Virus record (IMG/VR): IMGVR_UViG_3300042887_000985
Span: 1 to 40,981 of that record
DNA length: 40,981 nt
DNA from: a virus
Reading direction: 5' to 3' (one strand)
Shown: piece after piece, positions 1-40,981 of the stretch
Layout of the letters: each line of letters begins with the position of its first letter
Numbering within the stretch: position 1 is the stretch's first letter
Made by a program: the position numbers and the translations under genes
The notes under the pieces: model-generated
Told to the model about the DNA's origin: nothing
Databases searched by the model: none
What the model saw: the letters and a program-made list of their open reading frames with translations, nothing else

Positions 1-89
1 GCTGCATGGTGAGCGGAACAATGTCGAGCGAATATCCGGACGAGAGCCAACGCACCGCCGTCTGCATGGCACAATGGGAGAAGAAATAA
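1..89 (+). CDS. Portal protein, C-terminal end only (copy A)
   Basis: Read in the frame ending at the TAA at 87-89, the first codons give the same tail as the end of the complete portal gene at 35124-37319: a C-M-V-S-G-T-M start, then SEYPDESQR, and an AQWEKK end. It is cut by the window edge, so only about 28 residues are present. Substitutions relative to copy B include T/V and M/S near the end (QRTAVCMAQ versus QRVAVCSAQ). It is not a separate gene; it marks where the variant haplotype begins inside the portal extension. Confidence 0.9.
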   Translation, partial: CMVSGTMSSEYPDESQRTAVCMAQWEKK

Positions 90-503
90 ATGATAACACA
101 CGGCATAGCACTCGAAGCAAAAAAAGCACTCATCACCGGCGTTCACCAACCCGGCGACGAATATCGGATCGCGCTTTACAGCGCATCGGCAAAGATCGGG
201 CCGACGACAAAAGCCTACACAACCGAAGGCGAGATAAAGGGAATGGGCTACACCGCAGGGGGCGTAGCACTCAAGGGGCATCGCACAGGGATTATAGGCA
301 AAAATGCCTTTATAACATTTGATGACGTTGTCCTAAAATCTGTAACATTCGCAGCAGCCGGAGCGATGATCTACAACGCCAGCAAAGGCAACGCTGCCTT
401 GATTGTTCTCAGCATCGGGACGGAGAAGCACGTTTACAACAGCACTTTTGAATTGAAATTTCCCAAGCCAACCGAAACCAGTGCATTAATTTTACTCGCT
501 TAA
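90..503 (+). CDS. Small virion-associated protein, 137 aa (copy A)
   Basis: The start ATG follows the portal stop directly (TAA then ATG), with a purine-rich GGGAGAAGAA just upstream. The protein has no cysteine-rich or membrane segment. Residues 30-75 carry the pattern ALYSASAKIG, GEIKGMGYTAGG and KNAFITFDDVV, alternating small and beta-prone residues as in compact phage structural proteins. I do not recognise a named family. Its place between portal and maturation protease suggests a head, neck or decoration component. Copy B (37320) differs at about 13 of 137 residues, nearly all in the last 55, so the C-terminal half seems more exposed or less constrained. Function is unproven. Confidence 0.75.
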   Translation: MITHGIALEAKKALITGVHQPGDEYRIALYSASAKIGPTTKAYTTEGEIKGMGYTAGGVALKGHRTGIIGKNAFITFDDVVLKSVTFAAAGAMIYNASKGNAALIVLSIGTEKHVYNSTFELKFPKPTETSALILLA

Positions 504-505
504 AT

Positions 506-787
506 ATGAAACCAACAAATCCCATCATCATCGACGGAGAAACCTACGACATTTATACGATCCAGCTTGCGATCACATCCGTTGTAAACCCAGACGCAAG
601 CGAAGACGCGAATGTGGCTATGCGCCTTGTGCCAACTCGGGTCGCGAATGGCGAAGTCATTCTTGCAAACGACTACGCACGCACGATGGCACTCGGCAGC
701 GTCGAGAATGTTGATCAACCCACCAAGACCGCCGTTGCTCAAATTTCTGCAAGCATCCAAGAATTTATTTACGCGAAGGGACTTTAA
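506..787 (+). CDS. Conserved small hypothetical protein, 93 aa (copy A)
   Basis: Starts 3 bp after the previous stop without a clear Shine-Dalgarno site, which suggests translational coupling. The N-terminus (MKPTNPIIIDGETYDIYTI) looks like a beta hairpin and the C-terminal third (about residues 66-90) is predicted helical. No catalytic motif or membrane segment is visible. It is almost unchanged between the two copies (about 2 differences in 93), unlike its neighbours, so it is under stronger constraint. Its site in the head operon suggests a structural or assembly role, but I cannot name a family. Confidence 0.7.
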   Translation: MKPTNPIIIDGETYDIYTIQLAITSVVNPDASEDANVAMRLVPTRVANGEVILANDYARTMALGSVENVDQPTKTAVAQISASIQEFIYAKGL

Positions 788-790
788 GCG

Positions 791-2347
791 ATGGCACTTA
801 TTCTTTCGGCGGCAACGGGAAATTTCAACGCTGGCGCGACTTGGGTCGGGGGCATTGTGCCAGGGGTAGGGGATGAGGCTCGCGCTTCGACCACGCACGT
901 TATCACGATCACGGCAAACGTAACTTGCACCGAGCTTTCAAACGCAGGGACAGGCACATACGTTCTACAGAACGGCGTCACTTTGACGTCAAACGTCACG
1001 AACAAATCAACGACCGCCAACGTCAACTGCTTATCCTTTTCGGCGGTATCTCCTGCAACGGCAACGATTGTCGGGAACGTGACCGGAGGCGTTGCGTCCA
1101 ACGGTTCGGCGGTTGCAGGAACTGGGGCAATACTGAATTCCTCAACAGGCACATTGATTGTGCAGGGGAATGTCGTAGGCGGAAGCAACGTCATTTGCAT
1201 CGGCGCATTTAACTCCTCGACGGGGACAATTTCGATCACCGGTAACGTGACGGGAGGAACGGGAAACCAATGTCACGGAATTTACAATTCATCAACGGGG
1301 ACGATTTCAACTAGCGGGAATGTCGCCGGAGGCAGCGGGGCAACGGCAACGGGGGCAATCAATGCCGCAGCGGGAACTTTGACTATAACAGGCAACGTGT
1401 CGGGCGGGACGATTTCAACGGCTATAGGAATCAATAACTCTTCGACAGGAACGGTCACAATAACCAGCACCACTATATCTGGCACGGTTGCTATCGCCGT
1501 AACGAATGCAGTCGGCGGAACGGTGAATGTGACAGGCAACGTGACTGGCGGAACCGCAGCCAATATCTATGGCGTCAGTAATGCAGGGGTCGGAACCATC
1601 AACGTGACAGGAAATGTCACGGGCGGAACGGTGGTAGCCACATCGCACGGCTTAAACAATGCTTCGACAGGGATCGTCACCGTTACTGGTATCTGCACCG
1701 GAGGTGCGGCAGGAGCGGCAGGAGCAAACAATGCCGCAGCCGGAACAATAACGGCAACCCGTGCAAAGGGCAACGGATTCGGTATAGGCTCCGTAGCTAC
1801 TGCTGCTGGCGTTGGAGTTGCATCCGTGCAATCGTCAATTACAAAAATCGAAGAACTGGAATTTGGTGCATTGGGAATGTGTCCTGTATCTGGACCGTGC
1901 TACATAACACCGCTCACAACGAACGTAGCAATTTTCACAAAATACCCCGGCGGAACAGGAACTAAAACTTTGGTTGATGCAACGGCCTCCGCAGGAATGC
2001 CTGCGATAACCGACGTTCGTTTCGGCACAAGCTACGCAAGCGGAGCTTTGACAGGCGTTGCATATATTCCAGCCGCAGGATCAGTTGCATTCGGCGTTCA
2101 AGTCGATAACACGACTGGAACCGCAACTCTTACCGCCGCCAACGTCCGCGCTGCAATAGGCATGGCCTCAGCCAACCTCGATACGCAACTCTCTACAATT
2201 TCAACAAAGGCATCGGAGGTTCACGCAATCCACGGCCTCGACATAGCCAACGCGCTCACAGTCACGCCTACGAGCAGGACATCGGGAGCGATCACTCAAG
2301 CGATCACCGGAGACGGAACAACAAACACCGTAGTAACGAGGGTCTAA
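791..2347 (+). CDS. Beta-solenoid repeat virion protein, 518 aa (copy A)
   Basis: A ribosome site (GAAGGG) lies just before ATG 791. The N-terminus (GNFNAGATWVGGIVP, then GDEARAS) resembles the opening turn of beta-helix proteins with a W-x-GG-x-P-x-x-GD pattern. About residues 95-330 consist of many short imperfect turns with the consensus GNVTGG plus STGT(I/V)xxxG, typical of a right-handed beta-solenoid and visible in the DNA as degenerate repeats. The last 60 residues (DTQLSTISTKASEVHAIHGL) look helical and could trimerise. It is unusually placed upstream of the protease, not with the tail fibres. It may be a head fibre, adhesin-like decoration or a spike. No enzymatic motif was seen. Confidence 0.75.
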   Translation: MALILSAATGNFNAGATWVGGIVPGVGDEARASTTHVITITANVTCTELSNAGTGTYVLQNGVTLTSNVTNKSTTANVNCLSFSAVSPATATIVGNVTGGVASNGSAVAGTGAILNSSTGTLIVQGNVVGGSNVICIGAFNSSTGTISITGNVTGGTGNQCHGIYNSSTGTISTSGNVAGGSGATATGAINAAAGTLTITGNVSGGTISTAIGINNSSTGTVTITSTTISGTVAIAVTNAVGGTVNVTGNVTGGTAANIYGVSNAGVGTINVTGNVTGGTVVATSHGLNNASTGIVTVTGICTGGAAGAAGANNAAAGTITATRAKGNGFGIGSVATAAGVGVASVQSSITKIEELEFGALGMCPVSGPCYITPLTTNVAIFTKYPGGTGTKTLVDATASAGMPAITDVRFGTSYASGALTGVAYIPAAGSVAFGVQVDNTTGTATLTAANVRAAIGMASANLDTQLSTISTKASEVHAIHGLDIANALTVTPTSRTSGAITQAITGDGTTNTVVTRV

Positions 2348-2351
2348 GCGG

Positions 2352-2801
2352 ATGCTCGCTTCCCTGCTCATCGCCACGCAGGGCTTAATGCCAAGCCCAA
2401 CGCCGCTATCCATCGGCGTGCAGGGCTTGCTGTTTATTTCGGTTGTTCCGCCTGTCCCTATTTCTCCAACCGATCTGCCAGGGGGCGGAGGAAGGGGACG
2501 TGAAGAGCGCAAGGTCACGGCTACCGTTCGCGGAGTCCGTCTTGTTTTCTCGGTTGCGAACGTCGAAGCCTGCGCAGGTTCTCGCATTGAGATCGTAGGC
2601 TCATCTTGCTTCACCAAAGCTGGAGATGCAGAGCTTTGCGCTAGCACAAGCACGACGGTTCTAGGTGCTCGCACTCACGCCAGCGCAAATCGCCCAGAGA
2701 TCAGATTCTCCATGTCGTTCGATGTCATAGGTGGCGAAGAGGAGAACGAGTTAGAAGTTTATTTGATGGCGCAAGCGGCGATGGCATTGATGGACGACTA
2801 A
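2352..2801 (+). CDS. Variable small virion protein, 149 aa (copy A)
   Basis: Starts 5 bp after the preceding stop. The first 50 residues are hydrophobic and proline-rich and end in a glycine-rich linker (LPGGGGRGREER). The middle is beta-prone and the last 20 residues (EEENELEVYLMAQAAMALMD) form an acidic amphipathic helix. Comparison with copy B at 39582 shows both ends conserved, while residues 57-128 carry most of about 32 substitutions, by far the highest divergence of the repeated genes. I do not recognise the family. Conserved ends with a variable core fit a protein anchored in the capsid with an exposed domain. Confidence 0.7.
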   Translation: MLASLLIATQGLMPSPTPLSIGVQGLLFISVVPPVPISPTDLPGGGGRGREERKVTATVRGVRLVFSVANVEACAGSRIEIVGSSCFTKAGDAELCASTSTTVLGARTHASANRPEIRFSMSFDVIGGEEENELEVYLMAQAAMALMDD

Positions 2802-2820
2802 TTGACATCCGCGCCTTCGC

Positions 2821-3678
2821 ATGGATGTCATCGAAGGCGTATCAATCATTTCAATCGGCGAAGCGAAGGGCCACGGTCTATACGTTGACGAGACAACTTT
2901 GATGCAAGTCAAAGAGTGTGCGGAGTCATACAAGGGCGGCGTCAAAGTCAACCTGGACCACGGTGCAGGGATCAAAGACATCGTCGGATTCGTAAACAAT
3001 TTCCGCATCGTCGGCAAGCAACTCTTGGGCGATCTCAACCTTCTCGAAACATCGCCTATGCGCGACTACGTCCTGGAAATTTCAAGCAAACTGCCGGACA
3101 CCTTCGGCATCAGCATCGCTTTTACGGGGCCGATCCGCGAAGTGGAGGGCCTCGCCTTCGCAAGTTGCACCGAACTCTACAGCGCCGATCTCGTGCAAAC
3201 ACCAGCCGCAAATGCGACAGGTCTTTTCAGTTTTACCGCAAAGCAAGTTGACAAATTTTCCAAACAAATGGAAGACGCAACAATCGAAATCGAACCAAAG
3301 GAGGACGAGGTCAGCATCGCCGACATCGTTTCTCGTCTCGCAGCTCTCGAAACAGCCTTCGGCGACTACAAGAGCAAAATGGAAATGCCAGCCGAAGAGC
3401 CAGCAGCAGAGCCAATGAAGGAAGAAATGGCCGCTGAACTCAGCGTCATTTCCAAGCTCGAAGCAAAACTTGACTCGATCATCTCGAACTTCGGAGCCGC
3501 TCCAGTAAAGGCATCCGTAGTTGCTGAAGAGAAAGCGGTCGAAAAATTCGACCTCAAAGCAGTCATCACCCAGAAGACCGAGGAACTCGGCAGCCGCACC
3601 GAAGCGATCCGCTTTGCAATGCGCAACCACCGCGAAGCCTACATCGAGGCCCGCGATAACAACGAACTCAACTTTTAA
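2821..3678 (+). CDS. S78-like prohead maturation protease with C-terminal scaffold, 285 aa (copy A)
   Basis: Probably cleaves scaffold and capsid subunits during prohead maturation. Residues 40-140 follow the S78 prohead-protease layout: VNLDHG with His47, FGISIAF with Ser98 as likely nucleophile, then CTELYSADLVQTPAAN with Glu118 before the usual PAAN ending. Residues 150-285 are acidic and coiled-coil-like (EPKEDEV, SRLAALE, repeated EE/AAEP), as in protease-scaffold fusions; no separate scaffold gene is seen before the capsid gene. A TTGACA lies 13 bp before ATG 2821. The two copies differ at only 4 residues (102, 146, 148, 193), none of them the proposed catalytic residues. The fold assignment rests on motifs, not alignment. 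Confidence 0.85.
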   Translation: MDVIEGVSIISIGEAKGHGLYVDETTLMQVKECAESYKGGVKVNLDHGAGIKDIVGFVNNFRIVGKQLLGDLNLLETSPMRDYVLEISSKLPDTFGISIAFTGPIREVEGLAFASCTELYSADLVQTPAANATGLFSFTAKQVDKFSKQMEDATIEIEPKEDEVSIADIVSRLAALETAFGDYKSKMEMPAEEPAAEPMKEEMAAELSVISKLEAKLDSIISNFGAAPVKASVVAEEKAVEKFDLKAVITQKTEELGSRTEAIRFAMRNHREAYIEARDNNELNF

Positions 3679-3691
3679 TCCCAACTAATTT

Positions 3692-4054
3692 ATGGCAACA
3701 CAAAACGACCTAGGAATCCGGAGTTTTAACTTCGCTTCCGCTATCAGCGCCAACACTCTCGTGAGCGTGTCAGGCGACAACGCTGCGCAAGCAGCATCAA
3801 CCGGAGCCGCAGCAATCGGAGTTGTCCAAGACGACACCGCCGCCGCTGATCAAGGCGCCGTAAAAATGTTTTTCCCATCGCAGTTCGGCATCGTAGCCGC
3901 CGCCGGTATCGTTACCGCAGGAAGCTCCGTTTTTGCTGTTACCAACGGCACGATCGTTGGAACGCTTGCAGCAAGCGCCGCAACTCTCGGAATCGCGATC
4001 AACAGCGGCGTAGCCGGTGACATCGTGGAATACGTTCCTAAATTCAACCAATAA
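3692..4054 (+). CDS. Capsid cement/decoration protein (DUF2190-like), 120 aa
   Basis: Directly precedes the major capsid gene, the usual place for a decoration protein. The sequence is small, glycine/alanine rich and beta-structured: GVVQDDTAAADQGAVKM, then GIVTAGSSVF, TLGIAINSGVAGD and a VEYVPKF end. This pattern of short strands with ITAG/VTAG turns is that of the DUF2190 capsid cement family. Members bind the capsid surface after expansion and stabilise it. The start (ATGGCAACA) lacks a clear Shine-Dalgarno site; upstream is CCAACTAATTT. The first 20 codons are repeated at the window end (40922). Confidence 0.8.
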   Translation: MATQNDLGIRSFNFASAISANTLVSVSGDNAAQAASTGAAAIGVVQDDTAAADQGAVKMFFPSQFGIVAAAGIVTAGSSVFAVTNGTIVGTLAASAATLGIAINSGVAGDIVEYVPKFNQ

Positions 4055-4067
4055 CTAATTACCCACT

Positions 4068-5021
4068 ATGGCACTCTCATACACAACCATCCGCGCTGAT
4101 ATCGCGCAGGCCGTTTTTGAAGGTCTTTCCAACAAAAACAATTTGTTCATCGGCACAGAAGTCATGCCCGTGTTCTCCTCAGATGTTCGCTCCGGCGCAT
4201 ATCTGAAATTGAACCTCGGCGACTCCGAAGCCCTCAACGATGACGCTCTCAAAATCGCCGCCGGTGCTGGATATCCCCGCACCAGCCGCCGTTTCACGAG
4301 CGACTCGTTCGACGCTATCGAATACGGTCTTGAGGAAGTTCTTCCTGACAGCAACCGCCGCGATCTCGACAGATTTTTCGACACCGAAGTGAACATCGCC
4401 GCGATGTTGCTCCGCCAGATCCAAGTCAGCCACGAGGCTCGTGTTGCTTCCGCAGCATTCGCCGCTAACGGTCTGACAGCGATCAGCGCATCGGCAGCAT
4501 ACACCGACGCGAACATCACATCGTTCGACGTTCCCGGTGACGTGGCTCAAGCCAAGCTCGAACTCGCCAAATATGGCGTTCTTGCCAACACCTTGATCAT
4601 GTCCATGCCAGTATTCGAGCGCATCCGTCGCTCTGCCAAGGTGCAGAACCAGTTCTTCGGCATTGTTCCTTCGGATCAAAGCCGTCTCCTCAGCGAAGGC
4701 GAAGTCGCCGCCGCTGTCGGAGTTGATCGCGTTCTCGTTGGCCGCGCACCTAAAAACACAGCCAAAAAAGGCCAAGTGTATTCCGGTGGGTTCATCTGGA
4801 GCAACACCTATATGGCCCTCGCCAACACGGTTGGTGGTGACTTCTCAGGTGGTGGATTCGGTCGCACGATTGTATGGGCCGCCGATAGCCCCGTGCCTTT
4901 CGTCTCCGAAACCTATCGTGACGAAGCCCGCCGCGCCGACGTTCTCCGCGTTCGTCAGAACAGCGCCGAGAAAGTTATCGACGGATCGAGCATCATCCGC
5001 ATCACAACCGGATACGTGTAA
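4068..5021 (+). CDS. Major capsid protein, 317 aa
   Basis: The main shell subunit, expected to have the HK97 fold. Features seen: an N-terminal helix with IRADIAQAVFEG, a glycine-rich stretch near residue 67 (AAGAGYPRTSRRF) like an E-loop, EYGLEEVLPDSNRRD, and the typical later segment in which ANTLIMSMPVFERIRRS is followed by GVDRVLVGRA and VVGRTIVWAADSP-like residues. Such order and length match capsid proteins of the gpE/HK97-like type. It lies after protease/scaffold and cement genes and is followed by a strong terminator, so the head transcript is probably stopped or dampened here. No upstream propeptide cut site is obvious. Confidence 0.92.
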   Translation: MALSYTTIRADIAQAVFEGLSNKNNLFIGTEVMPVFSSDVRSGAYLKLNLGDSEALNDDALKIAAGAGYPRTSRRFTSDSFDAIEYGLEEVLPDSNRRDLDRFFDTEVNIAAMLLRQIQVSHEARVASAAFAANGLTAISASAAYTDANITSFDVPGDVAQAKLELAKYGVLANTLIMSMPVFERIRRSAKVQNQFFGIVPSDQSRLLSEGEVAAAVGVDRVLVGRAPKNTAKKGQVYSGGFIWSNTYMALANTVGGDFSGGGFGRTIVWAADSPVPFVSETYRDEARRADVLRVRQNSAEKVIDGSSIIRITTGYV

Positions 5022-5043
5022 AATTCCCCGCAAGTAGCATCGG

Positions 5044-5080
5044 AAAAGCCACCTCGAAAGGGGTGGCTTTTTTGTTTTTG
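5044..5080 (+). terminator. Rho-independent terminator after the capsid gene
   Basis: A perfect 10-bp stem, AAAAGCCACC (5044-5053) with GGTGGCTTTT (5062-5071), encloses an 8-nt loop and runs into a T-rich tract to 5080. It lies 23 bp after the capsid stop and just before a TTGACA hexamer (5081-5086), so transcription of the glycosylation cassette is likely separated from that of the capsid. Confidence 0.93.
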
Positions 5081-5104
5081 TTGACATATACTGCAAGAGT
5101 AAAC

Positions 5105-6778
5105 ATGAACAAAAAAACGAAGCTGGTCGCAGGGCTTATCTGCGGCAACGAAGAGCCGCGCATCGAGCGATGCGTTAAGTCACTCAAACAAATCTGTGAC
5201 GAGATTGTTGTCGTTCGCGCAATAGGAGCACTCAAGCCGGATCGGACGCTCGACATCGCCAGGGAACTAGGCTGTCACGTTGACGAATATCTCAACTCGC
5301 CGCTAGTCGCAGACTGGGAGCATCTCGACAACTTCGGCGAGGCTAGGAACAAAGCATTCGCGAAGGCTTACGAACTCGCAGGGAAAGACGGCTGGGTCAT
5401 GTGGGCCGACTGCGACGACATCATCGAACCGCACATGGTCGCGCCAACATTGGCCGCGCTTGAAGAATGCCCGCCAGAGCAGGATTGGATATTGACCGAC
5501 TACGTCATTCCAGAACAAGGCAAACGCGCCCCACGCGAGCGTTTCTTTCGTTACCAGACGGCTTGGTGGCATCGTCCGGTGCATGAGAACGCGCAGCCCA
5601 CGAAGGACGTGCAGGTATATATGCGGCGAGATCTTGAAATCATACACCAACCGCCGCTAGGTCATCGCAACAGCAGCGAGCGAAATCGCCGGATTCTAAT
5701 GCACCAAGACCGCATGACTTCTCACTTCAAATTTTATTTGCACTACGAGAATTTCATTGCCGGTAACAAGGAACTTGCGGCCAAATACGGATCGGAGGCA
5801 CTAGCCTTGACCGATCTCGACGGCGTCAACCGCTACGAAATCCTTTTAAATTGCGCCAACATTACGAGCGGGGAGACATCGCTCAACCTAGCACGCAAGG
5901 CCAAGGCACTTGAACCGAAACGCCGCGAAGCCTACGGACTTGAGGCCAGCATTTTGCTTGATGATAAAAAATACCAAGATGCGTTGAAAGTCGTGGAAGA
6001 AATGCTCGAAGTGCCGACGCCTAAGTTCCCACAATGGACGCACCGAAAGGAGTGGTATGGATGGAAGGGCGATCAACTCTACGCTTGGACGCTTCGACTT
6101 CTCGGACGCAACGAGGACGCCGAAGAGATCGAGCGCGAGACGTTGGCTGGATCGAACAGGCCTAAGATTTCTCTCGTCCATGCAACGCGTGGAAGGCCCG
6201 TGGAGGCCGTGCAATGTATGACGCTATGGTTGTCACGCGCAACGCACCCAGAGCGCGTGGAGCATATCTTTGCGGTCGATCACGACGACGAGACAGCGGA
6301 CGTTCTAAAGCGCTTCCGATCTGTGACGCAAAAAGAGGGTGGTTTTTCCGTCGGAGCGTGGAACTTGGGAGCCGCGCAAGCGACTGGTGATATTATCATT
6401 CAGTTATCTGACGACTGGGAATGCCCTCCTGGGTGGGACGAGATGGTTGAAAAGCGTCTCGACATTTCAAAACCGCAGGTTCTTCGTATCTCGGACGGAT
6501 ACCGCAAAGACGAATTGCTTTGCATGGCAATTCTTACGCGCAAATATTATGAGCAACATGGACTATTCAACCCAAGATTCCGAAACGTGTATTCCGATAC
6601 CGACTTCACCTTTCGTGCCGCGAAAAATGGGGCGATTGTTGATGCTCGTGATATTAGCATCGTTCATCACCACCCGTTTTTTGAAGAGCGTCCGCTCGAT
6701 GCTACATACGAGCGCGGAAACGATCCGGCGGAATATGAAAGAGCGAAGGCAATCTTCGACGAACTCCACCCGAAATGA
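5105..6778 (+). CDS. Two-domain family 2 glycosyltransferase with central repeat region, 557 aa
   Basis: Likely transfers sugars from nucleotide-sugar donors. Residues 5-200 are a GT-A/GT2 domain: GLICGNEEPRIERCV, NFGEARN at 76-82 and the metal-binding ADCDD at 101-105. The middle (about 225-345) is helical with TPR-like LxxxxxALxLxP spacing. A second GT-A domain runs from about residue 352 (ISLVHATRGRP) with QLSDDWECP near 432-440 as its acidic motif. I chose ATG 5105 because an in-frame start at 5063 lies inside the terminator stem. TTGACA is 18 bp upstream. The cassette between capsid and connector genes suggests glycosylation of virion proteins, though cell-surface or DNA targets are possible. 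Confidence 0.85.
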   Translation: MNKKTKLVAGLICGNEEPRIERCVKSLKQICDEIVVVRAIGALKPDRTLDIARELGCHVDEYLNSPLVADWEHLDNFGEARNKAFAKAYELAGKDGWVMWADCDDIIEPHMVAPTLAALEECPPEQDWILTDYVIPEQGKRAPRERFFRYQTAWWHRPVHENAQPTKDVQVYMRRDLEIIHQPPLGHRNSSERNRRILMHQDRMTSHFKFYLHYENFIAGNKELAAKYGSEALALTDLDGVNRYEILLNCANITSGETSLNLARKAKALEPKRREAYGLEASILLDDKKYQDALKVVEEMLEVPTPKFPQWTHRKEWYGWKGDQLYAWTLRLLGRNEDAEEIERETLAGSNRPKISLVHATRGRPVEAVQCMTLWLSRATHPERVEHIFAVDHDDETADVLKRFRSVTQKEGGFSVGAWNLGAAQATGDIIIQLSDDWECPPGWDEMVEKRLDISKPQVLRISDGYRKDELLCMAILTRKYYEQHGLFNPRFRNVYSDTDFTFRAAKNGAIVDARDISIVHHHPFFEERPLDATYERGNDPAEYERAKAIFDELHPK

Positions 6779-7020
6779 GTGACACACCAGAGACAGACGC
6801 TTTCTTTTTCCGAATTGATATTGATTGGGATATGGAAGTTGAATTCGCCAAAAAACTAGAACGCGAGCGTGACGAGGCGCGGGAGGAACTTAGAGACATC
6901 CGGCTAAATCTGGGAGTCGACGCCGAGGGCTACACCTCCTTGCTTCACGCCGTATGCGCTTTGCAGAACGAGCGGGACGAGGCGAAGGCGCAGTTAAGAA
7001 AAATATTAAAAAATGAATAA
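6775..7020 (+). CDS. Small coiled-coil protein, 81 aa
   Basis: ATG 6775 overlaps the glycosyltransferase stop (ATGA), so it is probably made by translational coupling. It begins SDTPETDAFF and continues with highly charged heptads (FAKKLERERDEAREEL, later ALQNERDEAKAQL), predicting a coiled coil. Short proteins of the pattern TPxTD...FARxLERERDEARE are common in phage and environmental contigs and have no assigned function. Being nested in the glycosylation cassette, it could be a scaffold for the enzymes, but nothing in the sequence proves it. Confidence 0.7.
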   Translation: MSDTPETDAFFFRIDIDWDMEVEFAKKLERERDEAREELRDIRLNLGVDAEGYTSLLHAVCALQNERDEAKAQLRKILKNE

Positions 7021-7597
7021 GGACGTCACGTTGATCGTTTTTGAAGGCGTAAAGGCAAGGCACGAACAAAGCGAAAAATTGTTCAACCACCTTTTCGGGC
7101 TAGGTGGATTCGGAGACGCCGTTTATATCGCTGAAGACTGCACCTATCAGCAGGCGATGCACTGGGAACTCGGTCGCTTCGCGGATTATTTCGACACTTC
7201 GCACGCGCTCATCTGCACGCACGATGGCTTTATTTCAAATCCGCACTTGTGGGATGATTCGTGGCTTGAATATGACATGATTGGAGCGCCGTGGCCTGCG
7301 TTTTGGAACGTAGGGCATCGCGTCGGCAATACCGGTTTCACGCTCCAGAGCCAGAAATTCTTGCAAATGGCAGCAAAGGCCGAGGCACTCTGGAAGGGCG
7401 AGGCAGGGGATGTCTTCCTTTGTCGCACAATGGAGCAAGGCTTTCGAGATAACGGCATCAAATACGCGCCGGTAAACGTAGCGGCAGCATTCTCTTGGGA
7501 GCATTATATTGAAGAAAATACGGCGGGGCCGGATCGTTCCTTCGGATTCCACGGGTGGGTGGCAGGGAAAACGCGAGAACAATACTACACGTTTTGA
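7013..7597 (+). CDS. DUF5672-like putative glycosyltransferase, 194 aa
   Basis: Overlaps the end of the coiled-coil gene by 8 bp. The core LICTHDGFISNPHLWDDSWLEYDMIGAPW region (residues 63-93) followed by VGNTGFTLQSQKFL (about 100-113) matches the arrangement of DUF5672 proteins: H-D-G-F, W-x-D-x-x-L-E-Y-D-x-I-G-A-P-W, then V-G-N-x-G-F. These proteins usually sit beside glycosyltransferases. A histidine-containing FHGW lies near the C-terminus. Substrate and donor cannot be read from sequence. It is likely a second enzyme acting on the same glycan as the 5105 gene product. Confidence 0.78.
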   Translation: MNKDVTLIVFEGVKARHEQSEKLFNHLFGLGGFGDAVYIAEDCTYQQAMHWELGRFADYFDTSHALICTHDGFISNPHLWDDSWLEYDMIGAPWPAFWNVGHRVGNTGFTLQSQKFLQMAAKAEALWKGEAGDVFLCRTMEQGFRDNGIKYAPVNVAAAFSWEHYIEENTAGPDRSFGFHGWVAGKTREQYYTF

Positions 7598-8256
7598 ACA
7601 TCCTAATTGTTTATCACTTGCGGCTCGGAGACATCGCACGTTGCTTGCCAATAGCAAAGCACTTTGCGGATCGAGGACATAACGTCACCTTTGAATGCAT
7701 GGCAGAGTATCACGGCCTTTTCGCGATGGTCGATTACTGCCGGCCAATCTATCCACAAAACGACCACAGCGGATTTCACCGCATCATCAACTTGCAAATT
7801 TGGCCGGACTTGCACGAAGACTTTTGTGCGAGTCCGCTAGGCTGGAGCGACTATGTTTACGGACTTTTCCCCGAAGGAAAAGACATCGACCGCCAGATTG
7901 TTCTCAACTCTCCCGCGATAGTAACGCCGCCCGAACTTAGGTCTTGGGTTCTTTGTTTTCCGACCGGCTACAGCCAGGATAAAAAGATCGACCCGCGAGA
8001 TGTTATTACAGCGGCGCACCAAGTCGCAAACGGACGTCCTGTTCTTTGCGCTGGGAAGGCCGCTCACGGCATGGCTGAGTTTGAAAGCATAGAATATATG
8101 TGCGCCTACATCCGAGACGCCAACGAGGTTGTCACGATCAACACATCGACAAGCATCCTTGCATCCGCGCTCCGAAAAAGCTGGGTGCATATCGCGGACA
8201 GCCCGAAGCACGATTTCACGCATCCAAACCAGCGACGTGTAGAGCGCAAGTTTTGA
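7594..8256 (+). CDS. GT-B-like (family 9-type) putative glycosyltransferase, about 220 aa
   Basis: The protein opens NILIVYHLRLGDIARCLPIAK, the classic N-terminal strand/G-D-x-x-R-x-L-P signature of heptosyltransferase-like GT-B enzymes, and later has a sugar-nucleotide-site-like segment ITINTSTSILASALRKS (near residues 180-200), resembling the VDT-ST-xx-H-A-A region of family 9. No ATG fits the conserved start; TTG 7594 overlaps the previous TGA (TTGA) and gives the expected N-terminus, so I prefer it to the in-frame ATG at 7555. At about 220 residues it is shorter than the usual 300-350, so one Rossmann domain may be reduced. Confidence 0.72.
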   Translation: MNILIVYHLRLGDIARCLPIAKHFADRGHNVTFECMAEYHGLFAMVDYCRPIYPQNDHSGFHRIINLQIWPDLHEDFCASPLGWSDYVYGLFPEGKDIDRQIVLNSPAIVTPPELRSWVLCFPTGYSQDKKIDPRDVITAAHQVANGRPVLCAGKAAHGMAEFESIEYMCAYIRDANEVVTINTSTSILASALRKSWVHIADSPKHDFTHPNQRRVERKF

Positions 8257-8271
8257 CGCATCGTCCCTTTT

Positions 8272-8580
8272 GTGGGACTGCTCGACATTTTTACGAACGA
8301 TTTAAGCGCGATCATGAACGAACTGCCATTGGCAGTCACGTTCGGAGAGCGTAATTTCCTAGCGAACCGGACAACATACCGGCGCGACAACAGCCTAGCG
8401 GACGGCGGATTCATGGACTCCGCATCGATGACCATTACGGCTGTCTACGACGCATTCGTGCAGACCATTTCTCTCGGTGACGTGCTCGTCATCGGGGGCC
8501 GGCGCTTTCGCGTTACGTCAGCCGAGCTTTCCCAAGACGCCGTATCGGTCGATTTCAGCCTTGAGGACATAAATAAATGA
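8272..8580 (+). CDS. Head-tail connector/joining protein, putative, 102 aa
   Basis: GTG 8272 begins GLLDIFTNDLSAIM; an ATG at 8314 is an alternative start. TTGACG lies 13 bp before the GTG. The second half (TISLGDVLVIGGRRFRV, then QDAVSVDFSLEDI) is a small beta-barrel pattern typical of lambda FII-like or tail-attachment proteins: a G-D-x-x-x-I-x-G-x-x-Y/F-x-V strand pair. Its length and position after capsid genes support this. It overlaps the next gene (ATGA). The assignment is by pattern and context only. Confidence 0.6.
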   Translation: MGLLDIFTNDLSAIMNELPLAVTFGERNFLANRTTYRRDNSLADGGFMDSASMTITAVYDAFVQTISLGDVLVIGGRRFRVTSAELSQDAVSVDFSLEDINK

Positions 8581-10061
8581 GCATTTTCTTTCCAGAAGAC
8601 GAGGGGCGCGAGGTTCCTAACGTCGATAATCAACCGATTCTCCGCACCGAAATCATTGCAGGGGCGGCGGGGCCGACCGGATCGCAGGGGCCGATTGGGC
8701 CAGTTGGCGTTGGCGTTGTTACAGGCGGCTTCACAGGGCAAGTGCTAGCGAAGAAAAGCAACGCGAACTATGACACGGAGTGGGTGACAGGCGGCGGTGG
8801 TGGGGCAGCGATCTGGGGCGGAATTGCAGGAACGCTCTCGAACCAGACCGATCTACAAACAGTTCTCGATGCAAAAGCTCCATCGTCCGGCATTTCACCG
8901 AGCGCGATTTCGGGAACGGCAGTCATAACGACCGATTCACGTTTAAGCGATTCGCGCACTCCTACAGGCGCAGCGTCGGGTGATCTTGGCGGAACATACC
9001 CAGCGCCTAGTGTTGTAAAGTTGCAAGGGTTCTCAGTCGCGACAGCCACCCCGATTACCGGACAATCTTTAGGTTGGACTGGCTCGGAGTGGAGCGCAGT
9101 CACGCCTCTTTCGGTTGTATCTTGGGGAGCAATAACCGGCACGCTATCGAATCAGACCGACTTGCAAAGTGCGCTTGACGCGAAGGCACTCAAGATCACG
9201 GCGATCACGGCAGGAACAGGACTGACAGGCGGCGGCGATCTTTCCGCTTCGCGCACGATATCGATGCTTGCGGACGTTCCTGCGGACTCGCTCAATTTCA
9301 ACACGGCGGCAACCGAAACAACGGCCATCGGCAAGATGTTCTGGAACTCGACCGAAGGCGCACCACAAGTCGGACTTGCAGGCGGCAACGTGCAGTTACA
9401 AATGGGATCGATGCTTGTCGCTTACGTTCGCAATGCCGAGGCGACAACGCTAAACAAGGGCGAGGTTGTTTATTTATTCGGAGCAACAGGCAACCGCGCA
9501 AGCGTCAAGCGGGCATCAAACGTAGCAGATTCAAGCTCGTCCAAAACTATCGGCCTTGTGGCTGAAAGCATTGGCGCAAACCAAAACGGATTCATCGTCA
9601 CGCAGGGCGTTCTCGACGGGCTTTCGTTAGGTTCTCCGTATGCGGAAGGAGATTCTGTCTATCTCGACACAACCCCAGGCGCATTCACGCGAGTTAAGCC
9701 AACGCAACCCGACCACATTGTTTTCATCGGAGTTGTAGAGCGAGCGAATGCTGGCAACGGCCAGCTATACATCCGACCGCAAAACGGATTTGAGCTTGAG
9801 GAATTGCACGATGTGTTGATCACTTCGCCACAAAACAACCAAACGATCCTTTGGAACTCGGCAACCACGCTTTGGGTAAATTCTACGCTAACCATCGGAA
9901 CGATCAGCGGACTATCTACCGACTTGGCTACAAGAGTGGCATCGGTAACCAGCGGCATCACCGGCGCAACGCAACTTACCAACATGATGCAGATCACGTC
10001 TGCTGGATATAGCGCGATCACTTCGCCAGCCGCAAACACGCTTTATATTATCGTAGGATGA
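8577..10061 (+). CDS. Collagen-like tail fibre protein, 494 aa
   Basis: Starts by ATGA overlap, with GAGG upstream. After a short N-terminus (residues 1-26) comes a Gly-X-Y stretch (GPTGSQGPIGPVG) that should form a short collagen-like triple helix. Two repeats of the WGxIxGTLSNQTDLQ motif, each followed by an LDAK ending, occur near residues 78-100 and 181-205; they and DLGGTYPAPSVV are typical of phage fibre shafts. The centre (about 270-400) has mixed beta structure with GLVAESIGANQNGFIVTQG, a small domain often found in fibres. The end, ANTLYIIVG, is a compact strand. Probably a trimeric host-binding fibre or fibre base. Confidence 0.8.
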   Translation: MSIFFPEDEGREVPNVDNQPILRTEIIAGAAGPTGSQGPIGPVGVGVVTGGFTGQVLAKKSNANYDTEWVTGGGGGAAIWGGIAGTLSNQTDLQTVLDAKAPSSGISPSAISGTAVITTDSRLSDSRTPTGAASGDLGGTYPAPSVVKLQGFSVATATPITGQSLGWTGSEWSAVTPLSVVSWGAITGTLSNQTDLQSALDAKALKITAITAGTGLTGGGDLSASRTISMLADVPADSLNFNTAATETTAIGKMFWNSTEGAPQVGLAGGNVQLQMGSMLVAYVRNAEATTLNKGEVVYLFGATGNRASVKRASNVADSSSSKTIGLVAESIGANQNGFIVTQGVLDGLSLGSPYAEGDSVYLDTTPGAFTRVKPTQPDHIVFIGVVERANAGNGQLYIRPQNGFELEELHDVLITSPQNNQTILWNSATTLWVNSTLTIGTISGLSTDLATRVASVTSGITGATQLTNMMQITSAGYSAITSPAANTLYIIVG

Positions 10062-10912
10062 TATTAACCGACTCCACCGCAGCGAGAGTGCAAGGATCAA
10101 CCGTAACAGGCATCATCAGCGTCTCGTCAACATTTTTGCAATTTATGCAATATGCCGCCTTGACCGTTTCGAGGGCTATTTCTGGAACTATCGGGCTTGT
10201 AAAAAATGGCGCGGCACAACTCACGCTTTCCGGAACTTGCACCTACACAGGAGCAACGCAAATCAATGCGGGAACGCTTGCTGTTACAGGCGCATCAACT
10301 CTCAACGGAGTTATAAGTGGATCGGGATCATTGACAAAAACTGGAACGGCAGTTTTAACAATAGGTGGCAACAATACTTACTCTGGAGGAACATCATTTG
10401 TTTCGGGAGGGTTAGCTGGACTGATAGAATACAGCTCAAACAATGCTTTTGGAACGGGACTCTTTACTCTCTCTAACGCAGCAGGACGAATTGATACGGG
10501 GGGTAATGTAACCCTGTCTAACAACTTTCAATTAAACACTTCACTTCAGTATCGCACCATTGGAGCCAACACAATAACTGTTACGGGTAATATTGCAGGG
10601 ACTGGAAATGTCAGTAAAACAGGAAATGGAATTCTCATTCTGTCTGGAACATTAACCTACACAGGGCAAACAATTATTACAACGGGATCAATACAGGCTT
10701 CAAAAACAACTGGTTCTTCAACCGCAACGGCATCGTTTGGAACAATTGCAACTTTAAGCGTTTCATTTAACGTTCCTCCTGATGCTGGAACTCAGACTTT
10801 CCGCTTCTTCCAAGGTTCTACGAGCAGAACGTATACAGCAGTGACATTAGTAAATGCACCAGGACGAACAGCAACATACAACTCCACAAATTCAACCCTA
10901 ACAGTAACATGA
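10058..10912 (+). CDS. Autotransporter-type beta-strand repeat protein, 284 aa
   Basis: Three or more copies of the autotransporter-associated beta-strand repeat are seen: L-x-K-x-G-x-x-x-L-T-L-S-G-x-x-x-Y-T-G-x-T-x-I-N-x-G-T-L near residues 43-75, an altered one at 87-113 (LTKTGTAVLTIGGNNTYSGG) and another at about 185-215 (VSKTGNGILILSGTLTYTGQ). This repeat builds beta-solenoids in bacterial surface proteins. The last 60 residues are beta-rich without repeats. Overlap with the fibre gene and ATGA to the next gene place it in the fibre operon, so it is probably an adhesin or fibre tip. AT content is higher than in flanking genes, which fits recent acquisition from a bacterial surface-protein gene. 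Confidence 0.75.
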   Translation: MILTDSTAARVQGSTVTGIISVSSTFLQFMQYAALTVSRAISGTIGLVKNGAAQLTLSGTCTYTGATQINAGTLAVTGASTLNGVISGSGSLTKTGTAVLTIGGNNTYSGGTSFVSGGLAGLIEYSSNNAFGTGLFTLSNAAGRIDTGGNVTLSNNFQLNTSLQYRTIGANTITVTGNIAGTGNVSKTGNGILILSGTLTYTGQTIITTGSIQASKTTGSSTATASFGTIATLSVSFNVPPDAGTQTFRFFQGSTSRTYTAVTLVNAPGRTATYNSTNSTLTVT

Positions 10913-11145
10913 TAATTCTACCGAACGAGCAGGGATGGGCATTCGACGAGTCAACCGCTTGGAAACTCGTTTACGACGGGAGCACGATCATCTTTTACGA
11001 TGAAACAGAAAAGGCGATCTCAACGCAAAGCGTGCTGTTCGTAGGCCCAAAAGACGAATGCGAAGCAGAGATCGCGAGACTTGGGCTTGTTGACGTTTCC
11101 GCCCAAGAGAATGATAACGGACTCGACATACACTCTGACGCTTGA
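10909..11145 (+). CDS. Small hypothetical protein in the fibre operon, 78 aa
   Basis: ATGA overlap with the previous gene. The sequence (QGWAFDESTAWKLVYDGSTIIFYDETEKAI) predicts short beta strands and is acidic overall. It overlaps the tail terminator gene by 35 bp. Small acidic proteins after fibre genes are often fibre chaperones or caps, but no diagnostic motif is present, so the role is open. Confidence 0.6.
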   Translation: MIILPNEQGWAFDESTAWKLVYDGSTIIFYDETEKAISTQSVLFVGPKDECEAEIARLGLVDVSAQENDNGLDIHSDA

Positions 11146-11557
11146 AAAGGCACTGACCGATACTTTCGTCCTTGCTCTCCAGCAAGAGATGCAGAGCGCC
11201 CTTGTGGTGACGGCCGCCGAGAACTTCGGCACGATGACGCTGCCAGCCTGCTTCGTTAAATGCACTCGCCAGCGCGAGAGTATTATCGACTCCGCGATTT
11301 TCCAGTTCTCGGTCGATATTGCTTTGATCGTGCAGGCCGACGACATGGATCAAATGGCAATGGAAAACTTGTGGTCGCAGGTTCTGTGCATCTCGCACGA
11401 CATAACCGGCCTTAAAACCAAGCTCAACGCCGTTCGTCCGCAATACGCTTTCGTATTCGGCATCCTTCGGGACGGGCCAGTTTCACTATCTTCAAATGAA
11501 CGGCATTTCGAGCGTTCGGTCACGATCACGGTTCACGCCGCGCTTTTCGCAAGTTGA
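11111..11557 (+). CDS. Tail terminator/completion-like protein, 148 aa
   Basis: ATG 11111 is preferred over an upstream TTG at 11081. TTGACG (11090-11095) lies 15 bp before it. The fold pattern is an N-terminal helix (LEKALTDTFVLALQ), then strands with LPACFVKCTRQRE, a long beta strand FSVDIALIVQAD, a helix, and a final FERSVTITVHAAL strand. This alpha/beta order and size are those of the gpU/HK97 gp10-like tail terminator group. It sits directly before the tail tube gene, where such genes are usually found. Identity is inferred from context and topology. Confidence 0.6.
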   Translation: MITDSTYTLTLEKALTDTFVLALQQEMQSALVVTAAENFGTMTLPACFVKCTRQRESIIDSAIFQFSVDIALIVQADDMDQMAMENLWSQVLCISHDITGLKTKLNAVRPQYAFVFGILRDGPVSLSSNERHFERSVTITVHAALFAS

Positions 11558-11575
11558 CATTTTCCACGAATTACT

Positions 11576-11941
11576 ATGCCAGCAACCGTCATCACCTCAT
11601 CCGTCGCCTCAGGCGTCGAGTTCGGCCTTCTCCAAGAGACTGGCCTCCTTCTCAATTCATTCTCTCGCTCCGTTCAGAGCGATAAGGCAACCGTCATGGA
11701 CGCTCTCGGCGATACCGTCGCCGTGGCTTATTTCAACAAAAGCGCAACGATCTCGCTCGATGGCGTCATCAACGGCGGCGTGGCTTATGAACTCGCTAAC
11801 GTGCTTACCCTCGCCAACGACACGTCATCCTACGGCGTTTCTGGCGGTGCTGTTATCGTTGATTCCGTTTCCGAAACCACAGGCGCTGGCACATTCAAAA
11901 CGATCACCGTCTCCGCGACTCAATACCCCGAGATCGTCTAA
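11576..11941 (+). CDS. Major tail tube protein, putative, 121 aa
   Basis: Single-gene unit with TTGACA 16 bp upstream and a terminator downstream, as expected for a highly expressed structural gene. The sequence begins PATVITSSVASGVEFGLL and shows repeated beta hairpins (DTVAVAYFNKSATISLDGVI), closing with FKTITVSATQYPEIV. This resembles small tail tube proteins, which often carry the sequence SVxxxxxxATxxxxxGxxxxxxxFxxxxxIxxxG. Its place between tail terminator and the G/GT chaperones supports this. At 121 residues it is at the small end of the family. Confidence 0.68.
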   Translation: MPATVITSSVASGVEFGLLQETGLLLNSFSRSVQSDKATVMDALGDTVAVAYFNKSATISLDGVINGGVAYELANVLTLANDTSSYGVSGGAVIVDSVSETTGAGTFKTITVSATQYPEIV

Positions 11942-11962
11942 GCAACCCTGGCTCATGCCGTT

Positions 11963-11993
11963 GGCTCCCCGGCTAAAGGGAGCCGCCTTTTTT
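11963..11993 (+). terminator. Rho-independent terminator after the tail tube gene
   Basis: GGCTCCC (11963-11969) pairs perfectly with GGGAGCC (11978-11984) around an 8-nt loop, then GCC and a run of six T (11988-11993). It begins 21 bp after the tail tube stop and lies directly before the next ATG (12000), so it probably lowers expression of the assembly genes relative to the tube. Confidence 0.88.
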
Positions 11994-11999
11994 AAATAT

Positions 12000-12398
12000 A
12001 TGGACGCAAATAAGAAATTCTTTCACACGATCAACCTCAAAGCCGCTGTGGCACTCGCTACGATGGGCTTCAAAATGAACTTCCCACCGGTCACTCGACT
12101 GGTTCGCACCGACGGCAAAGAGTCAACGGAATTCTGGTTTGAAGGCGAGAACGCCAAGGGCCAAGACGCTTCACAGGTCTATCGCCAGATGACCAAAGAA
12201 GGCGACGAACTCGAAGAAAAAGACCCAGAGAATCCGCTTTGCTACATCCGCGCAGCATTGGCGAACAGGGATGTCCTTGTGGACATCATCCGCAATACGC
12301 CGCGACTGATCGAGATCGAACACAACGGCAAACGCATTGCTATTTCGGAAAACGCTTCGGACAAGACCAAACAGGAAATGACCAGATTTTTAAAATAA
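12000..12398 (+). CDS. Tail assembly-region hypothetical protein, 132 aa
   Basis: ATG 12000 lies just past the terminator T-run. The protein is soluble, charged and mixed alpha/beta: NLKAAVALATMGFKM near the start, then strand TEFWFEGE and several helices rich in E/K. Its stop overlaps the next start (TAATG), tying it to the chaperone gene. In many siphoviruses a gene of this size lies between tube and chaperones without a known function. I see no catalytic motif. Confidence 0.65.
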   Translation: MDANKKFFHTINLKAAVALATMGFKMNFPPVTRLVRTDGKESTEFWFEGENAKGQDASQVYRQMTKEGDELEEKDPENPLCYIRAALANRDVLVDIIRNTPRLIEIEHNGKRIAISENASDKTKQEMTRFLK

Positions 12399-12793
12399 TG
12401 AAAAAGACACAAAACACAGACCTAGTAAAAGACGACGAAATTCTCCGCATTCAAGCGATGGAAGACGGGCCGAAGAAAGTGAATGGGCGCATCCTGCGAC
12501 CGATCACGGCGCTTACGATCTCATGGATGCAACGCAATGAAGTATTTAGCGGCAACATGGACTTGGTATGGAAATCAGCCGCATTCGCCTACCTTCACAG
12601 CGAGCCGTATAGCGCGATCCGCTCGGTGGTCAATGACCGAGGCGCATTCATCAACGCCGTGGATTCGTGGATCGAAAACAACATGATCCACCACCTTGAA
12701 ATCTCGGCAATGACAGACGCCATGAATGCCGCCTTTGAGCTTTACAACGCATCGGCAACCGAATCTAAGGCAGGATCAGGATCGGGAAACTAA
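12398..12793 (+). CDS. Tail assembly chaperone, gpG-like, 131 aa
   Basis: The zero-frame product of a G/GT gene pair. Starts by TAATG overlap. It is helical (ALTISWMQRNEVF, LVWKSAAFAYLH, AFINAVDSWIE) and ends in a flexible SGSGN tail exactly at the slippery heptamer 12784-12790, with TAA at 12791-12793. In lambda the G protein coats the tape measure and the rarer GT fusion recruits tube subunits; the same role is inferred here because the tape measure gene is one gene away. The location of the slip site at the last codons is exactly as in the lambda system. Confidence 0.85.
   Translation: MKKTQNTDLVKDDEILRIQAMEDGPKKVNGRILRPITALTISWMQRNEVFSGNMDLVWKSAAFAYLHSEPYSAIRSVVNDRGAFINAVDSWIENNMIHHLEISAMTDAMNAAFELYNASATESKAGSGSGN
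12784..12790 (+). other. -1 programmed ribosomal frameshift site (GGGAAAC)
   Basis: The heptamer reads G GGA AAC in the G frame, a canonical X XXY YYZ slippery sequence, followed at once by the TAA stop. A -1 slip puts the next codons at CTA AAC GGC, opening a frame that runs to 13020. Lambda uses the closely similar GGGAAAG. GCCCCA and TGGGGC, about 10 and 55 nt downstream, could pair to make a stimulatory stem, which is only a suggestion. Confidence 0.88.
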
Positions 12794-13020
12794 ACGGCCC
12801 CAACTGGCTCGCTGCTTACGTATTTCGACTCGTCAAGCTGACCGGCTGGGGCTTCTCTCACATCCTCGAAGAGCTTCCATTCGCGGCAGGCTTGCAACTC
12901 CTCCAGGCTGACGATTACGCAAACGGCATCCACCGCCCGTGGTCGCGCAACAACGCCAGCGTTGATGTTGACGCTTTCGCCACAATAGAAGCGACACTCG
13001 CAAAGTATGGCAAAATTTAA
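12784..13020 (+). CDS. T-like domain of the GT tail chaperone fusion (made by -1 frameshift)
   Basis: This frame has no own start near its beginning; it is entered from the upstream chaperone frame at the slip site. The fused protein would have 131 codons of G followed by about 76 residues (total about 207). The T part is well formed: NGPNWLAAYVFRLVKLTGW, then SHILEELPFAAGLQLLQAD and HRPWSRN. The pattern of an aromatic helix followed by the L-P-x-x-x-G-L-x-L-L-x-A segment is usual for the second half of such fusions. It overlaps the start of the next gene by 14 bp. Confidence 0.82.
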   Translation, partial: GKLNGPNWLAAYVFRLVKLTGWGFSHILEELPFAAGLQLLQADDYANGIHRPWSRNNASVDVDAFATIEATLAKYGKI

Positions 13021-13861
13021 ATTCGAGAGCTTGAAATTTGAGCAGATAATGAAGGACTACGCAGAGATACGCGCAGTCACGATCCCTGACGCCGTCATGC
13101 TAAATGCTCGCCTTCTTTGCGTAGAGCTGGCGAGGCGGACGCAGCCGTTCGGAGATGATGAAAAGTCAAAGCTAACAGGCGAAAAGGCGATCACTCGCGA
13201 TCTGGTCGGAGGCCGCTCATCGAGTGCCGTGCATTCTCAGCGTCGCGCTGGAATCTTTGGAATCATTGGCGATGCAATGAATATCAAGGGTGGCTACGCT
13301 TGGTATAAAACAGGCGAAAACGTCCGCTTATTTGTCGGGAAAGATGGTTACGCATACGGAACCGAAAAAAGCTATTTCAGGCCGGATGCTTCGATGACCG
13401 ATATGCGATCGTTTCACAAAAAGTTTTTTGTAAATGGCAAGATGTCATCAGCAGGATCGCGCGATAAAACAATCGGACGCTGGAAATTCTTAGATAAAAT
13501 GTTTGTAAGCGAGGCCACGATGAACGCCTACAAAGAAACCGTCTTGAAAAAGGTTGGTATCGCCAAGGCAGGATGGGCATCATGCGCTCTTAAACTCAAG
13601 AAAGTAAACAAGGGCAGCCTAACAGCAGGCTTTCCGAAATGGGTTACAAGGCATACCGGCGACTTCGACAATGGGCGCGTGCAGGACATGACGGCGGATA
13701 GAAAAAACCCAAGGGTTGAAGTTACAAACAAAACGCCTTGGGCAAGCGATGTTATTCCAGCGAGCGAGGAGTTACGCGCCAAATCAGTTGTTGCAACAAA
13801 GATGAAAAAGCAAATGGAAGCCATCCTAAAAAAGAGACAAAAAGGACTTATAGAAACATAA
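13007..13861 (+). CDS. Putative minor tail/tail completion protein, 284 aa
   Basis: Starts inside the end of the T frame (ATG 13007). It is strongly basic, with many K/R-rich segments (KKVNKGSLTAGFPKWVTRH, MKKQMEAILKKRQKG), and an early helix containing AVMLNARLLCVELARRTQPFG. This arrangement (VELARRTQP, then a long basic body and a K/R-rich C-terminal helix) recurs in uncharacterised phage proteins found before tape measure genes, in positions comparable to gpZ-type tail completion proteins. The call is from context; no enzyme motif is seen. Confidence 0.6.
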   Translation: MAKFKFESLKFEQIMKDYAEIRAVTIPDAVMLNARLLCVELARRTQPFGDDEKSKLTGEKAITRDLVGGRSSSAVHSQRRAGIFGIIGDAMNIKGGYAWYKTGENVRLFVGKDGYAYGTEKSYFRPDASMTDMRSFHKKFFVNGKMSSAGSRDKTIGRWKFLDKMFVSEATMNAYKETVLKKVGIAKAGWASCALKLKKVNKGSLTAGFPKWVTRHTGDFDNGRVQDMTADRKNPRVEVTNKTPWASDVIPASEELRAKSVVATKMKKQMEAILKKRQKGLIET

Positions 13862-13865
13862 CGAT

Positions 13866-16424
13866 ATGGCCGACGTAACAGTAGAATTTGGAGCAACCGA
13901 CACAGGACTTGAGAAGACACTCAAGGCCGTTCAAGACGAACTTACCCAGCTAAAAGGCAAGGTATCGAGCGGTGAGCTTTCCATGACCGAGCTTGAAAGC
14001 ACGATGAAGCGCATCGGTCAGGTGACGACGATGGAGAAGAACATCAAGGCCATCGGTGATTCGTCCACTGCAACATCGCCAAAGGTCGATGAGTTAGGCA
14101 AGGACATGAAGGTGGCTGGCGATAAAGCCGAAGACGCTGGGAAAAAGGGTAAAATAGGATTTGGAGAAATAGCAATAGGCGCAGGTATTGCGGGCGCGGC
14201 AGTTAAACTTGGGACGGCAGCGATTGATGCGGCCTTTGCTGTCGCGCAGAAGACGGTCCAGAGCTTCGGGGACGCGTTGAATATGGGTGGCAGGCTTGCG
14301 GAGCTTTCAGACCGCACGGGCGTTGCTGTTGATCAACTTTTGATCTTGGAGCGAGCATTCCAAAACACAGGAATCGGGGCTGATTCTCTTGGCCCGATTA
14401 TCAACAAGATGCAAAAAGCAATCGTTGATGCTGGCGATGGGAGCAGCAAGGCGGCTGATGCGTTCACGAAACTAGGCATCCCACTTTCAGAGCTTGAGAA
14501 TCTCTCTCCAGATCAACAACTGCAAGCCATAGGAAAGGCTATTGCAACAATTCCAGATCCAGCGGAGCGCGCCTCCATATCGATGGAGATATTCGGTAAA
14601 TCTGGCGGTGCGTTGAATCAAATGTTTGCCGACATGGATGGCGAGATTGAAACGGCTAAAGATCAACTCGGAACGCTTCCGCAAGTGATGAAAGAAGGTG
14701 CAAAGCAATTTGATCGGATATCTGACGCGGTTGTTATTATAAGTGGGAAATTCGTTGAATTTGCTGCCGGCATAATCGACAAAGTGAAACCGGCTTTGGA
14801 TGCGCTTACAACGGGATTAACTCGCATTGACGCGGCAAAGCTAGGCCAGCAACTTGCAGGATTTTTTGCAGGCGCAGGAGAGGGGATGAAGGGATTCCAA
14901 GCCGCTGTGGATGCGATTGACGCTGGTGAAATGGGAACGGCATTTAAAATTGTAGGGCAGGCGATCCAGCTACAATTCAAAGAGACAGCGAACAGCGTTT
15001 ACGCGAACATGGTCGCGGCTTTTAAGACGGCCGCCGATTTTGCGGCTAAAATATTTGATTCTTCTGGTGCGCTCTCTCAAACAATACTGATGTCTTTTGA
15101 TCTCTTGGCGAATAAAGCCGGAGCGAGCATTATGAGCGGGCTTGCAAAGGCATTTGACGGGAGCTATTTGACGCGGGGGATTGCTGATTCTTTAAGAGAA
15201 ATGGCGGCGGAGTCTACAAAAACAGCAAAAATTGCTGAAGATGGGTTAAAGGGAGCGGGGAGCCGAATTGCTCAACAATTTACGGAGACAGGAAAAGCAC
15301 TCCCTAAAAGTTTCAAGGAAAACATGGCTGGCGTTCCGCCGCTTTTTACAGGCATAGAAAAGCACCAGCAGGAAATTGATCGCTTACAACAGGGCATCAC
15401 TAGGTCGACGAAGGAAACAACGACTGCGATTTCAGAGCAAGCAAAGGAAGACGCAAAGGCCGAGCAGGAAGCTAGAAAGTATTTTCAAGACCACAAAAAA
15501 TTCCAAGAAGACCAAGCAAAGGCTAACGCAAAAAAAACGGCAAGCCAAGAGGCGGCAAATAAACTAAAAAAGGATGAGCTAAAATTCCAACTAGAATTTG
15601 CCGAGGCTCAAGCCGCTGGCGACTCGGAGCACATAGAGCAATTAAACGCGCAAAAGAACTGGCTAGACAATTACCAGAAAGCATTAGCCGCAGGACTAGG
15701 AGAGGAACAGGCGGAGAATTTCGCTACGAATATGGCCATCGCCGCAGCAAACTCGGCAAACATAAAGCAATACGACAAAGACGGAAATCCGTTGTTTTTC
15801 AAGGCGGCAGAAATGTCCGCAAAACTAAATGAAAATCTAAAATCGGCAACAGGCTTTGCCGATACGCTTGCAAACATGAAAGAAATAAAAGCGTTAGATA
15901 AAGCGGCGAATAGTTCAAAGGCTGCAAGGGAGGAGTTGCTTGCAATGGATAAATTGCTTGGAACTGATCTTGCCCAAAAGAGCTTTCCCGATCTTGTTAA
16001 AAAGCTCAACTTGGACAAAATAGGGCAGACAGGAGAAGAGCAAATACGCGCACTTGTAACATATTTTAATAACGTTAAAACTGATCTTTCTAAAAATCCT
16101 ATTGATTCTGAAAAGGGACAAGAAAAAATCCGCGAACTTATTGCATTTCTTGGCGGGAATCCAATGAAAGCCGATCTTGTGATAAATCACGACGAAGCCA
16201 AAAAATCAACTGACTCTGCATTTTCAAAAGTCGAAGCAACCCTAGATGCAGAAAAAAGCGTCAAAGGAATCCGCGACTCGGTCAAGGACGGCATCGAGAT
16301 TGACGTGGCCGCGAAGTCGGGCGTGAGCGGGTTGCTGGATGCGATCAAAACCCTTGTTGCTGATATTAAAGTCTACGCAAATTCAATGGATAAAAAATTA
16401 CCAATCGCAGTCGTCGGAGCATAA
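13866..16424 (+). CDS. Tape measure protein, 852 aa
   Basis: The longest gene in the genome, directly after the chaperones. Residues 1-80 are coiled coil (KTLKAVQDELTQLKGKV). A glycine/alanine-rich hydrophobic segment lies near 98-125 (EIAIGAGIAGAAVKLG), followed by the FGDALNMGGRLAELSDRTGV and LSPDQQLQAIGKAI patterns typical of tape measures. A second helical region has QEEARKYF-like K/Q/E-rich coiled coil (about 500-570). If about 0.15 nm per residue holds, the tail would be near 125-130 nm; that is inference. No peptidase or lysozyme domain is obvious, and the last 100 residues are acidic and basic helices. Confidence 0.9.
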   Translation: MADVTVEFGATDTGLEKTLKAVQDELTQLKGKVSSGELSMTELESTMKRIGQVTTMEKNIKAIGDSSTATSPKVDELGKDMKVAGDKAEDAGKKGKIGFGEIAIGAGIAGAAVKLGTAAIDAAFAVAQKTVQSFGDALNMGGRLAELSDRTGVAVDQLLILERAFQNTGIGADSLGPIINKMQKAIVDAGDGSSKAADAFTKLGIPLSELENLSPDQQLQAIGKAIATIPDPAERASISMEIFGKSGGALNQMFADMDGEIETAKDQLGTLPQVMKEGAKQFDRISDAVVIISGKFVEFAAGIIDKVKPALDALTTGLTRIDAAKLGQQLAGFFAGAGEGMKGFQAAVDAIDAGEMGTAFKIVGQAIQLQFKETANSVYANMVAAFKTAADFAAKIFDSSGALSQTILMSFDLLANKAGASIMSGLAKAFDGSYLTRGIADSLREMAAESTKTAKIAEDGLKGAGSRIAQQFTETGKALPKSFKENMAGVPPLFTGIEKHQQEIDRLQQGITRSTKETTTAISEQAKEDAKAEQEARKYFQDHKKFQEDQAKANAKKTASQEAANKLKKDELKFQLEFAEAQAAGDSEHIEQLNAQKNWLDNYQKALAAGLGEEQAENFATNMAIAAANSANIKQYDKDGNPLFFKAAEMSAKLNENLKSATGFADTLANMKEIKALDKAANSSKAAREELLAMDKLLGTDLAQKSFPDLVKKLNLDKIGQTGEEQIRALVTYFNNVKTDLSKNPIDSEKGQEKIRELIAFLGGNPMKADLVINHDEAKKSTDSAFSKVEATLDAEKSVKGIRDSVKDGIEIDVAAKSGVSGLLDAIKTLVADIKVYANSMDKKLPIAVVGA

Positions 16425-16427
16425 AAA

Positions 16428-16709
16428 ATGATTACATATCACGGAACTAACAAATTGGTTTTGGTAAAAAGAGCGATTAACGTGACTCGCTATGGGTTAT
16501 TTACATGTAACGCCCAATATTCCTGTCGTAATGACGCGATTGACTATTGGGCGAATCGTTTAATTCGCGGAAATACATTGCCAGGCATGGAAGGATTTGT
16601 TATTGATATGGACGTTAATATTGACATAGGTCAGAATGGCTTTACAACATTCGACGTCAGTGGATATGGGCGAGATTTAGGCAAAATTGATTCGAGGACA
16701 TTATTTTAA
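16428..16709 (+). CDS. Hypothetical tail-region protein, 93 aa
   Basis: Starts 3 bp after the tape measure stop (GCATAAAAAATG). The protein is beta-rich with a basic N-terminus (HGTNKLVLVKRAINVTRYG) and ends with IDIGQNGFTTFDVSGYGRD. It is AT-rich compared with the tape measure start and head genes (for example 23 of 60 G+C at 16441-16500). No family was recognised. Its position suggests a tail-tip or baseplate component, possibly like small proteins linking tape measure and distal tail. Confidence 0.6.
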   Translation: MITYHGTNKLVLVKRAINVTRYGLFTCNAQYSCRNDAIDYWANRLIRGNTLPGMEGFVIDMDVNIDIGQNGFTTFDVSGYGRDLGKIDSRTLF

Positions 16710-16712
16710 TAT

Positions 16713-17180
16713 ATGCAAATCACACAGGAATATTATACAGCCGAGACGCAGGACATTCCGATAACCGTAATTGTCGCTGTCAATCTGGTATCAGGAGACT
16801 TAAAGGCTTACGAAAACGTTTTATCGTTAAAAGTTATATCTGATGTAATTATAAGAAAATCAACACAGACGGCCTCTACTTCTGTGCGCGGACAGAGGGC
16901 GCGTGGGAATTTGGATTACAATCCGATAATCACAACATTTGGGCGGGGCGGGGCAGTTATTCGTAATAATCCATTTGAGGCCATACTAGCAAGTTTAAGT
17001 ATAACCGAGGCAAACTCGACATATACATTGCCGACATACATCCCATCCACATTTTTAACTAAAACTCCTTACGTTTCAAGTGTGTCCGCAAGTCCTGCGG
17101 GTGCAAATGTGGAAATAACAACAACCACGTCACTATATTTGGCTGCCCCGCGCGTCTATATTTCAGTAAAACTAAATTGA
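16713..17180 (+). CDS. Hypothetical tail-tip protein, 155 aa
   Basis: Predicted mostly beta: AVNLVSGDLKAYENVLSLKV, then NLDYNPIITTFGRGGAVIR and a C-terminal VEITTTTSLYLAAPRVYIS. There are no cysteine motifs, signal peptide or membrane segments. Starts 3 bp after the previous stop without a Shine-Dalgarno site (TTTTAATATATG). It shares the AT-rich composition of the surrounding block (16428-17855), which may therefore have moved as a unit. Function unknown. Confidence 0.6.
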   Translation: MQITQEYYTAETQDIPITVIVAVNLVSGDLKAYENVLSLKVISDVIIRKSTQTASTSVRGQRARGNLDYNPIITTFGRGGAVIRNNPFEAILASLSITEANSTYTLPTYIPSTFLTKTPYVSSVSASPAGANVEITTTTSLYLAAPRVYISVKLN

Positions 17181-17194
17181 TCCAAATTTATAAA

Positions 17195-17395
17195 ATGCCA
17201 ATTCCATATACAATTCAATCAACGCCAAAAACAACGCCAATTTCGGCGAAGGGATTGAATGATAATTTTACTTATTTGGATAATATTACCTCTGGTGGCA
17301 TTGATACGCCAGTGCCGCCAACCGGCACAGGGGTTTATGTGCTCGCTTGTCAGGGCGGATTTTTATTTTGGATGCAAACGGAGGAGTGCGAGTGA
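17195..17395 (+). CDS. Small tail-fibre-associated hypothetical protein, 66 aa
   Basis: ATG 17195 (PIPYTIQSTPKTTPISAKG) is preferred to an upstream in-frame TTG at 17177. The middle has a proline-rich PVPPTGTGVYVLACQGG that looks like a hairpin. The same GxYVL(A)xxxGxFxW pattern is often seen in the stem region of short fibre proteins. Its stop overlaps the next start (GTGA), so the two are likely made together; its end also carries the Shine-Dalgarno site of the next gene. Confidence 0.55.
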   Translation: MPIPYTIQSTPKTTPISAKGLNDNFTYLDNITSGGIDTPVPPTGTGVYVLACQGGFLFWMQTEECE

Positions 17396-17859
17396 TCGGG
17401 CGAACAGCCAACGCGATCAAAATCAAAACCGACGACGGAGGCCTTCGCGCTGTGAATTGCGCGTGTTGTGAGGGTGTTTGCGGATGCCAGACGGGCGTAA
17501 AGGGATCGCTTCTGCAAATAATGAATACTGCATCAAGTGGAACAGCAGATGGAAACAGTTTAAATTTTTATCCTCTCGGACCAAATCAGTGGTTTGCGTT
17601 TGCTATAGTCGAACTTGAACCTGATCCTGGAACCACTCTTTACGTTACTAACTACAACAATGGATGTTTTTATTTTGAAGCAGAGGGAACTGGGCGTGGA
17701 TATATATCTAATTGCAAACCATCATTGGGTGAAGGGTATACATACAACAAAAAAACTTATACATTAAACGGGGTTTCATTTCCTTGCGTTTCAGTTATGC
17801 AAATAGACCCACCATCGCCTCAAGTTCCTTTTCCACCTCCAGTTTTTGTATTTACATGA
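17392..17859 (+). CDS. Cysteine-rich putative fibre or tip protein, 155 aa
   Basis: I set the start at GTG 17392: it overlaps the previous TGA and has a clear GGAGG 7-8 bp upstream, one of the few strong ribosome sites in the window. Early residues contain a cysteine cluster NCACCEGVCGCQTG, then a beta-rich body with NNGCFYFEAEGTGRGYISNC and a proline-rich tail (PPSPQVPFPPPVF). The cluster could bind metal or form disulfides in the extracellular virion. No family was recognised. Confidence 0.6.
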   Translation: MIGRTANAIKIKTDDGGLRAVNCACCEGVCGCQTGVKGSLLQIMNTASSGTADGNSLNFYPLGPNQWFAFAIVELEPDPGTTLYVTNYNNGCFYFEAEGTGRGYISNCKPSLGEGYTYNKKTYTLNGVSFPCVSVMQIDPPSPQVPFPPPVFVFT

Positions 17860-18140
17860 CGCTCCCGCCGCACATAGCCGAACGCCGCGCCCAAATACTC
17901 GCACGCTTCGGCAACGCCGCGCATCGCTTCGCTCGCGCTGGCTTCGCGACCACGCCACCCGAAGCACTCGCCACCCGCGAAGCAACGTGCCACGCCTGTC
18001 CCGAATGGGACGCCACCGCACTCAACGCCACGGGCCGCTGCCGCAAATGTGGATGCTCGACTTGGGCAAAACTCCGCATGGCAACCGAGCGTTGCCCGAT
18101 AGGCAAATGGGAAGCTGCTGTTGACAAACCTACCAACTAA
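17856..18140 (+). CDS. Zinc-ribbon small protein, 94 aa
   Basis: ATG 17856 overlaps the upstream stop (ATGA); earlier in-frame starts lie inside the previous gene. Cysteines at 45 and 48 (CHAC) and at 62, 65, 67 (CRKCGC), with another at 80 before PIGKW, make a zinc-ribbon. The pattern C-x2-C-x13-C-x2-C-x-C plus C-P-x-G-x-W is a known type of small phage protein near tail genes. The role is not known; it may be a structural zinc knuckle of the tail tip or an assembly factor. Confidence 0.72.
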   Translation: MTLPPHIAERRAQILARFGNAAHRFARAGFATTPPEALATREATCHACPEWDATALNATGRCRKCGCSTWAKLRMATERCPIGKWEAAVDKPTN

Positions 18141-19442
18141 ATGGCACGCGATCTCTTTATTGACATGACCAACCGCAGGCTCGCACAGAGCTTGACGAGC
18201 TTATTCCCATCCGACTTCCCCAGCTTCGTCAAAGGCGACACGGGGCAAATTAATTTGTATTTCTTGCAAGCAACCGGAGATATCCAGTCGCCGTTTACTG
18301 TCGTTGATATGACCGGAACATCGGTGAAGTTTGGGGTCGGAACACGAACAGGGACGCCAAGGAGCGGAACATTTACGCTTTCTTTCGGGGGCGAGACAAG
18401 CGGGGCAATTGGGTTCTCCGCGACAGCGGGCGCAATATCGTCTGCGCTTAATTCGCTTTCAGCCATCACAAGCATAGGCGGCGTGTCAGTTGACGGAAGC
18501 GTGTCCACCAATTTCGTTATCAATTTCAATTCCGCTGGTACTCGCTCCGCAATCACCGCAGACGTTTCGCACTTGATACCAACGACATTAGCACTCGTTG
18601 ACGAGCGACTTGCAGGAGACGCCACGACAAGCGAGATTCAAGAGCTTCAGCTACGTTTGACGCCTGCTGTATATCAACCGACTTGGACGGATTTTCCAAC
18701 GGCGGTGACGGCATCAGTTTCCACGAGTATTACGGGGTCAGCAAGCAACAATGAGGTCCAGCGTATTGATTTCAGTCGGTCGCCATATAGTGGGTCGTAT
18801 CGCATTACGGTTCCGACCTACAATGTGGATATCGCGTCGACCGTGACTGACGGAGTTTTTATTTCAAGCGAGAATCACGGGTTGGTTCTTTCGCAGCCAG
18901 TTTCTTTGACAGGATTTACAGCGATAACGGGTTATACGCAGGGTCAGCAGTATTTCATACGAGCGATCCCAAATTCAACACAATTTACATTGGCGGCTAC
19001 GGCCAACGGCACAGCAATAACCGGAAGCGCAACTGTAACCGCTGGAAGCATAGCAACAACTGTTTTGCGTCAGACGGCTCCAATAGAGCCAGTGAATAAC
19101 GCGGGACTTGTAGAATCCGCACTAGAAGTGCTAGATTGTATTGGATCAGGCAATGTTGTTGTGAATGGAATTGTGGGGTCTTTTTTTTCCATTACATTTC
19201 AAAATGAAAAAGGGTTGCGAGAATACCCGCAACTGCAAGTTCAATCCACTTTGCAGGGGTATCCTGGAAAATATGCCTTGGTAAATTTCAACACATTTGG
19301 CGTCCGAGATTATTTGCTTAACTCAACGAGCGCGACAGCGGATCTTGAAATTGAACTTACGAATGGTGGAGATCGCAGCACGATAATTTTGCAACCATGC
19401 ACGCTTATCGAAGAGCTAATTTCGCAAACCGGAATAGTGTAA
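18141..19442 (+). CDS. Tail fibre/receptor-binding protein candidate, 433 aa
   Basis: Last large virion gene before lysis. TTGACA lies 14 bp before ATG 18141. N-terminal 60 residues include FPSFVKGDTGQINLYFL, a short beta module often found in phage proteins that attach to the tail. The centre holds hairpin-rich domains, including SGTFTLSFGGETSGAIGFSA and a segment ISSENHGLVLSQPVSLTGF resembling small fibre domains of the type NHGLxxGxxVxLTG. The last 100 residues are beta/helix mixed and end without a chaperone domain. No enzymatic signature. Function is inferred from domain style and gene order. Confidence 0.68.
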   Translation: MARDLFIDMTNRRLAQSLTSLFPSDFPSFVKGDTGQINLYFLQATGDIQSPFTVVDMTGTSVKFGVGTRTGTPRSGTFTLSFGGETSGAIGFSATAGAISSALNSLSAITSIGGVSVDGSVSTNFVINFNSAGTRSAITADVSHLIPTTLALVDERLAGDATTSEIQELQLRLTPAVYQPTWTDFPTAVTASVSTSITGSASNNEVQRIDFSRSPYSGSYRITVPTYNVDIASTVTDGVFISSENHGLVLSQPVSLTGFTAITGYTQGQQYFIRAIPNSTQFTLAATANGTAITGSATVTAGSIATTVLRQTAPIEPVNNAGLVESALEVLDCIGSGNVVVNGIVGSFFSITFQNEKGLREYPQLQVQSTLQGYPGKYALVNFNTFGVRDYLLNSTSATADLEIELTNGGDRSTIILQPCTLIEELISQTGIV

Positions 19443-19609
19443 TGGACAGCCACACTTTTCATACGTTCGTCGGCACGAGCGCACCCGCAACGGCTGTGCT
19501 GATCTCGTTCTCCGAAGTCGAGGCATGGCTTCGCGTCCTCTCTCTCATTCTCGGAATTTGCATCGGTGCGGTCTCGTTATACAAAATGCTCAAAGCAAAA
19601 AAACCATGA
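19442..19609 (+). CDS. Holin-like one-TM protein, 55 aa
   Basis: ATG 19442 overlaps the previous stop (TAATG). Residues about 28-48 (EAWLRVLSLILGICIGAVSLY) form a single membrane helix, followed by a basic tail (KMLKAKKP), the usual inside-positive end of small holins. It is the first gene of a four-gene lysis cassette ending in an endolysin. The second membrane gene follows by ATGA overlap, so the pair could be holin and antiholin. Confidence 0.68.
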   Translation: MDSHTFHTFVGTSAPATAVLISFSEVEAWLRVLSLILGICIGAVSLYKMLKAKKP

Positions 19610-19770
19610 AGACATTATTTGCAAAATTGAAAGAACCGTCCACTATTCGCGGGGTCGCGATAATTGGCAGCTTGGTGGGCATAAGCCTAGACCCGTCTAA
19701 GTGGGATGCCATCGGCTCGGCACTTGCGGCGATAATCGGACTCATCGAAATCTTCCGCAAAGAAAAATGA
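19606..19770 (+). CDS. Holin-like protein, 54 aa
   Basis: Overlaps the previous stop. The order KEPSTIRGVAIIGSLVG, then SLDPSKWDAIGSALAAIIGLIEIF and a charged RKEK end is a familiar small phage holin arrangement: a first hydrophobic segment near 15-26, a polar turn with D-P-x-x-x-x-x-I, a second helix near 35-49. It would form membrane lesions that release the endolysin. Which of the two membrane proteins sets lysis timing cannot be told. Confidence 0.72.
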   Translation: MKTLFAKLKEPSTIRGVAIIGSLVGISLDPSKWDAIGSALAAIIGLIEIFRKEK

Positions 19771-19934
19771 GCGCAAGAACCATCGCGCTTTGGATGATCG
19801 TTCTCAGCTTCGCGTTCTTAGGCATGGCGTTTTTGACGTCATGCGCTGGGTTTAAAAATCCGTCGGTATGTTTGAAAACCGACTACGGCACATTCTGCTA
19901 CGAACTCCCAGAAATACCATCGCTAAAAAAATGA
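19767..19934 (+). CDS. Small lipoprotein, spanin-like candidate, 55 aa
   Basis: ATG 19767 overlaps the holin stop. The N-terminus is a signal peptide (IALWMIVLSFAFLGMAF) with lipobox LTSC and Cys26 as lipidation site; the mature part is about 30 residues with two further cysteines (35 and 44) and a proline near each end. Small lipoproteins between holin and endolysin are often outer-membrane spanins (Rz1-like), but no inner-membrane partner is seen nearby, and the mature part is not proline-rich. It implies a Gram-negative host envelope. Superinfection exclusion is another option. Confidence 0.65.
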   Translation: MSARTIALWMIVLSFAFLGMAFLTSCAGFKNPSVCLKTDYGTFCYELPEIPSLKK

Positions 19935-20404
19935 CATTTGACGACCGCTCGGAGATTCAGCTTGCAACGCTCCACCCAGCGATGCAAAAGGCCGCACGCG
20001 CCTTTCTAGGCGTTGCAAAGACTATATGTGCTAAGGTGGGCTGTGACGTTAAAATCATCAGCGGCACTCGGAGCTATATGGAGCAAGATGCGCTCTATGC
20101 GCGGGGCCGCACAACCCCAGGGAAAAAGGTAACGAACGCCGCCGCCGGTCACAGCAATCACAATTTCGGCATCGCTTTCGATATCGGCATTTTTCGCGGA
20201 AAAGAGTATTGCGGCGAGCATCCGTTGTATAACGAACTAGGCACGCTCGGAAAAAGCCTTGGCATGGAATGGGGCGGCGACTGGAAGTTTGTTGACGAAC
20301 CGCACTATCAGCTACGTCCAGCATGGGCGAAGGGCATGACCGAGCGCGATATGCTCGCCAATTTACGCAACCGAGTATCCAAAAAAATAGACGTTCTTGC
20401 TTGA
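19931..20404 (+). CDS. Endolysin, M15-family L-alanyl-D-glutamate-type peptidase, 157 aa
   Basis: Cuts the peptide stem of peptidoglycan. The VanY/M15 motifs are complete: SGTRSYMEQDALYARGR (44-60), the zinc pair H77 and D84 in the H-x6-D motif of NHNFGIAFDIG, and DEPHYQ with Glu123 as general base and zinc ligand His125. The start overlaps the lipoprotein stop (ATGA). There is no signal peptide, so release depends on the holins upstream. Single-domain, with no cell-wall-binding module, as usual for Gram-negative hosts. Confidence 0.93.
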   Translation: MTFDDRSEIQLATLHPAMQKAARAFLGVAKTICAKVGCDVKIISGTRSYMEQDALYARGRTTPGKKVTNAAAGHSNHNFGIAFDIGIFRGKEYCGEHPLYNELGTLGKSLGMEWGGDWKFVDEPHYQLRPAWAKGMTERDMLANLRNRVSKKIDVLA

Positions 20405-20643
20405 AAAAAAAGAGACAACCGACGGTTGAATCAGATCGCACGGAAGCACTCGCGGAAGCGAAGCGCATCCTCTCGGAGCATTACGACTGCGGCCTCGCCA
20501 TTGTATCTTGGGAACAAGGAGGGGAGACCATGCACGGGGAATTTGTCTTCGGCAACAAATACGCCGTGGAAGGACTCGCAGGCGACTCTTTCAGCATTTT
20601 ATTTCCAGACGCAGAAGAAGAAGAGGAGGACGAAGAAGCATGA
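20401..20643 (+). CDS. Acidic small hypothetical protein, 80 aa
   Basis: I place the start at TTG 20401, which overlaps the endolysin TGA as TTGA and begins KKKRQPTVESDRTEA; the only upstream ATG (20323) is deep inside the endolysin. The body (LSEHYDCGLAIVSWEQGGETMHGEFVF) predicts an alpha-beta fold and the last 12 residues are nearly all Glu/Asp. This is the second TTGA start in the window. Function unknown. Confidence 0.6.
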   Translation: MKKKRQPTVESDRTEALAEAKRILSEHYDCGLAIVSWEQGGETMHGEFVFGNKYAVEGLAGDSFSILFPDAEEEEEDEEA

Positions 20644-20864
20644 AAATGACATTGGAATTCGACGAGACCGAGCGATACGAGCACGAGGTGGCCTGCAAGG
20701 CACTTGATATTCTGATCCTAGTGGATGACATAGATCAAGAGCTTCGGAGCGCCTTAAAGCACGAGAGCGGAGCATTCGCAAAACTCGACGAAGATACGAT
20801 GGAGGCCGTTCGCGCGTGGATATGGGAACAACGAACCAGCCGCAACATTCCAGAGCTAACATGA
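20640..20864 (+). CDS. Conserved small phage protein, 74 aa
   Basis: ATGA overlap at both ends. The pattern LEFDETERYEHEVACKALD, then LRSALKHESG and a final W-x-x-x-R-x-S-R-N-x-P-E-L is one that recurs in environmental phage genomes. It looks like two helices with a conserved acidic entry and an arginine-rich end, perhaps a regulatory or nucleic-acid-associated adaptor. No known function can be assigned. Confidence 0.68.
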   Translation: MKMTLEFDETERYEHEVACKALDILILVDDIDQELRSALKHESGAFAKLDEDTMEAVRAWIWEQRTSRNIPELT

Positions 20865-21583
20865 AGGGATGGAAAAAATGGATGGCTGTCGGATGTTCTC
20901 ATGGTGATCAGATCGACCCAGAGGCACGCAAGGCCGTCTTGACGTTCCGAGACCGCTGGAAGCCGGATACGACAATTCACCTAGGCGACTTCCTTGACCT
21001 AGCAGCGTTTCGCTCTGGCGCTATTTCCGACCCGAACTCAAGCGACCGCGCCGCGAGCATCTCGGACGATCTAAGTGCCGGCATTGATTTTCTCCATGAA
21101 TTAAGGCCGCAACATATTCTCTACGGAAACCATGAAGCCCGGCTCTACAAGCTCGCGTCGTCGCCGAACGCTCTAGCCGCTCACGCCGCCACGCTTACCA
21201 TCCAAGCGATAGAGAAGACCGCGAAGGAACTAAAAGCGCGGCTGTATCCATACCATATTCGGAGCTTTTACGAGCTAGGCGGAACGAAGTTCGTTCACGG
21301 GTATATGTATAACGTGCAGGCCATCCGCGATCACGCAGAGACATACGGCCAATGCGTTCTGGCCCATCTACACCGCGTAGGCTGGGAACGCGCACGCACA
21401 CTAGACGGCGCTTCGGGCTATTGCACCGGAATGCTTGCGCGTTTCGATATGGAATATGCGAGCACGCGCCGCGCAACATTCGCGTGGTCGCAGGGCTTCG
21501 CGTATGGGTATTACAAAGACAACTCAATAAACATCAATTTATGCGAAAGACGACAAAACACCCCTTGGCTCTTGCCGATCTAG
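20861..21583 (+). CDS. Calcineurin-like metallophosphoesterase, 240 aa
   Basis: The motifs come in family order: VGCSHGDQ (10-17), HLGDFLDL (40-47), LYGNHEARLY (about 86-95), FVHGY (near 145) and AHLHR (near 168-172). These provide the two-metal site. In motif I the usual D-x-H aspartate is replaced (C-S-H), an oddity seen here; whether activity is kept is unclear. ATG 20861 overlaps the previous stop. Targets could be cyclic nucleotides, DNA ends or phosphorylated host molecules; position gives no clear hint. Confidence 0.85.
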   Translation: MKGWKKWMAVGCSHGDQIDPEARKAVLTFRDRWKPDTTIHLGDFLDLAAFRSGAISDPNSSDRAASISDDLSAGIDFLHELRPQHILYGNHEARLYKLASSPNALAAHAATLTIQAIEKTAKELKARLYPYHIRSFYELGGTKFVHGYMYNVQAIRDHAETYGQCVLAHLHRVGWERARTLDGASGYCTGMLARFDMEYASTRRATFAWSQGFAYGYYKDNSININLCERRQNTPWLLPI

Positions 21584-21813
21584 AAAAAGCCTGGGCGGCT
21601 TTCTACGATTCGACAAAAGTCGAAAGCGAGAAAGACCTAGCCAAGCAAGGTTGGAAGACAATTCGCTCTATTGCCGAAGAGTCGAAATTGACCATCGCAG
21701 CTGTTTCTTGCCGAGTTGAAACTGCAATTGGAAAAGGGATTCTTGAAACAAAAAAGGCAACAATACAAACGAATCAAGGCGTCCGCGAGGTTAATTTATA
21801 CCGCCCAACATAG
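21541..21813 (+). CDS. Small HTH-like protein, 90 aa
   Basis: Overlaps the phosphoesterase end by 43 bp. Residues 35-75 (GWKTIRSIAEESKLTIAAVSCRVETAIGKG) look like a winged helix: a trigger helix, SIAEESKL turn and recognition helix, then strands TKKATIQTNQGVREVNLYRP as a wing. It is the last gene of the late block, just before an AT-rich gap and the early genes, so a transcription switch role is plausible. No direct evidence is present. Confidence 0.62.
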   Translation: MRKTTKHPLALADLEKAWAAFYDSTKVESEKDLAKQGWKTIRSIAEESKLTIAAVSCRVETAIGKGILETKKATIQTNQGVREVNLYRPT

Positions 21814-21952
21814 TTAGATTTTATTATGTGACTTGGTTTCTATCCAAGCCGCAGATGCGCTCCAGCATTGGATGAGCCCATATGTAAAGCTTTTTCCACA
21901 GATTTATTTTCGCACTTCGCGAATTTTTTTCTTTTCATCTTGGAGGAGATGA
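21814..21952. promoter_or_regulatory. Gap between late and early gene blocks, possible promoter
   Basis: No ORF with coding character is seen in these 139 bp. The stretch is AT-rich with T-runs, and ends in a strong GGAGGAG ribosome site (21942-21948). The lysis/late genes end here and the replication block begins, so an early promoter is expected; I cannot identify -35/-10 boxes with confidence. Confidence 0.45.
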
Positions 21953-22018
21953 ATGAGAGTTTGCACATCGAACGAGACGAACTCGAACGAAGAAACCAAA
22001 ATAGAAAACCAAAAATGA
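21953..22018 (+). CDS. Possible 21-aa leader peptide, coupled to the next gene
   Basis: ATG 21953 has GGAGG (21942-21946) 6 bp upstream, the best ribosome site around. The short frame is very polar (N, E, T, K; ends IENQK) and stops at TGA 22016-22018, overlapping ATG 22015 of the next gene as ATGA. This would couple translation. An alternative is a start at ATG 21949 in the next gene's own frame, adding 22 residues to it; the Shine-Dalgarno spacing there is only 2 bp. Confidence 0.4.
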   Translation: MRVCTSNETNSNEETKIENQK

Positions 22019-22230
22019 AAATCGAAATAAAATTCACAGATGGAACAAGCCGCACAATCGGCGGAGCCAATGACATTGCAACCTGCCTAGATTACGATCT
22101 GGGTCGCAACTGGGTAGAATCAAATGGTCTAGTATGGGCAGCAGAGGACGCCGAAGGCCACGAAGACGACTCAAGTGCAGAAATTCTAATCGACGGTGTT
22201 CGCACTAGCATCGACAACCTCCCAATCTAA
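22015..22230 (+). CDS. Small hypothetical protein of the early region, 71 aa
   Basis: Chosen start ATG 22015 (KIEIKFTDGTSRTIGG); ATG 21949 in the same frame is possible. Two N-terminal beta strands are followed by LGRNWVESNGLVWAAEDAEGHEDD and a final beta hairpin (EILIDGVRTSIDNLP). It is acidic. No cysteine, membrane or catalytic motif is seen, and the family is unknown to me. It could be an early host-takeover protein, given its first place in the early block. Confidence 0.55.
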   Translation: MKIEIKFTDGTSRTIGGANDIATCLDYDLGRNWVESNGLVWAAEDAEGHEDDSSAEILIDGVRTSIDNLPI

Positions 22231-22234
22231 ATAC

Positions 22235-22387
22235 ATGGAACCACTAACATTTCTCGCACTATTCGGAATTTGCACTTGCTGTGCCTTTATCGCTGGTTAT
22301 CTAATCGGCAACATCAAAGCCACCTGCGAATCAGAGCAAACCCGCCGCTGGTGGATGAACCGCCAGATCAAACGGGAGCGGAAATAA
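22235..22387 (+). CDS. Single-TM small membrane protein, 50 aa
   Basis: Starts 4 bp after the preceding stop. Residues 3-25 (PLTFLALFGICTCCAFIAGYLIG) are one hydrophobic helix, followed by a basic tail with WWMNRQIKRERK, so the C-terminus should face the cytoplasm. Cysteines at 13, 15 and 16 lie within the helix. It has no holin cassette around it, so it is more likely an early membrane-acting protein. Function unknown. Confidence 0.6.
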   Translation: MEPLTFLALFGICTCCAFIAGYLIGNIKATCESEQTRRWWMNRQIKRERK

Positions 22388-22416
22388 AGCAAAAACAAAA
22401 AACAGGAAACATAAAA

Positions 22417-23817
22417 ATGAAAAAAACAGAACAACGCAATTTATTTGAAGATAAAAAAGAGTTTATTTATCTTGAGACGATTATTGGGTCAGGATTTGAG
22501 GCGGATGTTGCAAAACTAGCCCTTGATGACGGTATAGCATATCGAGCAGCAAGAAAAAATATGCAGATACACTCTGCGGTGCTGGTTAAAGTCAATGATG
22601 AGTTTGCTGGCTTTTTCACATTTCAAAACAACCATGAGATAAAAGAGTTTTGCTTGCTTCAATCTACGATTAAGCCTGAGTTCTTCTCTTATGATCTTTA
22701 TTCAGAAATGACGGCAGAGGTTGTTTCACACAATAAAAACCATTATCCAGCATTTATTACAACAAATCCAAAAAGTAAATTTGAAACGCCTAAATTTTTT
22801 GAGAGCATGGGTTTTAGAACTTACTTAGAAATGTCTGGATATGCTTATATGATATTAGGCTCAGACGAGCAAGCTAGATTTAAACTTCTCGCACACATTA
22901 CAATGTGCAATGTGTGGAACTCAATAAGCGGAAGATGGCTAAAATTAAAAAGAGAATGGAATGCGCTAATTGAAGGAGCTGGTGAAAAGGCATCAGTTAA
23001 AAATCCAAAGTATGCAACCCGTGATGGGTGCTGGCAAGGTAGCAGCGGGATGTCAAATGTTGTATTTACAACGCATAAAGTTGAGGACGGCATAATAAAA
23101 ACAAACTCGGAAAAATCACACAATGGAAACGCCTCTGTTTTAGATCCAGTAGCGTGTGAGGTTATCCTTCGTTTCTTTATGCCAGCGAACGGGAAACAAG
23201 TTTACAATCCATTTGGCGGAGGCGTCCAATTTGGATTTGTGTCAGGGCATTATGGATATGATTACGAATCAAGTGAAATTAGAAAAAACCAATGTGATGC
23301 AAATAATTTGATATGCGGTGAATTAAAGGGGAAAGCAATTTGGACGCACAGCGATAGTTCGATCTACAAACCGAGCCACAAATCAGATCTAGTTTTTACT
23401 TGCCCTCCATATTACAAGGTTGAGGAATATCTTGATTATGATGGAAAGCCTCCAGCGGGGGAACTAAACACTCTTCCAGATTATGAAACTTTTAGAGATT
23501 TGCTTTTTTCTGGATATAGAAACGCTATTGATTCATTGAATGAAAATTGTTTTTTTGTTGTAATGACTGGCGATAGCCGAGATAAAGATGGCGGGTATTA
23601 TTGTTGCGAGTCTGAGCATGAGTTATTCTTTAAAAATGAGGGCTTAATGGTTTATAATAAAATCATTTATCTTGAGTGTGAGTTTACACGCCTTGCTCAT
23701 GCTAAACGGACGCTAAATTATAGGAAATTTCCTAAACGTGAGCAAAAAATCATAGTTGCTTACAAGGGCGATCCAACTAAAATCAAAGACCTATATCCTT
23801 CAGTCGGGAGGCTTTAA
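22417..23817 (+). CDS. GNAT-like domain fused to a DNA methyltransferase, 466 aa
   Basis: Residues 20-150 resemble a GNAT/Mom-type acyltransferase fold: ETIIGSGFEADVAKLALDDG, AVLVKVNDEFAGFFTF (strands 4 and 5) and FITTNPKSKFETPKFFESMG. Residues about 235-466 are a methyltransferase: DPVACEVILRFF, motif I NPFGGG (264-269), and catalytic TCPPYY (328-333), the DPPY-type motif IV; methyl-binding precedes catalysis, so the order is alpha/gamma-like. The N4/N6 amino group of a base is the expected site. It is AT-rich against its neighbours, and couples (TAATG) to the next gene. The unusual fusion suggests base hypermodification or protection; the N-terminal role is inference. Confidence 0.78.
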   Translation: MKKTEQRNLFEDKKEFIYLETIIGSGFEADVAKLALDDGIAYRAARKNMQIHSAVLVKVNDEFAGFFTFQNNHEIKEFCLLQSTIKPEFFSYDLYSEMTAEVVSHNKNHYPAFITTNPKSKFETPKFFESMGFRTYLEMSGYAYMILGSDEQARFKLLAHITMCNVWNSISGRWLKLKREWNALIEGAGEKASVKNPKYATRDGCWQGSSGMSNVVFTTHKVEDGIIKTNSEKSHNGNASVLDPVACEVILRFFMPANGKQVYNPFGGGVQFGFVSGHYGYDYESSEIRKNQCDANNLICGELKGKAIWTHSDSSIYKPSHKSDLVFTCPPYYKVEEYLDYDGKPPAGELNTLPDYETFRDLLFSGYRNAIDSLNENCFFVVMTGDSRDKDGGYYCCESEHELFFKNEGLMVYNKIIYLECEFTRLAHAKRTLNYRKFPKREQKIIVAYKGDPTKIKDLYPSVGRL

Positions 23818-24641
23818 TGAAAAACTACTCAAACATAATATCATTAAATCTTAATTCTAGAGGGGTTTACTGTATAGATACCAGCATGGGATGTGAGAGC
23901 GGGATGAGAAATGAACTAGGGGGTTGTTATGGTGATTGTTATGCGGCAAAGTCAGCAAAACTATACGGATATGATTTTTCGAAAACAGTTTTAAGGGGGT
24001 TTGATGGATATTGGCATGAAATTGAAATATTAAAAAAAATAAATCATTCAAAAGCCAAGTTTATTAGAATAGGATGCAGTGGAGATCCTTCTGAAAATTG
24101 GCAGCATTGTATTAATATTTTAGACAAATTAAAAACCTGCAATAAAGAGATAGTGATAATTACAAGACATTGGACGCTTTTAAGCGACCAGCAGATAGAG
24201 TGGCTTTCCCGTTTAAATATTTGTATCAACTCATCCGTGTCGGCTCTCGACACTCCAGAAATAATGTATAGATCAATTTCTCAATTCAAAAGACTGGAAA
24301 AGCATTTAAAGTCAGTCCTAAGAATAGTATCATGTGATTTTAATACTAAAAATGAAACTGGCTTAAATTTGCACCAAATTCAAAATGAGTTATTTAAAAA
24401 TGAACCAGTGATTGATACTATATTTAGACCAAGTTTAAAAAATAAACTTGTGATTGATGGCATTGTAAATGTTTCTAAAACCTTATTCAACGGCAAAAAA
24501 ACATTAACGAGCAAGTTTAATAAAAGAACATTTGCAGGGAAATGCAAGAATTGCTCGGAGTTATGCGGAGTTGGCGTAAAGTCAAACTACAAACACACAA
24601 CAAGGCCAGGGCTTGAAACACAAAATCAATTTTGGAATTAA
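23817..24641 (+). CDS. Cysteine-rich radical-SAM-like protein, 274 aa
   Basis: Cysteines 19, 26, 37 and 41 occur in MGCESGMRNELGGCYGDCYA, near the N-terminus, like the G-C-x-x-x-S-x-G-C-x-x-C-Y-A site of phage radical-SAM-like families (compare DUF5131), though here the spacing is C-x10-C-x3-C. Later segments fit a TIM-barrel: FIRIGCSGDPSENW (83-96), IVIITRHWTLL and SSVSALD. The C-terminus adds CKNCSELCGVG, a second possible iron-sulfur or zinc site. Base composition is very AT-rich (15 of 60 G+C at 23821-23880). Start overlaps the methyltransferase stop, so both likely act in one pathway, perhaps converting a modified base. Not proven. Confidence 0.6.
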   Translation: MKNYSNIISLNLNSRGVYCIDTSMGCESGMRNELGGCYGDCYAAKSAKLYGYDFSKTVLRGFDGYWHEIEILKKINHSKAKFIRIGCSGDPSENWQHCINILDKLKTCNKEIVIITRHWTLLSDQQIEWLSRLNICINSSVSALDTPEIMYRSISQFKRLEKHLKSVLRIVSCDFNTKNETGLNLHQIQNELFKNEPVIDTIFRPSLKNKLVIDGIVNVSKTLFNGKKTLTSKFNKRTFAGKCKNCSELCGVGVKSNYKHTTRPGLETQNQFWN

Positions 24642-24646
24642 TTACA

Positions 24647-24958
24647 ATGACCGCCGAAGAACTACATGACGCGGAATGCGAGTTCACCCGCAGCCTTCTG
24701 TGCGGGATGATTCAGCAGGCCGTTGCCGACCTGCAAAGCGAGAAGGTATTTTTAAGCAAACAGCTAAACGAGGCTCAAGAACTCGACCGCGAGTCAGCAA
24801 TTCATTTCATCCGATCAAAAGCATTTCAGGGCATCTGCGATGTCTTAGCACTCCCAGCAGACAAAATAAAAACAAGGGCATTAAAAAATGATACTCTCAC
24901 TCGATCCAGGAACGACCCACACCGCGTTCGTGCAATTCGACCAACAAAAAATAGTTGA
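24647..24958 (+). CDS. Small hypothetical protein of the recombination operon, 103 aa
   Basis: ATG 24647 gives TAEELHDAECEFTRSLLCGM; an in-frame TTG at 24632 is possible. Almost wholly helical, with coiled-coil heptads (LQSEKVFLSKQLNEAQEL). The last 24 codons overlap the start of the RuvC-like gene by 71 bp in another frame, more than usual here, and turn basic (RSRNDPHRVRAIRPTK). No family was recognised. The position suggests an accessory of DNA recombination. Confidence 0.58.
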   Translation: MTAEELHDAECEFTRSLLCGMIQQAVADLQSEKVFLSKQLNEAQELDRESAIHFIRSKAFQGICDVLALPADKIKTRALKNDTLTRSRNDPHRVRAIRPTKNS

Positions 24959-25328
24959 CCACGGCCACCTTCCGAATGCCGAGATCCGCCAAGTTCTCAT
25001 CGGTCGCGAATACGACCGAGTGGCTTGCGAGATGATCGCATCCTACGGCATGGCGGTCGGTGCAAGCACCTTTGAAACGTGCGTATGGATCGGACGATTC
25101 ATCGAGGTTGCGAGAGTGGACGTTGAATTAATTTTTAGGAAAGATATCAAACTTTTTCTCTGTGGCACAATGCGAGCCAAGGACGCGAACATTCGCCAAG
25201 CCTTGATCGACAAAGTCGGGCCGCAGGGAACAAAGAAAACCCCAGGGGCGACTTATGGAATTAAGTCGCACACTTGGGCGGCACTCGCTGTGGCCGTATT
25301 CGCAGCGAACAACAACAAAAGAAAATAG
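24888..25328 (+). CDS. RuvC-like Holliday junction resolvase, 146 aa
   Basis: Starts ILSLDPGTTHTAF, the RuvC/RNase H-fold first strand with catalytic Asp6. The second acidic residue is Glu48 in the strand ACEMIASYG. The C-terminal helix is KDANIRQALID and then GIKSHTWAALAVAVFAA with His128 near the expected third acidic/histidine position. The length matches phage RuvC-like resolvases. It would resolve branched DNA before packaging and works with the Sak4-like and PD-(D/E)XK genes that follow in one operon. Confidence 0.85.
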   Translation: MILSLDPGTTHTAFVQFDQQKIVDHGHLPNAEIRQVLIGREYDRVACEMIASYGMAVGASTFETCVWIGRFIEVARVDVELIFRKDIKLFLCGTMRAKDANIRQALIDKVGPQGTKKTPGATYGIKSHTWAALAVAVFAANNNKRK

Positions 25329-25331
25329 AAA

Positions 25332-26261
25332 ATGAAAATAACAAAAGGAAAACAAACACGCGCCCAGCGCGTCGTCATCTACGGCGTGGAGTCCGTAGGC
25401 AAAAGCACATTCGCGGCCAAGTTCCCGAAGCCGCTATTCTTGGACATCGAGGGCGGCACGTCCCACCTAGACGTTGACCGTTGCGAGATCAACAGCTGGA
25501 AACAATTAACGGATGCGTTAACAGAAGCCAAGGTGACCGATTACAAAACCGTAGTCATCGACTCGGCAGATTGGGCAGAACGCCTGTGCGTTGAAGACCT
25601 ACTCGCCACCAGCAAGAAAACCAGCATCGAGGACTTTGGATTTGGTAAAGGTTGGGTGATGATCGCGGAAAGAATGAGTCGGATGCTGTCCAGCATTGAT
25701 CAACTCATTGACGCCGGCAAGAACGTGGTGATGATCGCGCACTCAAAAATCGTGCGCTTTGAAGCACCAGATGCGCTCGCCGCATACGACCGGTACGAGT
25801 TGAAACTGAGTAAGCAAAGCTCGCCACTACTTAAAGAGTTTGCGGACGAGCTTTGGTTTTTACGATTCAAGACCAAGGTCTCAACAACGGACTCCGGCAA
25901 GGGCAAAGGCATCGGCGGCAAGGAACGCATCTTGTTAACCACGCACAGCGCGGCATACGATGCGAAGACGCGAAGCGGACTCGCAGAGGAACTCCCGCTA
26001 GAGTGGGCATCGGTCGCGCACTTGTTCGAGGCCGTTGCAACTAAACAGCCGAACCATATCGTCGTAACCGACGAAATGGTCGGCTGGCAAGAACGGCTCG
26101 CAGAGCATGAAGGAGCTGTTAACCAGTTCCTAATTGCTCGCGGCGTATTAACAAGCGAACAGACTTGGCGTGACTGCGCTCCGGAATACCTGCATCGCGT
26201 AGCGCTTCGGGTCGATCAGTTCGTCAACACAGCTATCGAATGGAGGTCGGCAAACAAATGA
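25332..26261 (+). CDS. Sak4-like RecA-fold recombination ATPase, 309 aa
   Basis: Walker A is GVESVGKST (18-26), followed by LFLDIEGGTSHLDVDR, the typical second motif of AAA_24/Sak4 proteins. Walker B fits KTVVIDSADW (about 76-85). Further typical parts are GKGWVMIAERMSRML, NVVMIAHSKI (sensor) and a late KERILLTTHSAAYDAKTR. Phage Sak4 proteins promote single-strand annealing with an SSB partner; that partner is probably the 27275 gene. Start ATG 25332 follows the RuvC stop by 3 bp. Confidence 0.88.
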   Translation: MKITKGKQTRAQRVVIYGVESVGKSTFAAKFPKPLFLDIEGGTSHLDVDRCEINSWKQLTDALTEAKVTDYKTVVIDSADWAERLCVEDLLATSKKTSIEDFGFGKGWVMIAERMSRMLSSIDQLIDAGKNVVMIAHSKIVRFEAPDALAAYDRYELKLSKQSSPLLKEFADELWFLRFKTKVSTTDSGKGKGIGGKERILLTTHSAAYDAKTRSGLAEELPLEWASVAHLFEAVATKQPNHIVVTDEMVGWQERLAEHEGAVNQFLIARGVLTSEQTWRDCAPEYLHRVALRVDQFVNTAIEWRSANK

Positions 26262-27262
26262 GCAAAGAGATATCACCATCCTCCCTGCCAAAACTCGCCG
26301 AATGCGCTCTCTTCGAGGGCGCAGGCGGAACAAGCTTGGCAGCGGAGCGCGGCACGGCGGTTGACGTTGCGATCCGAAACCTTATCTCGGCAGAACATGA
26401 CGTTGCAATCGTAGGCGAAGACGCCGGAGCTATCGGTTACGGAGTCGAGGAACTGACACGCCTTGCAAAGGGATCGTTTGTCGAGACTCGCGAAGAGTAT
26501 CTTGCAATGGCAGTCCCTGGGCTCTCGAAACTCGGCACGGCAGACGCAGTCTGCAAGGCCGAGAAATGGGTCGCAGACATCAAGACAGGCCAGTTACGCA
26601 ATTACAGAGATCAGCTTCAGGCATACTCATTAGCGTGCATGGAAGATAACTTTGAAATGTCTTGGACTGCTCATGTTATCTACGTCGATCAAAAGTTAAT
26701 TCGTAGCTACGACTTCACCTACGAAGAAGCCAAGCAGGGCACACAAAGAACAATCGACCGCGCAACAAGCGCGGAGGCGAAGCCGACGCCTTGCGAGTAT
26801 TGCAGTTGGTGCAAACACTACAACAGCTGCAACGCCATCGTGCGGCAGGCTGAGAGCGCTATCGCTCTCATTCCCGACGTTACAGGCAACAGCATCGATG
26901 CGATCCGCCAGCGAATACTCGCAACGGCAGAGAGTATGGGAGCGTTCGCAAAAGAGTGGAAGCTCGCAGAAAAGGAGATCGCCGAGCCGGTGCTTGGTCA
27001 TCTCAAGACTCGTCTTGAAAACGGCGAAGAAGTCGCAGGATGGAAACTCACCAGCATGAGCGGAAGGAAATTCGTGGAAACAGACGCAATAGCAAAAGCA
27101 AGCCAAAACATCACAAAAGAGACACTAATACTCGCCCTTGGCGGTAAGATGTCAGAAAAGAGTTATCTCGAACTCTGCGCCAATAACGGCGTAGAGCCAG
27201 ATACAACGGCGATCAAGGCCGGAGCGCCGACAACACAACTCCGCCAAACAAAAATAAAATAG
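26258..27262 (+). CDS. PD-(D/E)XK nuclease, Cas4/AddB-like, 334 aa
   Basis: ATG 26258 overlaps the Sak4 stop. The core reads GTADAVCKAEKWVADIKTG (Asp in DIK near 107 and its lysine), then RDQLQAYSLACME, the Q-x-x-x-Y helix of RecB-type nucleases. Cysteines in CEYCSWCKHYNSC (about 178-190) could hold an iron-sulfur cluster with an earlier Cys (about position 11). Exonucleolytic resection of DNA ends for recombination is the likely role. The last 100 residues are helical with a GWKLTSMSGRKFVE strand pattern, as in DUF2800-type phage exonucleases. Confidence 0.85.
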   Translation: MSKEISPSSLPKLAECALFEGAGGTSLAAERGTAVDVAIRNLISAEHDVAIVGEDAGAIGYGVEELTRLAKGSFVETREEYLAMAVPGLSKLGTADAVCKAEKWVADIKTGQLRNYRDQLQAYSLACMEDNFEMSWTAHVIYVDQKLIRSYDFTYEEAKQGTQRTIDRATSAEAKPTPCEYCSWCKHYNSCNAIVRQAESAIALIPDVTGNSIDAIRQRILATAESMGAFAKEWKLAEKEIAEPVLGHLKTRLENGEEVAGWKLTSMSGRKFVETDAIAKASQNITKETLILALGGKMSEKSYLELCANNGVEPDTTAIKAGAPTTQLRQTKIK

Positions 27263-27274
27263 AAAAACAAAAAT

Positions 27275-27781
27275 ATGCCAACATACAAAGCATCAGAACC
27301 GAAGCAGGCCGCGATTTATTTCGTAGAGCCAGGAACCTACGAAGTCGAGATCGTTAAAGCCGTCGAGAAGACTTCCCAAGCCGGAAACCCAACGATCAAG
27401 CTCGACGTTGCCGTCCTACTTGAAGGCGGAACAACAGGGCCGACGATGTGGGAACATTTAACCTTCACCCCGAAAGCGGCGTGGAAGGTTGACCAAGTGC
27501 TCTCCAGCATCGGTCGCGCCGTAGTCCCAGGCGAAGACGTGACGGTGGAAGCCGAAGACCTTATTGGCGAAAAAGGAGTCTGCGTCATCGGCGTAGAGCC
27601 AGGTCAGACCAATCCAGATCACCAGTTTAATTGCGTAGAACGCTGGTTGTTTGGAGACGAGAAAGCCAAATGGCTAGGCAACCGGCGCAAGCCAGCGGCC
27701 AAGACGGACAAGCATATCGTCGCCAAAAGCAATGGTTATGTTCCTCAACCCGCCGACGAAACCGACGACATTCCGTTCTAA
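27275..27781 (+). CDS. Single-stranded DNA-binding protein, DUF669-like, 168 aa
   Basis: The body has an OB-like beta pattern: GTYEVEIVKAVEKTSQAGNP, then IKLDVAVL, then MWEHLTFTPKAAWKVDQVL, all typical of phage DUF669 proteins. The C-terminus DETDDIPF is the classic acidic SSB tail that docks partner proteins. It follows the nuclease by 12 bp. The tail and operon strongly support a single-strand binding role with Sak4-like annealing. Confidence 0.88.
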   Translation: MPTYKASEPKQAAIYFVEPGTYEVEIVKAVEKTSQAGNPTIKLDVAVLLEGGTTGPTMWEHLTFTPKAAWKVDQVLSSIGRAVVPGEDVTVEAEDLIGEKGVCVIGVEPGQTNPDHQFNCVERWLFGDEKAKWLGNRRKPAAKTDKHIVAKSNGYVPQPADETDDIPF

Positions 27782-27784
27782 TAA

Positions 27785-27994
27785 ATGAACGGATCTCTCA
27801 CTCTCCGGTTGGTCATCTGTATGAATGACTGCCCTATTGGGCTTAGGTTGGAAAGGGGCGACCCGCTACCAGTCTACCAACATACATACGACGACACGCC
27901 GGAGGGGAGAGCACTTGCTGAAACCCATTTAGAAAGAATATCAGATTATGTTCGACGGCATAACAAAGATGTTAAATCTCGCAAGACTAGTTAA
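27785..27994 (+). CDS. Small hypothetical protein, 69 aa
   Basis: Starts 3 bp after the SSB stop. An internal ATG (27821, NDCPIGLRLERGDP) is an alternative. The remainder is helical (GRALAETHLERISDYVRRH) and basic at the end. It overlaps the next small ORF by 47 bp. Low certainty; the family is not recognised. Confidence 0.5.
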   Translation: MNGSLTLRLVICMNDCPIGLRLERGDPLPVYQHTYDDTPEGRALAETHLERISDYVRRHNKDVKSRKTS

Positions 27995-28127
27995 AGAGCA
28001 GATGGCCGATCTTGAATTACTCGTAGATTTATTAAACAAACGTATCGAATACTTAGATAATGAAAACGATGAACTGCGAAAAGACAACCGACGGCTCCGC
28101 CAATTCCTATCCGGACAAGATGAATGA
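27948..28127 (+). CDS. Small coiled-coil protein, 59 aa
   Basis: ATG 27948 opens FDGITKMLNLARLVKEQ and reads into a leucine-zipper-like pattern with LELLVDLLNKRIEYLDNEND and DELRKDNRRLRQFL. The stop (TGA 28125-28127) overlaps the next ATG 28120 region. The regular leucines every 3-4 residues and rich E/K/R content support a real coiled coil, perhaps a small replication accessory. Short, so confidence is moderate. Confidence 0.5.
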   Translation: MFDGITKMLNLARLVKEQMADLELLVDLLNKRIEYLDNENDELRKDNRRLRQFLSGQDE

Positions 28128-28326
28128 CCAAATGCAACATTGGAAAGGGTATCCGCTCCGGTGCTGGCCGAACCATCAAGACGACTGCTATCGATGGGAC
28201 TGGGAAATCCTAATCGACGGCACTTGGCTTGAGGTTGTAACTCAGTCCACGAGATGGATAGAGGAGGAGGCCGAGGAGGTGCTGGAAAGGCATTTAAGGA
28301 AGAAACAAAATGATCCTATCACCTGA
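28120..28326 (+). CDS. Small hypothetical protein, 68 aa
   Basis: ATG 28120 overlaps the previous stop region. Sequence NDQMQHWKGYPLRCWPN, then CYRWDWEILIDGTWLEV shows a tryptophan-rich beta fold with two cysteines, followed by a long acidic helix (WIEEEAEEVLERHLRKK). It overlaps the initiator by 17 bp. Such W-rich small proteins are frequent in phage early operons; function unknown. Confidence 0.55.
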   Translation: MNDQMQHWKGYPLRCWPNHQDDCYRWDWEILIDGTWLEVVTQSTRWIEEEAEEVLERHLRKKQNDPIT

Positions 28327-28675
28327 CTTTCCTGACCATTACAAGACGAAAATCCTGTTGCGCCTAGCCGGTCACGCAGGCGTGTTTAGCCTTCTCAAGT
28401 TGTGGTCGCAATGCCAATTTCGTAAATGCGAAAGGATAGAAAAGCCAGCGGATATCGTCGCAGCGATAGCCGACTGGACAGGTGACCCGATGCAACTCGA
28501 AAATGCGCTCGTAGAAAGCGGCTACGCAAGGCGCGAAGGTGACGCGCTTGTCTTGCATCAATGGCAAGACCAAAATAAGCGTTTATTCTCGAATTACAAA
28601 AATGGGAAGAAAGGCGGAAGGCCGAAAAGTGAAGCTCCAAAGCCTGCAAAAAAGCCAGTCGGAATGCGTCTGTAA
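28310..28675 (+). CDS. Replication initiator/replisome organizer-like protein, 121 aa (possibly truncated)
   Basis: The N-terminus (LSPDFPDHYKTKILLRLAG, then LLKLWSQCQFRK) and middle (WTGDPMQLENALVESGYAR, VLHQWQDQNKRL) match the winged-helix phage replication proteins that continue as NGKKGGRPK. After TAA 28673-28675 the same frame continues with ITQTKPNDNPNETQR before the next stop (28721), the low-complexity sequence typical after GGRPK in this family. So the gene may carry a nonsense mutation or sequencing/assembly error, or the tail is naturally lost. It lies directly before the iteron cluster and the DnaB-like gene. Confidence 0.78.
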   Translation: MILSPDFPDHYKTKILLRLAGHAGVFSLLKLWSQCQFRKCERIEKPADIVAAIADWTGDPMQLENALVESGYARREGDALVLHQWQDQNKRLFSNYKNGKKGGRPKSEAPKPAKKPVGMRL

Positions 28676-28740
28676 ATAACCCAAACGAAACCCAACGATA
28701 ACCCAAATGAAACCCAACGCTAACCCAACAATAACCAATG
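28676..28740. repeat. Iteron-like phased repeats, candidate replication origin
   Basis: ACCCAA occurs at 28679, 28690, 28701, 28712 and 28723, each exactly 11 bp after the last; a sixth, degenerate ACCAA follows at 28734. At a larger scale, 22-bp units at 28676-28697 and 28698-28719 differ at one base, with a partial third unit. One site per DNA turn is typical of initiator binding. Position between initiator and helicase genes resembles the iterons inside lambda gene O. Confidence 0.75.
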
Positions 28741-28746
28741 GTGGTC

Positions 28747-28821
28747 TAGATAGATAGAATATCTATCTACTACCGTAGATAGATAGGCTTCGCCTCTCTC
28801 GCTTAAGGCGAGAGGCGAAGC
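28747..28821. repeat. Two hairpins downstream of the iterons
   Basis: TAGATAGATA (28747-28756) and TATCTATCTA (28760-28769) make a perfect 10-bp stem with a 3-nt loop; the tagata motif recurs at 28774-28785. Then 28787-28802 and 28808-28821 form a long stem (GCTTCGCCTCTC...GAGAGGCGAAGC) with a 2-nt bulge and loop TTAAG. The first, AT-rich, may be the unwinding region. The second lacks a T-run, so is not a simple terminator; it may attenuate or mark the origin end. Confidence 0.7.
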
Positions 28822-28848
28822 TATCCAGAAGCAAAAAGAAAGGAAAAG

Positions 28849-30111
28849 ATGGCAATTTTAAAAAGAGAAGAAACAGCAAGCACAAGGTCGGCAGTTCCGA
28901 CAGCACCGAGCGCAGAGAAGGCCGCGATCTCGATCATCCTTCAAAACTACGAAGTGCTCGATGCCGCGAAGTGGGACGCTGACTTGTTCTTCGAGCACGC
29001 CAACAGAGCTTTGCTGTCGGCGGCCAAAGAATGCCACCACGAAGGCTACAAGTCGGACATCTTCCGACTCCAGGCGGTGCTTGAAGAAAAAGGGCTGATC
29101 TTCGACGTGGGCGGATACCACGGAGTCACCGAAGCATTCACGGCCTATCCGACAGGCGACGCTGTCGCCGCTCTCGACTTCCGAAAGGACTTGCTCAAAG
29201 CCCGCCGGTACCGCAAAGCGATGGCGAAACTTGCCGAGAGCAGGGACGACATACGCGAAATGCGTGCTGATCTCAACGGCATCGCTCAACACCTAGCGGA
29301 CTCGGACGAGGAACAAACGGACGCCGTATCGCTCAAAAAACAATGCAATGACCTACTGACCGAGCTTCTCAAGACAACGCCACCCGAACGCTTCACAACC
29401 GGAGTGAATGGGCTGGATGAAAAACTAAACGGCGGATTTGAGCGGGGAACGCTCGCTGTGTTCGCGTCGGAGACTTCGGGCGGTAAGTCTATTGCTTTAC
29501 TCCAAACCGCCCTACGCGGGGCTATAAACGCCAAGAACGGCGTTATCTTCAGCCTAGAGATGAGCGCAACACAGGTCATCGGACGTTTAGTCGCCGCGCA
29601 GAGTGGATGGCGTTGCGTCTCAGCCTACGAAAAACCGAGCCAACCGCACGTTAACGGCATGAAACTTGGCATCGCCGAAATATCGGCTCTTCCGATAACC
29701 GTTTGCGACAAAGTGTCGGATATCGACAGTATCGAGTCGATATGTCGGCAACTCAAGCGCACCGGCCTTGATTGGGTGGTGGTCGATTACATCCAACTAT
29801 GCTCGCCGTCCGCGGACAGCAAAAGCGAGACACGCGAGCAACAAGTGAGCGAAGTCGTGCGCCGTCTCAAGTTGATGGCGTTGCATTTAAATGTTTGCGT
29901 CTTGACCGCTTCCCAACTAAACGACAAGGGCGAGCTTCGCGAGTCGCGGGGAATCGGTCATCACGCCGACTACGTCCTGCACATCGATCATGCGAACCAT
30001 CCAGACATCGAAATTAAACTTATGAAAAACCGAAACGGAGAACGTCACGTCTCCGCTCCGGTCCTAATGCAAGGCGGCATATCGCGCTTTGTCGATAGGG
30101 TGACGAAATAG
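28849..30111 (+). CDS. DnaB-like replicative helicase, 420 aa
   Basis: Residues 20-130 are a DnaB N-terminal domain (EKAAISIILQNYEVL, FFEHANRALL, GYHGVTEAF). The RecA core has FTTGVNGLDEKLNGGF, Walker A ASETSGGKS (about 206-214), GVIFSLEMSATQVIGRLVA, Walker B VVVDYIQL near residue 312, then VCVLTASQLNDKGELRES and HADYVLHIDH. These are the usual H1-H4 motifs. AAGGAAAAG precedes the ATG. It would unwind DNA at the origin just upstream, loaded by the 28310 product. No primase gene was recognised, so host primase is probably used. Confidence 0.92.
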   Translation: MAILKREETASTRSAVPTAPSAEKAAISIILQNYEVLDAAKWDADLFFEHANRALLSAAKECHHEGYKSDIFRLQAVLEEKGLIFDVGGYHGVTEAFTAYPTGDAVAALDFRKDLLKARRYRKAMAKLAESRDDIREMRADLNGIAQHLADSDEEQTDAVSLKKQCNDLLTELLKTTPPERFTTGVNGLDEKLNGGFERGTLAVFASETSGGKSIALLQTALRGAINAKNGVIFSLEMSATQVIGRLVAAQSGWRCVSAYEKPSQPHVNGMKLGIAEISALPITVCDKVSDIDSIESICRQLKRTGLDWVVVDYIQLCSPSADSKSETREQQVSEVVRRLKLMALHLNVCVLTASQLNDKGELRESRGIGHHADYVLHIDHANHPDIEIKLMKNRNGERHVSAPVLMQGGISRFVDRVTK

Positions 30112-30114
30112 ACC

Positions 30115-30792
30115 ATGGAACCGGCCATAATTGTTAGCCCAATACCAAGCAAGGAAGCCGAGCCTTGGATACTTGTTAGGCATTACGCAAAAAGAAAGTG
30201 TCCTATTTCTTATGCTTTTGGCGCATTCAGAAATAATGAACTCATTGGATTCGTTACATTCGGAACTCCAGCAAGCTCGACACTCAGAAAAGGAATAGCT
30301 GGGAATGAATGGATGGAATCAGTTTTAGAATTAAATCGGCTTTGCTGTTTAAGTGGAAAAAATACAGCAAGCATATTAGTCGGAAGAGCACTTAGGCTTT
30401 TACCAAAACCCTCCATAATTGTTAGCTATGCCGACACAGCCCAAGGGCATATTGGATATGTCTATCAAGCTACAAATTTTATCTATACAGGATTAAGTGC
30501 AAAAAGGACGGACTGGAAAATAAAAGGAAAAGAGCACTTGCACGGAGCAACGATTGCAGATGAAAGCCGTGGACAAATAGATCGTGCAAAATGGATGAGA
30601 GAAAAATATGGTGATGACTTTTATTTGGAACAAAGATCAAGAAAACATAGGTATATTTATCTATGCGGGAACTTAAGAGAACGTTTAAAAATGCGTTCTG
30701 CTTTGATGTATTGCGAGCAACCATATCCGAAGGGAGAGACTCGCAGGTATGACGCATCCGGAGAAATTCAAACACAATCAACTTTATTTTGA
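30115..30792 (+). CDS. Mom-family DNA hypermodification enzyme, 225 aa
   Basis: Resembles the Mu Mom family that modifies adenine by a methylcarbamoyl-type group to evade restriction enzymes. The order is diagnostic: VRHYAKRKCPISYAFGAF, GFVTFGTPAS, LELNRLCCLSGKNTAS (ELNRL 72-76), then SYADTAQGHIGYVYQATNF (104-122, Asp107) and YTGLSAKRTDW. This GNAT-like fold keeps the S-Y-A-D-x-x-x-G-H-x-G-x-x-Y-Q-A core. The gene is a singleton 3 bp after the helicase. Its base composition is AT-richer than the helicase. No com-like activator gene was seen; the inverted repeat at 30806-30845 may act in its control. Confidence 0.85.
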   Translation: MEPAIIVSPIPSKEAEPWILVRHYAKRKCPISYAFGAFRNNELIGFVTFGTPASSTLRKGIAGNEWMESVLELNRLCCLSGKNTASILVGRALRLLPKPSIIVSYADTAQGHIGYVYQATNFIYTGLSAKRTDWKIKGKEHLHGATIADESRGQIDRAKWMREKYGDDFYLEQRSRKHRYIYLCGNLRERLKMRSALMYCEQPYPKGETRRYDASGEIQTQSTLF

Positions 30793-30805
30793 CCAACTAA
30801 CAACT

Positions 30806-30845
30806 TTTGCAGGCGGCTTTCCGTGGATGTTTGGGCGCCTGCAAA
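30806..30845. promoter_or_regulatory. 10-bp perfect inverted repeat after the mom-like gene
   Basis: TTTGCAGGCG (30806-30815) and CGCCTGCAAA (30836-30845) are exact reverse complements with a 20-nt spacer. It lies 14 bp after the mom stop and 110 bp before the HTH gene start. It lacks a T-run, so could be an operator for the next gene or an mRNA stem-loop. The rest of 30793-30953 shows no gene with coding character. Confidence 0.6.
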
Positions 30846-30953
30846 TACGCCACTGTTTTTCTCGGTGGGAGCGGCAGACTGCGCCCTTTATTCAGAGCCA
30901 AAAAACGAGAAACTATTTGCAAAAGAAAAAAACTATGCGAAAAAAAGTATTCG

Positions 30954-31394
30954 ATGCACGACCAGACGCGAGACGCAGCGGAATACGACGAGGCTTCATA
31001 CACTCCCGACTTTTATTCGTTCGACGATCCGACGGCCGGTCACGCATTCCGCATGACGGCCTATCGCGAAGCATCGGAGAAGCTCTTGGTGGTGCTGAAC
31101 AAAACGATATCGTTCCTAGCAGAACACGGCTACAGCCGGAGCAAGACGCTGTGGGGCGTGGCCTTCGCCTTAGGCCATCCGCTCACAGCGGGCATGTCGA
31201 TGCTAGAAGCAGGGCGCGAGCTAGGCTGCACAAAACAGGCGATCTCGAAGATCGCAATGGACTTCCTCGACACTACCGGCCTACCGCCTTCGACATCTTT
31301 GAAGAGCGAGGAGGCTCGCAATACATACAGGAAAACAAACACCAACAAATATGGAACAAAACGAAATAACGGCACTCACCCTGCCGGTCATTGA
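30954..31394 (+). CDS. HTH protein of the phage early block, 146 aa
   Basis: ATG 30954 (HDQTRDAAEYDEASY) is the best start; longer upstream readings are poor in coding character. A helix-turn-helix is plain at AGRELGCTKQAISKIAMDF (near residues 88-106), followed by GLPPSTSLKSEEAR, an ending often seen after this HTH in environmental phages. It overlaps the next gene by 44 bp. Likely a regulator of early or late transcription; specific targets cannot be seen. Confidence 0.72.
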   Translation: MHDQTRDAAEYDEASYTPDFYSFDDPTAGHAFRMTAYREASEKLLVVLNKTISFLAEHGYSRSKTLWGVAFALGHPLTAGMSMLEAGRELGCTKQAISKIAMDFLDTTGLPPSTSLKSEEARNTYRKTNTNKYGTKRNNGTHPAGH

Positions 31395-31884
31395 AACAGA
31401 GATCCGCACCGCGTACGCGGAAGCTAACGCCTTAGCTGTAACGGCAAAGGGCAACGCCCGTGCAGCGGTCTTACGAATGGCAGACTGCGGGCAGATGCTC
31501 ATGGTCGCCAAAGACCACGTGCGCGGTAACCGCAACGAGTGGCTCGCATCGCTCGGCATCGATGCAGACAAAGCCGCCAAGGCCATTCATCTCGCACGCA
31601 ACCGTGACCAACTGGAGCTTGAGCTTTGGCCAGCCGACATGGCCAAACTCGGCGCGCAGATGCTCGGCATCCTTCCGCCTCCAGGTTCATCGGGTCGAGA
31701 GGAGAACGACCCAGAACGAACCACGGGTGCATCGACTCATTGGCTGACGTATGCTGGCAAACTGCAACGCTCGTTCACCGACCTGTTCACGCGCAAGCCA
31801 GTTGAGCAATGGCGTGCGGATGAGAGAGAATCTTTGCGCGTTTCGCTCAAGCCTATCGTGGACATTTACCAGAAACTGCTTTGA
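31351..31884 (+). CDS. DUF3102-like hypothetical protein, 177 aa
   Basis: Starts inside the HTH gene. Residues 20-90 (ARAAVLRMADCGQMLMVAKD, NEWLASLGIDADKAAKAIHLA) are helical with the pattern of DUF3102-type proteins: a helix, K-D-H-x-x-x-x-x-x-W, then a K-A-x-x-x-x-x-A-R segment that resembles an HTH. The rest is variable with FTDLFTRKPVEQW near the end. The pattern is shared with phage proteins near terminase genes; function not known. Confidence 0.62.
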   Translation: MEQNEITALTLPVIETEIRTAYAEANALAVTAKGNARAAVLRMADCGQMLMVAKDHVRGNRNEWLASLGIDADKAAKAIHLARNRDQLELELWPADMAKLGAQMLGILPPPGSSGREENDPERTTGASTHWLTYAGKLQRSFTDLFTRKPVEQWRADERESLRVSLKPIVDIYQKLL

Positions 31885-32030
31885 GAAAAAACTTAGGGGG
31901 GGTGAATTTTTTATGGAAAAGTCTGACTTACATAAGTTGCTAATATTAAGAAATGTTTATCAAAAAACTAGGAGACTTCTATAACTTCTTGAGCAACGGG
32001 GGTTAACATACTCTCTTTGCTCTCTTGTGC
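31885..32030. other. Gap before the small terminase gene
   Basis: AT-rich 146-bp stretch with a G-run (TTAGGGGGGG near 31893). A possible 23-residue ORF (31913-31984) is weak and unsupported. In lambda-like phages the packaging recognition site lies near the small terminase gene, so this region is a candidate for it, but no repeats diagnostic of a cos or pac site were seen. Confidence 0.4.
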
Positions 32031-32480
32031 ATGAACAAAAAAAGTAAGGTTGTCAAAATAAGCCACGAAGCCATCGGAAATGCGTGGGGAATTTCCAAGC
32101 AGGCCGTTGCAAAATGGGTCAAAATGGGCTGCCCGACTTCGTCCATTGAAGACGCTACAAAATGGCGCGATGAATATCTGCAGGCATCGGGGAAAGCCGC
32201 ACCGGCTACGCTGAACGAAGCGCGTCTTGAAAAGACCCTGCTCGAAAGCGAACGCATTCGCGTCAGGCTTCAGCAAGACAGGGGCGAGTTGGTGGAGATC
32301 GCCGTAGTCCGCGAAGCCGGAATCCGCATCGGCGCGATCTTCAGCGCCAAGCTCGCGGCCTTGGTCAACGACGCATCGGGCGCGTTGGCCGGACTCGACG
32401 AAGCGAGCTTGCGAAAGAAGCTGCACGAGCGCACGCAGGCGATCTTGGCCGAGATCCGAAATGAGCTAGAGAAGGTATAA
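32031..32480 (+). CDS. Terminase small subunit, 149 aa
   Basis: ATG 32031 is chosen over TTG 32025. The N-terminus holds an HTH of Nu1 type: KISHEAIGNAWGISKQAVAKW, followed by MGCPTSSIEDATKWRDEY, the usual wing and linker. Residues 65-110 are coiled coil (EARLEKTLLESERIRVRLQQ), with EIAVVREAG and the typical late RTQAILAEIRNEL helix for oligomerisation. It recognises viral DNA and loads the large subunit, which is four genes downstream with small ORFs between. Confidence 0.82.
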   Translation: MNKKSKVVKISHEAIGNAWGISKQAVAKWVKMGCPTSSIEDATKWRDEYLQASGKAAPATLNEARLEKTLLESERIRVRLQQDRGELVEIAVVREAGIRIGAIFSAKLAALVNDASGALAGLDEASLRKKLHERTQAILAEIRNELEKV

Positions 32481-32484
32481 AATT

Positions 32485-32703
32485 ATGACATACGAAACAC
32501 GAACGACAAAAATGATAGTTGGAGTAAAGGGCGAGCAGATATTTGACGACAGCGTCACCGAGATCGAGATCGTTGACGAGGCCGCTGGGGAGTTCTTGGA
32601 GATCAGCCAAGAAGGCGGCAAGCTTCGCTTCGACCCAGAAGAATGGCCGCACGTCCGCGACGCCGTCGAGAAAATGTTTAAGATGTGCAGGAATTATGAC
32701 TAA
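32485..32703 (+). CDS. Small hypothetical protein between terminase genes, 72 aa
   Basis: Starts 4 bp after the small terminase stop. N-terminal strands (ETRTTKMIVGVKGEQIF) are followed by an acidic mid part (EFLEISQEGGKLRF) and a short helix WPHVRDAVEKMFKM. No known motif. It overlaps the next gene by 8 bp, as tightly coupled genes do. Function unknown. Confidence 0.6.
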   Translation: MTYETRTTKMIVGVKGEQIFDDSVTEIEIVDEAAGEFLEISQEGGKLRFDPEEWPHVRDAVEKMFKMCRNYD

Positions 32704-32905
32704 GCGAGAACTCTGGAAGATTTACGCCAAACGCAACCCATCTTTCGACGGAGAAGGCAACGTGACGTTGTCCGCTGCCGGGCTTCGCAAGATGTTTGAA
32801 ACAACGTGGGAAGTTGCCATGTATGATGGAGAAGAGGAGCCGACATCTAAACAACCGGCGTCTGCGAATGTAGACGCGCTCAAACAGATTTTCGGAATGA
32901 AATGA
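32696..32905 (+). CDS. Conserved small phage protein, 69 aa
   Basis: Starts inside the previous gene. The pattern TKRELWKIYAKRNPSFDG, then VTLSAAGLRKMFETTWE, occurs in short phage proteins near terminase genes. Basic at the start, acidic in the middle, with a helical LSAAGLRKMFETTWE segment. The role is unknown. The stop overlaps the start of the 24-residue membrane peptide. Confidence 0.65.
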   Translation: MTKRELWKIYAKRNPSFDGEGNVTLSAAGLRKMFETTWEVAMYDGEEEPTSKQPASANVDALKQIFGMK

Positions 32906-32976
32906 TAATCTCAATCGTCGTCGCAATTTTATTGGTCGGCCTTTTTATTTGGGACGCTAGAAAAGATATCGAATGA
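32902..32976 (+). CDS. 24-aa membrane peptide coupled to the large terminase
   Basis: ATG 32902 overlaps the upstream TGA (ATGA) and TGA 32974-32976 overlaps the large terminase ATG (ATGA). Sixteen of the first 17 residues are hydrophobic (IISIVVAILLVGLFIW), a single membrane helix, then a charged DARKDIE end. The double overlap argues it is translated. It may only serve coupling, or be a membrane protein; nothing known matches. Confidence 0.55.
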   Translation: MIISIVVAILLVGLFIWDARKDIE

Positions 32977-34697
32977 ATCCACTAGCACAAGGCATCCGCG
33001 ACGGCATCAAGCTGGCATTTGATGGCACGATACTCGACTGGGCAAGCGATCACGTCAGCTTTCCGAACTCCGACCGCGCTTCGCGCTTCGACCCTTCGGT
33101 GGCGCCGTGGTTGAATGCGCCGCTGTTGGCCGCAAGCGATGACGAGACGACTCAGGTCTTTCTTCGCGCTCCGACCGGAGGAGGCAAGACGACGATGATG
33201 GAAACGCTAGCCTGCTTCATTGTTGCACAGAAGCCTGGGCCGACATTGTTCGTAGGGCAGACGGATGACATGGTCAAGGACTGGACGGAGTCGCGATTGC
33301 TTCCGATCTTCAACGAATGCCAGCCGGTCAAAGACCTATTCCCAGAAGACCGGCACGCTCTCAGAAAAACGACTATACTTTTCCCACATATGGTATTGTT
33401 CGCAGGCGGTGCGAACATGACCAACTTGCAAGAGAAGTCGATGCGCTATTGCATCGGCGACGAGGTCTGGCGGTGGAAAAGCGGGATGATCAAGGAACTC
33501 AAGGCGCGACACCACGACCGCTGGAACCGCAAAACGCTTTTAGTGTCGCAGGGATGGGACGCAGGACACGAGGCCGACGCCGAATGGGACAGCGGAACGC
33601 GGGAAGTGTGGGGCTGGACGTGTTCCCATTGTGGGAACTGGCAGAGATACCTATTCGATCAGATCGAATATGTGACCGAGCGTGACGACAAGGGCGGCAT
33701 CCTTTGGGACAAGGTGCAGGATTCGGTGCGAATGAAATGCGAGCACTGCGAAACGCGCTACAAAGACGACGCGAGCACTCGACGAAACCTTGCAAATACT
33801 GCAACGTATCGCGCACTCAACCCGCATCCGGTGCGAGGGCATCGCTCGTTTGAATATCCAGCCTACGCCGTATGGTGGGTTCCTTGGTTTTCGATAGTGA
33901 AAGAGTGGATCGAGGCCAACGAAGCCAAGGGCAGCGGCAACCTGGAGCCGCTCAAACAATTTATTCAAAAGAGAAAGGCGCAGACTTGGCAAGACGAAGT
34001 CACGAGCGACTTACCGGAGATCACGACCGGCGACTACGCCAAGGCCGAATATCTCGAAGGCCAGAAGATCGACGGAGAGCACAGACGCTTTATGTGCGTG
34101 GATAAACAGCGTGATCACTTCTGGTGCGTCATCCGCGCATTCCGCGTGGACGGCTCTTCGATGTTATTGCATGAGTCACGTCCGCTGACGTGGGAAACGC
34201 TCGACGCCATCCAGCAGCAGTTCGACGTAGTGCCGAGATGCGTTGTTGTTGATGCTGGTTACGACACGCCGTTGGTCTACGAGCAATGTGCTAGGCGTGG
34301 GTGGACGGCCTCGCACGGCTCTGGGCAGGACGGCTTTTATCATATCGACGGCGGACGGCGCACTCGGCGTTTCGTTTCCAAGATCGAAGGAGCGCAAGCT
34401 GGATCGGACGGACTCAAGTGCGCGTATTTCTTTTTCTCGAACGAAGGCATAAAAGATAAATTGGCTTCACTTCGCCAGGCTGACGCCACGCCGAAGTGGG
34501 AAGTCGCGCGGGACGTGTCGGATGACTACCGAAAGCAAATGTTGTCGGAGATGAAAAAAGACGTGACCAATTCAAAGACCAAACAAGTCGAGCAACGATG
34601 GGTGCGCATCGGCGGCCGCCCTAACCACCTTTGGGACTGCGAGTGCATCGCACTCGCATCTGCGATGCTGGCTGGCGTTTTGCCGATAGGCGAGTGA
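32973..34697 (+). CDS. Terminase large subunit, GpA family, 574 aa
   Basis: The packaging motor ATPase and nuclease. Walker A is APTGGGKT (66-73), Walker B is YCIGDEVWRW with Asp163/Glu164. A zinc ribbon of the GpA family is seen: CSHC (217-220) and CEHC (256-259). After the ATPase come SFEYPAYAVWWVPW (about 290-305) and the nuclease half with FMCVDKQRDHFWCVI near 370, RCVVVDAGYDTPLVYE and a late WDCECIALASAM. Family relatives in lambda cut at cos sites, hence cos-type packaging is likely here. Start coupled to the upstream peptide. Confidence 0.92.
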   Translation: MNPLAQGIRDGIKLAFDGTILDWASDHVSFPNSDRASRFDPSVAPWLNAPLLAASDDETTQVFLRAPTGGGKTTMMETLACFIVAQKPGPTLFVGQTDDMVKDWTESRLLPIFNECQPVKDLFPEDRHALRKTTILFPHMVLFAGGANMTNLQEKSMRYCIGDEVWRWKSGMIKELKARHHDRWNRKTLLVSQGWDAGHEADAEWDSGTREVWGWTCSHCGNWQRYLFDQIEYVTERDDKGGILWDKVQDSVRMKCEHCETRYKDDASTRRNLANTATYRALNPHPVRGHRSFEYPAYAVWWVPWFSIVKEWIEANEAKGSGNLEPLKQFIQKRKAQTWQDEVTSDLPEITTGDYAKAEYLEGQKIDGEHRRFMCVDKQRDHFWCVIRAFRVDGSSMLLHESRPLTWETLDAIQQQFDVVPRCVVVDAGYDTPLVYEQCARRGWTASHGSGQDGFYHIDGGRRTRRFVSKIEGAQAGSDGLKCAYFFFSNEGIKDKLASLRQADATPKWEVARDVSDDYRKQMLSEMKKDVTNSKTKQVEQRWVRIGGRPNHLWDCECIALASAMLAGVLPIGE

Positions 34698-34698
34698 C

Positions 34699-34722
34699 CA
34701 TTTTCGTGGCGTTACGAAAATG
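34699..34722 (+). terminator. Hairpin just after the large terminase, possible terminator
   Basis: CATTTTCGT (34699-34707) and ACGAAAATG (34714-34722) are perfect 9-bp reverse complements with a 6-nt loop, starting 2 bp past the stop. It lacks a direct T-run (ATCGGCAGTTGCTTTT follows), so may be a weak terminator, an mRNA-stability structure, or a binding site. Confidence 0.6.
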
Positions 34723-34751
34723 ATCGGCAGTTGCTTTTGACATATCTTCCA

Positions 34752-34835
34752 ATGCGTGACCCGTCACGCCATCTGGCTGGCTTGCCATGCGCAACAGACA
34801 TTCTGAATCGACAGATGAATCCTAAGGACGCTTAG
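34752..34835 (+). CDS. Possible 27-aa ORF in the terminase-gpW gap
   Basis: ATG 34752 lies 9 bp after TTGACA (34737-34742) and reads 27 codons (RDPSRHLAGLPCATDILN...) to TAG 34833-34835. Its start overlaps a palindrome. The residues are plausible but no coding pattern comparison is possible. I give it as a candidate only; the region could be regulatory. Confidence 0.3.
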   Translation: MRDPSRHLAGLPCATDILNRQMNPKDA

Positions 34836-34836
34836 G
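34754..34836. promoter_or_regulatory. Palindrome and hairpin upstream of gpW-like gene
   Basis: GCGTGACCCGTCACGC (34754-34769) is a 7+2+7 perfect palindrome, right size for a dimeric repressor or other regulator. Further on, CCTAAG (34821-34826) with CTTAGG (34831-34836) makes a 6-bp hairpin with loop GACG, followed by a T-rich run. Together with the hairpin at 34699 these make the 173-bp gap the most structured non-coding stretch besides the origin. Confidence 0.55.
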
Positions 34837-34870
34837 GCTAGGGTTTATTTTTGACACAACGAACATTAAA

Positions 34871-35119
34871 ATGGCGATGAACAAATCATTCTTCGGTCTC
34901 CCGCTTGCGACATTGCAAGAATTGCAGGGCGACTTTACGGCCTGCTTGAAAGCAATCGCCATTGCAGGCGCGAGCTACAGCATAGCAGGCCGCTCGTTTA
35001 CTCGCGCTAATCTTGCCGAGGTCGCGCAGACCATTAAAGAATTGCAAGCCGCTATTGACAACGCCAGCGGAAATAGGGTAAGACGTTTCACGCCGACGTT
35101 CCCGACGCAAAGACCATGA
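34871..35119 (+). CDS. gpW-like head-tail joining protein, 82 aa
   Basis: A short connector protein like lambda gpW: LPLATLQELQGDFTACLKAI, then AIAGASYSIAGRSFTRANL and AEVAQTIKELQAAID. This exact helix-strand-helix arrangement with Y-S-I-A-G-R-x-F-T-R is typical. It would help join head and tail after packaging. TTGACA (34851-34856) lies 14 bp upstream; an ATG at 34877 is an alternative start. It precedes the portal, as in lambda. Confidence 0.88.
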   Translation: MAMNKSFFGLPLATLQELQGDFTACLKAIAIAGASYSIAGRSFTRANLAEVAQTIKELQAAIDNASGNRVRRFTPTFPTQRP

Positions 35120-35123
35120 CGCA

Positions 35124-37319
35124 ATGAAGCAAGACATCATCACCAAAGCCATTTCGTTCGTCTCTCCCAAGGCCGCTCTTGACCGCATGGTCAACCAAGC
35201 TAAACTTCGCAACTTCGGACGTTTCGATAGCGCATTGACAAGCGAGAAGCGCGGCATCAGCCGTGGCGTTAGCGGTGGCGAGGACACGGCAGGAACTCGC
35301 GAACGCTTCGCGCTCATCCGCGCCGCTCGCGATCTTGCCGACAATTTTCCGCCTGTCCGTTCTCTCCTTTTAAAATTTGCGACCTACGTTTCGGGGCGCA
35401 TCGCATACCAAGCCCGCACCGGCAACCGCGAAGCGGACACCGCTATCGAAAGATATTGGCAGAAATGGTGCAACGACTGCGATTTTCTTGGGCGTCACAA
35501 TTTCACAACGCTCCTGCAACTCGCTGTAACGGCAATGCTTCGCGATGGCGATTGTGGATTTATTATTGTTCGCGACAAAGAAGATTTGAAATTGCAGAGC
35601 GTGGAAGCCGACCGCATCGGATCGCCTTACGACCGCACGGACACGGATAAATACATCGGAGGCATCAACGTAGACGACTATGGAAGACCCGTTTCATACA
35701 CTATTTTCACGCGCACTATCAATAACCAGTATATTTCTCCTGTTGATATTGTTGCAAAGGAGTTTATACACTTGTTCGACGCAGCAAGACTTGACGAATA
35801 TCGCGGGCGCTCTGCTTTCGCTACTGCGCTGAACGCAACGCGCGACTTGCAGGAAGCGATCAAAGCCGAAGTGCAAGCGATCAAGTACGCTTCGTATCAG
35901 TCCGGAGTCATCACCACCGAATCAGGCGCAGCCGACGCAGGCGACTACTTCGCTCGCGGAAACTCAAACGATCAAGGCCAAGTCGCACGCCTTCAGTCGC
36001 TCGATCCTGGAACGGTCAACTATCTATCCGCAGGCGAGAAAATGGAAATGTTCAAGTCGGATCGTCCGACCGGAGCATTCGGAGAGTTCATCCGCTTGGT
36101 GCAGGCGCACATTTGCATGGCAGTCGGCTTGCCTTACGGCTTCGCATTCGACGCCGACAAGTCGGGGCCAATGGCAAGGATGGAGGCCGCGATGGCCGAG
36201 CGAACATTTCTTCGGTGGCGTGGACTCTTGGAAGGTCAATTTCTCAACCGCATCAAAAATGTTATCTTGCTGGATGCCGCTTCGCGTGGACTCATTCCAG
36301 ATTCCGAATACCTTCTTGATGGCCGCTGGTGCTGGCCTGCAAAGGTTTCGATTGACTACGGACGCGAAGCAAATGCCGACATCAATTTGTGGAAAGCTGG
36401 TTTGAAGACAGCAGGACAAATTTATAGCGACATGGGCGAGGACTACGAAGAAGCACTCCGCGCACGCGCCAAAGAAGCGAACATGATCAAGGAGTTAGGT
36501 CAAGAGTTTGACATCAATCCGTCTCGCATTTCAGATTCTGTACCGACAAGTACAAACGACTCAGAGCAAAAGCCTTTACCGCTAATTGAAAGCATTGGAG
36601 CAAACGGAACATTCGCGGTTTCAACCATCCTCACGCAACTAGCCTCTGGCGGATTGTCCGCTGAACAAGTGGCTGTGATCCTACGAGTTGTTTTCGGAAT
36701 GGATGAGGCGAGCGCCGCCGAATTAGTTAAATCTCAATCTCCGCAAAGTGAAGTTCAAGCGACAGAACAGCCTTCCGCACTCGCAGACGAGAACAAACCC
36801 AGCAAGGGCATGATCGAGGAGGCATTTAAGGGCTTAAAGTGGCGCGAAGAATACAACCGAGGCGGGACAGCGGTAGGAGTTGCCCGCGCTCGCGACATTT
36901 CGAACGGCAAGAATCTTTCCGACGATACCGTTAAAAGAATGCACTCCTTTTTTTCACGTCACGAAGTCGATAAAAAAGGCCAAGGATTCACTCCAGATGA
37001 AGACGGCTTCCCATCCGCAGGCCGCATTGCATGGGCATTGTGGGGCGGCGACGCAGGACAGACTTGGGCCGCCGATAAGGTTAAAGGAATGCAGGCATCG
37101 CAGCCCGAACAGATGAAAGTCTCGCTCGCCGTCCGCGATACGTTTGGACGCATCACCGGCTTTGAAACAAAGCACGAACTCGTTATGCCGACTCCAGAAA
37201 AAGACGAAGAGCAAGACGACTTTATTGGTCGGTGCATGGTGAGCGGAACGATGACGAGCGAATATCCAGACGAGAGCCAGCGCGTAGCGGTCTGCTCTGC
37301 ACAATGGGAGAAAAAATAA
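35124..37319 (+). CDS. Portal protein, lambda family, with C-terminal extension, 731 aa
   Basis: Residues 1-500 match lambda-type portals: ALIRAARDLADNFPPVRSLL, WCNDCDFLGRHNFTTLL, MLRDGDCGFIIVRDKEDLK, EFIHLFDAARLDEYRGRSA, and PYGFAFDADKSGPMARMEAA. After a variable linker comes an added module near 560-665: HSFFSRHEVDKKGQGF, then FPSAGRIAWALWGGDAGQTWA, known in other phage structural genes as a small domain. The end (EEQDDFIGRCMVSG, SEYPDESQRVAVC) is a further module with two cysteines, also found in phage head proteins. Lambda portals are nearer 530 residues, so about 200 residues are extra. Confidence 0.9.
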   Translation: MKQDIITKAISFVSPKAALDRMVNQAKLRNFGRFDSALTSEKRGISRGVSGGEDTAGTRERFALIRAARDLADNFPPVRSLLLKFATYVSGRIAYQARTGNREADTAIERYWQKWCNDCDFLGRHNFTTLLQLAVTAMLRDGDCGFIIVRDKEDLKLQSVEADRIGSPYDRTDTDKYIGGINVDDYGRPVSYTIFTRTINNQYISPVDIVAKEFIHLFDAARLDEYRGRSAFATALNATRDLQEAIKAEVQAIKYASYQSGVITTESGAADAGDYFARGNSNDQGQVARLQSLDPGTVNYLSAGEKMEMFKSDRPTGAFGEFIRLVQAHICMAVGLPYGFAFDADKSGPMARMEAAMAERTFLRWRGLLEGQFLNRIKNVILLDAASRGLIPDSEYLLDGRWCWPAKVSIDYGREANADINLWKAGLKTAGQIYSDMGEDYEEALRARAKEANMIKELGQEFDINPSRISDSVPTSTNDSEQKPLPLIESIGANGTFAVSTILTQLASGGLSAEQVAVILRVVFGMDEASAAELVKSQSPQSEVQATEQPSALADENKPSKGMIEEAFKGLKWREEYNRGGTAVGVARARDISNGKNLSDDTVKRMHSFFSRHEVDKKGQGFTPDEDGFPSAGRIAWALWGGDAGQTWAADKVKGMQASQPEQMKVSLAVRDTFGRITGFETKHELVMPTPEKDEEQDDFIGRCMVSGTMTSEYPDESQRVAVCSAQWEKK

Positions 37320-37733
37320 ATGATCACACACGGAATCGCACTCGAAGCAAAGAAAGCACTCATCACCGGAGTCCACCAACCCGGCGACGACTATCGGATC
37401 GCGCTTTACAGCGCGTCGGCAAAGATCGGGCCGACGACAAAAGCCTATACAACCGAAGGCGAGATAAAGGGAATGGGCTACACCGCAGGGGGCGTAGCAC
37501 TCAAGGGGCATCGTACGGGCATCATCGGCAAAAATGCCTTTATAACATTTGATGACGTTGTCCTAAAATCCGCAACCTTCGCCGCAGGTGGAGCGATGAT
37601 CTACAACGCCAGCAAAGGCAACGCAACCTTGTGCGTTCTCAACCTCGGAGCCGAGCGGCACGTTTATGACGGCGCGTTTGAACTCAAATTTCCCAAGCCA
37701 ACCGAAACCACCGCATTGATTTTACTCGCTTAA
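37320..37733 (+). CDS. Small virion-associated protein, 137 aa (copy B)
   Basis: Same length and order as the copy at 90-503. Differences cluster in the second half: S-A-T-F-A-A-G for S-V-T-F-A-A-A, and LCVLNLGAERHVYDGAF for LIVLSIGTEKHVYNSTF, about 13 in 137 overall. The identical start and middle show that constraint lies in the N-terminal half. Confidence 0.75.
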   Translation: MITHGIALEAKKALITGVHQPGDDYRIALYSASAKIGPTTKAYTTEGEIKGMGYTAGGVALKGHRTGIIGKNAFITFDDVVLKSATFAAGGAMIYNASKGNATLCVLNLGAERHVYDGAFELKFPKPTETTALILLA

Positions 37734-37735
37734 AT

Positions 37736-38017
37736 ATGAAACCAACCAATCCAATCGTCATCGACGGAGAAACCTACGACATTTATACGATCAATCTCGC
37801 GATCACGTCCGTTGTAAATCCAGACGCAAGCGAAGACGCGAATGTGGCGATGCGCCTTGTGCCAACTCGGGTCGCGAATGGCGAAGTCATTCTTGCCAAC
37901 GACTACGCTCGCACGATGGCACTCGGCAGCGTTGAGAATGTTGACCAACCTACTAAGACCGCAGTGGCTCAAATCTCCGCAAGCATTCAAGAATTTATTT
38001 ACGCGAAGGGGCTGTAA
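37736..38017 (+). CDS. Conserved small hypothetical protein, 93 aa (copy B)
   Basis: Two substitutions compared with 506-787 (I8V and Q25N), though the DNA differs at more positions, so most changes are synonymous. The ribosome site of the following gene (AAGGGG) is better here than in copy A (AAGGGA). Function as described for copy A is unknown. Confidence 0.7.
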   Translation: MKPTNPIVIDGETYDIYTINLAITSVVNPDASEDANVAMRLVPTRVANGEVILANDYARTMALGSVENVDQPTKTAVAQISASIQEFIYAKGL

Positions 38018-38020
38018 AAA

Positions 38021-39577
38021 ATGGCACTTATTCTTTCGGCGGCAACGGGAAATTTCAACGCTGGCGCGACTTGGGTCGGGGGCATTGTGCCTACGGTTGG
38101 CGATGAGGCAAGAGCATCGACGGGACACACAATCACGATCACCGCAAGCGTAACTTGCACCGAGATTTCAAATGCAGGGACAGGTACATATGTTCTCCAG
38201 AGCGGCGTGACTTTAACGGCAAATGTCACGAACAAATCAACGACCGTCAACGTCAACTGCTTATCCTTTTCGGCAGTCTCGCCTGCAACGGCAACGATTG
38301 TCGGGAACGTAACAGGCGGGGCTGCGTCCAATGGGTCGCCCCTTGCAGGAAGTGGAGCGATTCTTAATTCCTCAACAGGCACATTGATTGTGCAGGGGAA
38401 TGTCGTAGGCGGAAGCAACGTCAATTGCATCGGAGCTTTTAACTCCTCGACAGGGACAATTTCGATCACCGGTAACGTGACGGGAGGAACGGGAAACCAA
38501 TGTCACGGAATTTACAATTCATCAACGGGGACGATTTCAACTAGCGGGAATGTCGCCGGAGGAAGCGGGGCAACGGCAACGGGGGCAATCAATGCCGCAG
38601 CGGGAACTTTGACTATAACCGGCAACGTATCCGGCGGCACGATTGGAACGGCACTCGGAGTAAGCAATACTTCAACGGGAACGGTCACAATAACCAGCAC
38701 CACTATTTCTGGGACGGTTGCTATCGCCGTATCAAATTCAGTCGGCGGAACGGTGAATGTGACAGGCAACGTGACTGGTGGAACCGCCACTAATGTCTGT
38801 GGCATAAACAATGTTGGGGTAGGAACCGTCAACGTGACAGGCAATGTCACGGGCGGAACGGTGGTCGCCACCTCGCACGGCTTAAATAATGCCTCGACAG
38901 GGATCGTCGCCGTTACTGGAATCTGCACCGGAGGTGCGGCTGGAGCGGCTGGAGCAAATAATGCTGCGGCCGGAACAATCACAACAACCCGCGCAAAGGG
39001 TAACGGATTCGGTATCGGTTCCGTAGCTACTGCTGCTGGCGTTGGAATTGCATCCGTGCAATCGTCAATTACAAAAATCGAAGAACTGGAATTTGGTGCA
39101 TTGGGAATGTCTCCCGTATCTGGGCCGTGCTACATAACACCACTCACAACGAACGTAGCAATTTTCACAAAATACCCTGGCGGAACAGGGACTAAAACTT
39201 TGGTTGATGCAACGGCATCCGCAGGAATGCCTGCGATAACAGACGTTCGTTTCGGCACAAGCTACGCAAGCGGAGCATTGACGGGCGTTGCATATATTCC
39301 ATCGGCGTCAAGCGTTGGTTTCGGCGTCCCCGTGGACAACACAACAGGAACGGCAACACTCACCGCCGCCAACGTCCGCGCTGCAATAGGCATGGCCTCA
39401 GCTAACCTCGATACGCAACTCTCTACAATTTCAACAAAGGCATCGGAGGTTCACGCAATCCACGGCCTCGACATAGCCAACGCGCTAACGGTCACGCCTA
39501 CGAGCAGAACATCGGGCGCGATCACTCAAGCGATCACTGGAGACGGAACCACAAACACCGTAGTAACGAGGGTCTAA
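38021..39577 (+). CDS. Beta-solenoid repeat virion protein, 518 aa (copy B)
   Basis: Same length as copy A. Substitutions fall mainly on the variable positions of the solenoid turns (for example TIGTALGVSNTSTG for TISTAIGINNSSTG), while glycine/asparagine turn positions and the C-terminal helix are kept. No repeat unit has been gained or lost. Confidence 0.75.
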   Translation: MALILSAATGNFNAGATWVGGIVPTVGDEARASTGHTITITASVTCTEISNAGTGTYVLQSGVTLTANVTNKSTTVNVNCLSFSAVSPATATIVGNVTGGAASNGSPLAGSGAILNSSTGTLIVQGNVVGGSNVNCIGAFNSSTGTISITGNVTGGTGNQCHGIYNSSTGTISTSGNVAGGSGATATGAINAAAGTLTITGNVSGGTIGTALGVSNTSTGTVTITSTTISGTVAIAVSNSVGGTVNVTGNVTGGTATNVCGINNVGVGTVNVTGNVTGGTVVATSHGLNNASTGIVAVTGICTGGAAGAAGANNAAAGTITTTRAKGNGFGIGSVATAAGVGIASVQSSITKIEELEFGALGMSPVSGPCYITPLTTNVAIFTKYPGGTGTKTLVDATASAGMPAITDVRFGTSYASGALTGVAYIPSASSVGFGVPVDNTTGTATLTAANVRAAIGMASANLDTQLSTISTKASEVHAIHGLDIANALTVTPTSRTSGAITQAITGDGTTNTVVTRV

Positions 39578-39581
39578 GCGG

Positions 39582-40031
39582 ATGTTAGCTTCCCTGCTCA
39601 TCGCAACGCAGGGCTTATTGCCAAGCCCAACGCCGCTTTCAATCGGCGTTCAAGGCTTGCTGTTCGTTCCGGTCGTCCCGCCTGTTCCTATTTCTCCAAC
39701 CGATCTTCCAGGCGGAGGCGGAAGAGGGCGCGAAGAACGCAAAGTTACGGTCAAAGTTCGCGGCAACCGTCTTGTGTTCTCGGTCGCGAATGTGGATGTA
39801 TGCGCCGGTTCGCGCATTCAAGTTGTAGGCTCATCTTGCTTCTCGAATGCTGGCGAGGCAGGGCTTTCGATCAGCACAAAAACAACGGTGCTAGGCAGTC
39901 GCAATCATGCGGGAGTGAGTCGCGCAGGGCTTTCTATTTCCAGCACGTTCAACGTCATCGGATGCGAGGAAGAGAACGAGTTAGAAGTTTATTTGATGGC
40001 GCAAGCGGCGATGGCATTGATGGATGACTAA
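39582..40031 (+). CDS. Variable small virion protein, 149 aa (copy B)
   Basis: Ends identical with copy A; residues 57-128 replaced at many sites (RGNRLVFSVANVDVCAGSRI and SISTKTTVLGSRNHAGVSRA in this copy). About 32 of 149 residues differ, against about 4 of 285 in the following protease gene. The acidic C-terminal helix is unchanged. Confidence 0.7.
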   Translation: MLASLLIATQGLLPSPTPLSIGVQGLLFVPVVPPVPISPTDLPGGGGRGREERKVTVKVRGNRLVFSVANVDVCAGSRIQVVGSSCFSNAGEAGLSISTKTTVLGSRNHAGVSRAGLSISSTFNVIGCEEENELEVYLMAQAAMALMDD

Positions 40032-40050
40032 TTGACATCCGCGCCTTCGC

Positions 40051-40908
40051 ATGGATGTCATCGAAGGCGTATCAATAATTTCAATCGGCGAAGCGAAGGG
40101 CCACGGACTCTACGTTGACGAAACAACTTTGATGCAAGTCAAAGAGTGCGCCGAAAGCTACAAGGGCGGCGTCAAGGTCAACCTCGACCACGGTGCAGGG
40201 ATCAAGGACATCGTCGGATTCGTGAACAATTTTCGCATCGTCGGGAAACAACTCTTGGGCGATCTCAACCTTCTCGAAACATCGCCCATGCGCGACTACG
40301 TCCTGGAGATTTCAAGCAAACTGCCGGACACATTTGGAATCAGCATCGCTTTCAGCGGCCCGATCCGCGAAGTGGAGGGCCTCGCCTTCGCAAGTTGCAC
40401 CGAACTCTACAGCGCCGATCTCGTGCAAACACCAGCCGCAAATGCGACAGGTCTTTTTAGTTTTACCGCAAAGCAAGTTGACAAATTTTTCAAAGAAATG
40501 GAAGACGCAACAATTGAAATCGAACCAAAGGAGGACGAAGTCAGCATCGCCGACATCGTTTCTCGTCTCGCAGCTCTCGAAACCGCATTCGGCGACTACA
40601 AGAGCAAAATGGAAATGCCAGCCGAAGAGATGGCAGCCGAGCCTATGAAGGAAGAAATGGCCGCTGAACTCAGCGTCATTTCCAAGCTCGAAGCAAAACT
40701 CGACTCGATCATCTCGAACTTCGGAGCCGCTCCAGTAAAGGCATCCGTAGTTGCCGAGGAGAAAGCGGTCGAAAAATTCGACCTCAAAGCAGTCATCACC
40801 CAGAAAACCGAGGAACTCGGCAGCCGCACCGAAGCGATCCGCTTTGCAATGCGAAACCACCGCGAAGCCTACATCGAGGCCCGCGATAACAACGAACTCA
40901 ACTTTTAA
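40051..40908 (+). CDS. S78-like prohead protease with scaffold, 285 aa (copy B)
   Basis: Proposed catalytic His47, Ser98 and Glu118 are kept. Changes from copy A: T102S, S146F, Q148E and P193M. The upstream TTGACA (40032-40037) is also preserved at the same spacing. Role as for copy A. Confidence 0.85.
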   Translation: MDVIEGVSIISIGEAKGHGLYVDETTLMQVKECAESYKGGVKVNLDHGAGIKDIVGFVNNFRIVGKQLLGDLNLLETSPMRDYVLEISSKLPDTFGISIAFSGPIREVEGLAFASCTELYSADLVQTPAANATGLFSFTAKQVDKFFKEMEDATIEIEPKEDEVSIADIVSRLAALETAFGDYKSKMEMPAEEMAAEPMKEEMAAELSVISKLEAKLDSIISNFGAAPVKASVVAEEKAVEKFDLKAVITQKTEELGSRTEAIRFAMRNHREAYIEARDNNELNF

Positions 40909-40921
40909 TCCCAACTAATTT

Positions 40922-40981
40922 ATGGCAACACAAAACGACCTAGGAATCCGGAGTTTTAACTTCGCTTCCGCTATCAGCGCC
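40922..40981 (+). CDS. Capsid cement protein, N-terminal 20 codons (copy B, cut by window end)
   Basis: Identical to 3692-3751, reading ATQNDLGIRSFNFASAIS up to the end of the window. It lies inside the 127-bp identical segment, so it is the point where both strain versions become the same sequence. Only a fragment is here; the full gene is at 3692-4054. Confidence 0.9.
   Translation, partial: MATQNDLGIRSFNFASAISA

Follow-up and report, generated by a model that had tools for sequence, protein, structure and literature searches.

A viral gene pair with GNAT, methylase-like and radical-SAM-fold domains as a candidate DNA base hypermodification cassette

Two overlapping viral genes, P0001 and P0002, probably form one three-enzyme cassette that hypermodifies a base of the phage DNA, a reading to which we assign a probability of about 0.6. 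The first gene fuses a GNAT-fold domain to a DNA-methylase-like domain (MTase) and the second encodes a predicted radical SAM enzyme. Among described pathways we found none in which a radical SAM enzyme works with both a GNAT domain and an amino-MTase-fold transferase, still less one with all three in a single chain, as occurs in some relatives of the pair. The window referred to below is the whole stretch of DNA analysed, 40,981 nucleotides of IMG/VR record IMGVR_UViG_3300042887_000985.

Two coupled AT-rich genes

A sequence-only reading of the window had described two ORFs coupled by TAATG and much AT-richer than their neighbours. Both ORFs and the overlap were indeed present (Table 1), and the GC contents of P0001 (37.4%) and P0002 (33.0%) lay well below the 51.6 ± 4.1% of the 36 other window ORFs of at least 100 aa (z-scores of -3.5 and -4.6, respectively), which suggests recent acquisition. 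The same reading had noted NPFGGG and TCPPYY in P0001, an acyltransferase-like N-terminus, and a clustered C-x10-C-x3-C as well as a C-terminal cysteine site in P0002. We recovered the two P0001 motifs at residues 264-269 and 328-333 and the cysteines at positions 26/37/41 and 243/246/250, while a structural model backed a GNAT fold for the N-terminus. Searches of Pfam and NCBIfam returned no above-cut-off name for either protein, and PHROGs recognised only the MTase part of P0001. Genes for DNA recombination (RuvC-like, Sak4 and an exonuclease) are found next to the pair, and no near relatives of the source phage were found in GenBank.

Table 1. Features of the P0001-P0002 region (window coordinates)
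Feature	Position	Strand	Remarks
P0001, GNAT-MTase fusion	22417..23817	+	466 aa; homologues in 32 IMG/VR contigs, 59-99% identity
GNAT-fold domain (~residues 14-150)	22456..22866	+	AlphaFold pLDDT 87.8; every Foldseek PDB match listed is a GNAT protein
DNA-methylase-like domain, CPPY family (residues 166-466)	22912..23814	+	phrog_498 1.1e-33, phrog_12517 9.8e-34; PF01555 below cut-off
Motif I, NPFGGGVQFG (residues 264-273)	23206..23235	+	Asn/Phe in place of Asp/Arg of partnerless ParB-MTases
Motif IV, TCPPYY (residues 328-333)	23398..23415	+	CPPY common to nearly all of the family
TAATG stop/start overlap	23815..23819	+	couples P0001 and P0002
P0002, radical-SAM-fold protein	23817..24641	+	274 aa; AlphaFold pLDDT 90.7, pTM 0.87
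Predicted [4Fe-4S] site, Cys26-x10-Cys37-x3-Cys41-Tyr-Ala	23892..23939	+	cysteines invariant in alignment
RIGCSGDP, GGE-like motif after barrel strand 2	24066..24089	+	nearly invariant
Cys243-x2-Cys246-x3-Cys250, possible second metal site	24543..24566	+	127/127 homologues

Radical SAM proteins of the cassette

The assignment of P0002 as radical-SAM-like is well supported by its modelled fold; as such an enzyme it would bind a [4Fe-4S] cluster and cleave SAM reductively. The sequence-only reading had called it radical-SAM-like and had tied this claim to a TIM barrel with a cluster site; the AlphaFold model, built from 21 sequences, has a partial alpha/beta TIM barrel of the radical SAM type, and a three-cysteine motif sits at its first barrel loop, but with the spacing C-x10-C-x3-C rather than the canonical CX3CX2C. 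The top Foldseek match in the PDB was EpeE (E 6e-4, probability 1.0), PFL-AE and SuiB were matched too, and the top matches in the viral library were radical SAM proteins, with TM-scores of only about 0.4. Across homologues down to about 31-35% identity, all six cysteines and the RxGxxGDP, T(K/R)HW and NxSxS motifs were invariant or nearly so. The C-terminal site, extended to CxxCxxxCG, was kept throughout the 127 distinct full-length homologues; 119 of them carry the N-terminal cysteine core followed by CYA, and of the other eight the six displayed keep the three cysteines with CYS. The first gap of this core varies from 9 to 25 residues and the second is always 3. This conservation of cysteines and motifs is far beyond chance.

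P0002 could not be placed in any named family by matches in Pfam, NCBIfam, PHROGs or PDB sequences. None of the 21 family members tested matched the radical SAM profile PF04055, and none matched DUF5131 (phage Gp37/Gp68), a family that we had presumed it to resemble. As for Gp88 (PF17338), for which we know of no function, one P0002 relative matched it weakly (E 0.05) and two Gp88 models were among the fold matches (E 0.027), but the P0002 family lacks significant sequence membership. Matches to PPR and scorpion-toxin entries, which cover short or cysteine-rich stretches, were taken as chance.

Where the P0002 type is missing, a divergent radical SAM protein of about 290 aa fills its slot, usually with a start/stop overlap. 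This substitute matches PF04055 (2.6e-11) and has the motif GCxxxCxxCYA, and CX3CX2C was found in 72 of 72 sequences. Its profile aligned with that of P0002 over 171 columns (E 0.0017, but with a probability of just 15.7%), in register, with CYA on CYA, MTD on GDP and TKS on TKH. We regard this match as the strongest argument from sequence that P0002 is probably a radical SAM enzyme despite its C-x10-C-x3-C spacing, and the argument from the AlphaFold model and Foldseek, itself a predicted structure, is independent of it. The canonical family is not confined to the cassette. We rejected a rule that it always accompanies an MTase, as some phages have it with no MTase detected nearby: in the set where it is common (loci L200-L265, phrog_13321), a ParB-MTase adjoins it in 32 of 64 loci, other genes, including other MTases in a few cases, in the rest. 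At one locus (L187, MT835521.1, 7315-8837) it follows a small C5-cytosine-methylase-like protein, as in similar pairs at L235 and L258, and at L185 a triad that has the canonical gene is preceded by a second radical SAM protein (phrog_9298, 157-1026).

Linkage of the three parts

A search of IMG/VR with P0002 returned near-identical contigs only, all carrying both genes, while P0001 found 32 loci, nearly all with full-length homologues, and a P0002 homologue adjoined the GNAT-MTase gene in every one of these with enough flank. Profile searches reached further (198 loci with the P0002 profile and 234 with the GNAT-domain profile, 80 of each being kept). The resulting census comprised 197 GNAT+MTase loci from overlapping scans, with some contigs counted twice, or 124 loci without near-copies. 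A radical SAM gene adjoined GNAT+MTase in 192 of the 197. The radical SAM gene was split downstream in 92 loci, fused in 60, split upstream in 20 (some of which may be sequencing frameshifts) and of the canonical CX3CX2C type in 20, leaving five without one. Three of these five lie near a contig end, and upstream in L139 a C-terminal fragment of the gene can be seen; L163 and L164 have no local radical SAM gene beside the GNAT-MTase, and none was found in the whole 40.8-kb contig of L164. In the fused form, which many of the 32 loci found with P0001 show, one continuous ORF (about 730 aa) runs in the order rSAM-GNAT-MTase, with the P0002 part N-terminal, and overlaps of 1 or 4 bases between the GNAT-MTase and radical SAM genes recur in split relatives. 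Fusion, canonical substitute and the MTase-SpeD link described below are additions to the sequence-only reading, which covered the split form only.

When the architectures were mapped onto a tree of 125 MTases, 26 label changes were needed overall, with 15 for the fused label and 10 for the canonical one (at least 6 of each forced by well-supported branches), which indicates repeated re-joining and exchange of the parts. The triad alone was present in each of the 124 dereplicated loci; the next commonest neighbour family reached 26 of 124. Judged by gene content and order, the triad thus behaves as one functional unit that has been rebuilt repeatedly. No full-length cassette was found in the cultured phage records searched, whereas it was found in roughly 200 uncultivated viral contigs or more; four GTDB bacterial contigs with the fusion were assigned to anaerobes (Desulfobacterales, Desulfobacula, Smithella and Spirochaetes). 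Internal stops or frame breaks in the MTase, GNAT or radical SAM frames of L066, L072 and L031 may be sequencing errors.

GNAT and methylase-like domains of P0001

Residues 1-163 of P0001 were modelled with a GNAT fold, the best Foldseek PDB match among those listed having an E-value of 6e-6. The CoA pyrophosphate loop [QR]xxGx[GA] was found in none of 135 distinct GNAT-domain sequences with a readable beta4; the domain may therefore use a donor other than CoA or be non-catalytic. It is not decaying, given its high conservation (67% mean column identity, with the motifs RAARKNMQ and EFCLLQS). Phage Mu Mom likewise has a GNAT fold (PMC7824862) and follows the same logic of phage DNA modification, but the P0001 domain shows no profile similarity to it (hhalign E 0.68). 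Membership in the Mom family (PF25680) was rejected on this value and on the absence of Mom from the Pfam hits, and co-occurrence with Mom was discarded as support, being not enriched in triad phages (3/50 vs 1/29). To our knowledge, Mu Mom has no MTase or radical SAM partner.

The methylase-like domain keeps the order of N6/N4 amino-MTases, in which motif I is followed by an xPPY motif IV, here CPPY. P0001 (13.3 bits) and its L177 counterpart (23.5 bits) did not reach the PF01555 cut-off of 26.7 bits, and the SpeD-linked relatives lie above it. The cultured relatives are phage ParB-MTases (phrog_498 and phrog_12517, e.g. Listeria phage B054 gp77 and Enterococcus phiFL3A gp36), which share CPPY and are homologous over residues ~165-460 at ~29-31% identity, but have ParB where P0001 has GNAT. 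Triad MTases further differ from them in their near-obligate radical SAM partner and in motif I, which reads N..G..F/M rather than D..G..R.

Sister branches have partners of their own. In two of the closest cultured relatives, from unrelated phages, the MTase gene overlaps a SAM decarboxylase gene (PF02675, 2e-19 and 2e-23), and in a scan of one ParB-MTase branch such a gene (SpeD) lay beside the MTase in 74 of 80 IMG/VR loci. This large branch (L268, L271 and L283-L362), in which the SAM decarboxylase family gene comes almost obligately next, has the motif I FDCFAGD[TS]VFGY. The SpeD-linked enzymes (e.g. of Croceibacter phage P2559S and Pseudomonas phage ZRG1) resemble the triad in MTase family, near-obligate adjoining partner and replaced motif I Arg, but have a SAM decarboxylase family partner and an N-terminal ParB of their own, keep the Asp and form a separate branch; ParB-MTase plus SpeD is thus a separate candidate DNA-modification system. 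Other relatives have a PALP (pyridoxal phosphate) enzyme, which is encoded by the next gene after the MTase (L272, L274) or inserted in the MTase as a PALP-type domain between motifs I and IV (L273, Pseudanabaena phage Pam4; L279, Erythrobacter phage ZS04). Neither SpeD nor PALP was found in triad loci.

Motif I follows the partner: N..G..[FMLY] in all 141 triad MTases and D..D..F/M in all 58 SpeD-linked ones, versus D..G..R in 69 of 77 partnerless and 6 of 8 PALP-linked enzymes. These patterns suggest, at the sequence level, a chemistry other than plain methylation. They are also clade markers, since the two Arg-less groups form separate, each fully supported branches that are not joined in the MTase tree, and a correlation that amounts to about two events has little statistical force. 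The amino-acid end of SAM is usually contacted, in class I MTases, by an acidic motif I residue, here the Asp, where a change would fit a changed donor; the Arg may contact the carboxylate of SAM. The loss of the Asp could also mean that the triad MTase is impaired.

Proposed pathway and alternative explanations

The sequence-only reading had taken the two genes for a base-hypermodification pathway. The enzyme identities and their coupling stand, on the modelled folds, cysteine conservation, near-obligate linkage, fusion, order swaps and canonical substitution; hypermodification is the best reading of these, and DNA as its substrate is suggested by the MTase family. Chemistry other than methyl transfer would be in line with the motif I residues and with the sister branch linked to SpeD, and we infer the order of steps, the target base and the purpose. 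In the proposed pathway, the CPPY methylase-fold domain would flip out the target base and transfer a SAM-derived group onto it, the radical SAM protein would carry out radical chemistry on either this group or the donor, and the GNAT domain would acylate an amine, probably one borne by the transferred group; the modified base would then block host nucleases. Radical SAM enzymes are able to remodel unactivated carbon. A GNAT enzyme needs an amine or similar acceptor, which an MTase leaving an amine-bearing group would supply, and three steps on one flipped base would explain the fusion.

Tentatively, we propose that the partnered CPPY 'methylases' transfer SAM-derived aminoalkyl groups instead of methyl, in the SpeD branch an aminopropyl group from decarboxylated SAM, and that the triad adds a related amine-bearing group to a DNA base, followed by radical-SAM remodelling and an acyl cap. 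The decarboxylated-SAM part is weakened by the possibility that SpeD homologues of phages decarboxylate ornithine or arginine instead (PMC10407285). If true, such aminoalkyl transfer would constitute a previously undescribed class of DNA modification. Given the link of the sister branch to SAM decarboxylase, the whole 'methylase'-annotated family may use non-SAM donors. The kind of system would be a known one, phage DNA base hypermodification, with possibly a categorically newer chemistry. Our literature searches, with poor coverage of subscription journals, turned up no account of either the triad or the SpeD-MTase pair. As the fusions are single chains, the cassette could be tested by expressing one gene.

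A possible though doubtful variant of the hypermodification reading, whose confidence overlaps with that of the reading itself, is that the radical SAM and GNAT enzymes modify SAM (e.g. to an N-acylated or a decarboxylated form) and that the MTase transfers the group of this modified donor to DNA. It would account for the loss of both Asp and Arg in the triad motif I and for the SpeD branch, which loses only the Arg, as suits decarboxylated SAM, and it has a phage precedent in CmoA, which makes carboxy-SAM for CmoX (PMC12783734). The residue roles, however, come from general MTase knowledge rather than from a structure of the CPPY family, and fusion to the MTase fits action on DNA equally well. 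It is unlikely that the MTase simply makes N6-methyladenine or N4-methylcytosine, with the GNAT domain only recognising DNA in ParB's stead and the radical SAM protein working independently, for instance in DNA repair. In favour, the MTase family carries the annotation DNA (adenine) methyltransferase, the GNAT domain, which has no CoA loop, sits at the N-terminus where relatives have ParB, and the canonical substitute weakly resembles a phage 'DNA repair photolyase' (7e-7); yet 60 loci have the radical SAM part fused to the rest, it has survived repeated rearrangement, the GNAT domain is highly conserved, and motif I is off the default in every triad member.

Modification of tRNA, rRNA or a host protein, on which radical SAM and GNAT enzymes often act, appears improbable, given that the MTase relatives are ParB-fused phage DNA methylases and that the pair adjoins DNA recombination genes in the window. 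We consider a role of the cassette in defence or restriction-modification, carried by the phage, very improbable: PADLOC gave weak matches to type II MTases and, for the fused L014 protein, to mads_2 (8e-9), but these matches span the MTase fold only, and no nuclease or effector is conserved beside the triad in most loci.

Comparison with other hypermodification systems

The hypermodification reading has a close parallel in the CmoA/CmoX/CmoY pathway of Synechococcus phage S-B43, where a homologue of MTases attaches a group derived from SAM, other than methyl, for later elaboration (PMC12783734). That pathway uses a C5-cytosine MTase fold with an SPPC motif, carboxy-SAM and an ATP-dependent ligase, and has no GNAT or radical SAM component. 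Thymidine hypermodification derived from 5hmdU (phages M6 and ViI; PMC6449724) is likewise a multi-enzyme phage pathway. Among about 20 window ORFs scanned, a subset of all ORFs, there was neither a dUMP hydroxymethylase nor a 5hmdU kinase. Pathways of the 5hmdU-derived type start with 5-hydroxymethyl-dUMP and a DNA kinase, and some use a radical SAM enzyme.

Other features of the window

A Mom-family DNA modification gene (30115-30792, plus strand; PF25680 2.8e-39, phrog_1384 2.9e-52) follows the DnaB helicase gene; it is AT-rich too (39.5% GC) and would be a second candidate DNA-modification system of the source phage. Among the head genes, directly after the major head protein, lies a gene for a 571-aa protein with a glycosyltransferase family 2 match (5063-6778, plus strand; PF00535 4e-17; phrog_13126, phrog_14945). 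The window ends (1-3751 and 37231-40981) repeat each other over 3.75 kb in the same gene order at only 90% identity, perhaps because the assembly ran round a circle and joined two strain variants.
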